Assembly (NCBI GenBank): GCA_021813325.1
Contig: JAKALA010000003.1
Span: 125,114-178,112 of the forward strand
Length of the DNA stretch: 52,999 nucleotides
Source: a bacterium
Lineage (GTDB): Bacteria; Verrucomicrobiota; Verrucomicrobiia; Limisphaerales; UBA11358
Reading direction: 5' to 3'
A model generated the notes under the pieces. It was not told the DNA's origin. It saw nothing but the letters and a program-made list of their open reading frames with translations, and made no database searches. Shown piece by piece: positions 1 to 52,999 of this stretch. Each line of letters opens with the position of its first letter. The stretch's first letter is position 1. The position numbers were made by a program, and so were the translations under genes.

Positions 1-552
1 CACCACGATAGATGAAAACGAGCCTGGCTGTGGATATGAATCCAACGTCGCACGCTTCACTAAATTTGAATTAAAAATACCCGGATCAACTTTGAAAACC
101 CGGGAATACAATTGAGGAATGGCAGCCTTCGCTGAAAAGACAACGCCGTCGGATTGAATGTGGTATTTGAGCGGTCGGTTTGCAACAAGGAGAATTGCGT
201 CCAAGACATCCCATAGCCTGACATCCGAGAGTTGCGGTATATTAACAACCGTCGAATCTACATCCCCAAGGGAACTACACATTTCATTGGTGGCAATCGT
301 AATGACCACGCCTTCTTTTTCCGGATCATACTGCTTTGCCACCTGATTAAGCTGGCGGACAACCTCCTCCAAACTGAGGCTGTTAAATTGGACCTCGGGC
401 AGTTGTATGCGGTCCAATCTTCTGACAATAGCCTGCCGCTCCTGATCTATCTTGGGAACTGCCTCTTGGTTGTTTGTCACGACGTCTGCCAGCGCCGAAG
501 ATACCAAAACAAGGAAATAGACCAAACCACAAATTCGCCCCAAGATTTTCAT
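1..552 (-). CDS. Secreted STN/secretin-N-like protein (partial, C-terminus outside window)
   Basis: The reading frame opens at the ATG at 552 and runs without a stop for 184 codons to the left edge, so the C-terminus is missing. It starts MKILGRICGLVYFLVLVSS followed by ALA, a good Sec signal peptide. The mature part contains the pattern 'LPEVQFNSLSLEEVVRQLN ... VVITIATN ... VVNIPQLSDVRLWDVLDAIL ... LKYHIQSDGVVFS'. This is the beta-alpha-beta layout of the STN/secretin short domain that is abundant in Verrucomicrobia secreted proteins and in GspD/PilQ-like proteins. Whether a secretin pore follows cannot be seen. It may be a type II secretion or pilus-associated protein or a lineage-specific paralogue. 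It is on the same strand as the peroxiredoxin genes to its right, 62 bp away. Confidence 0.75.
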   Translation of the reverse strand, partial: MKILGRICGLVYFLVLVSSALADVVTNNQEAVPKIDQERQAIVRRLDRIQLPEVQFNSLSLEEVVRQLNQVAKQYDPEKEGVVITIATNEMCSSLGDVDSTVVNIPQLSDVRLWDVLDAILLVANRPLKYHIQSDGVVFSAKAAIPQLYSRVFKVDPGIFNSNLVKRATLDSYPQPGSFSSIVV

Positions 553-614
553 AAGAATGCCGCCGTTATGACATGAAATCACAACGGCGGCAACGCTTTC
601 CTAAATCATGGATT

Positions 615-1094
615 TTACTTCAACTTGGCCAGCGTGGCTTTGATGGCTTCAAAGTTGGGCAAATCTTTGGGCGTCGGCGTTTGCTCGCTGTATTGGACCA
701 CGCCGTTTTTATCGATCACAAACGCGGCGCGCGCCGAGGTGTCGCCCACGCCGGCGAGCATCGGGAACACCACGTCGTAGGCTTTGGTGACGGTTTTGTT
801 CAGGTCGCTGGCCAGCGTGATGCCAATGTTATTCTGCTTGGCCCAGGCTTCCTGGGCGAACGGACTGTCCACGCTCACGGCGATCACCTGCGCGCCCAGA
901 TCGGCATAGGCGCTCAGGCCGGAGGTGACATCACACATTTCGCTGGTGCACACGCCGGTGAACGCCAGGGGGAAAAACAACAACACCGTGTTCTTGCTGC
1001 CAAAGTTGGCGCTGAGTTTGACATCCACCACGCCGGAAGCGTTCTTGGATTTGAGGGTGAAATCAGGGGCCTGGGAGCCAACGGGAATTGCCAT
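615..1094 (-). CDS. Peroxiredoxin, AhpE/Prx5-like
   Basis: A 159-residue cytosolic thiol peroxidase of the AhpC/TSA family. The peroxidatic site reads PLAFTGVCTSEMC, with the peroxidatic Cys at 49 preceded by the family Pro and Thr. A second Cys at 54 has the x4 spacing that serves as the resolving Cys in BCP-type enzymes, although the rest of the protein (APDFTL near the N-terminus, RAAFVIDKNGVV near 120) is closer to AhpE. It reduces hydrogen peroxide or alkyl peroxides with a thioredoxin or mycothiol-like partner; the donor is not evident. The next gene upstream (1217-1690) is another peroxiredoxin, so this is a small peroxide-defence group. Confidence 0.9.
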   Translation of the reverse strand: MAIPVGSQAPDFTLKSKNASGVVDVKLSANFGSKNTVLLFFPLAFTGVCTSEMCDVTSGLSAYADLGAQVIAVSVDSPFAQEAWAKQNNIGITLASDLNKTVTKAYDVVFPMLAGVGDTSARAAFVIDKNGVVQYSEQTPTPKDLPNFEAIKATLAKLK

Positions 1095-1216
1095 AGTATT
1101 TGTTCCTTGGATTGTTTGGTTGCGATTTAGTTGTTAAAACGATTGGATTGCATCTTGGAAATTCAAGCGGCATCTGTCAAACCTGTTTAGAATTAAACTA
1201 ATTTGAAAAAGAAGTT

Positions 1217-1690
1217 TCACAACGCCGCCAGGACTTCGGCCGCGTGTTCTTCCGGTTTCACCGCCGGCCAGATTTTTTTGATTTTGCCATCCGGGCCGAT
1301 CAGGAAGGTCACGCGGAATGTGCCCATGTATTTGCGGCCCATGAAGGTTTTCTGGCCCCACACACCATAGGCTTCAACGATCTTTTTGTCCGTATCCGCC
1401 AGCAATGTGAAGGGCAATTTGAATTTCTCCACAAACTTGTCATGGGATTTGACTGGATCGGGGCTGACCCCGAGAACCACGGCGCCCTTTTTCTTGAAGT
1501 CGGCAAAATGATCGCGAAACGCGCAGGCCTCCTTGGTGCAACCGGGCGTGTCATCCTTCGGGTAAAAATAAAGAATCACATTTTGCCCCTTGAAATCAGC
1601 CAGCGAGACTTTGCCACCACCGCTCGTCTCAGCCGTAAAGGCAGGGGCTTTGTCGCCTTCCTTGAGATTGAGTTGAATTTCTTTGGCCAT
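1217..1690 (-). CDS. bcp: Thioredoxin-dependent thiol peroxidase (BCP family)
   Basis: A 157-residue protein of normal BCP length. It carries the BCP hallmark YFYPKDDTPGCTKEACAFRD, with peroxidatic Cys51 and resolving Cys56 five residues apart. The N-terminal DKAPAF motif and the LLADTDKKIVEAYGVWG block are typical. It reduces peroxides in the cytosol using thioredoxin. It sits between pgsA-like and AhpE-like genes on the same strand with gaps of 52 and 122 bp, so co-transcription is possible but not proven. Confidence 0.95.
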   Translation of the reverse strand: MAKEIQLNLKEGDKAPAFTAETSGGGKVSLADFKGQNVILYFYPKDDTPGCTKEACAFRDHFADFKKKGAVVLGVSPDPVKSHDKFVEKFKLPFTLLADTDKKIVEAYGVWGQKTFMGRKYMGTFRVTFLIGPDGKIKKIWPAVKPEEHAAEVLAAL

Positions 1691-1742
1691 AAATTGCTAA
1701 ACGAATAATGCGAGTTGGCTGAGGTTGCAAATTGAATTTAGC

Positions 1743-2357
1743 TCAGGCTGGTGGCCCCGGATGGTTGGACTTCTGGCGCGCGGAACTGGAAGGATGCGCC
1801 CCGAGCTGTTTGGTTCCATCCCAAATATAAAACCAGCCGGAAAACGCGGTAAACAAGCCCGCTCCAATGAGCCACACTTTCAGCATGTAGCCGTGAAACA
1901 AAAGATCCCAGCGCAACAATATCCAGCTCACCACGAGCATCTGGAAAATGGTGGCCAGCTTGCCGGTGAGCCGCGGGCGCACCGTGATGTTGCCCACCAC
2001 GGAACGCACCACCAGCGCGCCAATTCCCAGCAGCAGGTCGCGGCCTATGATGATGCCCGTGAGCCACAATGGAATCTGGCCGAATCGTCCGGGATGCTCA
2101 AAGCTCAACAGAACAATGGCGGACACCAGCAGCAATTTGTCGGCGAGCGGATCAAGCACCGTGCCCAGTTCGCTCCACTGGTGATAACGACGCGCCACAT
2201 AACCGTCAACCCCGTCCAAAATCGCCGCGACCACAAAACTCAACAGCGCCGCGAGCCGATGGATTTCGTTCCCCGTTTCGACGTAATACAACATTTCAAC
2301 CACAAACAGTGGAATCAGCACGATCCGCACAATCGTAATTTTATTGGCTGTCGTCAT
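1743..2357 (-). CDS. pgsA: CDP-alcohol phosphatidyltransferase (PgsA-like)
   Basis: A 204-residue integral membrane enzyme of the CDP-alcohol phosphatidyltransferase family. The complete signature D-G-x2-A-R-x8-G-x3-D-x3-D is present (DGYVAR at 51-56, then G65, D69 and D73), with a further Asp at 48. Several hydrophobic segments follow. The opening TTANKITIVRIVLIP resembles the PgsA start (NxxTxxRxxxxP). The likely reaction is CDP-diacylglycerol plus glycerol-3-phosphate to phosphatidylglycerophosphate. Other family members use serine, inositol or cardiolipin substrates, and specificity cannot be fixed from sequence alone. The C-terminal 20 residues are hydrophilic and unusual. Confidence 0.85.
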   Translation of the reverse strand: MTTANKITIVRIVLIPLFVVEMLYYVETGNEIHRLAALLSFVVAAILDGVDGYVARRYHQWSELGTVLDPLADKLLLVSAIVLLSFEHPGRFGQIPLWLTGIIIGRDLLLGIGALVVRSVVGNITVRPRLTGKLATIFQMLVVSWILLRWDLLFHGYMLKVWLIGAGLFTAFSGWFYIWDGTKQLGAHPSSSARQKSNHPGPPA

Positions 2358-2506
2358 GACTCTGGAAAACTGACACGATTTTTTACAAATGGCACGTTTC
2401 GAATTGCATTTTTAGAACAAGTTCGACGGTCTGATCTTCCAATCCGCAGTCAGCCGGAGTTACGGCAAATCTCACCAATGTCCACCCGGCCTGGCTGGTC
2501 CCAAAT

Positions 2507-3031
2507 ATGAGCGAACGCGTCTCATTCTTGGATGGCTTAACGGGGCGTTTTAATATATTAATGTTAATAGTTAACCATTCTAAAGTTGGAATGATGACCG
2601 TCTCCGCGAAAGCAGGCATCAGTTGCAGCAATTGGCAGAGCGGCACAACGACCGGAAAAGATGTATATTCGGGCGATTTTCAAACCGGGAATACCGGTGG
2701 CGATTACAACCATTTTTACGATTGCAGCAAAACGTCCGGCGGCATTCAGATCAGTTGCCAAAACGACCAAAACATGTATCACGGTTCATGCACCGTGGTG
2801 TATGAATGCAAGGATGGCAAATCTTATTATTGCAATGTGGATAATTGGAATGGAAAAGATTGTATCGATTGCTCCAACCAGACTCCCGACGATTGCAACG
2901 AGATAAAAATTTGCCAGCGAACCTGTGTTCCGGAGCCTTCAACCATCCTGGCGGGCGCCATGAAGTTGATTCCATTTGGCATCAGCACCCTGCGAATTTT
3001 GCGGAAGGGCAAAATGCAGGTCGTTGATTAA
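2507..3031 (+). CDS. Cysteine-rich PEP-CTERM protein
   Basis: A 174-residue ORF of unknown function. The C-terminus has VPEPST at 141-146, a short hydrophobic stretch and the basic LRILRK tail, which is the verrucomicrobial PEP-CTERM sorting signal processed by exosortase. The hydrophobic stretch is interrupted by Lys153. The body holds 11 cysteines (40, 73, 84, 95, 101, 109, 119, 122, 130, 136, 140) among Gly, Asn and Asp, suggesting a disulfide-stapled extracellular protein. The N-terminus is odd: there is no clear Sec signal peptide from the ATG at 2507. A weak hydrophobic run (FNILMLIV) ends near residue 22, so the true start may differ or the gene may be decaying. It is isolated between genes on the opposite strand and ends at a terminator. 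Confidence 0.6.
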   Translation: MSERVSFLDGLTGRFNILMLIVNHSKVGMMTVSAKAGISCSNWQSGTTTGKDVYSGDFQTGNTGGDYNHFYDCSKTSGGIQISCQNDQNMYHGSCTVVYECKDGKSYYCNVDNWNGKDCIDCSNQTPDDCNEIKICQRTCVPEPSTILAGAMKLIPFGISTLRILRKGKMQVVD

Positions 3032-3052
3032 CCCAAAATAATTCCAGAGAAC

Positions 3053-3077
3053 CGCCGGCCATCGCTGGCGTTTTTTT
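3053..3077 (+). terminator. Rho-independent terminator of the PEP-CTERM gene
   Basis: A 7-bp stem, CGCCGGC / GCTGGCG (one G-T wobble), with a CATC loop is followed by seven T residues. It begins 22 bp after the stop of the PEP-CTERM gene, and its T tract overlaps the stop codon of the convergent MFS gene. Confidence 0.8.
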
Positions 3078-4317
3078 ATGCCCCGCCACCGTGCTTGGCC
3101 TGTGGTTTCCCCTTTCGGAAAATAAACCACCAGAACCAGACGGTTCCCGCAAGCCCACACAAGGCGGCGCCAATGAAATTCGCTTGGGGACTGACATGCC
3201 ACAGCCAGGCCCCGAGAATCGACCCGGTCGTCACCGTGCAATCACGGATCAGATAATACGCCCCATACGTCCGGGCGCGGAGTTCGGGGCGGGCCTCGCC
3301 GATAATCAACGATTTTCGCGCCGGTTCGCCAAATTCCTTCAGCCCGCGCACCACGAAAGCCGCCGCCAGCCATTTAAAATCGTGCGCCACCAGCAGGGTC
3401 AACGGAAAAAGCGTGAAGAACCCAAACGTAATTAAAACAAACGGACGACGACCATATTTATCCGCCCAATGCGCCACCGGAATGTAGCAGAGCATGGCCG
3501 CCACCATTTCAAAGGTGACCAGATAGCCGTATTGCTGTGCCGTAACCCCACCAAAATCCATTGCCCATAAAATCACAAACGCATAAGGCAGGCGCTCGCA
3601 AAACCGGATGAGAATATCGCTGACCAGCAGTTCCCTTAAGCCGGGCGTGAAGGAACGGACCACCGCCCCAAAACCGGGACGGTTGGATGATTCACCTTGG
3701 ACGGGGATCTTTTCATTCGCTGGAACCGCCGGCTCCAGCATGAGCCATTGGAAAAGGGCCGTGAGCAGATTCAGCCCGATGCAAAGCAGCAAGGCATAAC
3801 GCAAGCCCGCTGACCAGCCAAACCGCGTCAGCAACCATCCCCCGATGAGCGGTCCCAGCATCATCGGCACGCGGCGAATCATCGACTGCACGCCGACGCC
3901 CATCGTGTGGCGATGACTTTGAAGGGATGTGGCAATGATCGAGAAAGTCGCCGGCAGTGACAGCGCGCTCCAGGCCAGAAACAAGAATGAACCAAGCAGC
4001 AGCGCCAGCCAATGCGGCCAGACCAGAACCAGAACATATCCCGCGAGCGAAATGCCACTGAATAGCAACATGGATTTCCGCTGTCCCCAATGATCAGTCA
4101 GCCAGCCGCCGGGATACGCGTAAAGCGCCCCGAGCAATGTTTGCAAGGCATCAAACAGGCCGATGACCAGCACGGAACCGTCCAGGGTTTCGATGTATTT
4201 GGGCGCAAAACCGAGCCATAACTTTTCGCCGGTTCCCGCCAAAATCAAGGCCACCAGCAGCATTGAAATATTTCGCCGCAGCGCCAGGAATTCTCCGGTC
4301 TTTTGCCACCACCTCAT
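3076..4317 (-). CDS. Major facilitator superfamily transporter
   Basis: A 413-residue polytopic membrane protein with about 12 hydrophobic segments in two halves separated by a hydrophilic loop near residues 200-225. The MFS loop 2-3 signature is recognisable as GGWLTDHWGQRKSM near residues 70-85, with a second-half equivalent at AHWADKYGRRPFVL. The N-terminus has no signal peptide. The substrate is unknown; drug or metabolite efflux would be typical. It is a single gene facing the PEP-CTERM gene, with an upstream gap of about 160 bp in which I see no recognisable element. Confidence 0.85.
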   Translation of the reverse strand: MRWWQKTGEFLALRRNISMLLVALILAGTGEKLWLGFAPKYIETLDGSVLVIGLFDALQTLLGALYAYPGGWLTDHWGQRKSMLLFSGISLAGYVLVLVWPHWLALLLGSFLFLAWSALSLPATFSIIATSLQSHRHTMGVGVQSMIRRVPMMLGPLIGGWLLTRFGWSAGLRYALLLCIGLNLLTALFQWLMLEPAVPANEKIPVQGESSNRPGFGAVVRSFTPGLRELLVSDILIRFCERLPYAFVILWAMDFGGVTAQQYGYLVTFEMVAAMLCYIPVAHWADKYGRRPFVLITFGFFTLFPLTLLVAHDFKWLAAAFVVRGLKEFGEPARKSLIIGEARPELRARTYGAYYLIRDCTVTTGSILGAWLWHVSPQANFIGAALCGLAGTVWFWWFIFRKGKPQAKHGGGA

Positions 4318-4475
4318 AACGTTAGCGGGCGTATTCTGACACAGTCAGCCGCCGTCCGCACGCCAGGAAAGCGTTCCTTCACCTGATAGGGCGGGCGCTC
4401 TGGACGACGCCTCATCGCAACGCTTTCAAACTTCCCTATTTGTTTTCGCCAGCGGTTTGTGCTTAAGTTGGCATT

Positions 4476-4808
4476 GTGAAATTACCGGCGCGCATGCCAC
4501 ATCTGCTGCTGGGACCAGTGCTGACACGCTGGCGAATTGCGCTAGCCTTGGCGGTGGCCGCCGCCGCGGATGCCGGGCAACTTCTCGTCGGTCCGCTCGG
4601 TTGGATCTTCATTGACCAGGCCATTGACGTGCTGGCCATGGCCCTGACCATGGCCATTTTGGGATTTCATCCGCTGCTGCTTCCCTCGTTTGTAATTGAA
4701 CTCATTCCGGTCGCGGACATGTTGCCGACGTGGACAGGCTGCGTGGTGGCTGTCATTGCTTTGAAAAAGCGCCAATCCCCGCCGCCCCCGACGGATATTG
4801 CAGTTTAA
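4476..4808 (+). CDS. Small hydrophobic membrane protein of unknown function
   Basis: A 110-residue ORF from a GTG at 4476; an ATG at 4494 (MPHLLLG) is an alternative start. It has two or three hydrophobic segments (LALAVAAAADAGQLLVGPLG, ALTMAILGFHPLLLPSFVIEL, TGCVVAVIAL) and a short basic, proline-rich tail. Ala-Gly composition and codon use look like real coding sequence. The family is not recognised. It lies 170 bp upstream of the MoxR gene on the same strand. Small membrane proteins with a similar 'PVADMLPTWT' type centre occur as conserved hypotheticals, but I cannot name one. Confidence 0.55.
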   Translation: MKLPARMPHLLLGPVLTRWRIALALAVAAAADAGQLLVGPLGWIFIDQAIDVLAMALTMAILGFHPLLLPSFVIELIPVADMLPTWTGCVVAVIALKKRQSPPPPTDIAV

Positions 4809-4979
4809 AATTTGCGTTTTCAGCCTGCTTCGCAGGCACGACAAGAATCGCGCCGGCGTCGTCTGGTTGCGACCGAAATCCCAGCGAGTCCGGCGGAATT
4901 TCCGCCGCTGAAACGCAGGCCACAACATTTTCACAAGCGCGCTTGAGTCATCGGACTCGGCCCTTTAGATTGCCGCCAC

Positions 4980-5960
4980 ATGAGCCAATCGTTGAAAGAA
5001 CAAGTCGCGCAAACCACCGCGTGGATTCGCAGTCTGCGCCAGGAAATTTCTCAAGTGATCGTTGGGCAGGAAGCCCTCGTGGACCGGCTTCTGGTCGGCC
5101 TGCTCGCCAACGGCCACGTGTTGCTCGAAGGCGTTCCCGGTCTGGCCAAGACGCTCTCCGTCCGCACGCTCGCGACCGCTGTGCAGGCGAAGTTTAATCG
5201 CATTCAGTTCACGCCCGATTTGCTGCCAGCGGACATCGTGGGCACGCTCATTTACAATCCGCAGGACGGCAAATATCACGCCACGCGCGGCCCGATCTTC
5301 GCGAATTTCGTCCTCGCCGATGAAATCAATCGCGCTCCGGCCAAGGTGCAAAGCGCGTTGCTCGAAGCCATGCAAGAACGGCAGGTCACGCTCGGCGGCG
5401 AGACGATGAAACTGCCGTCTCCGTTTCTCGTGCTCGCCACGGAAAACCCGATTGACCAGGAAGGCACCTATCCGCTGCCCGAGGCACAAGTGGATCGTTT
5501 CATGTTCAAGGTGCTGCTCGATTATCCGAACGAGGCGGAGGAGCGGAAAATTCTCGACCGCATGGCGTTCACCAGTCCCGAAACGCCGGTGAAACCCGTC
5601 GTGTCGCTCGAAGAGATTTTGGCAACGCGCAAGCTGGTGGACCAGATTCACGTGGACGAAAAGGTGCGCGATTACATCGTGAAGATCGTGTTCGCCACGC
5701 GCAAGCCGGCGGATTTCAAGCTGGACGTGACGCATTTCATCCAGTTCGGCGCCTCGCCGCGCGCGACGATTTACCTGACGCTGGCCGCCAAGGCGTGGGC
5801 GCTGCTGCAAGGCCGCGACTACGTGATTCCCGAAGATGTGAAAAACATCGGCCCCGACGTGCTGCGCCACCGGATCATCCTGACCTACGAAGCCGAAGCG
5901 CAGGCCGTGACGACCGACGCGATCATCAAAAAAGTGTTCAACGCCGTGCCGGTGCCGTAA
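4980..5960 (+). CDS. moxR: MoxR-family AAA+ ATPase
   Basis: A 326-residue AAA+ ATPase of the MoxR/RavA branch. Walker A is GVPGLAKT at 51-58, Walker B is VLADEINRAP at 111-120, followed by the MoxR signature AKVQSALLEAMQERQVT and sensor 1 ATENPIDQEGTYPLPEAQ. The C-terminal lid (GASPRATIYLTLAAKAWALL, then YVIPEDVKNIGPDVLRHRI) is complete. MoxR proteins act as chaperone-like ATPases for metal-centre insertion or envelope-complex assembly. They usually sit directly upstream of DUF58 and VWA-domain genes. Here that partner is missing: a decayed ORF and then convergent pdxH follow. Confidence 0.93.
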   Translation: MSQSLKEQVAQTTAWIRSLRQEISQVIVGQEALVDRLLVGLLANGHVLLEGVPGLAKTLSVRTLATAVQAKFNRIQFTPDLLPADIVGTLIYNPQDGKYHATRGPIFANFVLADEINRAPAKVQSALLEAMQERQVTLGGETMKLPSPFLVLATENPIDQEGTYPLPEAQVDRFMFKVLLDYPNEAEERKILDRMAFTSPETPVKPVVSLEEILATRKLVDQIHVDEKVRDYIVKIVFATRKPADFKLDVTHFIQFGASPRATIYLTLAAKAWALLQGRDYVIPEDVKNIGPDVLRHRIILTYEAEAQAVTTDAIIKKVFNAVPVP

Positions 5961-5979
5961 AAATGAAAACAGGCAAAAA

Positions 5980-6426
5980 TTGTCAAATATGAGCGCTAAA
6001 CCCAACGGACTTTTAACTTGGAACATCAACGAGATTTCCAACGCGGTAAGCATTGGAACCGACGATGTTCGGGAGTATTTCACGGACGGGCGGCGTGTGA
6101 GCTTTCTCTTGGAAAGACGTTTGGCATATGAAGTCGAGAAAGGCAAATTGGCTCAAAGCGAAGGTGCGGGATTCGACTTAATTGATTTACAAGGCCGCAA
6201 ATGAGAAGTCCGCAGCACCACGAAAGGCGGCATTCATTTTTGTCCCAGCCACCGTTTGGTGAACCGGGTGCGCGCCCGACGATCGGGTTGTTTTCATCTA
6301 CCACCAATCAATCCCCAAGCGGTGGCTCCTTTTCAACTACATCGTTCCGGCCAAGCGATTCTGTGGCTGAATTATATTGGTGAGAGCGTCGAGAGCAGTG
6401 GCTGCAACTTCAATCCTGGGCGCTAG
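5980..6426 (+). pseudogene. Decayed ORF with in-frame TGA, possible nuclease-like remnant
   Basis: An ORF starting at 5980 (or the ATG at 5989) reads 74 codons to a TGA at 6202-6204. The same frame then continues protein-like (EVRSTTKGGIHFCPS) to a TAG at 6424-6426. A single TGG-to-TGA change would give '...FDLIDLQGRK-W-EVRSTTKGGIHF', a D...E-x-R arrangement like a PD-(D/E)xK nuclease core. The later part is less convincing, and another frame carries 'VVFIYHQSIPKRWLLFNYIV' near 6285-6345, so a frameshift near 6275 is also likely. Its stop shares the palindrome CTAG with the convergent pdxH stop. It could instead be a short intact 74-residue protein. No family is firmly assigned. Confidence 0.45.
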
Positions 6427-7127
6427 GGAGATAGCCGCTCAATTTTCCAAGACCCATCCGATTGGCGGTAATAACAAAACCGATCGTGCAAGCGGCTGGG
6501 ACGTCCCTGCCAAAATTCAATCCGTTCCGGGTTCAAGATAAACCCGCCCCAATTCGGCGGCAGCGGCACTTCGTTGGAAAATTTTTGTTCCAATTCACGC
6601 CATTTGTTTTCCAAAATCCCGCGATTTTGAACGATTTCGCTTTGGTTCGAAGCCCACGCGCCAATCTGGCTGCCGCGCGGACGGCTTTTGAAGTAGGCCT
6701 CCGATTCTGTCACCGGCAATTTTGTCACGGTGCCGGCCACGCAAACCTGGCGTTCCAGCGCCGACCAAAAGAAGGTTAGTGCGGCATGGGGATTCCGGGC
6801 GAGTTCACGGCCTTTGCGGCTGTCATAATTCGTGAAGAAAATAAAACCGCGTGCGTCCACAGATTTCAACAGCACCGTCCGGGTGGAAGGTTTGCCATCG
6901 GCGTCCACGGTTGCCAGGGTCATGGCATTCATGTCGGCCGGGCGATGGTTGCGGATTGCGCTCCAGAGATGGTAAAGGGCGATGCCGATTTTTCGCCAAC
7001 GACTTTGGGACGAGGCGCCGATGGCTTCGCGAAACCACTGCTCAAACTGCGTGAACGGGCTGGCGTTCAACGCCGCGCGATCCAGATCGCCGCGCCGGTA
7101 ATCCTCGCGAAAGTCGCTCAGGTTCAT
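6423..7127 (-). CDS. pdxH: Pyridoxamine 5'-phosphate oxidase
   Basis: A 234-residue FMN-dependent oxidase of the vitamin B6 pathway, converting pyridoxine- or pyridoxamine-5'-phosphate to pyridoxal phosphate. Diagnostic blocks are NAMTLATVDADGKPSTRTVL, FFTNYDSRKGRELARNPHAA, the substrate-binding SRPRGSQIGAWAS, and the C-terminal RIEFWQGRPSRLHDR. It is about 20 residues longer than E. coli PdxH because of extra sequence (RKIGIALYHLWSAIRNHRPA) before the core. The start codon lies one base after the stop of the membrane-protein gene at 7129-7683, implying translational coupling. Confidence 0.96.
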   Translation of the reverse strand: MNLSDFREDYRRGDLDRAALNASPFTQFEQWFREAIGASSQSRWRKIGIALYHLWSAIRNHRPADMNAMTLATVDADGKPSTRTVLLKSVDARGFIFFTNYDSRKGRELARNPHAALTFFWSALERQVCVAGTVTKLPVTESEAYFKSRPRGSQIGAWASNQSEIVQNRGILENKWRELEQKFSNEVPLPPNWGGFILNPERIEFWQGRPSRLHDRFCYYRQSDGSWKIERLSP

Positions 7128-7128
7128 T

Positions 7129-7683
7129 TCACATTCCCCGGAACGCCGTCAGGCCCAGCAGCAAGATGAACAGCGCAAACGCCAGGCGAATGCCGCTGGT
7201 CAGGCGCACGCGGGATTCATTGGCCGTGGCCAAAGCGATCAAATCGCGCAGGCGCCAGGGGGTAATCGTGAACCAAATACCCGCCAGCACCAGGACGTAG
7301 GCCCAAACCTGGATGACGAGGACGAATGGCGACTGGCCCAGATGCGGGCGTCCGGTATCCACCATCAATTTGGCCAGCAACAGCAAAACCACGGCCAGTC
7401 CGCGCACCGCCAGAAAATCCCGCACAAAAACGCAGGCGCCAATGCCCACGGCGGCAAAACCAATCAACATGGGCTTTTTAAAGGCGGCAAAATCGGCGAT
7501 CGGCTCGTTGTTCACCAGCCATAAAAACCAGCCGGTCGCTAGCAGCATGAGGACGACGCCCACGGCGTAGTTGCGGGGAAATTTACGCGCCGTGACGGTA
7601 AAATTCTTGGGACATGCCAGACCGTAAATCTGCGGCACGCTCATGCCCGCACCCAGCAAAATGGTCAACAATGACAGTTTCAT
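7129..7683 (-). CDS. Integral membrane protein of unknown function
   Basis: A 184-residue protein with five or six hydrophobic helices (for example SLLTILLGAGMSVPQI at the N-terminus, VGVVLMLLATGWFLWLVNN, LAVVLLLLAKLMV, VWAYVLVLAGIWF and a C-terminal FALFILLLGLTAF). No catalytic motif is seen. It is the first gene of a two-gene operon with pdxH, with only one base between its stop and the pdxH ATG. No named family is recognised. Confidence 0.7.
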   Translation of the reverse strand: MKLSLLTILLGAGMSVPQIYGLACPKNFTVTARKFPRNYAVGVVLMLLATGWFLWLVNNEPIADFAAFKKPMLIGFAAVGIGACVFVRDFLAVRGLAVVLLLLAKLMVDTGRPHLGQSPFVLVIQVWAYVLVLAGIWFTITPWRLRDLIALATANESRVRLTSGIRLAFALFILLLGLTAFRGM

Positions 7684-7883
7684 TTTGGTAAATTAAACCA
7701 CGAATTCAGACCAATAGACACGAAGAAAAGAAAACTGGTCAAAAATAATCCGGGGACATGTCACGGCCGGAGGTCGCTGACAGCGACCTGTGGAATGGGG
7801 CTTGCCGACTCAGTGCGGTTCTTATTATGATCATCTAAAAGACTGATGCAAAAGGGCTGGTGCCCGGTTAGTTGCATGAGCTG

Positions 7884-10268
7884 ATGTTTAACTCTCAACC
7901 TCACCAAAGCGTGTTATCCCCAAAGCACCCATCGCCAGGCACCTTGTTGCTGGACCCCATTCAATTCAATTCCTCATCCAACAGTGCAAATTTGCCTCCA
8001 AGAAATGGCTTCGCCCACGCCGTTTGGCGGAGCCGGCTTGTGCTGTTGATCGTCGCCGCTGTCGGTTTCCTCTCCATCCCGCTGCTTCACGCTGCGCCGA
8101 TCTACGTGCTTCGGTATGCCTTCACCAACTACCCAACCGCCAACGGCACGTTCGGCAATCGCGCCGTGGCGGGACTCAATGACGACGGCGACGTTTGTGG
8201 CACATTTATCACTACCAACGCCCTCGACAACTCCTTGAGCCCGGTTAGTTCCGTTTATCTGATGCGAACCAACGGCGTCGTTTATGATTTGTTTCCGCGC
8301 GGCGTCACGCCCGCAGTCACAAACGCTTACGCCAACAATCTGACCCAACGCCGCGCCGACGGCTCTTTGCAAATCGTCGGCTCGGTGCAGCAGGCCGACG
8401 GTTTCCAGCGCGGGGCCATTTGGACCGTGGCTTCGAGTGGAGCCATATCGAGCTTTATCGTGCTGACCAACCGGGTTCTGGATACCAACAGCGTGGCCCC
8501 GGGCGAGCAAGGCTACGGCGAGGCCAACGCCATCAACGATTCCGGCGACGTCGTCGGCGACGGAAACTCGTATAATGCCTTTGAAGCGCTGAACTGGTCG
8601 CCGCCCTACATGACCGAGCCGTCGTATTGGAGTTTGAACGCCACCACCGCTCTGGCAGTGGACAATCAAGGAGTCGTTTTGGTCAATGGCGGTTTCGGAA
8701 CGATCTTCACACCTTATTCCTATTCAGGTGCGGCCCTGCTTTTCGGGGGTAGTCCAACCGAATTGCCGGCCGGCGGGACGAACGACTTGGGATACGGTCC
8801 TTGGACGGAAGTGTATGCTTTTGCGATGGCCGGTCCAACCGTTGTTGGTCGGGCGTATTTTGGCACCAACAGTCCTGAAGAATTGCCCTTTGCCTGGAAT
8901 CGCGGTGACGCAGAGATAACATTGCTACCGTCGCCAGCCGGGATGATTTACGGGAATCAAAATAGCGAAGCTGACTCAATCGCCACCAATGGCGACATCG
9001 CCGGGTTTAGTAGTATCGGCGGCTACATTTATACGAACAATGACGGTTCGTTTTACACCAATTTTAATTATAACTCAGGCGCGGATTTCTACTATACGCT
9101 CTGGAAAAAAGAGGGAGGCGTTCACCAGGCTTATGACTTGGACAGCCTATTTTTGACTCAACCCGGCTTTTCCTCGTTGCGTTACGGGACTACCATCGTC
9201 CAACCCAACTCTTACGATATCGCCATCAATGATAATCATGATGTCGCTTTGCATTACTTTGGCGACATCTATAACCCAAACGAAACAAAGTATGAAGCCG
9301 TGCTGGTCTATCAAACGATCAACGACGGCCTCGTTCAATTCTCCGACGGTGACACGTTCACGGCGGACAGGGCCAGCGGCTCCATGACCGCCAATGTTGA
9401 ATTGATCCGCGCCGATGGTTATACCGGCCCGGTTACGATTCAATATGCCACCGCTGACGGCGATGCCGTTTCCGGTCAGGACTACATCGCGAACAGCGGA
9501 ACGCTGACTTGGAATGCGGGTGAGAATGGGGCCAAGACTGTTACCATCCCATTGGTGACGAACAATTACACTTACATGGGATATAATGGCAAGACGTTCT
9601 ACCTCAACCTCAGCAACGTGACCGGCGCGCAAATCGGGCTGAACCATGCCGCAATGCAGATTTACAGCACTGATTACAGTGAGACGTTTGATTTCACCAA
9701 TGTTTCGCCTGATTTGTATGACGCATATGATGTTCAGGCCGGCACCACGAATGTCGTGGTAACCTTGACCCGCGGTTATCCCTTGGATGGGACGATGGTC
9801 CTGACGAATGTCATGACTTCGGACTACTTTGCCGTGGCGGGACAAGATTATCAGGGCATCACCAATACCACGCCGGTCACCTGGAATCCTGGACAGCCCG
9901 GCTCGGTTTCGTTTTCCATTCCGTTGCTCGATACCACCAACCTCTATTCGCCGCTCAGCTTTACTGTGGAAGCAGATGGCACGATCGACGCCACCAATCC
10001 CGTCACGGCTTATGCCACTGTAAGAATCTTGCCGGTCGGACAGACGCCGGCATTCCAAGTGGATACGGCAACTCCCTTGACGCGGAGCAACCTTCTGGAC
10101 CTGATGAGCTTTGTCGAGCAGGGGGTAACGGTGTCGTTCCAAAGTTCAAGCAACCTGGTGAATTGGGCGACAGTGTCACAGATCGAATGCACCAACGGCA
10201 TCGTTCAATTTGACCCTTCCATTCAGGCGAGGCAAAAGGCGCTTTTCTATCGGGCCGTGGTTCAATAG
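7884..10268 (+). CDS. Large secreted protein with HAF-type repeats and Calx-beta domains
   Basis: Read from the ATG at 7884 this is 794 residues; a TTG at 7872 is an alternative. A hydrophilic leader of about 45 residues precedes a strong hydrophobic segment (LVLLIVAAVGFLSIPLLHAA), so it looks like an extended signal peptide. The first 400 residues contain repeats of the 'AINDSGDVVG' type with '..W' closings, the HAF repeat pattern of extracellular proteins. Calx-beta-like stretches follow near 475-570 (VTIQYATADGDAVSGQDYIA, then GTLTWNAGENGAKTVTIPL) and 590-695. The C-terminus (VSFQSSSNLVNWATVSQIE) is the short beta module common at verrucomicrobial secreted-protein ends. Role unknown, probably cell-surface or exported. 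Confidence 0.75.
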   Translation: MFNSQPHQSVLSPKHPSPGTLLLDPIQFNSSSNSANLPPRNGFAHAVWRSRLVLLIVAAVGFLSIPLLHAAPIYVLRYAFTNYPTANGTFGNRAVAGLNDDGDVCGTFITTNALDNSLSPVSSVYLMRTNGVVYDLFPRGVTPAVTNAYANNLTQRRADGSLQIVGSVQQADGFQRGAIWTVASSGAISSFIVLTNRVLDTNSVAPGEQGYGEANAINDSGDVVGDGNSYNAFEALNWSPPYMTEPSYWSLNATTALAVDNQGVVLVNGGFGTIFTPYSYSGAALLFGGSPTELPAGGTNDLGYGPWTEVYAFAMAGPTVVGRAYFGTNSPEELPFAWNRGDAEITLLPSPAGMIYGNQNSEADSIATNGDIAGFSSIGGYIYTNNDGSFYTNFNYNSGADFYYTLWKKEGGVHQAYDLDSLFLTQPGFSSLRYGTTIVQPNSYDIAINDNHDVALHYFGDIYNPNETKYEAVLVYQTINDGLVQFSDGDTFTADRASGSMTANVELIRADGYTGPVTIQYATADGDAVSGQDYIANSGTLTWNAGENGAKTVTIPLVTNNYTYMGYNGKTFYLNLSNVTGAQIGLNHAAMQIYSTDYSETFDFTNVSPDLYDAYDVQAGTTNVVVTLTRGYPLDGTMVLTNVMTSDYFAVAGQDYQGITNTTPVTWNPGQPGSVSFSIPLLDTTNLYSPLSFTVEADGTIDATNPVTAYATVRILPVGQTPAFQVDTATPLTRSNLLDLMSFVEQGVTVSFQSSSNLVNWATVSQIECTNGIVQFDPSIQARQKALFYRAVVQ

Positions 10269-10339
10269 CGCCGCGTCAGATTTTACTGGATAACTTTTCC
10301 GCGTAACGTGAAGAAGGCGTCAAGTAAAGGCAGGGTGAC

Positions 10340-13300
10340 CTATTGGTTTAACAATCTCCATACCCGCAACACCTCGGTGGCGCCCCAGGCCTGCGCGTCG
10401 CAGCCGCGCTGCGTGTGCGGCGCATCGCCATCAAGGATTTCGGGAAGCTGGCCAAGGCAGCCTTTGTTGAGAAGGATTTCAGCACTGCCCAGATAACTTT
10501 TTGCCGCCGCGACGGCTGCCGGTGAACCGTTCCACGCCTGAACGAGCGCTTCACAAAACGTCGGGAAGGTCCAGGTCCAGGCGGTGCCATTGTGATAGGC
10601 CGGTTTGCGGCGCGTGTCTTCATCGCCTTCATAGCGCGGACAATACGGTTCCGACGGATTGTTGAGCAAATGTCCGTCGCGCCAGATTGGCTGGGGCACG
10701 GCCAAGGGCAGGGGGGCGAGCGAGCGTAACGCGCCCGGGATGACCAGATGTTTTTGGGCGGCGGCGACGCAGCGTTGCGCACGTTCACCGGTCACCAGTC
10801 CGAGACTGATGGCGAATAGGCAGTTGCTCCGCAGCGCGTCGCTGGGCGTGGCGGCGCGGGCGATGACGCGAGGCGTGGCGATCAACTCGTCGGCAAACCA
10901 GCCTTTGTCCTCGAGCCAGAACAGTTTTTCAAACGAGGTGAACGCGTGTTCGGCGAGGCCGCGCCAGGCGGCCTTTTCGCCGGGCGCGGAAATCTTCTCA
11001 AGCTGGCGCAACAGCCGGATCCACAACACCTGGATCTCGACGGGATACCCTTCGCGCGGCGTGCCGGCGGGATAATTTGTGTCCATCCAGGTGAAGTGGC
11101 TCGGGCTCCAGATCAGCGCGGAGTCGGCATCCATCTGAATGCCGTTGGGCGTGCCTTGGGAATAATTTTTCGCGATGCTTGCCAGCACGTCGCGAATGGT
11201 GCGGCCGGATTCATCCACGGCGACCTCGTAAAATTTCTGGTCGGCCAGATCCTCGCACACCACGGCGAACCAGAGCGGCGCATCCGTCGTATCGCGGTTG
11301 GAAACGTCGTTGCCGTTGATCGTGTTTGGCAGCGTGCCGTCCTTTTCAAACCGGGCGAACGTCAGCAGAATCTGTTTTATCTCATCCACCAGACCGGCGG
11401 CGAGCAGGCCGCGGGCGCAGATGAGCGAGTCGCGGCCCCAGTCCAGAAACCACGGATAGCCGGCGATGACGGTTTTGAAATCATCCCGGCGCACCACGAA
11501 TTGGCGGGCGGCGAACTCCAGTTGTGCGGCAAAGGTGTGCGGCGTCTCCGGGGAATGTTTGTGCGCCGTTTTGGCCGGAAATTCAAGCGAATGCGCGTTG
11601 GTTTCCGCCGTGGCGACGAGCCTTGCCTGCCGGCCTTTGGCCAGGGGCAATTCAAACCAGCCCGGGCTGTAGGCGTCGCCGTGGCCTTCCTGGCCGCGTG
11701 TTTGTTCGACGGGATGGCCAATGTTCTCGCACCATTCCGGCTGCGGATGATACACACCGTGGTTGGCAAACACGCGCAATTGACGATCACTGGCCGGCGT
11801 GAAGGCAAAACCGCTCCGGCCATCCAGCAAGTGCATGTTGGAGGAAAAATGAAAGTCCGCGCCGCCGTTGCGTTTGGTTTCGCAGTGAAAATTTCGATCT
11901 TCAATGTCCACGCGCACCGTCAGCCGCACATCGGCATGCGCCGGCAATTGTTTGCCCACGGCTTTCTTTTCGCTGGGCCGGTTAAACTGAAAAACGACCG
12001 TGTTTTGATTTTCAATCATTTCGGCCCGCAGTTCGATCTCGACCGTGTGGCCGTCGCCGGCATTGGCCACAAATTGCCAAACCGGAGCCGGACCGGCCTG
12101 GAACGCCTTCAAATTTTTAAAATCCAGCGGCGAAAGAAAACCGTCGGCATTGACCCAAACCCGAAGGCGTTTGATAAATACGTGCCGATCCACGGGCACA
12201 CTTGGATGGAGATTCGCGCCCAGCGCGCAATCGTATTTTGATTGAACACGGCCAAAATCCACGGCCAGGCGCGCCATGCCGCCGCGATGATTCGTCAGCA
12301 AAACGAGCGAGTCAGCCGGCGGCAACGAGGCGTGGAATTCGGGATAATGGGGTTCGGCGGTCAAGAAACGGACGGTCGCCGAAACGGTTTGGGGCAACGC
12401 TCCATGCCGTTCCAAAGACAAGGTTGCATCGCCGCCAGCGGCCCGGGGAGCGAAACAGGCGACATGCCTCTTGCCGGCGGGAATGGATTGCACATGCACC
12501 GGCGGAACCTTGCCATCACAATGATTTTCGTTGGCGCTCGTTAGATCCAAGGTTGCGCGGAAAGGTGTTTCATCCTGAATGAGGAGCCAGTGATCCGGCG
12601 GCACAAGACTGATCCGGCGGGCATCCGGCAAATTCCAAGTGACGACGCGCGGATAAAATTTCAATTCAGAGACGGTGAGCAGCGCGGACAAGGTGGCTTG
12701 GGTTTTCCCGATGGCGTATTCGCTGGCGGCGGCGAGGAAATTTTGGGGCGAACGTTCCACCTGTTGCGCGAGCCAAAGCCAGTCCAGACCATCGACGGTT
12801 TCAATCGGGATGATTTTGCTCAAGGCTTCAATGGCAAATGCCGCCTGGGCGCGCGCCCGACGGTATTGATCGCCGCCGAGGCCGGCGGGGTTGGCGGTTT
12901 CAGCCAGGCAATAAACCGCACCCGCGGCGAGCGCGAACGTCATCTGCTCTTTTTCGTTGGTAATTTGGGGCAATGGTTGGCCGAGCAAGTCAACGGCGGT
13001 GGGCAGATTTGGGAAGGCCGCCTTGGAAATCGAAAGGGTGTGCTCCTGGTCAATGACGGTGTTGGCCAGCATCAGCACGGAATCCTTGCCTTCGGCGGAT
13101 TCGCGGAGCAAAGCGTAAACGGGGGAGTCAGACGCACTCACGCGGGTTAGCCGGGCCCCGTCAAAAAAACAGGGGTGATCGGAAACCAGACGGTTCAGAC
13201 GCGCCAGTTCGGCCACGAGATTGTCCGGATTTCCCCAATTCAAGCCGGTATGGCCATGCACGCGGATCTTCTCGGTGGCCAGCCATTCCACGCCGCAGGT

Positions 13301-14650
13301 GAAGCCAAATCCGCCGCTGGGGCTGGCCAAGGCGCAGAGCTGATTTCGCAGCAGCGACCAGGTGCGACCTTTCTTGGCCAGCCGGTCATTGTCGTGCGTT
13401 TCCGAGTAATGAACGTAGCTGCCGACATGCAGGCTTTGCTGATTGGCGTAGTCAAGATAGCCGGCGACGTCGCGTCCGGAATAATTTTGAAACAACTCGG
13501 AATAGGCCCATTGCAGGCCGCCTTCGGTGAGCAAACTTTCGGTGGCCGCCCAGGAGCCGCCCAGGCCTTCGAGCAGAAAAATCGTTTCGGGGAATTCTTC
13601 CTGAACGCGGGCGATGATGTATTGCCAGGCGGTGGTGGGAATTTTGTAGCCGGCATCGCAGCGAAACCCATCAACTCCGCGCCGGCACCAAATGAGCAGC
13701 GAATCGGCGATGATATCCCAGAGCTGGACGTCGTGTTGCTCCAGTTCCACCAAATCTTCCCAGACGGTTCCCCACGCGCCGGGACTGGCGAAGGCACCAT
13801 CAGGTTTCTTCAGAAAAAATTGCGGATATTGCTCCTGCAAGGTTGAACCCCAGCCGGTGTGGTTGATGACGATGTCAATGAACACGCGCGCCCCCAGTGA
13901 ATGGGCTTCCCGGGTGAGTTCGCAGAACTGGTCGATGCCGGTGGCGCGTTGATCGAAGTCAATTAACGCGGGATCCACGGCGGTTAAATCGAGCGCGGCG
14001 TAGGGGCTGCCAAAGCGGCCGAACCGGGCGTAGGTGGTCGGCGTCGGATGCACGGGCAGCAAATGAATGATGCGGCATCCAAGCCGTTGAATGATGTGCG
14101 GCAATTGGCGGGTGAGATCGCGGAATTTGCCGCTGGGCGGCAGGGTGGCGTAGCCGAGCGCTTCGAGTGATTTTAATTGGGCTTCCAATTTCCGATCTTC
14201 CGTGGTGGCCAGATTTTTGGTGGAGCCAAACAAGCGGGTGAAGGCGCAATAAATGGTGTTGGCCGTGCGGGTGAAATTGGGATGAACAGAGATGCCGACG
14301 TCCGATCCATCGGGCCAGTGTTGCCAGCCTTTTTCATCCAGCAGATAGGGTTTGGCTTTGAAGAAGCCGACCTCCGCCAGCGGCAGTTCGATTTGCCAGC
14401 CGTGGCCGGTTTCTTGCATTGGTAGATCACGCCACGAAGCGCCGGCCGTGGCGGCGCCTCCGGCGTGAGCGGCGATGATTTCGCGCCGCCGGGCGGCGGC
14501 CCGGCCGAGATTGGTGCGCAGGCGCGCGGACCATTGTTTGTCGGGGCCGGGAAGCTGGCCGGCTTGCAGGGTGAATTGAAGCTTGTCGCCGACGAAGCGC
14601 GCCAGGCGTTCGCCGGGCACGGGTGACATGGTTGGTCTGAGTTGTTCCAC
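10340..14650 (-). CDS. Two-domain glycogen debranching enzyme (GH13 plus GH133)
   Basis: A 1436-residue bifunctional debranching enzyme similar in plan to eukaryotic AGL. The N-terminal half is a GH13 4-alpha-glucanotransferase: region I DIVINH at 259-264, region II GVDGFRCDAG at 325-334 with nucleophile Asp332, acid/base Glu361 in FLLEGLGG, and region IV SETHDN at 416-421. The C-terminal third is an amylo-alpha-1,6-glucosidase (GDE_C, GH133), with the FLDWGRDSLICARG block near residue 1068 and GTLPNTINGNDVSNRDTTDA soon after. It transfers maltosyl/maltotriosyl stubs and then hydrolyses the alpha-1,6 branch of glycogen in the cytosol. The start is the GTG at 14650 or the ATG at 14629; no strong RBS decides between them. 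It is divergent from the pilB operon. Confidence 0.9.
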   Translation of the reverse strand: MEQLRPTMSPVPGERLARFVGDKLQFTLQAGQLPGPDKQWSARLRTNLGRAAARRREIIAAHAGGAATAGASWRDLPMQETGHGWQIELPLAEVGFFKAKPYLLDEKGWQHWPDGSDVGISVHPNFTRTANTIYCAFTRLFGSTKNLATTEDRKLEAQLKSLEALGYATLPPSGKFRDLTRQLPHIIQRLGCRIIHLLPVHPTPTTYARFGRFGSPYAALDLTAVDPALIDFDQRATGIDQFCELTREAHSLGARVFIDIVINHTGWGSTLQEQYPQFFLKKPDGAFASPGAWGTVWEDLVELEQHDVQLWDIIADSLLIWCRRGVDGFRCDAGYKIPTTAWQYIIARVQEEFPETIFLLEGLGGSWAATESLLTEGGLQWAYSELFQNYSGRDVAGYLDYANQQSLHVGSYVHYSETHDNDRLAKKGRTWSLLRNQLCALASPSGGFGFTCGVEWLATEKIRVHGHTGLNWGNPDNLVAELARLNRLVSDHPCFFDGARLTRVSASDSPVYALLRESAEGKDSVLMLANTVIDQEHTLSISKAAFPNLPTAVDLLGQPLPQITNEKEQMTFALAAGAVYCLAETANPAGLGGDQYRRARAQAAFAIEALSKIIPIETVDGLDWLWLAQQVERSPQNFLAAASEYAIGKTQATLSALLTVSELKFYPRVVTWNLPDARRISLVPPDHWLLIQDETPFRATLDLTSANENHCDGKVPPVHVQSIPAGKRHVACFAPRAAGGDATLSLERHGALPQTVSATVRFLTAEPHYPEFHASLPPADSLVLLTNHRGGMARLAVDFGRVQSKYDCALGANLHPSVPVDRHVFIKRLRVWVNADGFLSPLDFKNLKAFQAGPAPVWQFVANAGDGHTVEIELRAEMIENQNTVVFQFNRPSEKKAVGKQLPAHADVRLTVRVDIEDRNFHCETKRNGGADFHFSSNMHLLDGRSGFAFTPASDRQLRVFANHGVYHPQPEWCENIGHPVEQTRGQEGHGDAYSPGWFELPLAKGRQARLVATAETNAHSLEFPAKTAHKHSPETPHTFAAQLEFAARQFVVRRDDFKTVIAGYPWFLDWGRDSLICARGLLAAGLVDEIKQILLTFARFEKDGTLPNTINGNDVSNRDTTDAPLWFAVVCEDLADQKFYEVAVDESGRTIRDVLASIAKNYSQGTPNGIQMDADSALIWSPSHFTWMDTNYPAGTPREGYPVEIQVLWIRLLRQLEKISAPGEKAAWRGLAEHAFTSFEKLFWLEDKGWFADELIATPRVIARAATPSDALRSNCLFAISLGLVTGERAQRCVAAAQKHLVIPGALRSLAPLPLAVPQPIWRDGHLLNNPSEPYCPRYEGDEDTRRKPAYHNGTAWTWTFPTFCEALVQAWNGSPAAVAAAKSYLGSAEILLNKGCLGQLPEILDGDAPHTQRGCDAQAWGATEVLRVWRLLNQ

Positions 14651-14777
14651 CTTGAAAAAGAGTTATCAGGAAGTGACATCCGGCGAAAAGGAAAAAGCGA
14701 AATTGCTTTGACTTAGGATTGCGCTGGAGCGGGCGGATAATTACTTTGGCATTGCGTTTGCTGAATTTTATCGCGTC

Positions 14778-15626
14778 ATGGTCGCAGGAACTTTAAGCCC
14801 GAGTGAAGAAGCTCAATTAGCCCAAACAATTGAGATGTTTGAGGTTATTGTGCAGTCGCAGCCCAGCGATACGCAATCGCTGGAAATCTTGAAGGAGGCT
14901 TATTCCAAGCTCGGACGCGAGCCGGATGTCGTGAATACCTCCAAGCGCATCGCCCAAGCCTATCTGCAACAGGGGCAGCTTTCATCCGCGATTTTGGAAT
15001 ACGAAACAATTTTACAGCGGCAGCCCGATGACGCCGACGTCCGGGCCGCCCTCAAACAAATCGAGGACAAGGCCAGCAGTGCGGTCATCCAGCCGCCCTC
15101 TGACACGGTGACGATGACAGCGGCATCGGATACCACCCTCATGCGGCGCAAAGCCCGGTCGCAGGCTGCGGAGAACATGGATGACGGGCGAAAGACGATG
15201 TTCCGCATTTTTGTGGAAAGCCGTTTGATCACCGCCGGCGACTTTGACTTGTGCTGGCGGACGGTGGATTTGCTGCAAGCACCCGCGGATCCGGTGGAGC
15301 CGTTTGTGCAGAAACTGCACGAAAAAGGCATCATGCAGACGGAAAAGGCGTTGCGGTTGATTTCGGACAAATCCCGCGTGTCCTATCTGCCTCTGGACCG
15401 TTACGACGTGGACATGGATTTGACCCGCGGGTTTCCCGCCGAAGTTTGCCGCCGCTGGTGTGTGCTGCCGTTTGATCGGATGAGCAAGGCGATTCTGGTG
15501 GCCACCGCCAACCCGTTTAATCAACAAGCGGCCAAGGAACTTTCCGAGGCCACCACGCACCGTTTGTTGTGGTATCTCGCCATGCCCAATGAACTGATTT
15601 CCAATTTGCGCAAAGCGTTTCGTTAA
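14778..15626 (+). CDS. TPR protein with MshEN-like C-terminal region, partner of PilB
   Basis: A 282-residue cytosolic protein. Residues about 8-90 form two TPR-like helical repeats (AQTIEMFEVIVQSQPSDTQS, then LQQGQLSSAILEYETILQRQ with PDDADVRAAL). After a Ser/Thr-rich linker the C-terminal part (MFRIFVESRLITAGDFDLCW to the end) resembles the N-terminal MshEN/GspE-N domain of type II secretion/type IV pilus ATPases: 'YLPLDRYDVDMDLTRGFPAE' and 'VLPFDRMSKAILVATANPFN'. Such domains bind cyclic di-GMP in some ATPases. The gene ends two bases before the ATPase gene start, so the two products probably work together in the assembly motor. Confidence 0.75.
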   Translation: MVAGTLSPSEEAQLAQTIEMFEVIVQSQPSDTQSLEILKEAYSKLGREPDVVNTSKRIAQAYLQQGQLSSAILEYETILQRQPDDADVRAALKQIEDKASSAVIQPPSDTVTMTAASDTTLMRRKARSQAAENMDDGRKTMFRIFVESRLITAGDFDLCWRTVDLLQAPADPVEPFVQKLHEKGIMQTEKALRLISDKSRVSYLPLDRYDVDMDLTRGFPAEVCRRWCVLPFDRMSKAILVATANPFNQQAAKELSEATTHRLLWYLAMPNELISNLRKAFR

Positions 15627-15628
15627 CC

Positions 15629-17374
15629 ATGGCCAAAATCAAGTCATTCGCTGAACGAATCGCCGACGCTCTGATCGAGGACGGCCTGTTGAGCGCCAAC
15701 CAGATCGAGGAATTGCTCGAACGCCAAAAGAAGGAAGGCGCCCGGCTGGTAAAACTGCTCATCGACAAGGACAAACAATACGTCAGCATTGATGACCTGG
15801 CCGTTTGCATGGGCCGCGTGCTCAACGTGGCTCCGATCAATCTCAACCGCATCAACATTACGCCGGAAGTGGCGGAATTGGTGCCGCGGGATGTGGTCCA
15901 TAACCACCGCGTCGTGCCGGTCAGCCGGCTGGAAAATCGCTTGTTTCTGGCGATGGCCGATCCGCTCAACGTCCTGGCGTTGGACGACATCAAGCGCATC
16001 ACCAAGCTCGAAATTTCCCCGCTCATCGCCTCGGAGAAAGCCATTGCGGACAAGCTGAATGCTTTGGATGCCGCCAAGAGCGGCTCCATGGAAGACATCA
16101 TTCAGGATGCGCAAAAGCGGAGCGAGGCGGAAGGGGAAACGGAAACCATCGAGTCAGTCCGGGAAACCACGGAAGAGGTCAATCTTGACCAACTGGCCGC
16201 ATCCAGCGAAGAGGCACCGGTGATCAAGCTGGCCAACTTGATCGTGCTCCAAGCCATCAAGGACCGCGCGAGTGACATTCACCTGGAACCGTTCGAGAAA
16301 GTCATGCGGTTGCGGTATCGCGTGGACGGTGTGCTGCTGGACGCCACGCCGCCGCCGAAACAGATGCAGCTCGCGCTGGCTTCGCGTTTCAAAATCATGT
16401 CGAATCTCGACATTGCCGAACGCCGTCTGCCGCAGGACGGCCGCATGCGCGTGAAAGTCAGCGGCAAAGATTACGATTTGCGCGTCTCGGTCCTGCCCAC
16501 CGTCCATGGCGAAAAGATCGTGTTGCGCGTGTTGGACAAGTCCAATCTGTCCGCGAGCCTGGATAAAATCGGCCTGGACGAGGGAACTTTCAAACAATTC
16601 AAGAGCGCCATTGACGCGCCGCACGGGTTGATTTTGGTGACCGGACCGACGGGTTCCGGCAAAACCACCACGCTGTATTCCGCCCTCAACGAGCTGAACA
16701 ATCCAACGTGGAACATCATCACGGTGGAAGATCCGGTGGAATTCCAGATTCCCGGCATTAACCAGGTGCCCACCAAGAAGGAAATCGGACTTTCCTTTGC
16801 CAACGCCTTGCGCTCCATTCTGCGTCAAGACCCGGACATCATCATGATCGGGGAAATCCGCGATACGGAAACGGCGGAAATTGCGATTGAGGCCGCCTTG
16901 ACGGGCCATCAAGTGCTTTCCACGATGCACTGTAACGATGCGCCCGGCGCCATCGCGCGTTTGGACGACATGGGCATCGCGCCATTTTTAATTTCGTCTT
17001 CGGTCATCCTTTCTTGCGCCCAGCGGCTCATGCGCCGCATTTGCTCGCACTGCAAAGAGCCGGTGACGTATCCGGTGAAGATGTTCGAAGATTTGGGGAT
17101 TGATCCGATCATGTTCGAAGGGGTGCAGTTGTTCCGGGGGCGCGGGTGTGATCGCTGCAAGAATTCCGGTTACGTTGGTCGTATGGCCATTATTGAGGCG
17201 ATGACGATCAGCGATCAGATTCGCAAGCTGATTATCGCCCGTGCCAGCACCCGCGAAATGGCCAAGCTGGCCATTAATCAAGGAATGCGGACTTTGCGGA
17301 TGGTGGCTTTGGACCGTGCCCGCGAGGGGCTGTCCACTTTGGAGCAGGTGATGTTGGTCACCTCGTCTTACTAA
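15629..17374 (+). CDS. pilB: Type IV pilus / type II secretion assembly ATPase (PilB/GspE)
   Basis: A 581-residue hexameric ATPase powering type IV pilus or type II pseudopilus extension. An N-terminal MshEN domain (residues about 10-160) precedes the catalytic module. That module has the Asp/His boxes (ASDIHLEPFEKVMRLRYRVD, then LPTVHGEKIVLRVL), Walker A GPTGSGKTTT near 339-348, and the atypical Walker B IIMIGEIRDTETAEIAIEAA. A tetracysteine zinc motif is present: CSHC at 472-475 and CDRC at 507-510. Translation starts two bases after the upstream TPR/MshEN-like gene. Its stop overlaps the stop of the convergent 17371-18441 gene by four bases. PilB and GspE cannot be separated without the rest of the system. 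Confidence 0.92.
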   Translation: MAKIKSFAERIADALIEDGLLSANQIEELLERQKKEGARLVKLLIDKDKQYVSIDDLAVCMGRVLNVAPINLNRINITPEVAELVPRDVVHNHRVVPVSRLENRLFLAMADPLNVLALDDIKRITKLEISPLIASEKAIADKLNALDAAKSGSMEDIIQDAQKRSEAEGETETIESVRETTEEVNLDQLAASSEEAPVIKLANLIVLQAIKDRASDIHLEPFEKVMRLRYRVDGVLLDATPPPKQMQLALASRFKIMSNLDIAERRLPQDGRMRVKVSGKDYDLRVSVLPTVHGEKIVLRVLDKSNLSASLDKIGLDEGTFKQFKSAIDAPHGLILVTGPTGSGKTTTLYSALNELNNPTWNIITVEDPVEFQIPGINQVPTKKEIGLSFANALRSILRQDPDIIMIGEIRDTETAEIAIEAALTGHQVLSTMHCNDAPGAIARLDDMGIAPFLISSSVILSCAQRLMRRICSHCKEPVTYPVKMFEDLGIDPIMFEGVQLFRGRGCDRCKNSGYVGRMAIIEAMTISDQIRKLIIARASTREMAKLAINQGMRTLRMVALDRAREGLSTLEQVMLVTSSY

Positions 17375-18441
17375 AACCGCTGGGTTAAGTTGCGCGCTTG
17401 GGGGCCGTCCTGAAGCCAGGGCGGCAATTGGGCCTGCCACTCCGGACGGGTTTCGGGCTTGGTATCCACCGGAGTCGTGAGGGTTGGCAAGGGTTTAGCC
17501 GTGTTGGGACGGGCAATGTTCTTATTCAAGTCCGCAAACGAACCCGCTGGGGTGAAGCCGCTGTTATTGTTGTTGAAGCCGTTGAAGAAAGACAGCGGTT
17601 GTTGAAATGAAGTGCTCGTCGCGCTGTCACTGCTGCTCTCAGACTTCAAGGAAATACGGGTGTTAAAAGCCGGATTATCTTTGTCTGGCGGGGTAACGGG
17701 TTGCAACATTTCTTGAAAATTCCTCATGCTGGCCAGTTGTGCTTCCGTTTGCTTGGCTACCGGCGAAGGTTGGGCAAACACGCTGCTCCACGCGGAATTT
17801 TTTTTCTTTTCACCCCGGACGGACCTGCCCACAGCCTTGGCATTACTAAACAAATCGGATTGTCTGCTGCCGTCGGCTGTGCTCAAAGAAGTGTCATCTG
17901 GCTGGGAAAATAGCGTCCGGGCGAACGGCGAGGCATTATTGTTGTCATTGGCATCCGGCGTGCCATTGGAATTTTTTGGGGATGCACCAAATGATGAATC
18001 GTTGCCGGACGCGGCGGCCATGTGCGCTTTCTGGTTTCTCAGAAAAAACTTCTCTTCCATGGATAGGTTATTCCCGTTATCAACTTTATCCGGCAATCCA
18101 AGGATGCTTTCCGGGGTGGGGATGCCCAATATTTGTTCGGGTGTTGAAATGGTCCAATTCTTGCGCTTGTTCAGGGCATCCAAGACAGAAGGATTAATCG
18201 TCTGATAACGAACACTTGAAGGCGGCAAACTGGGGGGGGCACTGCTTGGCTGACGCGGGGCGGAGTAATCTGACGCGCTGGATGGCCGGTCCGAATCACT
18301 CTGAATTGGAAGGGCCGAGTTGCCAGTGCCGTCAGCGGGTTTTGAGAAAATAATGCTCTCCTGCGCTGCTGCCTGAATCACTCCCGCAGCAACAAATAAC
18401 ATTGCCAGTCTGCCGACTTTCTGGAACGGACCAAAACTCAT
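17371..18441 (-). CDS. Low-complexity secreted protein of unknown function
   Basis: A 356-residue protein with a Sec signal peptide (RLAMLFVAAGVIQAAAQE, cleavage near residue 27). The mature chain is rich in Ser, Pro, Asn, Asp and Gln and is largely predicted disordered, with runs such as SSAPPSLPPSS and FNNNNSG. A short ordered stretch reads NWTISTPEQILGIPTPESIL with LGLPDK. I recognise no enzymatic motif. Its end overlaps the end of the convergent pilB gene by four bases. It could be an envelope protein linked to the pilus/secretion genes, but that is only positional inference. Confidence 0.65.
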   Translation of the reverse strand: MSFGPFQKVGRLAMLFVAAGVIQAAAQESIIFSKPADGTGNSALPIQSDSDRPSSASDYSAPRQPSSAPPSLPPSSVRYQTINPSVLDALNKRKNWTISTPEQILGIPTPESILGLPDKVDNGNNLSMEEKFFLRNQKAHMAAASGNDSSFGASPKNSNGTPDANDNNNASPFARTLFSQPDDTSLSTADGSRQSDLFSNAKAVGRSVRGEKKKNSAWSSVFAQPSPVAKQTEAQLASMRNFQEMLQPVTPPDKDNPAFNTRISLKSESSSDSATSTSFQQPLSFFNGFNNNNSGFTPAGSFADLNKNIARPNTAKPLPTLTTPVDTKPETRPEWQAQLPPWLQDGPQARNLTQRF

Positions 18442-18567
18442 TTAATCCTGCCACGCTAGAGTAATAGAGCGTCGCCGTCAAAAAAGAACTCAAAAGAAGT
18501 TGAATTATTTTGTTCCGCCTCAAAGTGGATTAATTTAAAAACCTGCAAACGAAGGCGTTGCGTTTTC

Positions 18568-18813
18568 CTATTGTTTCTCGTATTCGCCTTTGCCGAGCCG
18601 TTTATAAACTTGGAACCCGGCCTTTTTGGCGTCAGAAACCGACAAGGGCTTGAGTTTGTGCGGAGTGCTGAAGCCGGAAATGATTTTGCGCACCGGTTTT
18701 TTGCAGGCCGGACATTTCGTCAACGGTGGCGCCGACAAGGGGCGGTGGAGCGTAAAAGACCCGCCGCAGATGTTGCATTCTCCCTCGCAAATTTCGTATT
18801 CGTAAAGAGGCAT
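18568..18813 (-). CDS. FmdB-family zinc-ribbon protein
   Basis: An 81-residue small protein starting MPLYEYEICEGEC, the FmdB/CxxC_CxxC regulatory-protein opening. The zinc ribbon uses CNICG near residues 14-18 and CPACKK near 35-40. The tail is basic and ends QVYKRLGKGEYEKQ. FmdB-like proteins are putative regulators or metal-binding adaptors of unknown mechanism. It lies upstream of the disordered secreted protein on the same strand with a 126-bp gap. The region to its right (18814-19026) carries a terminator and no further gene that I can support. Confidence 0.8.
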   Translation of the reverse strand: MPLYEYEICEGECNICGGSFTLHRPLSAPPLTKCPACKKPVRKIISGFSTPHKLKPLSVSDAKKAGFQVYKRLGKGEYEKQ

Positions 18814-18898
18814 ATCACGTTACCAAACCAGTTTATCAGGTGATCTGCCAAGACGACAAATATTTAAAATTTTATGCGAGGCGGTCACCGGATGTGGA

Positions 18899-18926
18899 TA
18901 AAAGAAAAGGGCGAGTAAACCCGCCC
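18899..18926 (-). terminator. Rho-independent terminator of the small lipoprotein gene
   Basis: Read on the minus strand, a GGGCG / CGCCC stem with an eight-base loop is followed by TTTTCTTTTAT. It lies about 100 bp downstream of the lipoprotein gene that ends at 19027. Confidence 0.6.
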
Positions 18927-19026
18927 GGAAACGAAAAATCTTCCCTGCTCCAACCAATTTTTACAAATGATCAAAGCCCGCTGTTGTCAGCGTTTAATGA
19001 AGGCAAATTGTTGGCCGAACTCAGGG

Positions 19027-19212
19027 TTACGGATCAATTACTGGACTCAATGGCCAGTTCAAGCCAACCATCTGGCTGCTGACATTGGCCGGTGCCGGAA
19101 CAACATAAGCGGTGCGCATCCGCGAAGAGTCATGGCTCGCCGAATGCGTCGCGCAGCCGTTCAACAAAGCCAATCCAAAACAAAAAGTAAGTGTTAAAAT
19201 GATCTTTTTCAT
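19027..19212 (-). CDS. Small lipoprotein
   Basis: Starting at the ATG at 19212 rather than the upstream ATG at 19227, the protein opens MKKIILTLTFCFGLALLNGC, a textbook lipoprotein signal peptide with an LLNGC lipobox (Cys20 lipidated). The mature part is only about 41 residues (ATHSASHDSSRMRTAYVVPA and onward) with no recognised domain. It is predicted to be an envelope-anchored short lipoprotein. It is divergent from the protease gene at 19404. Confidence 0.7.
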   Translation of the reverse strand: MKKIILTLTFCFGLALLNGCATHSASHDSSRMRTAYVVPAPANVSSQMVGLNWPLSPVIDP

Positions 19213-19403
19213 AGGAATTGGGTTCATTTTGATACTCGCCCAATTTCATTGGATGACAAGAGTGAAATTATAATTTCTTGTCGGATGTATTAAGCCAATT
19301 TGTATCTATTTGCAGTGTAGCTGGTTGTGGGCGGCTAAAGCATTGGGGTTTTGGGCCGATATTAAGCTGGTTGTCCGGCGATAATCATGAAACGGGACAG
19401 CCA

Positions 19404-20327
19404 ATGCGAAGCATGTTGGCCACTTTCGATTCCATCAAATCCGGTCGCGCGGCACGCCATAGTAATCTTGATCCGTGGCGCTGGCTTCGGACTGGTTGCC
19501 TGGCAGGATTCTTGATTTCTAATTTCCCCCTGATGGCGGGGGCGCTTGAGCCGGAAACGATTTACCGCCAGACCCTGCCCAGTTTGGCAACCATCGAAGT
19601 CAAGACGCGTGATGACGAAAAGTTGATTGGAGCTGGTTTCCTGGCCATGCACGACGGCGTGGCGGTGACAGCCTGGCATTTGCTCTCAGACGCCCGCCAC
19701 GTTTCGGCCCGTTTTGCGGACGGATCTTTGGTAGAAGTTTCCGGGGTGATCGATTTTGACGAGACTCGTGACGTGGCCTTGGTTCGGTTGACGGCAACGA
19801 ACCATCCGCTCGCCGCGTTGGCGGCGACCAACCCGCCGATTGGCGCGCGGGCTTATGCGGTGGGCGCGCCGAAAGGATACGAGTTCAGCATCAGCGAAGG
19901 ATTGATCAGCCAGAATCAATACATTGACGGCTTCACGCAGGATCAGTTTTCGTGTCCCATCTCCCCGGGCAACAGTGGCGGCCCGTTGTTGAACAGCGCC
20001 GGCGAAGTCGTTGGTGTTGTCACTTGGAGCCAAAAGGATGCTCAAAACCTTAATTTTGCAACGCCAGCGAGTTGTTTGCTAAAGCTGAATTCCCATGCCG
20101 ACCCGATTCCCTGGTCTCAACTGAAGCATCACAAATCCATGCGTGGACAATCCCAACTCGCCCGGTTTGAAGTGGAATCAACCAGTCGCACCCCGGATGA
20201 ATGCGAACTGGCGGAGCTTCGGCAGCTCCTCAGAAATTCTGCCGGGCACAAAGTGGAAATCACCGTGCAACGCGGCGCAAACAAGCAAACGTTCAAGTTC
20301 ACAGTTCCCGAAAATTTCATGAAGTGA
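19404..20327 (+). CDS. Secreted trypsin-like serine protease (S1C/DegP-like, without full PDZ)
   Basis: Taken from the ATG at 19404 (a TTG at 19278 would add 42 unlikely residues), this is 307 residues. A signal peptide spans about 28-48 (LRTGCLAGFLISNFPLMAGA). The protease fold carries the full triad: His92 in VTAWHLLS, Asp123 in ETRDVALVRL and Ser191 in SPGNSGGPLL. The tail after residue 250 (HKVEITVQRGANKQTFKFTV) resembles only the last strands of a PDZ domain, so the protein lacks an intact PDZ. It probably acts in the periplasm on misfolded or specific exported proteins. It stands alone between a divergent lipoprotein gene and a convergent slipin gene. Confidence 0.85.
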   Translation: MRSMLATFDSIKSGRAARHSNLDPWRWLRTGCLAGFLISNFPLMAGALEPETIYRQTLPSLATIEVKTRDDEKLIGAGFLAMHDGVAVTAWHLLSDARHVSARFADGSLVEVSGVIDFDETRDVALVRLTATNHPLAALAATNPPIGARAYAVGAPKGYEFSISEGLISQNQYIDGFTQDQFSCPISPGNSGGPLLNSAGEVVGVVTWSQKDAQNLNFATPASCLLKLNSHADPIPWSQLKHHKSMRGQSQLARFEVESTSRTPDECELAELRQLLRNSAGHKVEITVQRGANKQTFKFTVPENFMK

Positions 20328-20430
20328 CGGCGTGCCGGGTTTTGTTCCGCGACTTTTCAAATCTTGGTTTCGATTCCAAGCCGGTCGGAAAACCAGCGAA
20401 CGACACTCTCCGCAAGCGAGTCGCCTCGGG

Positions 20431-21204
20431 TTATTTCTTTTGAAAAATCGAAAGCAGATCAATCGGCAACGGCAGGAACGTAGTCGTGTTATGTTCGCTG
20501 GCCATTTCGCGCATGGTTTGGAGATAGCGCAGTTGCAGGGCGATGGGTTCCTTGGCGATCAACTCAGCCGCCCGCACCATTTTTTCGGCCGCCTGAAATT
20601 CGCCTTCGGCGTTCACCACCTTGGCGCGGCGCTCGCGTTCGGCTTCGGCTTGTTTGGCCATCGCGCGTTTCATGCTGTCGGGCAGGGCCACGTCCTTGAC
20701 TTCCACGGCGGTCACTTTGATGCCCCACGGATCGGTTTGGCGGTCGATGATTTCCTGCAAGGTATGATTGATTTTTTCCCGTTGCGCAAGCAGCTCGTCC
20801 ATTTCGGCCTGGCCAAGAACGCTGCGCAGCGTGGTCTGCGCGATAAGACTCGTCGCCTTCCAGTAATTTTCCACTTTCACCACGGCCGCATTCGGATCAA
20901 TGACCCGGAAATACACCACGGCATCCACGGTGACCGGCACGTTGTCGCGCGTCATGATTTCCTGTTTGGCGACATCAATTGTCACCACGCGCAGGTCCAT
21001 CTTCACCATCCGATCAATCACCGGCCAAAGGAAAATCAAGCCCGGTCCCTTGGCTCCTTGTAATTTGCCGAGCCGGAAAATCACGCCCCGCTCGTATTCC
21101 CGCAGGATGCGGATGGCCTGCGGCAAAATGAAAATGGCCAGCACGGCAATGATGACGACCGGAATGCCGCCGAGTTTGATGGCAAGATTAATGATTTGGT
21201 CCAT
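20431..21204 (-). CDS. Slipin / stomatin-like SPFH protein
   Basis: A 257-residue SPFH/band-7 membrane protein. An N-terminal hydrophobic hairpin ([20 protein letters not shown]) is followed by the slipin pattern [20 protein letters not shown] and the core [20 protein letters not shown], ending in an Ala/Glu-rich coiled region ([20 protein letters not shown]). Slipins form rings in the inner membrane and are commonly encoded with a NfeD partner that processes or anchors them. Exactly that arrangement is seen: the NfeD gene lies 12 bp upstream on the same strand. Confidence 0.93.
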
Positions 21205-21216
21205 AATGATGTCAGT

Positions 21217-22491
21217 TTAATTTTTTGGTTTTACTTGTAGTGTCAGTCCACTGATGCCGGTCACAGTCACCGGCTGGCCGCTTTCCACCGGCACCGGGCT
21301 TACGGCATTCCACGTTTCGCCTTCAATAAAAACCTTGCCGCCTGTGGCATCAATCCGCGAGAGCGCGCTGACGGTTTGACCCAACATGGTTTCCGCGCCG
21401 GCACGGACAGGTTTGAATTGGGCGCGGACACCTTTGCCCACCACAAAGATAAAGAACGCGGCGGTTATTGCCGTGGATGAAATAATCCATCCCCAAGCCA
21501 GTTTAAAGCCTGGACCTGCGCCGTTAAACAGCAGCAACGATCCCAGGAAAAACGCCACAATACCTCCGGCGGTGAGAATGCCGTGGGTCGGCGCGAAAAC
21601 ATCAATGATGAACAGCAACAAGGCCAGAACAATCAGCGCCAATCCGGTCAGGTTCACCGGCAAAATGGATGCCATGTAAAGCAACAGCACCAGCGCGATG
21701 GCCCCCGCGACGCCGGGCAGGATGGCGCCCGGGTTGCTCAACTCGCCGATGATGCCGTAAATCGCGATCAACATCAGCAGCATCATCACCTCGGGCCGCC
21801 ACAAGAGTTGAAACCATTTTTCGCTCGTGCTTTGGGGAATTTCGACGATGGCGGCTCCGTCTGTGTGCAGGATTTTGCCGTTGATTTTGCGGCCATCGAT
21901 TTGTTTCAGCAGGTCGGGCATGTCTTTGGCAATGAGATCAATGACATTGGCGTCCAGCGCCTTTTCCGCAGTGGTGGCTTCGCTTTTGAGGACGGCAGAT
22001 TTGGCCCATTCCACATTGCGATGGCGTTTGTCAGCAATCGTTTCAATGAAAGTGGAGGCGTAGTTCTCCACTTTTTGCTTCATGACATCGTCCATTTTTT
22101 CCACGTTGCCGCCGGTGCTGATTTCCACCGGATGCGCCGCGCCCAAGCTGGAATGCGGTGCCATGGCGGCAATGTCCGCCGCCAGCGTAATGAAAACCCC
22201 GGCGCTGCCCGCACAGGCTCCGGAAGGAGCCACATAAACCACCACCGGCACTTTTGCCGTATAAAAACTTTGGACGATGTTTTTGGTGGATTCCAACAGG
22301 CCGCCGGGCGTATCCAGTTGAATGACGAGGCATTCGTCGTCTTGAGCCGTAGAGAGATTGAGGGCGCGGGCAATGTAGCTGGCCGTGGCGGGACCGATCG
22401 GGCCGTCGATTTTGATCAAGCCAATCTGCGCGGCTGGGGCCGACAGGCCGAGGAACAGCGCCGTCAACACTATGAAGCCAAATCGTTTCAT
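21217..22491 (-). CDS. NfeD-family membrane serine protease, long form
   Basis: From the ATG at 22491 (a GTG at 22506 is possible) this is 424 residues. Order: signal peptide (FGFIVLTALFLGLSAPAAQ), a ClpP/crotonase-like protease domain with the serine block APSGACAGSAGVFITLAADI and preceding LDTPGGLLES, four membrane helices (about 225-345), and a C-terminal OB-fold NfeD domain (LSRIDATGGKVFIEGETWNA). Long NfeD proteins cleave near stomatin-like substrates and are translated with them. The slipin gene follows 12 bp downstream. Confidence 0.93.
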   Translation of the reverse strand: MKRFGFIVLTALFLGLSAPAAQIGLIKIDGPIGPATASYIARALNLSTAQDDECLVIQLDTPGGLLESTKNIVQSFYTAKVPVVVYVAPSGACAGSAGVFITLAADIAAMAPHSSLGAAHPVEISTGGNVEKMDDVMKQKVENYASTFIETIADKRHRNVEWAKSAVLKSEATTAEKALDANVIDLIAKDMPDLLKQIDGRKINGKILHTDGAAIVEIPQSTSEKWFQLLWRPEVMMLLMLIAIYGIIGELSNPGAILPGVAGAIALVLLLYMASILPVNLTGLALIVLALLLFIIDVFAPTHGILTAGGIVAFFLGSLLLFNGAGPGFKLAWGWIISSTAITAAFFIFVVGKGVRAQFKPVRAGAETMLGQTVSALSRIDATGGKVFIEGETWNAVSPVPVESGQPVTVTGISGLTLQVKPKN

Positions 22492-22579
22492 AAAGTCTCG
22501 CTTCACTATTAACCTAACAAAAGGCTTCGCCGGTGCAAAGGAAACTTATCAGCGCCTGGCCCGGCAAGGGCCGCTTCGC

Positions 22580-24427
22580 TCAAATGACGTAATCGTCAAC
22601 TTCGGCTTGGCTGGGAATGCCCGGTGCCGGCAGGTTGGGATAAAAGAGGCGGATTTCACCTTTATCCGACAGCAAGACCTGGGCGCGTAATAAAGCTTTG
22701 CGGGTGGAAATCGTGGGGTTGGACTCGACCGGGAACAAGTTATCTTCGCCAATTTGCTTCAGCAATCCGCTGTTGCGCAGCACCCGGTAAACGTCGCTGG
22801 TGCAACCGCTGATGATCAGGTGACGCCCGGTCTGCCGCAAATAATCCAGCAACGCTTCCAGCGACATCACGGTGGACGCGTCGAGATGCCGCGCGTTTTT
22901 CATGCGAAGAATGAACACGCGTATGTTTTCATCTTCCGCCTGCTGGCGCACCTGTTCCTGGAAGAGATCCGCCGCGCCAAAGAACAATTCGCCCTCGACG
23001 TGGATGATGGCGATTTGCGGGTGCAGACGCTGCTGTTTGTCCGGCAGTTCCGCCAGAAAACCGCTTTGGTTGAAGGTGTATTCGGCCAGAATCGGCGTGC
23101 TGGTTTTGCGCAGAAACAAAATCAACGAAAGGCTGATGCCGGCATAAATGGCGGTCTCCAACTGGAAAAACAGCCCGACGGCCAGCGTGGCAAAAAACAC
23201 CATGGCGTCCGAGCGGGTGGAAAAAATGGCCACGCGGATTTGCGGTTTGTTGATGAGTTTGTAGCCAACCCGCATCAGGTGCGCCGCCAGCGCGGCGATG
23301 GGGATGTAGTTGAAGATCGGCGTCACAAAAAACAGGATGAACAGCACGGCCACGCTGCTGAGCATCGAGGAAAGTTGCGAGGTCGCGCCGCTCTGGTAAT
23401 TGACCGCCGAACGCGTGAAGGAAGACGATCCGGGCGGCACGCCAAACAATCCGGCCGCAACGTTGCCGGCCCCCATGCCGACCAGCTCTTGATTGGGATT
23501 CAGGTGTTGTCCGCTTTTCGCCGCGATGGATTTGGTGATGGCGGTGGCTTCCAACATGCCAATGATGGCAATGGCAAGGGCGGTGTTGATCAAATGGGGC
23601 AGGATCAGCGCTTGTTCCTGCCAGGAAGGCAGGTGGCTCAACGCCGGCAAGATGGCGGACAAGGCCCCTTCATCTTTTACCATCATGAAAGGCGCCTCCG
23701 GGTGATAAATGCAAAAAACGCGCGCGGCAATCCCCAGTGACGCCAGCCCCAGCAACGCTTCCGGCCAATGCGGACGCCAGCGGTTCACGCCTTCGAAAAT
23801 CGCCAGCGTCAAAACGGCAATCCCGATCGCCCACAGGGAACATCTGCCCGCGTCGATGCCATGCAAAATTTCTTGGAATGATTTCAGCAGGTTGCCGCCG
23901 GCGTGAATGGAGAAGCCCAGGCTGTTGCCCAGTTGGCTGGACATAAGCAGCAGGCCAATGGCGGCGGTATAGCCCACCACCACGGACCGGGAAATGAATT
24001 TGGTGATTTCGCCAAAATGAAAAAGCCCCGCAATGAATTGAATGATGCCAATTAAAAACGCCAGATACGCGGCTAATTGCATCGGACTCAGGCCCAGATG
24101 GCTGCTGGCCACCACCGTGGCGGCGGTAATCAAACAAACCGAGGTGCTTGGCCCGAAGACGTGGTGGTAGGATGAGAAAAACAACGCGCTGACAAACCCG
24201 CCGATGACAATGGAAACAATGACCGACATGGGCGGCAGGCCAAGAATGAGCGAAAAACCGATCGCTTGGGGAATGGAAACCAGCGTCAGCGTGGAACCGG
24301 CGATTAAGTCGCGGCGCAGTCGCGCCCAGGAATAGCTTTTGAATTCGCCAAAGACCGGCAACCAGCGGCTGGCCTGGAGAATAAATTTTCCCCAGGCGCC
24401 TTCGGGATGCTCGGTTGCTTCATTCAT
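22580..24427 (-). CDS. SulP-family anion permease with STAS domain
   Basis: The ATG at 24427 gives 615 residues (MNEATEHPEGAWGKF); the frame is open for 76 codons upstream but without SulP homology. The membrane part carries the SulP pattern (DLIAGSTLTLVSIPQAIGFS, FFSSYHHVFGPSTSVCLITA, NVAAGLFGVPPGSSSFTRSA) with about 12 or more helices. Residues about 460-570 form a STAS domain (IAIIHVEGELFFGAADLFQE, then NARHLDASTVMSLEALLDYL). It transports sulfate, bicarbonate or another small anion; the substrate is not fixed by sequence. It is 88 bp upstream of the NfeD gene on the same strand, probably separately expressed. Confidence 0.9.
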   Translation of the reverse strand: MNEATEHPEGAWGKFILQASRWLPVFGEFKSYSWARLRRDLIAGSTLTLVSIPQAIGFSLILGLPPMSVIVSIVIGGFVSALFFSSYHHVFGPSTSVCLITAATVVASSHLGLSPMQLAAYLAFLIGIIQFIAGLFHFGEITKFISRSVVVGYTAAIGLLLMSSQLGNSLGFSIHAGGNLLKSFQEILHGIDAGRCSLWAIGIAVLTLAIFEGVNRWRPHWPEALLGLASLGIAARVFCIYHPEAPFMMVKDEGALSAILPALSHLPSWQEQALILPHLINTALAIAIIGMLEATAITKSIAAKSGQHLNPNQELVGMGAGNVAAGLFGVPPGSSSFTRSAVNYQSGATSQLSSMLSSVAVLFILFFVTPIFNYIPIAALAAHLMRVGYKLINKPQIRVAIFSTRSDAMVFFATLAVGLFFQLETAIYAGISLSLILFLRKTSTPILAEYTFNQSGFLAELPDKQQRLHPQIAIIHVEGELFFGAADLFQEQVRQQAEDENIRVFILRMKNARHLDASTVMSLEALLDYLRQTGRHLIISGCTSDVYRVLRNSGLLKQIGEDNLFPVESNPTISTRKALLRAQVLLSDKGEIRLFYPNLPAPGIPSQAEVDDYVI

Positions 24428-24658
24428 TTCTGCCACAAGCAAAATGTTATTCTTCGCCCGGGTCAAGCAGAAGGCGTCAATGCCCGGATTCTTTCCAGAG
24501 GCCGTTGGCCATTTTAAATGAAAATCCGGCCGACCGGCGCGTCCAGAGTAAAATGTTGCATGGCGGGCTGCCTTGGAACAACCCATCTGAGCGAAATACG
24601 CGTTCCGCCGCTTGACGCAAACTTGTGGATGGATTCTAATTACATTAACCTTCAAAAC

Positions 24659-26746
24659 ATGAAACTGTCTCTTCCTTCAGCTCTTTTTGCGGTTGTTCTT
24701 GGCGTCATCACGTCGGCACATCAGGTGAACGCAGGTGTGTTTCCCGTGGCCACGAATTCGGCGCAGGTGGAGTTTTCGGGCGGCGCCTTCAAGGTCGGCT
24801 CCAATTATCTGGTGGGATTTGTGTCCGGCACCAATGTTGTGGTGCAGCCAGTTTCCGGCAGCGGGCAATTGATTGGCTCGCCGGTGACGATGGGGGCCAA
24901 TCCCGGTTTTCCCCCGGCGGTGGCCGCGGCGGGGGCCAGGACGAATGGACTGGTGGCGTGGTCGGATCAGTCGCTGAGTTCGGGGGTGACAATGTTTGGC
25001 CAGTTGCTGGCCACGACCGGCCCGCTGGCCGGGACAAAATTTCCCTTGCTGGCCAGCGTGGGCAGCCATGGTTTTCAATTTGCCCAGGCCGCCGCTTCGG
25101 ACGGCACCAACTTTTTGGTGGTCTGGCAGGATGCGGTCAGCGGCAGTTTTTATGGCCAGCGGATCACCGCCTCGGGCAGCTTGGCCGGCGCGGAGTTTTT
25201 TCTGTTTAACGCCTCCGTGCAAGGTGTCGGAGGCCGGAACATTGCTTTGGGTTATGGCGGGGGAACTTATTTGCTGGCTTGGCAGGGGGGTGGAAATGTC
25301 GCCGACCAGACCTACGTCATGACGATTTCGCCAAGTGGCGTGGCGGGCAGCCCGGTCCAGATCAATGCCACGTCCTCGGTGGCCAATGACCCGGTGGCGC
25401 TGGCGTTTGACGGCGCCAATTTTTTGGTAGTCTGGAGTTGCAGCACGCAAACCAGCTTGTCGGGCCAGGAAAACTGGCAGTTGTTTGGCCGGATAGTCGC
25501 CACCACAGGAATGGCGGTGGGGAATGAGATGGTTTTGGCTGCGGAATCGGCCACGTTCCCGGCGCTGGCATTTGATGGTGTCAATTATCTGGTCGCCTGG
25601 GGCTTTGACACTGCCACCACGAATGGCGACAAAACCGTTCATGCCCGGTTTGTCGATGCCAACGCCAATCTCATTGGCCCGGTTTTCACGCCATTTTCCG
25701 CTGCCGGAACGAACCCGCCGTTGCTGCCATTGGGCGGTGTGTTGTTTGATGGCCACCAATTTCTGCTGACGGCCACATATGGTTCATTTGTGATGTCTTC
25801 GCAAGGCGATCTGATGGGATTTGCCGGGGGCGATGTGTATGGCCGTTTTTTACCACCGAGCACCCAACTGCCGGTGTTTGCGAATGGCGCGGTTAGCAAC
25901 GGATTTTTCCAAGGGCAGTTGAAGGTGGTGCCCGGACAAACTTACACGATTGAAACGTCCACGAATCTCGAAATCTGGATCGCCCGGGGAACCATGAGCA
26001 GCGATGGCGCGGAACGGATTGACTTGATGGATCCCAACGCGGTGGCGGAGAGCGGCCGGATGTTTTACCGGGCGGCCGTCGGAAATCTGGTGGGGGCCAC
26101 GTTTGATCTGCATCTCTTGGAGTTTGCCAACGCGGGCCAGTTTAACAGCGGAGTTACGCCCATGGTTTCTTATCCAGTGACTTTGAATGCCTATTCCGCG
26201 GGGTTGGATGTGCGGTTCGAACTCGTATTTCCCGCCGCGACCAATGTGTTTTTCACCGGCCCGGCCGGTTCCGGCCTGACCGCCGCGCCGGCCAATCCGA
26301 ACAACTCCAACATCAATGCCACGGACGCGTTTTATCAAACATCGGCGGTTAGTGCTCCTGCCGCCGGGCCGGGCGGGATTTGGACGGTCAATTACAAGGG
26401 CACGAACCTGACCTTTAACCTGCCCGACCCGCAAGCGGCCAGTCGGCTGGTGGTGCCTTTGCCCACGGTATCGGTTTCCGGCGATGTGGTGCAGAGTGTC
26501 AGTTGGGTTTATCACGATGCCACCTCCGGAGCCGCCTTGAGCAGTGCGCCGGCTTATGTAACCGACGTCAAGGTGGAAATCGATGGCCTTGTGGGCGGAC
26601 GCATCTACAATTCGCCAACATTGACGCCGGACATCACCCGTCATGTCCTAAGTTCCATGGTTAACTGGACCAACGTTTCCACCATTAACATGACCTACGA
26701 CGATTCTTTGGGAAATCATTACGTGACGTTCTTCAGCAAACCATAA
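24659..26746 (+). CDS. Secreted beta-repeat protein of unknown function
   Basis: The start at 24659 gives a clean signal peptide (MKLSLPSALFAVVLGVITSA, cleavage near HQVNA); the frame is open upstream but without a signal. The protein is 695 residues. Residues about 20-400 hold repeated blocks of the type 'VALAFDGANFLVVWS' / 'ALAFDGVNYLVAWG' with 'GTNFLVVWQD', suggesting a beta-propeller-like fold. A verrucomicrobial module follows near 410-440 (LKVVPGQTYTIETSTNLEIW). The last 190 residues (DLHLLEFANAGQFNSGVTPM to the end) are unassigned. It ends five bases before the convergent MBL-fold gene stop. It is probably exported to the surface or periplasm. Confidence 0.7.
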   Translation: MKLSLPSALFAVVLGVITSAHQVNAGVFPVATNSAQVEFSGGAFKVGSNYLVGFVSGTNVVVQPVSGSGQLIGSPVTMGANPGFPPAVAAAGARTNGLVAWSDQSLSSGVTMFGQLLATTGPLAGTKFPLLASVGSHGFQFAQAAASDGTNFLVVWQDAVSGSFYGQRITASGSLAGAEFFLFNASVQGVGGRNIALGYGGGTYLLAWQGGGNVADQTYVMTISPSGVAGSPVQINATSSVANDPVALAFDGANFLVVWSCSTQTSLSGQENWQLFGRIVATTGMAVGNEMVLAAESATFPALAFDGVNYLVAWGFDTATTNGDKTVHARFVDANANLIGPVFTPFSAAGTNPPLLPLGGVLFDGHQFLLTATYGSFVMSSQGDLMGFAGGDVYGRFLPPSTQLPVFANGAVSNGFFQGQLKVVPGQTYTIETSTNLEIWIARGTMSSDGAERIDLMDPNAVAESGRMFYRAAVGNLVGATFDLHLLEFANAGQFNSGVTPMVSYPVTLNAYSAGLDVRFELVFPAATNVFFTGPAGSGLTAAPANPNNSNINATDAFYQTSAVSAPAAGPGGIWTVNYKGTNLTFNLPDPQAASRLVVPLPTVSVSGDVVQSVSWVYHDATSGAALSSAPAYVTDVKVEIDGLVGGRIYNSPTLTPDITRHVLSSMVNWTNVSTINMTYDDSLGNHYVTFFSKP

Positions 26747-26751
26747 ACGTC

Positions 26752-27597
26752 TCAGCCGCGCTCAAATTCAAAGACTGAGCCGACGCTGGCGGGACGACAG
26801 ATCTTGGGAAACGTCTGCCACAAGCGGGCCGTGGCCAGCTGGCCGGTGCAATGGGCCGCAGCCAGACAGTTCAATTCGGCGGCGCGCAGCCGTTCCAACG
26901 TGAATTGCAGGCGGGCGGCGCTGGCCGATCCCAGATGAAATCCGCCAATCACGGCGCTGACGGGTTTGCCGCCGGTCAAGTGTTGAACGTGATTCAGCGA
27001 GTTCACCAAACCCGAGTGGGCGCACCCCAGCAACAGCATCACGCTGCGGCCCAAGTCAATGATCAGCGCCTGATCATCCAGGAGCGGGTCCGGCCGGGTG
27101 CCGGCGGTATCCAGATAAAATGCGCCGCCGGTGTCTTCGTAAGGGGTGAGCCGAGGAATTTCGCCGGTGGCAAACACTCCGGGCAGCACTTCGGTTTGCG
27201 CCCGCGTTTCCACCAGATGCAGCCCCCTGCGGTTCAGCGCTTGCAACGTGACATCGCTCATGCCGATTTGCCGGATGTGGCCTTCGGCATTTCGACTATA
27301 TTTCGGTTCAAAAGCAGCGGGATGAACAAAACATTTCGCTTCCGGCGCCATTTCCAAAACCGTGGGCACGCCGCCGGTGTGGTCGTAATGCCCGTGGCTG
27401 AGGACCAAGGCTTCGATTGGGTCGAGCGGCAAACGCAGCGTTGCCGCGTTGATGACCGCCAAATCCGACTGGCCCGTGTCAAACAGCAACTGGTGTGAAC
27501 CGGATTGAATGTGAAAGCAAAGCCCGTGTTCGGCCACCAATCCCTGGCGATGAACACTATTTTCCACGAGCACGGTGATGCGGATCATTTCACTCAT
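26752..27597 (-). CDS. Metallo-beta-lactamase-fold hydrolase
   Basis: The ATG at 27597 gives 281 residues starting MSEMIRITVLVENSV. It belongs to the MBL branch often annotated as 7,8-dihydropterin-6-yl-methyl-beta-D-RFAP synthase-like. Metal ligands are seen in LVLSHGHYDHTGG (HxHxDH), with later His in LLLGCAHSGLVN, IGGFHLG and AAAHCTG. The start overlaps the end of the thioesterase gene by eight bases (ATGAGTGA), so the two are translationally coupled. The substrate is unknown. The candidate sigma-54 promoter upstream of the thioesterase would drive both. Confidence 0.88.
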   Translation of the reverse strand: MSEMIRITVLVENSVHRQGLVAEHGLCFHIQSGSHQLLFDTGQSDLAVINAATLRLPLDPIEALVLSHGHYDHTGGVPTVLEMAPEAKCFVHPAAFEPKYSRNAEGHIRQIGMSDVTLQALNRRGLHLVETRAQTEVLPGVFATGEIPRLTPYEDTGGAFYLDTAGTRPDPLLDDQALIIDLGRSVMLLLGCAHSGLVNSLNHVQHLTGGKPVSAVIGGFHLGSASAARLQFTLERLRAAELNCLAAAHCTGQLATARLWQTFPKICRPASVGSVFEFERG

Positions 27598-28039
27598 GGG
27601 TCTGCATAAATTTTCCGTTGGCGCTGGCTTTGACACTGCCTGCCTGAGTCAGTTCGGCCTGCAATTCAAACAACCCGTGGGCAGCCTGATCCAGTTGGGC
27701 TTGAATTTGCATTTCTTCCGAAGCGCTGACGGGCTGATGATAACGCACGTTCAATTCAGCGGTCAACGCCCGCAGACCCCGCGCAAACAGACAATGCGTC
27801 ATGGCCCCGTCCAGCAACGCCGCGATCAGTCCGCCATGCAACAATCCGGTGTAGCCTTCCAACGCACTATGGCCGAGGAAACGGGCGCAAATGCTGCCGT
27901 CCGGCTGGGCTTCGTAATGGAGCGCCAGACCCATGGGATTGGAACTGCTGCACACAAAGCAAAATGGGTGCGCCTCCATCTGATTGTTCAACAGTTGCAA
28001 CGGCGTGGCTTGGGGAAGAGACGAAATTGACATGGGCAT
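27590..28039 (-). CDS. PaaI-family hotdog thioesterase
   Basis: A 149-residue hotdog-fold protein with the PaaI/4HBT core ALEGYTGLLHGGLIAALLDG, where the HGG turn and Asp are typical active-site elements. HPFCFVCSSSNPMGLALHYE near residue 24 gives a Cys-x2-Cys pair often seen in this subgroup. It hydrolyses acyl-CoA or a similar thioester; substrate unknown. Starts at 28039 and 28033 (both ATG, two codons apart) are possible, the second being close to the predicted transcription start. It is the first gene of an operon with the MBL-fold hydrolase and is divergent from the sigma-54 activator. Confidence 0.85.
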   Translation of the reverse strand: MPMSISSLPQATPLQLLNNQMEAHPFCFVCSSSNPMGLALHYEAQPDGSICARFLGHSALEGYTGLLHGGLIAALLDGAMTHCLFARGLRALTAELNVRYHQPVSASEEMQIQAQLDQAAHGLFELQAELTQAGSVKASANGKFMQTHE

Positions 28040-28044
28040 TCACA

Positions 28045-28062
28045 TAGCACCAGCAATGCCAA
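28045..28062 (-). promoter_or_regulatory. Candidate sigma-54 promoter of thioesterase/MBL operon
   Basis: On the minus strand the sequence TTGGCATTGCTGGTGCTA fits the sigma-54 pattern: GG at 28060-28059, ten bases, then GC at 28048-28047. Against YTGGCACG-N4-TTGCW it differs at the C, the G and one T. The predicted transcript start (about 28035) falls at the first codons, which would make the message almost leaderless. A site of the activator-type palindrome is centred 101 bp upstream. A chance match remains possible. Confidence 0.5.
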
Positions 28063-28124
28063 GAGGCCGTTGCATGATTTATGGAAAATTATGGGGTTTG
28101 GCCGCGGGTCATTTTTTAAACCCC

Positions 28125-28138
28125 GGCAAAAATCCATG
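28125..28138 (+). promoter_or_regulatory. Activator-type palindromic site a1
   Basis: GGCAAAAATCCATG, a variant of the GGCA-N3-TGCCATG element found at 28156, 29818 and 33452. It lies 31 bp before site a2 in the intergenic region between the thioesterase operon and the sigma-54 activator gene. Confidence 0.45.
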
Positions 28139-28155
28139 TTGATTTCCGCCGTCGC

Positions 28156-28171
28156 GGCAAAATGCCATTGC
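28156..28171 (+). promoter_or_regulatory. Activator-type palindromic site a2
   Basis: GGCAAAATGCCATTGC, an inverted repeat GGCA-AAA-TGCC with the same flank as sites upstream of the cytochrome and NifX-like genes. It is 46 bp before the activator start codon and centred 101 bp from the divergent sigma-54 candidate, so it may serve autoregulation, the divergent operon, or both. Confidence 0.6.
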
Positions 28172-28216
28172 GCCCGCGGAAGAATGCACGGATGATGTGC
28201 GAGTTGATCGCAGACG

Positions 28217-29563
28217 ATGACGCCCGAGAATTTTCAAAATCAATTGTTGGATTCGGTGCCGGACGGCGTGTTCACCGTGGACGCCGATTGGCGCGTCACG
28301 TTCTTCAACCAGGCGGCGGAACGGATCACCGGGATTCGCCGGAACGAAGCGCTGGGGCGCCGCTGCTGCGAGGTTTTTCGCGCGTCCATTTGCGAAAGCG
28401 CCTGCGCGCTCAAACAGACCCTGACAACCCGCCGGCAGGTCAGCAACAAGGTGGTTTACATTGTCAACGCCCAAGGAGAGCGCATTCCCATCAGCATTTC
28501 CACGGCGCCGCTCAAGGATGCCCGGGGCCGCGTGGTTGGCGGGGTGGAAAGTTTTCGCGATTTGCGGCTGGTCAACGAATTGCGGCAGCAGGCCGAACAG
28601 CAGGATTCCTTTTCCGACATCATCGGGCGCAGCGCCGCCATGCGGCAGTTGTTTGATTTGATGCCGCTGGTGGCGGAGAGCGACAGCACCGTGTTGATCG
28701 AAGGTCCGAGCGGCACGGGCAAGGAACTGTTCGCCCGGGCGCTGCACCAGCTTTCGCGCCGGCAGCAACAGCCGTTTGTGGCCATCAACTGTGGCGCGCT
28801 GCCCGACACGCTGTTGGAAAGCGAATTGTTTGGCTACAAAGCCGGGGCGTTCACCGACGCGCGCAAGGACAAGCCGGGCCGTTTTGCGCTGGCCGAAGGC
28901 GGCACCATTTTGCTGGATGAAATCGGCGATATTTCGCCCGCCATGCAGACGCGGTTGCTGCGGGTCTTGCAGGAACGGGTTTATGAACCGCTCGGCAGCG
29001 TGGTGCCGGTGCGTTGTGATGTGCGGGTGATCGCGGCCACCAACAGATCGCTGACTTCGTTGGTGCGGGCGGGAAAATTTCGCGAAGACCTGTATTACCG
29101 TGTGCATGTGGTGCGGCTGGAATTGCCGCCGTTGCGGTCCCGGCGGGAGGATCTCCCGCCGCTGGTGGAGCATTTCGTGACGCGCTTCAACCGGCTCAAG
29201 GGACGCGATATTGCCGGCCTGTCGGATGCGGCGTTGGCGCGGTTGATGGAATATGATTTTCCCGGCAACGTGCGCGAATTGGAAAACATCATCGAACATG
29301 CCTTTGTGCTTTGTCGGGGAGGATTGATTGAGCCGCTTCATTTGCCGCCGCAATTGCGCGGCGAAAGCGGCGGCTTGCCCTCGCATTTGCCGGGAGGAAT
29401 GACGCTTGCAGTCATGGAAAAATTGCTGATTCAGGACGCGTTGAAACGGCATCAAGGCAACCGGGCTGCCGCCGCCCGGGAACTGGGCATGGACCCCAGC
29501 ACGCTGTTCCGCAAGATCAAGTCGCTCAAACTCGCCAAACCGACACCTGAGATAAGCCTCTGA
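28217..29563 (+). CDS. PAS-domain sigma-54-dependent transcriptional activator
   Basis: A 448-residue enhancer-binding protein. An N-terminal PAS domain (about 8-125) carries four cysteines at 50, 51, 59 and 63 (GRRCCEVFRASICESAC), a pattern that suggests redox or metal-cluster sensing. The AAA+ domain has Walker A GPSGTGKE at 163-170, Walker B ILLDEI at 231-236 and the sigma-54-contacting loop as GAFTDA at 210-215, with Asp in place of the second Gly of GAFTGA; this variant occurs in functional activators. A Fis-type helix-turn-helix (GNRAAAARELGMDPSTLFRK) is at the C-terminus. There is no receiver domain, so sensing is probably direct. Palindromic sites lie upstream of it and of neighbouring operons. 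Confidence 0.93.
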   Translation: MTPENFQNQLLDSVPDGVFTVDADWRVTFFNQAAERITGIRRNEALGRRCCEVFRASICESACALKQTLTTRRQVSNKVVYIVNAQGERIPISISTAPLKDARGRVVGGVESFRDLRLVNELRQQAEQQDSFSDIIGRSAAMRQLFDLMPLVAESDSTVLIEGPSGTGKELFARALHQLSRRQQQPFVAINCGALPDTLLESELFGYKAGAFTDARKDKPGRFALAEGGTILLDEIGDISPAMQTRLLRVLQERVYEPLGSVVPVRCDVRVIAATNRSLTSLVRAGKFREDLYYRVHVVRLELPPLRSRREDLPPLVEHFVTRFNRLKGRDIAGLSDAALARLMEYDFPGNVRELENIIEHAFVLCRGGLIEPLHLPPQLRGESGGLPSHLPGGMTLAVMEKLLIQDALKRHQGNRAAAARELGMDPSTLFRKIKSLKLAKPTPEISL

Positions 29564-29669
29564 TGGTCTGAACGATTCCGTTTATAACCGCGCCAACGGC
29601 AGCCCGCAGCCCGCAGGACCGGCATCGCGCCCGGTCTCCATTGTCTTCCGAATCTGATCAGCGTTGGGC

Positions 29670-29695
29670 CGGCCTCGCCTTCCGAGCCGTTTTTT
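29670..29695 (+). terminator. Rho-independent terminator of the activator gene
   Basis: The stem CGGC(c)TCG / CGAGCCG has one bulged C and a five-base loop and is followed by TTTTTT. It lies about 105 bp after the activator stop and separates that gene from the cytochrome promoter region. Confidence 0.65.
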
Positions 29696-29785
29696 GTTGC
29701 CCGTCCGCCCAAGCGGGGGTGTTCGAGTCGGAGACGTCCGCGGCGCCGATGATTCCGGACGGCGGCGAGGATCGGTGTTGAGTGA

Positions 29786-29801
29786 CGTGTTTTGCCACGG
29801 T
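29786..29801 (+). promoter_or_regulatory. Activator-type palindromic site b1 (weak)
   Basis: CGTGTTTTGCCACGGT keeps the TTTTGCCA half of site b2 but has a poor left arm. It is 32 bp upstream of b2 and centred 137 bp from the sigma-54 candidate at 29926. Weak by itself; its value is the repeat of the 31-32 bp pairing seen at two other loci. Confidence 0.4.
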
Positions 29802-29817
29802 GCGACACCGGGCGTGC

Positions 29818-29833
29818 GGCATTTTGCCATGCC
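29818..29833 (+). promoter_or_regulatory. Activator-type palindromic site b2
   Basis: GGCATTTTGCCATGCC, differing from site c1 (GGCAGTTTGCCATGCC, 33452) by a single base over 16. It is an inverted repeat GGCA-TTT-TGCC. It is centred 105 bp upstream of the GG of the candidate sigma-54 promoter of the cytochrome gene, with an AT-rich stretch (29845-29910) between that could bend. Confidence 0.65.
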
Positions 29834-29925
29834 TCTATACCCGTTAGTAAAAGGCTTATTTCCCGGATCTTCATTAAAGGTTAATTTATGCCGCGTTTTT
29901 CGTTTTTTCGCGGCCGGATTTGAAT

Positions 29926-29942
29926 TTGGAACACGGCCTGCT
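29926..29942 (+). promoter_or_regulatory. Candidate sigma-54 promoter of the 16-haem cytochrome gene
   Basis: TTGGAACACGGCCTGCT: GG at 29928-29929, ten bases, GC at 29940-29941, close to TTGGCAC-N5-TTGCT with one mismatch in the -24 box. Predicted start about 29953, 52 bases before the ATG. The 441-bp gap 29564-30004 holds this promoter, sites b1/b2, the activator terminator and a CCGCG / CGCGG inverted repeat (29891-29913); I see no gene in it. Confidence 0.55.
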
Positions 29943-30004
29943 TCCCGGTCGATAATCTCCGCGGTTCACAACCCAAACTGCGGTCCATTCAGAACCTGAA
30001 ACTC

Positions 30005-33000
30005 ATGAAAAACCATCACTTCCGGCCCAGGACGGCCTTGCTCGCCATGGCGGGATTTCTTTTGGTCCAGGTGCCGGCGGCGCTTGCGCAATACAATCTC
30101 CACACGCTGATTGACACCAACAATTACACCGGCACAGCCACCTGCCTGCAATGCCACGGCGCCGGCGGATTGATCATCGGGCCGGATCGGGCGGCGGAAG
30201 TCATGTCGGGGGTGCATTGGACCTGGGTTCATACCAACACACCCACAGGACAGGCGTCGCAGGTGATGGGCAAGCGGAATATCATCAACAATTACTGCAT
30301 TGCCGTGCCCTCCAACGAGCCGCGCTGCACGAGTTGCCACATCGGCCTCGGCTGGCGCGACAACACGTTCGATTTTCACAATCCCACCAACATTGACTGT
30401 CTGGTTTGTCACGACACCACCGGTGCCTACAAAAAGACGCCGACCGGCGCCGGCTTGCCTGATCCCAGTGTGAATTTGATCAATGTGGCCAAGCACGTCG
30501 GCAAAACCAGCCGGGCTTCGTGCGGTTCCTGCCACTTTTATGGAGGCGGCGGCGACGGGGTGAAACACGGCGACCTCGATTCCAGCCTCACGAATCCGAC
30601 GCGCGATCTGGATGTTCACATGGGCGTGGACGGCGCGAACATGACCTGTGCCAATTGTCACCAATCCACGGAACCGGGCGCCAGCGCGCATGATTTGGTC
30701 GGCTCGCGTTATTCCAAGGCACACCCGGACAACTGGCTGTGCGAAGATTGTCACTCCTCCACGCCGCACGTGAATGTGAACAACGGCATTTATTATGACG
30801 GCCATGCGAGTCGCGTCGCCTGCCAGACCTGTCACGTGCCCTATTTCGCCCGCGGCGGCAAACCCACGAAGATGAGTTGGGACTGGTCCACGGCGGGCCG
30901 CAAGGATACCAATGGCGCGGCGCTGACCATCAAGGACGCGGATGGCAATGTCACTTACGACACCATGAAAGGCACGTTTACCTGGGCGCAAAATGTCACG
31001 CCGGATTACGTCTGGTTCGATGGCAATGTCATTTGGATGGAACTGACTAACCAGATTGATCCCACGCGGATGGTGACGCTGAATGCGCTGCAAGGCAGCA
31101 TCAGCGAGACCCAGGCGCGGATCATGCCGGTCAAACGCTTCACCGCCGTGCAGCCTTACGACGCCGGGAAAAATGTTCTGGTCATCCCGCATTTGTTTCC
31201 AACCAACGCCACGGACACGGCCGCCTACTGGAAAGGTTACAATTGGACCAACGCCATCAACGCCGGCATGGCCTCCGTGGGGCAGACCTTCAGCGGCCAG
31301 ATGGGCTGGGTGAACACCGAAATGTATTGGGTGGAAAATCACATGGTCGCGCCGAAGGAAGAAGCGCTCACCTGTCTGGATTGTCATTCGCCCAACGGAC
31401 GGATTCCGTTCGCCAAACTTGGCTACGCCGCCAATCGCGTCGCCCAGTTGACCAATCTCAACATGATCATCGGGTTGGATCACACGGGGCGTTTCGGCAC
31501 CAATTTCGCGGGGTCGGCCGCGTGTCTGGATTGCCACCCGAACCAGGCGTCCGAAGTCATGGGCAGCGTGCATTACCTCTGGCGCACGACCAATCCGCAC
31601 CTGGCCTATCCCGGCGGCGGTTCGCACGGCATGTTGGACCGGTTCTGCGGCCTGGTCGGCTCCAGTTCGATGGTCAATTATTTCGCCGACTTTGGCGGGC
31701 ACAAAACTTCGGCGGCTTGCGGTAAATGTCATGTGGGCGATTCCCTGCCGCTGCCCAGCCCGGCGACGGGACAATTTACGCAAGCGCAGACCAACGGCTT
31801 GGACTGCTTGATCTGCCACGCCTCGGCCGGCAATTACGACATGAACGGCGACGGCCTTTACACGACCGACGACGAGAATGCCGCCAATCGCGCGCTCTTG
31901 ACCAACTCCGTGACCGGCCGCCGCGAGTGGTTCCAGGACCATTCTTTGCGCGCCGCCGAAAGTGTCGGCCAACCGGTGGGCGCCGCGCAGTGTCTGCGTT
32001 GCCATGAACACGGCCAGGCGGCGGCGGATTACAAGCGGGGCACCCCGTTTGATCCGGCGCACGACGTGCATGCGGCGGCGGGCTTGAAATGCACCGATTG
32101 CCACAAGGTGGATCATCACAAGATCGCCCGTGGTTCGCGGGTCACGGACATGCATGCTTGGGAACGGCAGAACGTGGAGGTTACCTGTGTGAACTGCCAC
32201 AGCGCCACCGCGCCGCACACCGACCCGAAGCTGGCCATGTATAATCAACATCTCTCCACCATCGCGTGCGAAACCTGTCACATTCCGTGGACTTCCGGCG
32301 CGCTGCGCCGCATTTGGGCGCCCACCTACGGTGTCACCGATGGTCCCGAGGCGAACATTCCCGCTTGGAACGCCACCACCGAGACATACGAGCCTTACAG
32401 CGTTTACAGCGGCGAATACACTTTGCGGCCGGTGTATCGCTGGTATGGCGGCAACGAAAGCATGCTGGCCGAACCCGTCAACAACGTGACCGCCTGGGAC
32501 GGGCAGATTGCCACGAAGAGTTCGCCCGGCGCGAAAATTTTCCCGTTCCGCTCGATTGTCAACGGCATGATTTTGGATCGCCGGGGTTTCGGTTATGCTC
32601 CGAATTTCAACACCAACTTCACCATGCTGGCGGCGATGGATGCGATGGCGGGTCCGCTCAAACAGATGGGCTTCATGCGGGCCAGCGGCTTGACTCCGCC
32701 GGAACGCGCGGCCCTGGCGCAATATCCGAATCTGCTCAACTTCGACGAGGAAACGTATCTTCATACCGGCGACATCAAGGAAGCGGTCAACATTGGTTTG
32801 GGCCGTCAAGCGGTGATGATGTCGGGCGGCGACCCGTCCGCCATGAGCAGCGGCCAGCTCAGCGTGGTCGGCGCCAATTTCTGGAGCGGCGAGGTGCTTG
32901 GCTTGGACATGCCCAACAACCCGGCGGATCCGACGTATGATCCCGCAGCGCCCCCCACGCAGGCCACCGGCTCGTTTATTAGTTTGAGCCATGCCGTCAA

Positions 33001-33346
33001 ACTGCAAGGCGCACTGACCTGTGCGGATTGTCATTCGACGGCCAGCGTGCTCAACTTCAAGGCGCTGAACTACTCGCCAGCGCAAACGGCCTACCTGGAA
33101 ACTCTGCTGAATAATGTGCAATTGTTGACCAGCCAGATGACCGCCTCCGGACTCAAGCTGAATTGGGCCACCATACCCGGTCGCAATTATCAGGTGCAGA
33201 CCTGCACCAACCTGCAAGGCGGATTGTGGGAGGCGGTGACCACGAACGTGCCGGCGAGCACCTTGCAAATGGAAACTGTGGTTCCACCAAATCAACTGGG
33301 GGCCGAACCGCAACGGTTCTTCCGCGTCATGGAAACCACGCCATAG
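30005..33346 (+). CDS. 16-haem c-type cytochrome, duplicated octahaem tetrathionate reductase (OTR) family
   Basis: A 1113-residue exported multihaem cytochrome with signal peptide ending PAALAQ (residue 29). Sixteen CxxCH motifs are visible, at 47, 108, 132, 173, 215, 246, 273, 457 and again at 507, 572, 601, 663, 696, 728, 755, 1006. Both sets have seven close haems and a distant eighth, so this is a tandem duplication of an eight-haem unit. Unit 1 carries the OTR-family signatures (GKRNIINNYC, NEPRCTSCH, DCLVCHDTTGAYKK, CHFYGGGGDGVKHGDLDSSL, TKMSWDWSTAG). Family members reduce tetrathionate, nitrite or hydroxylamine in the periplasm. In unit 2 the Lys-bearing GKRNIINN block is replaced by GGSHGMLDRF, so it may serve electron transfer only. 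Residues 1050-1113 form a non-haem beta module (KLNWATIPGRNYQVQTCTNL), an unusual fusion. Confidence 0.92.
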   Translation: MKNHHFRPRTALLAMAGFLLVQVPAALAQYNLHTLIDTNNYTGTATCLQCHGAGGLIIGPDRAAEVMSGVHWTWVHTNTPTGQASQVMGKRNIINNYCIAVPSNEPRCTSCHIGLGWRDNTFDFHNPTNIDCLVCHDTTGAYKKTPTGAGLPDPSVNLINVAKHVGKTSRASCGSCHFYGGGGDGVKHGDLDSSLTNPTRDLDVHMGVDGANMTCANCHQSTEPGASAHDLVGSRYSKAHPDNWLCEDCHSSTPHVNVNNGIYYDGHASRVACQTCHVPYFARGGKPTKMSWDWSTAGRKDTNGAALTIKDADGNVTYDTMKGTFTWAQNVTPDYVWFDGNVIWMELTNQIDPTRMVTLNALQGSISETQARIMPVKRFTAVQPYDAGKNVLVIPHLFPTNATDTAAYWKGYNWTNAINAGMASVGQTFSGQMGWVNTEMYWVENHMVAPKEEALTCLDCHSPNGRIPFAKLGYAANRVAQLTNLNMIIGLDHTGRFGTNFAGSAACLDCHPNQASEVMGSVHYLWRTTNPHLAYPGGGSHGMLDRFCGLVGSSSMVNYFADFGGHKTSAACGKCHVGDSLPLPSPATGQFTQAQTNGLDCLICHASAGNYDMNGDGLYTTDDENAANRALLTNSVTGRREWFQDHSLRAAESVGQPVGAAQCLRCHEHGQAAADYKRGTPFDPAHDVHAAAGLKCTDCHKVDHHKIARGSRVTDMHAWERQNVEVTCVNCHSATAPHTDPKLAMYNQHLSTIACETCHIPWTSGALRRIWAPTYGVTDGPEANIPAWNATTETYEPYSVYSGEYTLRPVYRWYGGNESMLAEPVNNVTAWDGQIATKSSPGAKIFPFRSIVNGMILDRRGFGYAPNFNTNFTMLAAMDAMAGPLKQMGFMRASGLTPPERAALAQYPNLLNFDEETYLHTGDIKEAVNIGLGRQAVMMSGGDPSAMSSGQLSVVGANFWSGEVLGLDMPNNPADPTYDPAAPPTQATGSFISLSHAVKLQGALTCADCHSTASVLNFKALNYSPAQTAYLETLLNNVQLLTSQMTASGLKLNWATIPGRNYQVQTCTNLQGGLWEAVTTNVPASTLQMETVVPPNQLGAEPQRFFRVMETTP

Positions 33347-33392
33347 GCAGCCTTTGTAGCCTTTGTTGTTGCTGTTAACCCAACAGCCACCA

Positions 33393-33426
33393 CCCCGGGT
33401 CTCCGCCGCAAGGAGCCCGGGGTTTT
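33393..33426 (+). terminator. Strong rho-independent terminator after the cytochrome gene
   Basis: The stem CCCCGGG-t-CTCC / GGAG-CCCGGGG has a seven-base loop (GCCGCAA) and is followed by TTTT. It is 47 bp after the cytochrome stop, so the downstream NifX-like genes need their own promoter. Confidence 0.85.
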
Positions 33427-33451
33427 CGTTTGCGCCGCTGGCGTTGACCAT

Positions 33452-33467
33452 GGCAGTTTGCCATGCC
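33452..33467 (+). promoter_or_regulatory. Activator-type palindromic site c1
   Basis: GGCAGTTTGCCATGCC inside a longer perfect palindrome ATGGCA-GTT-TGCCAT (33450-33464). It is the best site of the set, 31 bp before c2 and centred 127 bp from the sigma-54 promoter at 33582. Confidence 0.7.
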
Positions 33468-33482
33468 GGCCGGTGGTCCGCT

Positions 33483-33498
33483 GGCGTTTCGCCATGCG
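33483..33498 (+). promoter_or_regulatory. Activator-type palindromic site c2
   Basis: GGCGTTTCGCCATGCG, inverted repeat TGGCG-TTT-CGCCA with the same ATGC flank as c1. It is centred 96 bp upstream of the GG of the sigma-54 promoter. A further half-like copy (GCGCCATGCC) follows at 33502-33511. Confidence 0.65.
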
Positions 33499-33581
33499 CT
33501 GGCGCCATGCCGTCCGGTATTTATTGGGCTAAATCCGTTGTTTATCAGCGGAATTTGCCGTTCGCTCGCATTTTCTCGCGG

Positions 33582-33598
33582 CTGGCACGTTCGTTGCG
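33582..33598 (+). promoter_or_regulatory. Sigma-54 promoter of the NifX-like operon
   Basis: CTGGCACGTTCGTTGCG matches the sigma-54 consensus YTGGCACG-N4-TTGCW except the last base: GG at 33584-33585, ten bases, GC at 33596-33597. The predicted start near 33609 is only two bases before the GTG start codon at 33611, implying a near-leaderless message. Two palindromic sites lie 96 and 127 bp upstream. Confidence 0.8.
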
Positions 33599-33610
33599 TT
33601 CAGCCTCGGC

Positions 33611-34036
33611 GTGACGGTAGCTATTCCCATTTGGCAGCAACGCGTGTCGCCCGTCCTCGACACGGCGGCGCGTTTGCTGGTGGTCACCTGCCGCGACGGC
33701 CGGGAAGCCAGCCGGCGAGAAGTCGGATTGAGTCCGGCCGCGCCGGAAGAATTTGCCCGCCGAATCGTTGAACTCGGCGTGGACATGCTCCTGTGCGCCG
33801 CGCTCTCGCTCGAACTCCGCCACGCGCTGGAACACGTGGGAGTGCGCCTTCGCCCGCACCTGTGCGGGGATACGGAAGCCATTTTAACGGCGCTCTGTCA
33901 TAATCAACTGGATCAGCCGGAATTCCGCATGCCCGGTTGCCGGAAAAACCACCGGGGAACCAAGGTCTGTCACCGCCGCTCCGCGCATGTGCTTAAAGCG
34001 AATTTTAATAAAACCACATCCTCATCAAAACCATGA
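33611..34036 (+). CDS. NifX/NifB-type cofactor-binding domain protein (first of a pair)
   Basis: A 141-residue protein starting at GTG 33611. The opening TVAIPIWQQRVSPVLDTAAR is the start of the dinitrogenase iron-molybdenum cofactor (NifX/NifY/NafY/NifB C-terminal, PF02579-type) domain, so the start is well placed. The core continues through AAPEEFARRIVELGVDMLLC to about residue 100. A basic tail has the motif FRMPGCRKNHRGTKVCHRR, with Cys and His that could hold metal. Such proteins carry or transfer Fe-S/Mo cofactors or simply bind metal; no nif structural genes are in the window. It overlaps the next gene by four bases (ATGA). Confidence 0.8.
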   Translation: MTVAIPIWQQRVSPVLDTAARLLVVTCRDGREASRREVGLSPAAPEEFARRIVELGVDMLLCAALSLELRHALEHVGVRLRPHLCGDTEAILTALCHNQLDQPEFRMPGCRKNHRGTKVCHRRSAHVLKANFNKTTSSSKP

Positions 34037-34476
34037 CCACGACTGGCCCGCATTCAAAGACTGAGATAAATACTGTTCGCATTGCCATCCCCGTTTCGAA
34101 TGGTCGTTTGCATGGGCACTTCGGGGGTTGCCGCGAGTTCATGCTGGTGGATGCAGACACGCAGAGTCTGACGGTTTCGGCCACGCAGACTTTGCCCGCG
34201 CCTGCGCATACCCCCGGAGCGTTTCCCAAGTGGCTGCGGGAGCAAGGCGCGCGGGTGGTCATTGCCGGTGGCATTGGCCGGCGTGCGCTCGACATTTTTA
34301 CACTGCACGGCATCGTCGTCGTGGCTGGCGAGGTGAATGCCCGGGTGGAAGTGCTGGTGGCGGCCTATTTAGCTGGAATGCTGACCGGATCTCCAGTGGC
34401 GTGCGCCCATCACGGACAGCAGCATGACCACGAACATGAACATAACCACGACCACTGCGCCCCGCATGATCATTGA
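34033..34476 (+). CDS. NifX/NifB-type domain protein with His-rich tail
   Basis: A 147-residue protein of the same PF02579-type fold: VRIAIPVSNGRLHGHFGGCR at about residue 15, then WLREQGARVVIAGGIGRRAL. The GHFG motif is the cofactor/metal contact in small family members. The C-terminal 25 residues are rich in His and Asp (AHHGQQHDHEHEHNHDH), a metal-buffering tail typical of Ni/Zn/Co handling proteins. It is translationally coupled to the preceding paralogue by an ATGA overlap and followed 41 bp later by the ZIP transporter. The pair may form a heterodimer. Confidence 0.85.
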   Translation: MTTTGPHSKTEINTVRIAIPVSNGRLHGHFGGCREFMLVDADTQSLTVSATQTLPAPAHTPGAFPKWLREQGARVVIAGGIGRRALDIFTLHGIVVVAGEVNARVEVLVAAYLAGMLTGSPVACAHHGQQHDHEHEHNHDHCAPHDH

Positions 34477-34517
34477 ACCGGTGGGGGCCAGGTTGATTTT
34501 GGCCAACGAGTTCGAAC

Positions 34518-35447
34518 ATGAATACTCCGCCGCCTTCTTCCATTAGTTGGCTGATCGTTTACTGTATGTTGGCCTTGGTGGCGGCATTGGCAGGTGGCGC
34601 TCTGCCCACAGTAATCAAGCTGACGCACGCGCGGCTGCAAATCGCCATCAGCTTTGTCGCCGGTCTAATGTTGGGGCTGGCTCTGCTGGGCTTCTTGCCC
34701 CATGCCGCTCGCGAACTGCCTTCCGCTCAAACCGCCACCACCTGGTTGTTGCTGGGGTTTCTGTTGATGTTTTTTCTCCAGCGATTTCTGCCTTTTCATC
34801 ACCACGATGTCGCCGAGGGCAGCCCGGTGGAACCCTGCGGCCACACGCACTCGCTGGCCGAACGCTCGGCGCGGGGACTGAGCTGGCTGGGTGTGGCGGC
34901 GGGGTTTTCGCTGCATTCCATTTTTGATGGTCTGGCCATGGCGGCGGCGGTTTCGTCTGACGCGCATCATCCGGGCGGCTCACTCGGCTTGGGCGCGGCC
35001 TTGGCGGTCATTTTGCACAAGCCGTTTGGCGCCCTGGCCATTGTCACGCTGATGGCTTCCAGCGGCTCATCGCGTTCCGCGCAGTGGCTGGTCAACTTGG
35101 CGTTTGCCCTGGTGACGCCGGTGGGCGCCTTGCTGTTTTACCTCGGGGCGGAATCCTGGGCTTTTGAACATCCCGCTTGGCTGGCCTACGCTTTGGCCGG
35201 ATGCGCGGGAACTTTTCTTTGCATTGCCTGCGCCGATCTGCTGCCGGAACTGCAATTTCACCGGCATGACCGGATCAAACTTTCGCTCGCTTTGTTGCTT
35301 GGGCTGGCCCTGGCCGTGTTGATCACCCGATTTGGCCATGCCGAACCTGAGCATTCTGCCGAACCTCATGCCAGCTTGCGATCGGCAATGAGCGCCGCCA
35401 TCGCGGGGAAAGATTGTAACTTTTTCCCGCTTCAAGTCTCAGTTTGA
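34518..35447 (+). CDS. ZIP-family metal transporter
   Basis: A 309-residue membrane protein with about eight helices. Helix IV and V metal site motifs are seen: HSIFDGLAMAAAV near residue 134 and VILHKPFGALAIV near 166 (the usual HxxxE is HKPFG here). A His-rich loop (RFLPFHHHDVAEG, CGHTH) sits between helices III and IV. Together with the His-rich NifX-like protein just upstream, it suggests metal delivery (Zn, Fe, Mn or Ni) for this locus. The operon continues 10 bp later with the flavoprotein. Confidence 0.85.
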   Translation: MNTPPPSSISWLIVYCMLALVAALAGGALPTVIKLTHARLQIAISFVAGLMLGLALLGFLPHAARELPSAQTATTWLLLGFLLMFFLQRFLPFHHHDVAEGSPVEPCGHTHSLAERSARGLSWLGVAAGFSLHSIFDGLAMAAAVSSDAHHPGGSLGLGAALAVILHKPFGALAIVTLMASSGSSRSAQWLVNLAFALVTPVGALLFYLGAESWAFEHPAWLAYALAGCAGTFLCIACADLLPELQFHRHDRIKLSLALLLGLALAVLITRFGHAEPEHSAEPHASLRSAMSAAIAGKDCNFFPLQVSV

Positions 35448-35457
35448 TTACCAACGA

Positions 35458-37134
35458 ATGGATTTTGCCATGGAACGAAAACGAATTGTCATTGTTGGCG
35501 GGGTCGCGGCGGGCGCCAGTGCCGCCGCCCGCGCCCGTCGCCGGTCGGAAGCCGCTGAAATTGTGCTGATTGAGCGCGGACCGGATGTGTCTTTCGCGAA
35601 CTGCGGTCTGCCGTATTTCATCGGCGGCGAGATCAAGCAGCGCGAGGCGCTCGCGGTGCAGACACCGCAGACGCTCAAAGCGATGCTCGCCTTGGACGTG
35701 CGCACGAGCACCGAAGCGATGGCGATAGATCGTGCCGGCAAACGGGTGCATATCCGTTCGCTCGCCAGCGGCACTGAAGCCTGGCTGGCGTATGACCGTT
35801 TGATTCTGGCGCCGGGAGCCGTGCCGGTGCGGCCACCGCTGCCGGGCATTGATGATCCGCGCATTTTCACGCTGCGTTCCTTGGCGGACATGGACCGGAT
35901 TAAAGCGGCGGCGGCCAGCGCCCGGCGCATTGCCGTGATCGGCGCGGGCTTCATCGGTTTGGAAATGGCCGAACAATTTGTGCATCTCGGCAAGCAGGTC
36001 GCTTTGATTGAAATGCTGAATCAAATTTTGCCGCCGCTCGACCGGCCCATGACGATGCTGATGGAAGACGAGCTTAAACGACGCGGCGTGGAATTGATCG
36101 TGAACGACGGCATTGAAAGTTTTGCCGCCGAAAATACTTTGACATGCCGGCTGAAATCAGGCCGCACAGTGTCGGCGGATTTGGTGGTGTTGAGCATCGG
36201 CGTGCGGCCGGACACGGCGCTGGCCAAGGCGGCCGGGCTGGAACTCGGCCCGCGCGGTCACATTCGCGTGAATGGTTTCATGCAAACCAGCGATCCGGAA
36301 ATTTACGCCGCCGGCGATGCCGTGGAAGTGAAAGATTTGTTGACCGGCGAACCAACGGCGGTTCCGCTGGGCGGCCCCGCCAATCGTCAGGGACGTCTGG
36401 CGGCTGATCATATTTTTCATCCCGAGCAAACCCAGCCCTACACCGGCGCGCTGGGCACGGCCATTGTGCGGGCTTTCGACATTGCCGCCGGACTGACCGG
36501 CTGGTCGGAAAAGCGGCTCCAAGCCGCGAAGCGCGCCTATCGCACCGTGACGGTGAATGACAATCATCATGCGGGCTATTATCCGGGCGCGAAGCCCATG
36601 TTGCTCAAATTGCTTTGGGAACCGGCCACGGGCCGGGTGCTCGGCGCGCAGGCCACCGGTTTTCTCGGCGTGGACAAACGGCTCGATGTGCTGGCCACGG
36701 CGATTGCCGGCGGCATGACGATTGATGATCTGGCACAACTGGAGTTGTCCTATGCGCCGCCATTTGGTTCGGCCAAGGACATCGTTAATCTTGCCGCGTT
36801 TACCGCCATCAACGCGCGGGATGGTTTGGTGACTCCGGTTGACGCGATTCCCGATGATCCGAGCATTCAAGTGGTGGATACGCGTCCCGCCCCGCTTGCG
36901 CAGGCGCATCCGTTGACCCAAGTGCGGGCCATCAATATCCCGCTGGCGGCTCTGCGACAACGACTCGGTGAACTGGACCGGAATCGTCCCGTAGTCACGG
37001 TTTGCGCCTTCGGCAAGACCGCCTATTTCGCCGCGCGGATATTGGCTCAAAACGGATTTAACGTGTCCACGCTGACCGGCGGCATTCGCGCGCATTTTGA
37101 TCCGCGGACGCCGGCCAAATTGCCCACGCCTTGA
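35458..37134 (+). CDS. CoA-disulfide reductase-like flavoprotein with rhodanese domain
   Basis: A 558-residue FAD/NAD(P)-dependent pyridine nucleotide-disulfide oxidoreductase. The FAD-binding VGGVAAGASAAARARR lies near 12-27, the single-cysteine active site SFANCGLPYFIGG uses Cys49, the NAD-binding IAVIGAGFIGLEMAE is near 160, and the FAD contact EIYAAGDAVEV is near 285. A C-terminal rhodanese-like domain (about 460-550) has VCAFGKTAYFA, with Cys516 in the active loop. Relatives reduce CoA disulfide, CoA persulfide or polysulfide. This places sulfur or persulfide chemistry in the locus. A second start, ATG 35470, is possible. Confidence 0.9.
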   Translation: MDFAMERKRIVIVGGVAAGASAAARARRRSEAAEIVLIERGPDVSFANCGLPYFIGGEIKQREALAVQTPQTLKAMLALDVRTSTEAMAIDRAGKRVHIRSLASGTEAWLAYDRLILAPGAVPVRPPLPGIDDPRIFTLRSLADMDRIKAAAASARRIAVIGAGFIGLEMAEQFVHLGKQVALIEMLNQILPPLDRPMTMLMEDELKRRGVELIVNDGIESFAAENTLTCRLKSGRTVSADLVVLSIGVRPDTALAKAAGLELGPRGHIRVNGFMQTSDPEIYAAGDAVEVKDLLTGEPTAVPLGGPANRQGRLAADHIFHPEQTQPYTGALGTAIVRAFDIAAGLTGWSEKRLQAAKRAYRTVTVNDNHHAGYYPGAKPMLLKLLWEPATGRVLGAQATGFLGVDKRLDVLATAIAGGMTIDDLAQLELSYAPPFGSAKDIVNLAAFTAINARDGLVTPVDAIPDDPSIQVVDTRPAPLAQAHPLTQVRAINIPLAALRQRLGELDRNRPVVTVCAFGKTAYFAARILAQNGFNVSTLTGGIRAHFDPRTPAKLPTP

Positions 37135-37146
37135 ACGAATAAATTA

Positions 37147-37500
37147 ATGAAACAAACCGCCCTCAAAGTGTTTCGTCAGCCGCCGGAGCGGCTGAACTGT
37201 GCGCAATCCGTGCTCCATGCCTGGCGCGAGGTTTCCGGGAAAGCATCGCTGGCCGTCGCCGATCTGAAACCGTTTGGTGGCGGGCGCGCGCCGGAAGGAT
37301 TATGCGGCGCGTTGCATGCCGCTTGTTTGATTGCACCGGATCGGGCCGATGCCTTGAAGACGGCGTTCGCCGCGCGCGTGGGTTCGTTGTATTGCCGCGA
37401 ATTGCGGCGCGCGGGGAAAAATCCTTGTGACGTGTGTGTAGCTCACGCCGCCGATTTGTTGGCTTCGGCGGCTGGCGAAACCACTTCGATGGCCGCATGA
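37147..37500 (+). CDS. C_GCAxxG_C_C family redox protein
   Basis: A 117-residue cytosolic protein with the family cysteine pattern: Cys18 in LNCAQSV, Cys53 in EGLCGALHAACL (GCAxxG-like motif GLCGALHA), Cys83 in SLYCREL, and Cys94/Cys97 in NPCDVCV. The family is often found beside redox and oxidoreductase genes but has no established biochemical function; Fe-S or metal binding is suspected. It starts 13 bp after the flavoprotein and overlaps the membrane thioredoxin gene by four bases (ATGA). Confidence 0.85.
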   Translation: MKQTALKVFRQPPERLNCAQSVLHAWREVSGKASLAVADLKPFGGGRAPEGLCGALHAACLIAPDRADALKTAFAARVGSLYCRELRRAGKNPCDVCVAHAADLLASAAGETTSMAA

Positions 37501-38048
37501 CGCTTTCCTTGCTCATTTATCTGCTGGCGGGGGCCGGGATTGGCGCGGCGGTCGGGCACTTCAACCGCTGCAAATCCGGAGCCTGTCCGCTGACGGCGAA
37601 CTGGCGGCGCGGGGCTTTGTATGGCGCGGCCCTCAGTCTGGCTTTCTATGTGGTGGCCGGTCGGGGCAATGATCCGGCCATGAACCGTTCCACCGCCAAC
37701 GTGAAACACATTACCGAGTCCGAATTCGCTTCGGAAGTCACGCAATCTCCCGTGCCGGTAGTCATTGATTTTTACGCAACCTGGTGCGGGCCTTGCCGGC
37801 AAATGGCGCCTATCACCGAGCGATTGGCCGATCATTTCGCGGGAAAAATCAAATTTGTCAAAGTGAATGTGGATGAATCGCCCAATCTGGCCAGACAGTT
37901 CCAGGTCGAAGGCATTCCCGCCCTGATTTTTGTGCGGCAGGGCGAGGCGGTGGGCAGTTCGATTGGCGTGGTGGACGAAACGTTTTTGGGCGAGCGACTG
38001 GCGCAGGTGTTTTCCCTGAAGCCTCAAGCCGAGGCCGCTGCCCCATGA
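37497..38048 (+). CDS. Membrane-anchored thioredoxin with DUF6132-like N-terminus
   Basis: The ATG at 37497, coupled by ATGA to the previous stop, gives 183 residues; the longer ORF from 37434 lies inside the neighbour gene and is rejected. Residues 1-60 hold two hydrophobic helices around FNRCKSGACPLTANWRRGAL (Cys25 and Cys30), the DUF6132 pattern. Residues about 70-175 form a thioredoxin fold with WCGPC at 96-100 and the cis-Pro region EGIPALIF. The fusion places a thiol reductant at the membrane, possibly relaying electrons to the thiol chemistry of the flavoprotein or the cytochrome. Its 3' end overlaps the convergent LysR gene by 25 bases. Confidence 0.85.
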   Translation: MTLSLLIYLLAGAGIGAAVGHFNRCKSGACPLTANWRRGALYGAALSLAFYVVAGRGNDPAMNRSTANVKHITESEFASEVTQSPVPVVIDFYATWCGPCRQMAPITERLADHFAGKIKFVKVNVDESPNLARQFQVEGIPALIFVRQGEAVGSSIGVVDETFLGERLAQVFSLKPQAEAAAP

Positions 38049-38929
38049 GCGCATTGCGCCGTCAACACCTTCAAAAATTCGGCCTGCGCGGGGCTGGCAC
38101 TGCGGCCCCGGAGACGTTGCAGATGGAGCGGACGGCGAATGGTCAGGTCTTTCAGGGAAATGATTCCCAACGAGCCGGTGGAAATTTCCAGCCCGATGAT
38201 CAGGCGCGAAACGATCGCCAGACCCATTCCGGTGGCGACCAGATTTTTGATGGCTTCCGGACTGGCCAGCGACAACAGCGGCTTGATTTTGAAGCCCTGT
38301 CGTCGCAACGCTTTTTCCACCACGGCGCGTGTGCCCGAACCTTCCTCGCGCAACAGCATCGGTTCGCGGCAAAACTCCCGCAGCGTCACAATTTTCTTTT
38401 GCAACAGCGGATGGCCCGTGGGCGCAATGGGCACCAGTTCATCGCGGAAAAACACTTCGGACTCCAGCTCCTCCGATTCCAATGGGCCTTCCGTCAAGCC
38501 GACTTCGATGGCGCCTTCCAGCAGGGCGCGTTGAATGCGGTGCGTGTTGGCGATCTCCAATTGCAATTCAATGTCCGGAAATTGCCGGTGAAATTCCGCC
38601 ACCACTGTTGGCAGCAGATAGCCGCCAATCGTCAGGCTCGCCCCGATGGCCAGCCGCCCGCGTTTCAAGCCCCGGAATTCTTCAATCGCCCGCACGGCGT
38701 CCCGCTCCAGCGCCCGCCAGCGGTGGGCGTAGTCCGCAAGGATTCTGCCCGCCTCGGTCAGGCGGCAGCCGCGCGGCAGCCGTTCGAGCAATTGCACGCC
38801 CAACGCGCCCTCCAATTCCGCAATCTGCTTGGAAACCGCCGGCTGGCTGACCCGCGCCGACGTCGCGCCCCGGCTGATGCTGCCGGCCTGGGCCACCGCT
38901 TGAAACAAGGCGAGATGATTCCGGTTCAT
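38024..38929 (-). CDS. LysR-family transcriptional regulator (YeiE/CysB-like)
   Basis: A 301-residue LysR regulator. The N-terminal winged helix reads LALFQAVAQAGSISRGATSA, then RVSQPAVSKQIAELEGALGV; the C-terminal effector domain starts near 88 (GRLAIGASLTIGGYLLP). It is divergent from the YeiH-like gene, the arrangement known for yeiE/yeiH. A dyad with T-N11-A lies between them (38930-38950), fitting autoregulation plus control of yeiH. The effector is unknown; sulfite is known for YeiE. Confidence 0.92.
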   Translation of the reverse strand: MNRNHLALFQAVAQAGSISRGATSARVSQPAVSKQIAELEGALGVQLLERLPRGCRLTEAGRILADYAHRWRALERDAVRAIEEFRGLKRGRLAIGASLTIGGYLLPTVVAEFHRQFPDIELQLEIANTHRIQRALLEGAIEVGLTEGPLESEELESEVFFRDELVPIAPTGHPLLQKKIVTLREFCREPMLLREEGSGTRAVVEKALRRQGFKIKPLLSLASPEAIKNLVATGMGLAIVSRLIIGLEISTGSLGIISLKDLTIRRPLHLQRLRGRSASPAQAEFLKVLTAQCAHGAAASA

Positions 38930-38950
38930 GCCATAACCTTAGACTATGGC
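38930..38950 (+). promoter_or_regulatory. LysR-type operator between lysR and yeiH
   Basis: GCCATA-N9-TATGGC, a perfect six-base-arm dyad containing the T-N11-A core of LysR binding sites (ATA-N9-TAT). It directly abuts the LysR start codon and lies 57 bp before the YeiH start. Confidence 0.7.
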
Positions 38951-38997
38951 AGGCATAGAAACAATGTCTTTGTGGAATGTTTAAAACCGCCGATGAT

Positions 38998-39002
38998 GGA
39001 GG
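38998..39002 (+). promoter_or_regulatory. Ribosome binding site fixing the YeiH start
   Basis: GGAGG lies four bases before ATG 39007. It favours this start over the in-frame ATG at 38977, which has no such element. Confidence 0.7.
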
Positions 39003-39006
39003 CATC

Positions 39007-40032
39007 ATGAATGTGACCACATCTCATCTTTCCGGGAATACCGGATTTCCGCTGCCTGAAAGCGCGCAAAAAACATTACTTGTCATCACGGCCGGCGCGT
39101 TGCTGCTGTGGGGGTCGCCGCCGGTCGCGTTGCTGGCGGGCATCGGTTTCGCCCTGTTGATTGGCCAGCCGCTGGCGGGCAAGGGCCACCGCTTGAGCAA
39201 ATGGCTGCTTCAGTTTTGTGTTGTTCTGCTCGGTTTTGGCATGAACCTGCCGGAAGTGCTGCGGTTGGGTTTGCACGGATCGTTGTTTGCCGCCGTATCC
39301 ATTGCCGCGACTTTGGGGCTGGGCTACTGGCTGGGAAAACGGGCCGGTTTGGACCGCAACACCAGCACGTTGATTTCAGCCGGCACGGCGATTTGCGGCG
39401 GCTCGGCCATCGCGGCGGTCAGTTCGGTCATCGCCGCATCGGATGCGGAAATTGCGGTGTCCATCGGCACGGTCTTTTTGCTGAACGCTGTGGCGTTGTA
39501 TTTTTTCCCCATCGCCGGGCATCTGCTGCACTTGAGTCAGGGACAATTTGGTTTATGGGCCGGCATCGCCATTCATGATATTTCATCGGTGGTGGGAGCG
39601 GGGTTGAGTTACGGCCCCGATGCCTTGAGCACGGCCACGGCGGTAAAATTGTCGCGCACTTTGTGGATCGTGCCGTTGACGCTGGCGCTGGCGTTGCATT
39701 TAGGGCAACGGCGTCGGAATCAGCCGGACGATAAGCAGGAGGCGGCGCCGCGCGCAAAGCGTCTCAAAATTACCGTTCCCTGGTTTATCGGTTTGTTTTT
39801 GCTGGCCTCGCTGTTGCGCAGCTATGTTCCCGTCATTGCCGTGTGGTCGCCGGATATCTCGGCGGTGGCCCGGCGCGGGATGGTCCTAGTGCTTTTTTTG
39901 ATTGGCACCTCGCTTTCTGTGCGGGCGTTGCGGGTGGTGGGCTGGCGAACGGTGGCGGTGGGCTTGGCCTTGTGGCTGTTCATCAGCGCGGGTTCGTTGC
40001 TGGCCATTTGCGGTTGGCATTTGAGTTCCTGA
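39007..40032 (+). CDS. yeiH: YeiH-family putative sulfate exporter
   Basis: A 341-residue polytopic membrane protein of the YeiH/conserved hypothetical 698 family (about ten helices). Family blocks are LLGFGMNLPEVLRLGL near residue 70, STLISAGTAICGGSAIAAVS near 115, and WAGIAIHDISSVVGAG near 180. Annotated as a putative sulfate exporter; the role is not firmly established. Divergent LysR control and the neighbouring sulfur-type flavoprotein make a link to sulfur oxyanion stress plausible. Start fixed by GGAGG. Confidence 0.88.
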   Translation: MNVTTSHLSGNTGFPLPESAQKTLLVITAGALLLWGSPPVALLAGIGFALLIGQPLAGKGHRLSKWLLQFCVVLLGFGMNLPEVLRLGLHGSLFAAVSIAATLGLGYWLGKRAGLDRNTSTLISAGTAICGGSAIAAVSSVIAASDAEIAVSIGTVFLLNAVALYFFPIAGHLLHLSQGQFGLWAGIAIHDISSVVGAGLSYGPDALSTATAVKLSRTLWIVPLTLALALHLGQRRRNQPDDKQEAAPRAKRLKITVPWFIGLFLLASLLRSYVPVIAVWSPDISAVARRGMVLVLFLIGTSLSVRALRVVGWRTVAVGLALWLFISAGSLLAICGWHLSS

Positions 40033-40147
40033 GGTTTGGCTAAAATCTATGGCTGCTAGTGAAATTAAGTAAAACCAATAACTTATCCGGCCAGTAAAAA
40101 AACGTTTGGCAATGAGGCGTTTTCATTGAATTGTAATCCCTGACATT

Positions 40148-41509
40148 ATGGATATCCTGACTCTTTCTCGAATCCAGTTTGGCGCGACGATCGCGTTTCA
40201 CTATATCTATCCTCCCCTGAGCATCGGTCTGGGCATCATGCTGGTCTTGATGGAGGGGGCCTGGCTCAAAACTGGCAACGCCATCTATCATCAAATGGCG
40301 CGATTCTGGACCAAGGTGTTTGCGCTCACCTTCGCCATCGGCGTGGCCACGGGGATTGTGATGGAGTTTGAATTCGGCACGAACTGGGCCACCTATTCAC
40401 GCTTTGTCGGCGACGTCTTTGGCAGCGCGCTGGCGGCGGAAGGCATTTTCGCATTTTTCCTGGAATCAGGGTTTCTGGCAGTGCTGCTGTTTGGCTGGGA
40501 CAAAGTAGGCCGCAAAGTTCACTTCTTTTCCACCTGCATGGTGGCGCTGGGCGCGCACTTCAGCGCCTTGTGGATCATCGTGGCCAATTCGTGGATGCAG
40601 ACGCCCGCCGGTTACAAACTGGTTGAACACAATGGGGTGATGCGCGCCGAAATCACGGATTTTTGGAAGCTGGTTTTCAATCCTTCCACGGTGGACCGGC
40701 TGTGCCATACCGTCAGCGGCGCATGGTGCACCGGGGCGTTTTTGGTAGTGAGCGTCAGCGCGTGGTATTTGCTGAAGGGCAAACACGTTGAATTTACCCG
40801 GAAATCGTTGAAACTGGGCCTGATCGTCGCGTTGGTCGCTTCGCTGCTGCAAGCTGTAACCGGTCATACCAGCGCGCAAAGCGTCGCCAAAAATCAGCCG
40901 GCCAAATTGGCGGCGTTCGAAGGACTTTATCAAACCTGTTCCAACGCGCCGCTCGTGCTGGCGGGTTATGTGGATGAGAAAAACCAGAAAGTGGTCGGCA
41001 TTGAGGTGCCCGGATTGTTGAGTTTCCTGGCGCACAATGATTTTCACGCCGAGGTCACCGGGCTGGATAAATTCAAACCCGAAGATCGTCCACCGGTGAC
41101 GCCATCCTTCCTATTCTTTCACGGCATGGTGGGCATCGGCTTCACACTGATTGCTGTCGCGGCGCTGGGTTTCCTCTATTTCCGCAAGGGCACCTTGCAC
41201 CAACGCCGCTGGCTGTTGTGGCTTCTGGTCTTCTCGGTGCTGGGACCGCAAATTGCCAATCAACTCGGCTGGTTCGCCGCTGAAGTAGGCCGGCAGCCGT
41301 GGCTGGTCTATGGACTGATGCGCACGCCGGAAGGCTTGTCGGCGGCCGTCAAGGCGAACGTCGTGCTCACGTCGCTGATCATGTTTACGTTTATCTATTT
41401 TCTGCTGTTTGCCGTGTTCATTTATTTGCTGAACGACAAGATCCAGCACGGGCCGCACGAAGATGACTTGATTCCGTCCGGCAAACTGGCGCTGCCCACC
41501 AAAAACTAA
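40148..41509 (+). CDS. cydA: Cytochrome bd ubiquinol oxidase subunit I
   Basis: A 453-residue membrane subunit of the high-affinity terminal oxidase. The N-terminal [20 protein letters not shown] carries haem ligand His18. [20 protein letters not shown] follows with [14 protein letters not shown], and the quinol region ends with [14 protein letters not shown]. The conserved [20 protein letters not shown] comes later. The Q loop is short (about [18 protein letters not shown]), so this is the Q-short type. It oxidises quinol and reduces oxygen to water without proton pumping, suited to microaerobic conditions. cydB follows eight bases later. Confidence 0.97.
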
Positions 41510-41517
41510 TTTTCACC

Positions 41518-42540
41518 ATGCACCTCGACCTCAATACCATCTGGTTCATTCTCGTCGGCGTCCTGCTCACGGGTTATGCCGTGCTGGACGGATTTGATCT
41601 CGGCATCGGCGCGCTGCACCTGTTTGCCAACAAAGACGAAGAACGCCGCGTCATGCTGAATTCCATCGGGCCGGTTTGGGACGGCAACGAAGTCTGGCTC
41701 GTGACTGGCGGCGGTGCCTTGTTTGCCGCCTTTCCCAATGTTTACGCCACGGCGTTTTCGGGATTCTACCTGGCCCTGATGTTGTTGCTGGCAGCGCTGA
41801 TTTTCCGGGCGGTGGCGATTGAGTTCCGCAGCAAACGCCCCGAACGCTGGTGGCGGCAAATGTGGGATGTCAGCTTTTCCATCGGCAGTCTGGTGTCGGC
41901 GCTGCTGATTGGCACGGCGTTGGGCAACATTGCCTGGGGCGTGCCGATTGATGCGCACGGCGAATATGCCGGCAGTTTTCTGAGCCTGCTCACGCCGTAT
42001 CCATTGCTGGTGGGCATCACCACGGTGGCGCTGTTTATGATGCACGGCGCGATTTATGGCGTGTTGAAAACGGAGGGGGAACTGCACGACAAACTGCGCG
42101 TCTGGGCCATGCGCTGCATTATTTTCTTCGTGATTTCGGCGGTGACGCTGACCATGGCCACGCTGCTCTACGTGCCGCACATGGCGGCGCGCGTGCGGGA
42201 AACGCCGTGGCTGTTCAGCGTGGCGCTCCTCAACATGCTGGCCATTGCCAACATTCCCCGGGAATTTCATCACGGTCGGGACGGACGGGCATTTCTCTCG
42301 TCCTGCGCCACCATCATCACCCTCATGGCGCTGTTTGCATTGAACAGCTTCCCGAACATGATTTACAGCCTGCCCAATCCCGAAAACAGCCTGACGATTT
42401 ACAACGCGGCGTCCTCGCCCAAAACGCTGGAAATCATGCTGGTCATCGCCGGCATAGGCGTGCCGGTGGTCATCGCCTACACGGTATGTATCTACTGGAT
42501 ATTCCGGGGCAAGGTGAAGCTGGACCGGATGAGTTACTGA
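41518..42540 (+). CDS. cydB: Cytochrome bd ubiquinol oxidase subunit II
   Basis: A 340-residue partner of CydA with eight to nine helices. It shows the CydB opening WFILVGVLLTGYAVLDGFDL and the conserved IGPVWDGNEVWLVTGGGALF block. No cydX-like small subunit or cydCD genes are seen next to it. The stop overlaps the end of the small zinc-ribbon gene on the other strand by seven bases. Confidence 0.96.
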   Translation: MHLDLNTIWFILVGVLLTGYAVLDGFDLGIGALHLFANKDEERRVMLNSIGPVWDGNEVWLVTGGGALFAAFPNVYATAFSGFYLALMLLLAALIFRAVAIEFRSKRPERWWRQMWDVSFSIGSLVSALLIGTALGNIAWGVPIDAHGEYAGSFLSLLTPYPLLVGITTVALFMMHGAIYGVLKTEGELHDKLRVWAMRCIIFFVISAVTLTMATLLYVPHMAARVRETPWLFSVALLNMLAIANIPREFHHGRDGRAFLSSCATIITLMALFALNSFPNMIYSLPNPENSLTIYNAASSPKTLEIMLVIAGIGVPVVIAYTVCIYWIFRGKVKLDRMSY

Positions 42541-42677
42541 TCACACTTCATCGTCGCTATGGCCGGCGCAATACATTCGGCACAGAGCGCTTTTCCGGCG
42601 AATTCCATTGAATCAAAGCTGCCGCAACGTTCGCAGCCCGATGCTTCGATGGGATTGGATTTGGGTTGCAGATTCAC
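42534..42677 (-). CDS. Small zinc-ribbon protein coupled to trpE
   Basis: A 47-codon ORF starting at a GTG that overlaps the trpE stop by four bases (GTGA) and ending at a TAA that overlaps the cydB end by seven. The product opens VNLQPKSNPIEASG and contains CERCGSFDSMEFAGKALCAE with a final CI, a CxxC-x14-CxxC zinc-ribbon arrangement. The coupling to trpE and the intact Cys pairs argue that it is translated. Function unknown. Too short to appear in ordinary ORF calls. Confidence 0.65.
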   Translation of the reverse strand: MNLQPKSNPIEASGCERCGSFDSMEFAGKALCAECIAPAIATMKCDQ

Positions 42678-44176
42678 ACTTTGCCAAATCCTTCGGCCAT
42701 CGCAATCGCCTTGCGCATGGCCATGGACTTGTTGACCGTTTCCTGAAACTCGCCTTCCGGCGTGGAATCATTCACCCAGCCGCCGCCCGCCTGCACGTAA
42801 GCCTTGCCATCTTTGATGAGTGCAGTGCGGATGGTGATGCAAGTGTCCAGATTGCCGTTAAACGAAAAATAACCGACGCAGCCGCCATAGGGTCCGCGGG
42901 CCGTCTGTTCGAGTTCGGAGATGATTTGCATGGCGCGAATTTTCGGCGCGCCGCTCAAGGTGCCGGCGGGGAACGTCGCCCGCATCAAATCGTATGGCGA
43001 TTTGTCGGCGGACAATTTGCCTTCGACTTGCGACACGATGTGCATGACATGGCTGTAGCGCTCAATGATCATCAAATCTTTGACCTGCACGCTGCCAAAA
43101 TCGCAGACACGGCCAATGTCGTTGCGGGCGAGATCCACCAGCATGACGTGTTCGGCGCACTCTTTTGGGTCGGCGAGCAGTTCTTTTTCCAGCGCGGCGT
43201 CTTCTTCACCGGTCTTGCCACGCTTGCGAGTGCCGGCGATCGGGCGAATTTCCACCTTGCCTTCCTCGCAGCGAACATGCAGTTCCGGCGAGGCGCCAAC
43301 GAGCGCCAAGCCATCCAGTTCCAGCAAAAACATGTAGGGCGAGGGATTCACGCTGCGGACGGCCCGGTAAACATCCACGGGCGAAGCGGTCACCGGCGCC
43401 GAAAAGCGCTGTGATCCGACGACCTGAATGATGTCGCCCGCTGTGATATATTTCTTGGACGCTTCGACATTCGCAACGAACTTTTCCTTCGACTGGTTGG
43501 ATTCAAAGGCCATTGGGACCACGTCGTCCGGCAAGGTGACCGGCTGATGTTCACTCGGTTGTTCGAGCAGCGAAAGAATGCGGTCAATTTCGTCGGTGGC
43601 GCTTTCGTAGGCGTCGGCGGGATTTTCGCCGTCGGTCAAAACGACATTCACCAGGATGGTGATGGTCTGTTGCGCCCGGTCAAATGTCAGCAGTTGATCG
43701 GCAATGAGAAAATACATGACCGGCGTGCCCAGTTCATCTTGCGGCGGGCGAGGCACGACGGGTTCCACGTCATGGATGAATTCGTAACCGATGAAGCCGA
43801 TGGCGCCGCCGGTAAAGCGCGGCAAACCGGGCGTGGCCACGGCCTGGAATTTTTTCATGACGCGTTCGACGATTTCGAGGCCGTCCTTCACGTCTTTGCC
43901 GACCACGGCGCTTTCGGTGACGCGGCCATTCTCAAACACCTGCACGTGGCTGCCGTCCTGTCGGATGACGGCTCGCGGGTTGCAGCCAACGAAGGAATAG
44001 CGTCCAACGTGTTCGCCGCCTTCCACGGATTCAAACAGGAAGGATTCGCCCTCGCCACGGATTTTGCGGTAGGCCGAGAGCGGGGTTTCCAAATCCGCCA
44101 AAATACGGCGGGCTACTGGAATCAAATTGCCCTGCGTGGCGAGCTTCTGAAATTCATCAAGCGTTGGCGAATACAT
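42674..44176 (-). CDS. trpE: Anthranilate synthase component I
   Basis: The ATG at 44176 (MYSPTLDEFQKLA) gives 500 residues; a TTG at 44212 is less likely. This is the chorismate-using aminase of tryptophan synthesis. The tryptophan feedback region LFESVEGGEHVGRYSF lies near residue 50. The chorismate-binding core has GTRKRGKTGEEDAALEKELL, LVDLARNDIGRV, FPAGTLSGAPKIRAM and YVQAGGGWVNDSTPEGEFQE. The glutamine amidotransferase subunit trpG is not adjacent. It lies downstream of hisI and a small membrane-protein gene on the same strand. Confidence 0.96.
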   Translation of the reverse strand: MYSPTLDEFQKLATQGNLIPVARRILADLETPLSAYRKIRGEGESFLFESVEGGEHVGRYSFVGCNPRAVIRQDGSHVQVFENGRVTESAVVGKDVKDGLEIVERVMKKFQAVATPGLPRFTGGAIGFIGYEFIHDVEPVVPRPPQDELGTPVMYFLIADQLLTFDRAQQTITILVNVVLTDGENPADAYESATDEIDRILSLLEQPSEHQPVTLPDDVVPMAFESNQSKEKFVANVEASKKYITAGDIIQVVGSQRFSAPVTASPVDVYRAVRSVNPSPYMFLLELDGLALVGASPELHVRCEEGKVEIRPIAGTRKRGKTGEEDAALEKELLADPKECAEHVMLVDLARNDIGRVCDFGSVQVKDLMIIERYSHVMHIVSQVEGKLSADKSPYDLMRATFPAGTLSGAPKIRAMQIISELEQTARGPYGGCVGYFSFNGNLDTCITIRTALIKDGKAYVQAGGGWVNDSTPEGEFQETVNKSMAMRKAIAMAEGFGKV

Positions 44177-44234
44177 GCCAGCCAGAATGAAGAATTCGCG
44201 GCGAAGAGACAAACTATTTGGAGGGCGAACTTGG

Positions 44235-44525
44235 CTATTCGGTTCCCAAGCGTATGTTCCAGCGGTAGCGCGGTTTCAGGTGACTCCGCAATATTAAAGA
44301 GCCGGCGATGAAGATTGGAATGACGAAGAGATACAGCGGCAAGTCTGCCCACAAAGGTCTTTCGCCGGTTGGCCAGTCGGCGAAATCCTCTCCGCCGGTG
44401 TAGATGACATCGTTGTAATCAAACCCGAAATGCCGGATGAACCAAAGGTCGTAACCCGAAATCCAAAGGCCAATTGCCAGAAGTAAAATGGCGAAAACCA
44501 TCGCCAGTTTTCGCCAGAAGCTCAT
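44235..44525 (-). CDS. Small two-helix membrane protein
   Basis: A 96-residue protein with an N-terminal helix (LAMVFAILLLAIGLWISGYD) and a second (LYLFVIPIFIAGSLILRS). The loop between them is acidic and aromatic (FGFDYNDVIYTGGEDFADWP). It lies 15 bp downstream of hisI and 58 bp upstream of trpE, so it probably belongs to the same transcript. No known family is recognised. Confidence 0.6.
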   Translation of the reverse strand: MSFWRKLAMVFAILLLAIGLWISGYDLWFIRHFGFDYNDVIYTGGEDFADWPTGERPLWADLPLYLFVIPIFIAGSLILRSHLKPRYRWNIRLGTE

Positions 44526-44540
44526 AGACCTTGAAAACGT

Positions 44541-44933
44541 TTATTTTTTCTTCCCATACATTTGCTCGGGCGTGAGCATCCGCGATTCGGTGACCTTGAA
44601 CGTTTCGCCAGCCTTCTCAATCGAGCGGAAGAAGCAGGAATTGTAACCTTCATGGCAAGCCGGTCCTTTTTGTTCCACTTGGATCAAAAGGGTGTCGCCG
44701 TCGCAATCGAAGGCGATGTCTTTCACGGACTGCGTGTTGCCGCTTTCTTCGCCCTTCATCCAATATTTTTGACGGGAACGACTCCAAAAATGCGTTTTGC
44801 CGGTTTTGATGGTGTCTTCCAGCGAAGCGCGGTTCATCCAGGCCATCATGACCACGCGGCCGGTCTTTTGTTCCTGAATGATTGCGGGGATTAATCCGTT
44901 CGCATCAAATTTCAATTTGTCGAAAAAGTTCAT
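44541..44933 (-). CDS. hisI: Phosphoribosyl-AMP cyclohydrolase
   Basis: A 130-residue single-domain HisI, the third step of histidine synthesis. The signatures [20 protein letters not shown] and the zinc/magnesium-site block [20 protein letters not shown] (with GYNSCFFR after it) are present. No HisE pyrophosphohydrolase domain is fused. It is followed closely by a small membrane protein and trpE, so histidine and tryptophan functions share a strand here. Confidence 0.97.
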
Positions 44934-44985
44934 GGGAATATTTCATCAGAATTTGGCCGCCAAACAAAGCGGAAATTGATCAATG

Positions 44986-46053
44986 TCATCTGGTCTTTGC
45001 TTCGGGCGGAGCCGGCTGGGGTGGCGGTTGGTTCGGGGAGGAATTTCCCGCGGCGGCGGAATGGGAGACGGCGGCCGGCGCGACAGGCGGATTGGTTGCA
45101 CTTCCCTCAGCGTCCACGGTGGAAGCGGCGGGATGTGCATGATCTTCCAGCGAGCGCATCAGCCGCTGTTTTAAGTCGAAATAAGCGGTGTTGGTCACGG
45201 CATTGATGTGTGCGCGGGCTTCATCAAATCTGCCTGCGGCGATTTTTATCCGGGCCAGATGCAGTTCCACGCCCTGCCGTTCAGCGTCGGTGGCGGCCAC
45301 ATTCATGGCGTTCGTCCAGGCCATGAGCGCGGCGTTGGTGCGCAGTGGCCGGATGCCGTAATAGCTTTCGGCGTAATCCGTGGCGAGCACGAAATCGTGG
45401 GGCGCGAGTTTCATGGCCGCCTGATAAAGACCCAGCGCCTTGTCGAATACTTGCTGTTCGCTGAGGTTGAAAAATTCCCGGGCATCCTTGCGGAACAAAT
45501 AAACCGTCGTGGCAAAATTTTGGTAATAGACCGGCTCGGACGGGTTCAGCCGGATGGCTTCGGCGTAGTAGGTGAAAGCGTTGGTGACGGGGCTGAATTC
45601 GCCGTAGTAGTTTGCCAGGTTGTTCCAAACCGCCGGATTTTTGGGGTCGAGCTGCTTGGCGTTTTCGTATTGAACTTTGGCCTCATCTGGATCGCCGATG
45701 TCATTGAGAAAACTGCCATAAGCCAGGTAAGCGTCGGCGTAATTTGGATGATTGCGGAGAAATTGGTCGTATTTTTTGCGCACCTGATCAAACCGGTCCC
45801 GGATGCGCTGGTTCAAAACCTGTTTGGCTTCCTGCGTTTGATTGGTGCCGCTGGCGGAAAAGGCTTTGATCCAGTCATTGACTTCATCCTGGGCTGCGTC
45901 ATCCGCAATCATCACCTCGCGAAGTTCCTGTTTTATGGGATCGGCGCTTAATTGCACGGACACGCCGGTTTGATGTCGAATGACGTTGCTGACGGCTTCC
46001 GGTTGATTGGTGGCCAGCAGTGCGCTCAAAAGTCCGATGGTCAGGTCATTCAT
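44986..46053 (-). CDS. TPR-repeat protein
   Basis: From the ATG at 46053 (MNDLTIGLLSALLATNQPEA) this is 355 residues; a GTG two codons earlier is possible. There are at least three tetratricopeptide repeats between about 90 and 220 (YADAYLAYGSFLNDIGDPDE, NPAVWNNLANYYGEF, YYAEAIRLNPSEPVYYQNFA). The C-terminal 60 residues are Pro/Ala/Ser-rich and probably disordered. There is no signal peptide, so cytosolic scaffolding is likely. hisI follows 52 bp downstream. Confidence 0.75.
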   Translation of the reverse strand: MNDLTIGLLSALLATNQPEAVSNVIRHQTGVSVQLSADPIKQELREVMIADDAAQDEVNDWIKAFSASGTNQTQEAKQVLNQRIRDRFDQVRKKYDQFLRNHPNYADAYLAYGSFLNDIGDPDEAKVQYENAKQLDPKNPAVWNNLANYYGEFSPVTNAFTYYAEAIRLNPSEPVYYQNFATTVYLFRKDAREFFNLSEQQVFDKALGLYQAAMKLAPHDFVLATDYAESYYGIRPLRTNAALMAWTNAMNVAATDAERQGVELHLARIKIAAGRFDEARAHINAVTNTAYFDLKQRLMRSLEDHAHPAASTVDAEGSATNPPVAPAAVSHSAAAGNSSPNQPPPQPAPPEAKTR

Positions 46054-46126
46054 GGGCACATCATAGCAGTTTTTGAGGCGAAAGATAGAACTTCAAACGA
46101 ACAAGATTCGGTCCCCGTCCGGGGAT

Positions 46127-46525
46127 TCATGGCCGGGCCTGTCGCGCGAGAACCAGAATTCCTGCGCCGCCCAAAAGACAGGCCGATACGTCGCCGTAAA
46201 GGGGAGACGGCGGGAGCGATAATCTCAGGCCGTGGACGAGCAGGATCAGTCCTTCGACCAGCATGAACGCCCCGAACCATGGAATTGCTGCGTAAAATTT
46301 ACGTGGCCAGACCGTCATGACGAGAAACCAGACACCCACCAAGGCGAAGGCACCCGACGCCATCCGCAGCCAGTAATCCAGCATGGGATCATAGGCGATC
46401 GGTTTGGCCCCAAGCCCCTGTAGCATTTTCGCGGCACTTGACCATCGGGCAAATACGCCAACGATCGAAATGCCCCAGGCAAAGGCCGAGAACCCCAAAA
46501 ATATTCGGAGCAAACGCAGTTTCAT
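46127..46525 (-). CDS. Small polytopic membrane protein
   Basis: Starting at the ATG at 46525 (MKLRLLRIFLGFSAFAWGIS) this is 132 residues with four hydrophobic helices; the longer open frame to 46690 lies inside the cupin gene and is rejected. Basic residues near the second helix (MTVWPRKFYAAIPWFGAFML) fit an inner-membrane topology. It lies 22 bp downstream of the cupin gene on the same strand. It has the helix layout of short DUF-type four-helix proteins; no specific family assigned. Confidence 0.6.
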   Translation of the reverse strand: MKLRLLRIFLGFSAFAWGISIVGVFARWSSAAKMLQGLGAKPIAYDPMLDYWLRMASGAFALVGVWFLVMTVWPRKFYAAIPWFGAFMLVEGLILLVHGLRLSLPPSPLYGDVSACLLGGAGILVLARQARP

Positions 46526-46547
46526 GGTCGTTTTGATCTGGTCCAGG

Positions 46548-46997
46548 TTATTTGGCCGCGGCCAAATCATGCGGCACAAACTTGATGACGTAATAGGTGG
46601 CGCGATTGGTGCCGGCATTCCGCAGCCCGTGCAGTTCACCCGCCGCCTCGAAAATGATGCCGCCAGCGGTGACGAGATTGGTGTGGTCAACCTGATAGGC
46701 CGCCACGGTGCCCTCTTTGATGATCATCATTTCCTCATCGGCGTGTTGGTGTGGCGGATGCGGTTCGGCGCCGGGATTCAACGTGGTGACATGGCATTCG
46801 AGCGTGGCCAGGGTTGGGGTTGGCGCATCAAATACGCCGCGGCGTTCGCCGGATTTTGTTGGCAGCGCTTTCAGATCAGCCCATTGAAACACCGAACAAT
46901 GCATCACTGGCTTTTTGGCGGATTGAGCCAGAGACATCACACTGAAAGCGCACACCAAGGTGACGCCAGCTACCAGGAGATCGCGGCGGGTAATCAT
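46548..46997 (-). CDS. Exported cupin-domain protein, Tat-type leader
   Basis: The ATG at 46997 gives 149 residues starting MITRRDLLVAGVTLVC, with twin arginines followed by a hydrophobic run, a likely Tat signal ending near FSVMSLAQ. The cupin barrel holds metal ligands in PHPPHQHADEEMMIIKEGT and a later AGELHGLRNAG His. It resembles small periplasmic cupins, possibly metal-dependent dioxygenase-like or sugar-binding. The role is not known. The downstream membrane protein gene is 22 bp away. Confidence 0.75.
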   Translation of the reverse strand: MITRRDLLVAGVTLVCAFSVMSLAQSAKKPVMHCSVFQWADLKALPTKSGERRGVFDAPTPTLATLECHVTTLNPGAEPHPPHQHADEEMMIIKEGTVAAYQVDHTNLVTAGGIIFEAAGELHGLRNAGTNRATYYVIKFVPHDLAAAK

Positions 46998-47075
46998 AGC
47001 CTCATTTCCCCTGCAAACGAGGCTCAAGTCAAGCGGACAAAGTCAGTTGTTTCAAGCCGGCGAATCGTTTGACGT

Positions 47076-47483
47076 TCATGCGTTCCCGAGTTTGAGCAGC
47101 CGGTCGGCCTGCACTTTGGTCAAAGGCGTGACGGAAAGGCGCGATTGTTTGACCAACGGCATTTCCCGCAGAACCGCATCGGCTTTGATCGTTTCCAGAG
47201 TTACCGGGCTTTTGAATGCTTTGACCGGAGCCAGATCCACACAGGACCAGTCGCCTTCCTTGGCGGTGGCATCGGGATAAAACTCTTTCGTCACCTTGGC
47301 CAGTCCGACCACCTGTTTGTCGCTGACGCTGTGGTAGAAAAAAACGTGGTCGCCCGATTTCATGGCGCGCAGGTTGTTTCGCGCCTGAAAGTTACGGACA
47401 CCGGTCCAAGCGGTCGAACCATCCTTGACCAGTTGTGCCCACGAATAGGCTTCGGGTTCGGATTTCACCAGCCAGTAGTTCAT
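47076..47483 (-). CDS. EVE-domain protein (YTH/PUA-related)
   Basis: A 135-residue protein beginning MNYWLVKSEPEAYSWAQLVK, the EVE-domain hallmark, with AWTGVRNFQARNNLRAMKSG and later YPDATAKEGDWSCVDL. EVE domains bind modified bases in nucleic acids. Frames upstream of 47483 lack homology, and the ATG is favoured. It is divergent from the YggS gene with a 41-bp gap, a spacing that leaves room for only a compact shared promoter. Confidence 0.93.
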   Translation of the reverse strand: MNYWLVKSEPEAYSWAQLVKDGSTAWTGVRNFQARNNLRAMKSGDHVFFYHSVSDKQVVGLAKVTKEFYPDATAKEGDWSCVDLAPVKAFKSPVTLETIKADAVLREMPLVKQSRLSVTPLTKVQADRLLKLGNA

Positions 47484-47524
47484 AAAGAATTTACGATTGC
47501 CAATTTGCGATTTACGATGGCGCC

Positions 47525-48226
47525 GTGAGTTTTGCCGAAAACCTTGCATCAATTCAACAACGGATTCACGCGGCGTGTGACCGGGCGGGTCGTGATCCCG
47601 GCAGTGTCGCCCTGCTGGCGGTGTCCAAGACGCATCCGCCCGAATCCATTCGCGAAGCGGTGAATTGCGGTCAGTTGTTTTTTGGCGAAAATAAAATTCA
47701 AGAAGCCAGGGCGAAAATACCGCTCTGCCCGGGAAAGGCGCGCTGGCATTTCATCGGCCATTTGCAGTCGAACAAGGTGCGCGACGCCGTGGAATTATTT
47801 GAGATGATTCAAGGCGTGGACAGCCTGAACCTTGCCAGAGAGATTTCCAAACGGGCGGAACAGGCGTCCAAGACCCTGCCTGTCTTGCTCGAGATGAATG
47901 TCGCCGGGGAGGGGAGCAAGTTTGGCTACAAGCCTGACCAACTGCTTTCCGAATTGAATGAGTTGAATGCCCTGCCGCGAATTGAAATTCATGGACTCAT
48001 GGCGATTCCTCCCTATGCTCCCGTGCCGGAGCGGGCAAGACCTTATTTCCAAAAATTGCGTGACCTGAAGAACGATTGCGAGCAGGTGCTCGGGGCGCCA
48101 TTGCCAGAGTTGAGCATGGGCATGAGCGGCGATTTCGAAGTGGCTATTGAGGAAGGCTCTACGATTGTCCGGGTGGGCACGGCCTTGTTTGGTGAGCGAA
48201 TCAGTCGCTTTAAGCCGGCAAACTGA
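47525..48226 (+). CDS. PLP homeostasis protein (YggS/PROSC family)
   Basis: A 233-residue protein starting at GTG 47525. The PLP lysine lies in ALLAVSKTHPPESIREA (Lys35), with the later blocks FFGENKIQEARAKI, WHFIGHLQSNKVRDAVELFE, GLMAIPPYAP and the C-terminal LSMGMSGDFEVAIEEGSTIV and VRVGTALFG. It binds pyridoxal 5'-phosphate and balances vitamin B6 and amino-acid pools. pdxH elsewhere in the window makes the same cofactor. A GTG start is used because no nearby in-frame ATG is upstream. Confidence 0.95.
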   Translation: MSFAENLASIQQRIHAACDRAGRDPGSVALLAVSKTHPPESIREAVNCGQLFFGENKIQEARAKIPLCPGKARWHFIGHLQSNKVRDAVELFEMIQGVDSLNLAREISKRAEQASKTLPVLLEMNVAGEGSKFGYKPDQLLSELNELNALPRIEIHGLMAIPPYAPVPERARPYFQKLRDLKNDCEQVLGAPLPELSMGMSGDFEVAIEEGSTIVRVGTALFGERISRFKPAN

Positions 48227-48292
48227 CTGGCGGCGCCGGGCAATTGGGTCTAAATGATTTCACTAATTGGCCGATATGGTCTAAATTGAGGC

Positions 48293-48619
48293 ATGACTGT
48301 AGATACTTTTAAGCGCGAGATTGCGGAAGCGGTGGCGGCCTACGATCGTTTCGTTGTCTGCCTGCACAAGACACCGGACGAGTTTGGCGCCGCGTTGCAG
48401 TCATTGATCCAAAAGGCGATTCGCGCCTATGAGACCCGTCCCGCAGGAATGCGACATGGGATTGCTTTGGACAAGGAAGTGACGATTATTCTCAGCCAGG
48501 GCGATGCGGAATATCCGCTCTGCGGAATCTACTTCAACCTGCACTCGCCCTACAAAAAGGACGCTTTGCCCAAGACGGTCCAGCCGTTCGTCGAAAAATC
48601 GCCGGAAGGTGCCGAATAG
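48293..48619 (+). CDS. Hypothetical protein
   Basis: A 108-residue cytosolic protein of unknown function. It is largely helical at the N-terminus (TFKREIAEAVAAYDRFVVCL, then LQSLIQKAIRAYETRPAGM) with a beta-rich C-terminal half (EVTIILSQGDAEYPLCGIYF). There is no signal peptide or membrane segment. The codon use resembles neighbouring genes. It is convergent with the lipoprotein gene that starts one base later. Confidence 0.55.
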   Translation: MTVDTFKREIAEAVAAYDRFVVCLHKTPDEFGAALQSLIQKAIRAYETRPAGMRHGIALDKEVTIILSQGDAEYPLCGIYFNLHSPYKKDALPKTVQPFVEKSPEGAE

Positions 48620-48988
48620 TTATTCATCCCGGACCGAATCGCCGGCTTTGGCGTCGCCGGAAACCAGGTCGGCCACAATATTGTTATCATATTGCGGACC
48701 GGTCACGCGTAATTCAGCGGTTTTCAGCCCATCACGATAAAGAAACAGGGGCTGATCCACTTTGGGCATCAAACCGCCGGGGAAATTTAAAACCACGAAC
48801 CGGCCCACCGTGTTCACGGACATCACCTTCGCCGCCAGCGACGTGTCGGGCGTAATGATTTTTCCCACCTTGGCCTGAGTGGGCTTTGGCGCCACCGCCT
48901 TGTTATGCGATGAAAAACAGCCGGTGACAGCAAAAATCAAAAGCAGGGCCGCCGTCGGCACCGTCACGGATTTTAGAGGCAAATTCAT
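48620..48988 (-). CDS. Lipoprotein of unknown function
   Basis: A 122-residue protein. The signal peptide VTVPTAALLLIFAVTGC ends in an AVTGC lipobox, so Cys24 would be lipidated. The mature part (about 98 residues, with VGKIITPDTSLAAKVMSVNT and GGLMPKVDQPLFLYRDG) looks like a small beta-barrel/OB-type domain. It lies 36 bp after folK on the same strand. Confidence 0.65.
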   Translation of the reverse strand: MNLPLKSVTVPTAALLLIFAVTGCFSSHNKAVAPKPTQAKVGKIITPDTSLAAKVMSVNTVGRFVVLNFPGGLMPKVDQPLFLYRDGLKTAELRVTGPQYDNNIVADLVSGDAKAGDSVRDE

Positions 48989-49024
48989 GGCAAAAATTCC
49001 CTAATTTTGGAAGCGGAATCAAGT

Positions 49025-49522
49025 TTATGCGTCGTGAAATATTTCGCATTGTTCCCGGCTTGCCAGGCCGGCCAAAAGTTGTGCGACGGTTTTCGTCTGT
49101 CCCGGCAAAATGAGTCCCGGTGCGATTTCGACGAGTGGCGCCAGCACAAAACGGCGTTGATGCGCACGCGGATGGGGCAAGGTTAGCTGCGGAGACGAAC
49201 GGATTTCGTCGCCGAACGCGATCAAGTCCAAATCGAGTGGCCGGGCTTCATTCAGGATTTTTTTGGGTTGCCGGCCGTTTTTTTTTTCCAGCTCCTGTAG
49301 TTTGGCAAACAAGGTTTCGGGGGTTTCGCCTTTCTGCGGCACCAGGCCGATAACTGCATTTAGAAAACTCGGCGAATCGGGCGGGCAATCCACCGGCGTT
49401 GTCTGCCACAGCGAAGATTTTAACACGGGGCCGTCGGACAAATCACCCAATTGCAAAATCGCGCGAAAAAGGTTCTCCCGGGTATTACCGAGATTGGATC
49501 CAAGGGCGACAATGGCCAGCAT
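49025..49522 (-). CDS. folK: 2-amino-4-hydroxy-6-hydroxymethyldihydropteridine pyrophosphokinase
   Basis: A 165-residue HPPK of folate synthesis. The signatures ALGSNLGNTRENLFRAI, SPSFLNAVIGL and the P-loop-like RPLDLDLIAFGDEI with LPHPRAHQRRFVLAPLVEIA are clear. ATG 49522 overlaps the stop of the HAAS-domain gene by one base (TGATG); GTG 49525 gives one residue more. The enzyme transfers pyrophosphate from ATP to hydroxymethyl-dihydropterin. Translational coupling to a membrane protein is unusual and probably lineage-specific. Confidence 0.95.
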   Translation of the reverse strand: MLAIVALGSNLGNTRENLFRAILQLGDLSDGPVLKSSLWQTTPVDCPPDSPSFLNAVIGLVPQKGETPETLFAKLQELEKKNGRQPKKILNEARPLDLDLIAFGDEIRSSPQLTLPHPRAHQRRFVLAPLVEIAPGLILPGQTKTVAQLLAGLASREQCEIFHDA

Positions 49523-50262
49523 CACGCCGTAGTTTTGGCCAGGATTTCACGCCGTGCAAGCAGCAAGGTGACGACGATCATCCCCAGGGTTTCAGCCGAA
49601 TTAGCCGCAATGGAGCCGTAACTGATGGCGGGAAGAAAACGCTCAAACACCTCCCAGTTTAACGTTCTAGCCATGAGCGCGGTGCTGCCGCCGGATACAA
49701 CGCGCGTCAATACCAAGGCGGTGAGACACAATCCAACCATGAGTGCAGGTCTTTGGGAGGCAGCGTTACAGCCGGCGGATTTCCACTTCGATTTTCCAAC
49801 CAAAAAACGCCAGACAAGCATAAATGCGAAACCAAATGTCAGCAGTCGCACACAGGCACTTTGAAAACCAAGCAGCCAAGGCATCCAGCTTGAAGTTTGA
49901 ACTGATTTTCCAAATTGCACAAAAGCAGTTGTCGTCGCAACCGTCACGATGGTTGACACGGATTGCACCAAGGCGAGCGCCTGAACTCCAATCAACATCC
50001 ACAAGACGCGATTCAGCCAGATGTTGCGCGAATTAACTTTGCCAAACTCTTCTGTAAGCAAAGGAGTTGCGCCCAATCGGCGGCGGGCAATAAAAAATGC
50101 TTCCTCTGTGGTAAGTCCATTTTGTTCCAGTTTTTCGATTGAATCGCGGAGATGCGCTCCCAGCTCATCCAAATTCTCGGTGCGAAAAACGGCGGACTGG
50201 TTAAGCGATTCCCGCCACTGTTGAATGGCTTGGTTCAGGTTAAATGCGGGGTTTGTTTCCAT
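49522..50262 (-). CDS. HAAS-domain membrane protein of a PadR pair
   Basis: A 246-residue protein from the ATG at 50262. Residues 1-75 (QAIQQWRESLNQSAVFRTEN, then LDELGAHLRDSIEKLEQNGL) form the HAAS/permease-prefix helical domain typically encoded beside PadR regulators. Four or five membrane helices follow (ALALVQSVSTIVTVATTTAF, LLTFGFAFMLVWRFLV, MVGLCLTALVLTRVV, MIVVTLLLARR). The gene overlaps the padR gene end by 28 bases and folK by one. It may be an effector or partner of the PadR regulator. Confidence 0.75.
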   Translation of the reverse strand: METNPAFNLNQAIQQWRESLNQSAVFRTENLDELGAHLRDSIEKLEQNGLTTEEAFFIARRRLGATPLLTEEFGKVNSRNIWLNRVLWMLIGVQALALVQSVSTIVTVATTTAFVQFGKSVQTSSWMPWLLGFQSACVRLLTFGFAFMLVWRFLVGKSKWKSAGCNAASQRPALMVGLCLTALVLTRVVSGGSTALMARTLNWEVFERFLPAISYGSIAANSAETLGMIVVTLLLARREILAKTTA

Positions 50263-50573
50263 AATTTTGCCATTGTTTCGTGGACGGTGAGCCATCGCAG
50301 TTTTTCTTCCTGCAACGCTTTGCGGCCTTCCTTGCGCAGCCGGTAATATTTTCGCTTGCGACCGGTCTCGGCTGCGCGCCACTCGGATTCGATCATTGCT
50401 TCCTTTTCCATCCAGTGTAGCACGGGATAGAGCATGCCTTCAGTCCATTCGATCTTGCCACCGGAAAGTTCGCGCACGCGCTGGATGAGGGCGTAGCCGT
50501 AATTTTCACCCTCCGTCAGCACGGACAAAACCAGCGGCACAGTCGAGGCGGCGGCAAGTTCTTTAGTAAGCAT
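50235..50573 (-). CDS. PadR-family transcriptional regulator
   Basis: A 112-residue PadR winged-helix protein from the ATG at 50573: PLVLSVLTEGENYGYALIQR, GGKIEWTEGMLYPVLHWMEK and GRKRKYYRLRKEGRKALQEE are diagnostic. It likely represses the linked membrane protein gene, which it overlaps by 28 bases. The frame is open further upstream through a run of 16 G on this strand, but the ATG is preferred since the family core begins directly after it. The G tract therefore lies in the promoter/leader region. Confidence 0.9.
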   Translation of the reverse strand: MLTKELAAASTVPLVLSVLTEGENYGYALIQRVRELSGGKIEWTEGMLYPVLHWMEKEAMIESEWRAAETGRKRKYYRLRKEGRKALQEEKLRWLTVHETMAKLWKQTPHLT

Positions 50574-50626
50574 AGCAATGCTATGCCTAACGCTGCGATG
50601 TGTGTAAAGCGAAAAAAAACGGAGGT

Positions 50627-50642
50627 CCCCCCCCCCCCCCCC
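50627..50642 (+). repeat. 16-base homopolymer C tract upstream of padR
   Basis: Sixteen consecutive C residues between the dapB end (50668) and the padR start (50573). Long homopolymers of this kind can slip and vary, so it may alter padR leader or promoter spacing, or may be an assembly/sequencing artefact. Confidence 0.9.
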
Positions 50643-50667
50643 GGAAAATTTCATCACGTGCCTGTGG

Positions 50668-51402
50668 CTATTTCAACCCGAGCACGTCCTGCATGTCGTA
50701 AAGTCCCGGCTTTTGCCGGACGAGCCATTGCGCGGCGCGGAGCGCGCCGTTGGCAAAGGTATCGCGACTGGAAGCTTTGTGGGTCAGTTCCACACGCTCA
50801 CCGTTGTTGGCGAAAATGACGGTGTGATCGCCCACGACATCGCCGCCGCGGATGGCGTGGATGCCGATTTCGTTTTGCGTGCGTTCGCCAACAATACCCT
50901 TTCGGCCGTGGCGCAGCGCTTCGTCGAGTTGCAGCTTGCGAACGTCGCCAAGAATTTCCAGCAACGTGGTGGCGGTGCCGCTGGGCGCGTCTTTCTTGAG
51001 ACGATGGTGCATTTCCACCACTTCGAGGTCAAAAGCGGGACCGAGGATTTCGGCGGCCTTGCGCGTGAGCCAGAAGAGTGTGTTCACTCCGGTGGAAAAA
51101 TTCGTCGCCATGACCATGGGGATATGCGATTTGAGCGCCACGATTTTGGCTTTTTCCTCCGCGCTATGCCCGGTGGTGCCAATGACAACGGCCTTCTGGT
51201 GTTTGGCGCATAATTCCGCGACGCCCAACGTGGCATTGTGAAAACTGAAATCGATCACGACGTCACACTTGGCAATGATGCCGCTAAGGTCATCGCCCTG
51301 GTCAACAGCGCCAACAACTTCGAGTTCGGGGATGCGCGCGGCGCAACTGGTCAACGCCTGTCCCATGCGGCCTTTGCTGCCGGTGATGATGATGCGAGTC
51401 AT
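50668..51402 (-). CDS. dapB: 4-hydroxy-tetrahydrodipicolinate reductase
   Basis: A 244-residue enzyme of lysine/diaminopimelate synthesis reducing the HTPA product of DapA with NAD(P)H. The Rossmann start is IIITGSKGRMGQALTS, then KAVVIGTTGHSAEEK. The substrate-binding block EMHHRLKKDAPSGTATTLLE holds the catalytic His and Lys. dapA lies 80 bp upstream on the same strand, so dapA-dapB probably form an operon. The 80-bp gap holds an imperfect inverted repeat. Confidence 0.97.
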   Translation of the reverse strand: MTRIIITGSKGRMGQALTSCAARIPELEVVGAVDQGDDLSGIIAKCDVVIDFSFHNATLGVAELCAKHQKAVVIGTTGHSAEEKAKIVALKSHIPMVMATNFSTGVNTLFWLTRKAAEILGPAFDLEVVEMHHRLKKDAPSGTATTLLEILGDVRKLQLDEALRHGRKGIVGERTQNEIGIHAIRGGDVVGDHTVIFANNGERVELTHKASSRDTFANGALRAAQWLVRQKPGLYDMQDVLGLK

Positions 51403-51405
51403 AGG

Positions 51406-51480
51406 AGTTGGAAGTTGGCAGTTGGAAGTTGGGGGTGCAAGTTCAAGGTTTTACGAACTCCCAGCTTCTAACTTTCAACT
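51406..51480. repeat. Imperfect inverted repeat between dapA and dapB
   Basis: The left arm 51406-51428 and right arm 51458-51480 are complementary at 18 of 23 positions; the left arm also has an internal duplication (GTTGGAAGTTGG twice, two bases apart). It could form a hairpin in the dapA-dapB message or be a copy of a dispersed intergenic repeat. Confidence 0.65.
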
Positions 51481-51482
51481 GC

Positions 51483-52361
51483 TTATTTCAAGATGCTCGC
51501 CGCTTTCATGGATGCCTTGAGCGCGGCGCGGTTGGCGGCGCTCATCCGCACCAGCGGCAGGCGGTATTCCTCGTCCATCTGGCCGAGCATGGCGAGCGCG
51601 GCTTTGACGGGGACCGGATTGGTCTCGATGAACAAATCCTTGAACAGCGGGTAAAGCTTTTGATGAATCTGCAACGCCTTCTTGGCGTCGCCCTTGGCAA
51701 AGGCACGCACCATCGTTGCCACCTCGCGCGGAGCGACATTGGACGCCACGCTGATCACGCCTTGAGCGCCGACGGACATGAACGGGAGCGTGAGGGAATC
51801 GTCCCCCGACAAAATTTCAAACTTCGGTCCTAAGGCAGCGCGAAGCTGCGAAACGCGGTCGGCATTGCCGCCCGCTTCCTTGATGCCGATGATATTTTTG
51901 CAATCGGCTGCCAGGCGTTTGACCGTGGGCACGGCGATTTCAATGCCACAACGCCCCGGGATGCTGTAGAGCACGATGGGGAGTTTGGTGTTGTTCGCAA
52001 TGGCCTTGAAATGCTGATAAAGCCCTTCCTGCGTGGGCTTGTTGTAATAGGGTGCCACCTGCAACGAGCCGTCGGCGCCGACCTTTTCAGCCGCCTTGGT
52101 CAGATAAATGGCTTCGGTGGTGGAATTGGCCCCGGTTCCGGCCATGACCTTGATTTTGCCGGCCGCCAGTTTGACGGAAAGTTCAATGATGTGAATGTGC
52201 TCGTCGCAATCGACCGTGGGGGATTCGCCGGTGGTGCCGACGGGCACAATGCCCTCCACGCCGCCCTTGATCTGGCCTTTGATGAGTCGCGCCAGGGCGG
52301 CCTCATCCAGTTGGCCATTTTTGAACGGAGTGACGATCGCGGTATAGGTGCCGGTGAACAT
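51483..52361 (-). CDS. dapA: 4-hydroxy-tetrahydrodipicolinate synthase
   Basis: A 292-residue TIM-barrel aldolase joining pyruvate and aspartate semialdehyde. The pyruvate-binding GTTGESPTV lies at about 42-50, the catalytic Tyr region LPIVLYSIPGRCGIEI near 128, and the Schiff-base lysine in NIIGIKEAGG near 160. It feeds diaminopimelate for peptidoglycan and lysine. It is first in a two-gene operon with dapB. Confidence 0.97.
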   Translation of the reverse strand: MFTGTYTAIVTPFKNGQLDEAALARLIKGQIKGGVEGIVPVGTTGESPTVDCDEHIHIIELSVKLAAGKIKVMAGTGANSTTEAIYLTKAAEKVGADGSLQVAPYYNKPTQEGLYQHFKAIANNTKLPIVLYSIPGRCGIEIAVPTVKRLAADCKNIIGIKEAGGNADRVSQLRAALGPKFEILSGDDSLTLPFMSVGAQGVISVASNVAPREVATMVRAFAKGDAKKALQIHQKLYPLFKDLFIETNPVPVKAALAMLGQMDEEYRLPLVRMSAANRAALKASMKAASILK

Positions 52362-52440
52362 AAGTTAATTCAGCTCGTTAGCCTCGCAGAAACAGCGAAT
52401 TTTGGCGAGCGGGATTTTTGCCGGCAAGGCTGTGATCGCA

Positions 52441-52470
52441 AAAAAGCCGCCCGGCGTGCGGCCAGGCGGC
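52441..52470 (-). terminator. Rho-independent terminator of the Gfo/Idh/MocA gene
   Basis: On the minus strand GCCGCC / GGCGGC encloses a second GGC/GCC stem and is followed by TTTTT. It is 24 bp past the oxidoreductase stop. The stem is nearly symmetric, but the T tract is stronger on this strand. Confidence 0.85.
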
Positions 52471-52493
52471 TTTATTGATTTTGAACGCAATTT

Positions 52494-52999
52494 TTAGGAA
52501 ATCTTCCAAGGGGCGCGATAGGCGCGCGTCAACAGTTTGCTGGCTTCAGCATCGCCGATGATGGTTTCCGTGGCGTTGTCCCAACGGATTTTCCGGCCGG
52601 TGATCATGGAGATGTAACCCAAATGACCGGGGATGGTGGAGTGATGCCCGACCTCAGCCGGCGTGATGGTCGGCTGGCGTGATTTGATGCACTCCAGGAA
52701 GTTCTGTTGATGATTGGTTGATTGGTAAAGCTTTATTTTGCGGAGTTTCTCGGGCAGGTTTTTGCCCTTCTTCCATTCCGGATTGGAAGCGTCGAATCCG
52801 CCGCGATCCACCCAGACCCAGCCTTCCGTGCCGATCCATTTAATCCCGCTCCGGATATCGCCGTAACCGCCGGCTATGGTCATGGTGATGTTTTGGGGAT
52901 ATTTCAGCTCAATCCGGTATTTGGGCGATGTGTTCCAAACGGCGTTGGCAGGTGGAAATTCACCCTGGCCTTCAACTTCGTAAGGCCCCATCAAGTCAA
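52494..52999 (-). CDS. Gfo/Idh/MocA-family oxidoreductase (C-terminal part)
   Basis: The C-terminal 168 or so residues of a sugar/inositol dehydrogenase-like protein; the N-terminal NAD-binding domain lies beyond the right edge. The visible part (KYRIELKYPQNITMTIAGGY, then GIKWIGTEGWVWVDRGGF, HQQNFLECIKSRQPTITPAE, VGHHSTIPGHLGYISMITGR) matches the C-terminal domain of the Planctomycetes/Verrucomicrobia Gfo/Idh/MocA subfamily, often Tat-exported. Its substrate cannot be told from this part. It ends before a strong terminator. Confidence 0.88.
   Translation of the reverse strand, partial: DLMGPYEVEGQGEFPPANAVWNTSPKYRIELKYPQNITMTIAGGYGDIRSGIKWIGTEGWVWVDRGGFDASNPEWKKGKNLPEKLRKIKLYQSTNHQQNFLECIKSRQPTITPAEVGHHSTIPGHLGYISMITGRKIRWDNATETIIGDAEASKLLTRAYRAPWKIS

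Follow-up and report, generated by a model that had tools for sequence, protein, structure and literature searches.

Organization of a double-OTR cytochrome gene and its surroundings

The window (the whole stretch of 52,999 nucleotides that was analyzed) carries a gene for a 16-haem cytochrome in which two units related to octahaem tetrathionate reductase (OTR), here U1 and U2, lie on one chain. The gene and the features around it are as follows.

28217–29563, + strand: PAS-AAA(sigma-54)-Fis activator, with an 80% identical neighbor in the G599 locus
29927–29941, + strand: weak -24/-12-like site from a pattern scan, two mismatches, no better than background when taken alone, with its final base 64 upstream of the ATG
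30005–33346, + strand: 16-haem double-OTR gene, 1113 aa (ORF, CxxCH count, profile search)
30005–30088, + strand: Sec-type signal peptide, residues 1–28, ending PAALA/Q, judged by eye (the next unit starts at 30089)
30089–31468, + strand: U1, residues 29–488, OTR, 8 haems (TIGR04315 and 1SP3 match)
30296–30298, + strand: C98 of U1, aligned to C64 of 1SP3
30326–30340, + strand: U1 haem-2 motif CTSCH, residues 108–112, predicted catalytic haem (motif and alignment; role of haem 2 as described in PMC11024163 and PMC4484225)
30563–30565, + strand: K187 of U1, aligned to K153 of 1SP3
31469–33139, + strand: U2, residues 489–1045, divergent OTR-clan unit, 8 haems (TIGR04315, 1SP3, model)
31646–31648, + strand: C548 of U2, same aligned position as C98
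31718–31732, + strand: U2 haem-2 motif CGKCH, residues 572–576, predicted second catalytic haem (motif and alignment)
32033–32035, + strand: K677 of U2, same aligned position as K187
33140–33343, + strand: C-terminal module, residues 1046–1113, common in this genome
33583–33597, + strand: exact -24/-12 sigma-54 consensus TGGCACN5TTGC from the pattern scan, before the NifX-like pair
33611–34476, + strand: two Nitro_FeMo-Co (NifX-like) genes by domain match, syntenic in L116 (51% and 71%)
35458–37134, + strand: pyridine-nucleotide disulfide oxidoreductase-rhodanese fusion, of CoA-disulfide-reductase/Npsr type by domain make-up

The CxxCH motifs start at residues 47, 108, 132, 173, 215, 246, 273 and 457 in the first set, and at 507, 572, 601, 663, 696, 728, 755 and 1006 in the second. 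The original prediction of two co-linear eights, each with seven close haems and a distant eighth, agrees with these positions in the reading frame. U1 and U2 (residues 29–488 and 489–1045) share 26% identity (BLASTP, E = 2e-18). Their likeness exceeds that of the shared haem motifs, as their Smith-Waterman score of 241 lies far above 500 shuffles in which the CxxCH positions were held (mean 71, sd 12, maximum 113). An assembly artefact was ruled out by single hits covering both halves and the tail in one piece in three other assembled genomes (72%, 68% and 60% identity). The double protein is probably exported.

The C-terminal beta-type tail had been proposed as a special addition to this protein. 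It is present, but it is found at 27 places in the source genome (own copy included) and also terminates U1-only relatives, which rules out a feature peculiar to the double protein.

Unit 1 is an OTR and unit 2 a divergent member of the clan

U1 scored 520.5 bits against TIGR04315, above the curated cut-off of 375. The whole protein matched 1SP3, the Shewanella oneidensis OTR, with E = 5.5e-110 across residues 46–477, and no other PDB chain was matched at E ≤ 0.01. U1 is 43% identical to 1SP3 and like it at all eight haem positions and at the Lys, Cys and Asp positions, having K187, C98, D184, eight CxxCH motifs, six aligned distal His and an N-terminal His (H33).

U2 reached 140.8 bits, under the same cut-off, and matched 1SP3 with E = 2.7e-20 (phmmer) at 25–26% identity. 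That this half would share the OTR fold was borne out by a low-confidence model (pLDDT 56.3), which superposed on 1SP3 (Foldseek E = 1.1e-11; VIA-align Z 17.1, rmsd 3.6 over 363 residues, in a comparison of the eight chains ranked top by Foldseek); Foldseek returned no PDB hit besides 1SP3 at E ≤ 0.001. A model of the full-length double protein, from 8 rows, reached a pLDDT of 36.0 and a pTM of 0.28. U2 thus resembles OTR in haem order, in retaining Lys and Cys and, by its low-confidence model, in fold, and differs in the residue ahead of the Lys, which is Asp in U1 (D184) and Ala in U2 (A674). This Asp position is variable in other OTR-clan singles too (Asp in 10 of 78). Given the missing Asp and the sub-cut-off score, U2 may have a different substrate or none. 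We met no name or described function for the U2 lineage, stand-alone or fused.

We take K153 of 1SP3 to be the haem-2 Lys ligand of OTR, and C64 presumably has a role in the active site. A haem-2 Lys had been expected in U1 only. This did not hold, as K187 and K677 both align to K153, and C98 and C548 both to C64. The K677 position is the sole invariant Lys of a 42-row alignment. At the K153 position Lys was found in 11/11 U1, 7/8 U2 and 78/78 other OTR-clan singles, the last collected by likeness to U2; at the C64 position the counts for Cys were 11/11, 7/8 and 71/78, with the N-half of L123 counted apart from the 11 U1 rows in both cases. Distal His positions 38, 171, 190, 218, 226 and 400 were kept in 11/11 U1 and 8/8 U2. 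Both units of four of the five doubles retain Lys and Cys, and in L123 these residues are missing from both halves together. The earlier contrast between GKRNIINN in U1 and GGSHGMLDRF in U2 is real, but the clan's invariant Lys sits in GVKHG (K187), outside GKRNIINN. With the invariant Lys and Cys in both halves, a split into catalyst and conduit is left without a basis, though not disproved, and we take this Lys as the putative haem-2 ligand of both units. In the relevant passages of the published work the OTR residue is given as a 'highly conserved Lys' (PMC11024163; PMC4484225 for the role of haem 2), and its residue number was not found in the open papers.

Distribution of the units and origin of the double gene

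Of 320 genomes of the order, five have a double gene, in one case with a different first half, and three have a stand-alone U2 (L119, L121 and L122). The latter are 61–63% identical to U2, end in the tail, have a signal-like N-terminus by eye and keep Lys and Cys; they differ from the double gene in having no OTR fusion. U1 without U2 on its frame occurs in L120, L125–L127, L129 and L130, and L128 is truncated by the end of its contig. With all candidates scored, G432 and G394 carry U2 and lack U1, so U2 can work without U1. A contig scan with two peptide patterns kept 80 of 86 relatives; the haem-1 stretch of L118 misfits the first pattern. With at most three candidates scored per genome, no other double appeared among the loci returned from a draw of 387 genomes of the phylum, or from 396 genomes of the phylum of L024's genome, where every frame of at least 641 aa was opened and shorter ones in part. 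Distant stand-alone relatives of U2 type (L024, L189 and L190) belong to Acidobacteriota.

Trees of a quick kind were used for the phylogeny, for the AU test and for the placement of L123. L100 and L101 (short) and L022 (same contig as G578) were dropped before alignment and tree building, and the decahaem L124 and L131 from the trees. U1 grouped with Shewanella and Rhodobacterales OTRs, and U2 lay across a branch with SH-aLRT 100. One clade of the order's U1 and U2 was rejected (AU p = 4.4e-5) on 9 U1 rows, out of the order's 11, and 8 U2 rows; L129 and L130, placed with Rhodobacterales by the tree, and the N-half of L123 were left out, a selection that followed inspection of the tree. The best hits of U1 and U2 lie elsewhere, not in each other, with U1 43% identical to the Shewanella OTR against 26% to U2. 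The tandem duplication that had been proposed is thus contradicted, at least as a recent event. Because U1 is much closer to OTRs of Shewanella and alphaproteobacteria than to U2, one clade is rejected and each unit occurs apart in relatives, the gene is, on sequence evidence, a fusion of two old OTR-clan paralogues.

Single clades were rejected both for U2 of the five doubles (p = 0.018) and for U1 of four doubles (p = 0.021, L123 N-half excluded), so repeated fusion, or a single fusion followed by splits or exchange, may each explain the pattern. Placement of the L123 N-half inside the OTR clade was not rejected (p = 0.494), although its top-ranking hits are other OTR singles.

Gene neighborhood and regulation

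The exact motif TGGCACN5TTGC occurs once in the window; 100 random sequences matched to it in dinucleotide composition gave a mean of 0.21. In L116 an exact -24/-12 site ends 67 before the ATG. Weight was placed on exact sites alone, since matches with up to two mismatches are no more frequent than background, with 84 against an expected 87.65 in the window and 28 against an expected 29.36 in L116. No good sigma-54 site was found upstream of the other doubles, the best having two to three mismatches. The neighboring sigma-54 activator probably controls transcription of the double gene.

G599 shares the activator, the NifX-like pair and the rhodanese fusion with the window. For two of the five doubles (L117 and L118) the listed neighbors share nothing but the cytochrome with the window. 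The first NifX-like gene scores 18.4, under the Pfam cut-off of 26.3. The rhodanese fusion was matched once each in 12 of 13 genomes. In three of these it is no more than about 3.4 kb from a U1-type gene, in two different arrangements, and in the other nine carriers it is on a separate contig or 3.6 Mb off (G483). Together the sigma-54 activator, NifX-like pair and CoA-disulfide-reductase/rhodanese neighbors hint at sulfur chemistry, a weak link drawn from 3 of 13 genomes.

Proposed function

We favor, with a probability of about 0.6, a fusion product that acts as a secreted dual-site reductase whose units draw on one haem pool. A canonical OTR (U1) would have been joined ahead of a unit from a divergent second lineage (U2), both long separate; comparison with the stand-alone forms suggests that the C-terminal tail of U1 and the signal peptide of U2 were lost at the junction. 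The product would be exported with 16 c-haems, each unit having presumed bis-His ligands and haem 2 with its Lys and, close by, a Cys. A periplasmic donor would supply electrons that spread across the single pool to two haem-2 sites predicted to differ in pocket chemistry, with Asp before the Lys in U1 and Ala in U2. Oxidized sulfur species of the tetrathionate or polysulfide type would be the likelier substrates, with nitrite or hydroxylamine as the alternative.

The same dual-site enzyme could serve physiologically to reduce nitrite or hydroxylamine to ammonium, which we consider possible but doubtful. Shewanella OTR is described as turning over nitrite, hydroxylamine and tetrathionate (PMC4484225). 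The source genome (G000) has NrfA as a partial 24-bit match alone, so a substitute would make sense, and it encodes another octahaem protein (Multi-haem_cyto). The NifX-like neighbors fit as well, but their domains are not diagnostic; the rhodanese fusion and thioredoxin neighbors favor sulfur, and full NrfA and U2-type genes coexist in G523 and G454. We think it unlikely that the 16-haem chain as a whole serves to conduct or store electrons, in the periplasm or outside the cell, with no physiological catalysis. Such a role would suit L123, which has lost Lys and Cys in both halves and adjoins an MtrC/MtrF-like 9-haem protein with TSP3 repeats, but the doubles that keep these residues in both units are 60–72% identical overall to the window protein. 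Matches to the MtrC/MtrF domain PF22113 occur in 13/13 genomes, above cut-off in 10, and in the E. coli control too; the four in G000 are all below cut-off, one being U2 itself, and an MtrC-like protein was absent among the ten window proteins searched.

Very unlikely, in our view, is the internal wire of the original prediction, in which OTR duplication left U1 as catalyst and U2 as conduit. The divergence of U2, without the Asp and the GK..IINN block and with a score under the family cut-off, would fit it, as would the precedent of MmcA, an OTR relative serving as a conduit (PMC11024163). Against it, U1 and U2 are not sisters, U2 retains the haem 2 and Lys that MmcA lacks, together with the Cys, and it occurs without U1 in G432 and G394; residue loss in L123 hit both halves, not one. 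A long shot is a one-chain machine whose two OTR-type sites sit at different potentials on the shared 16-haem wire, one oxidizing and the other reducing sulfur or nitrogen intermediates. If true, disproportionation or comproportionation would be balanced within the protein, with no external carrier.

This natural fusion of two old OTR-clan lineages, each with a putative Lys-haem site, offers a handle on the clan's role. Single U1, single U2, the both-site double and the both-site-erased double (L123) form a series in which a shift between catalysis and conduction is testable within one bacterial order.

Comparison with known multihaem cytochromes

The pentahaem nitrite reductase NrfA has the catalytic motif CxxCK, and the octahaem sulfite reductase SirA/MccA a long catalytic haem motif, CX15CH. 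The NrfA type was rejected since all 16 motifs are CxxCH, and the SirA/MccA type since the lone C-X(3-17)-CH stretch starts at C98 and merely overlaps CTSCH at 108. The high-molecular-mass cytochrome c Hmc is built of cytochrome c3-like modules, not OTR units, an architecture that would set it apart from the double protein. Hmc, of sulfate reducers, is like it in carrying 16 haems on one chain (PMC8840924). MmcA of Methanosarcina, a heptahaem conduit described as having no catalytic haem (PMC11024163), belongs to the OTR clan as the double protein does; a conduit of this type was rejected, as the haem 2 and Lys missing in MmcA are present in both units here. OTR itself (1SP3) is a single 8-haem unit, to which the double protein adds a second unit and the C-terminal module.

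A fused pair of octahaem halves

To examine the predicted 16-haem gene, we analyzed its open reading frame in the 4.28 Mb genome that holds the window (contig C7). We place this genome in the Verrucomicrobiota (sensu GTDB), since a protein from another genome of its phylum is identical to one recorded from Kiritimatiellales, a group of that phylum. Motif positions confirmed that the 16 CxxCH motifs are arranged as 8 + 8, as the original prediction had it. The features were as follows:

30005-33346 (+), double gene, 1113 aa: unit 1 (U1, residues 29-488), unit 2 (U2, 489-1045) and tail (1046-1113)
29966-33508 (-), antisense frame of 1180 codons over the whole double gene, probably a shadow frame; comparable antisense frames also lie over relatives
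33583-33597, exact -24/-12 sigma-54 site

The two units are homologous (E=2e-18), and this goes beyond the haem motifs, as their alignment scored 241 against a maximum of 113 among 500 shuffles in which those motifs were kept. The whole protein matched Shewanella octahaem tetrathionate reductase (OTR; PDB 1SP3) at E=5.5e-110, the match covering U1, and U1 scored above the cut-off of the NCBIfam OTR model TIGR04315 (520.5 bits, cut-off 375). U2 fell under that cut-off (140.8 bits), and its best solved relative was also 1SP3 (E=2.7e-20). A U2 model built from a 42-row alignment was of low confidence (pLDDT 56.3, pTM 0.62). Its sole PDB match at E<=0.001 was 1SP3 (Foldseek E=1.1e-11), on which it aligned with Z 17.1 and rmsd 3.6 across 363 residues (VIA-align), so that, as far as such a model allows, the OTR fold expected of the second half is borne out. 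The window's genome also encodes another protein with eight CxxCH motifs (C99:146742-147581; Pfam Multi-haem_cyto, E 1.1e-21).

Origin of the two halves

The arrangement had been read as a tandem duplication. However, U1 shares 43% identity with 1SP3 and 26% with U2, and a quick tree of 99 rows grouped the U1s with Shewanella and Rhodobacterales OTRs, separated from the U2s by a long branch (SH-aLRT 100, length 1.68). The other single OTR-type proteins in that tree were collected by likeness to U2, a sampling bias to which 1SP3 gives an independent anchor. Constraining nine U1 rows and eight U2 rows from the order to a single clade cost 113 log units (p-AU 4.4e-5; rows chosen after tree inspection, and L129, L130 and the N-terminal half of L123 left out). 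A recent tandem duplication was thus rejected, and the gene is a fusion of two distinct OTR-type units. The doubles did not form one clade in the U2 test (p = 0.018) or the U1 test (p = 0.021), which argues either for more than one fusion, splitting or exchange, or for singles derived from a double.

Searching with U2 found it in 8/320 genomes of the order (E<=1e-25). Four carry a canonical U1 followed by U2 (the window's, G599, G578 and G566), and in G523 a different OTR-type half precedes U2. In G454, G432 and G394 U2 is a stand-alone eight-haem gene with a tail and, by eye, a signal-like start. A further hit from a contig scan (L022) is the same contig as that of G578 (39,237 bases) and was not counted. 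The spread of U2 is patchy, as the 20 genomes of the same genus that the order-wide search listed all lack it. U1-type genes also occur without a second unit (L120, L125, L126, L127, L129 and L130; another, L128, ends at a contig edge), and G578 holds both L130 and a double. When U1 was searched for in 13 genomes, with every candidate scored, it was not found in G394; in G432 (85% complete) only a cross-match to U2 was seen.

The tail had been taken for a special addition, but a profile made from eight tails matched 27 places in the window's genome at E<=0.01, including the double's own. Among 20 other matches examined, 18 end within 8 residues of the stop codon. The tail is a C-terminal module used widely across this genome, and may serve in export or anchoring.

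Active-site residues

We take the relevant 1SP3 residues to be numbered K153, C64 and D150, and the Cys and Asp presumably have the roles assigned to them there. The K153 position was the sole invariant Lys in the alignments (11/11 U1, 7/8 U2 and 78/78 other singles), and is occupied by K187 in U1 and K677 in U2. The original prediction proposed to look for a haem-2 Lys in unit 1 only and pointed to the Lys of GKRNIINN, but that residue (K56 of 1SP3) is Ser in 8/8 U2 and non-Lys in 9/78 singles, and so is not the clan's invariant Lys. Cys at the C64 position (C98 and C548) was found in 11/11 U1, 7/8 U2 and 71/78 other singles. At the D150 position U1 has D184 and U2 has A674, with Asp in 10/78 other singles. 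Six more distal-His positions were retained in all U1 and U2 rows, and an N-terminal His (H33 in U1, H493 in U2) was near-invariant in the 42-row alignment. PMC4484225 describes haem II as the catalytic haem. One stand-alone protein of the clan (L005) has CX4CH, not CxxCH, at the haem-6 place.

The sole case of Lys and Cys loss affects both halves. This is the 16-haem protein of G523 (L123:7927-11292, contig C71), in which a different N-terminal half joins a U2-type C-terminal half; the Lys position holds Ser and Asn, and the Cys position Ser and Ala, respectively. It adjoins an MtrC/MtrF-like nine-haem protein with TSP3 repeats. Together, the double loss and this neighbor make it a plausible conduit derived from an enzyme.

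Frames of 13-14 haems (1088-1104 aa; L184:2191-5502, L185:2171-5437, L186:3-3266) occur in the phylum of the L024 genome; in the latter two the Pfam order is NrfD (membrane subunit), c3/c7-type haems, then OTR, apparently a single chain that links an OTR to a quinone-pool subunit. Ten-haem OTR-type frames were L124:7562-10900, L131:2777-5146, L036, L037, L067 and L071; the first three loci also hold a gene for a sigma-54 activator that shares about 40% identity with that of the window. A distinct seven-haem family in the phylum of the window's genome (L006-L012, L015-L017, L021) matches U2 around haems 4-7 only; its frames span roughly 700-1,000 aa and, judged by eye, have hydrophobic stretches towards the C terminus. 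In acidobacterial G705, an OTR-type gene and a U2-like gene share a contig, separated by about 5.3 kb (L161, 5075-6748 and 12081-13577), and are a possible unfused pair.

Gene neighborhood and proposed function

A PAS/sigma-54 activator gene lies 5' of the double gene. Its 3' side holds genes for a pair of NifX-like proteins, a ZIP transporter, a disulfide oxidoreductase-rhodanese fusion, a C_GCAxxG_C_C protein, a thioredoxin and Cons_hypoth698. The G599 locus (L116) shares the activator (80%) and both NifX-like genes (51% and 71%), as well as an MBL-fold gene (65%) and, at about 82%, the rhodanese fusion. The rhodanese fusion had a single match per genome in 12/13 genomes. It lies near a U1-type gene in three, namely the window's genome (2.1 kb), G599 (about 3.4 kb) and G454 (about 90 bases), and in the other nine carriers is on a different contig or 3.6 Mb off (G483). 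Its domains suggest an NADH-dependent persulfide reductase, a type that PMC7969121 proposes for sulfur respiration.

The exact sigma-54 site is the only one in the window and lies directly 5' of the NifX-like pair. The only exact site in L116 ends 67 bases 5' of where the OTR gene begins, and a site with one mismatch precedes the NifX-like gene there; random sequence gave a mean of 0.21 exact sites per 53 kb, and up to 2. The activator may regulate the double gene. No good site was found at the loci of the other doubles. NrfA gave only a partial 24-bit match in the window's genome.

The analysis establishes homology, the conserved residues, the fold as far as the low-confidence model goes, the fusion and synteny. 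Beyond these, we propose that the double is probably exported and loaded with 16 haems, and is then reduced by a periplasmic donor. Turnover would probably take place at two Lys-haem sites, on small oxidised sulfur (or nitrogen) species, and the halves may share electrons. Among the papers listed by our literature searches, no title or abstract opening names an OTR-OTR fusion; the literature covered describes Hmc and, in MBNT15, an MtrA-like protein as other 16-haem cytochromes.
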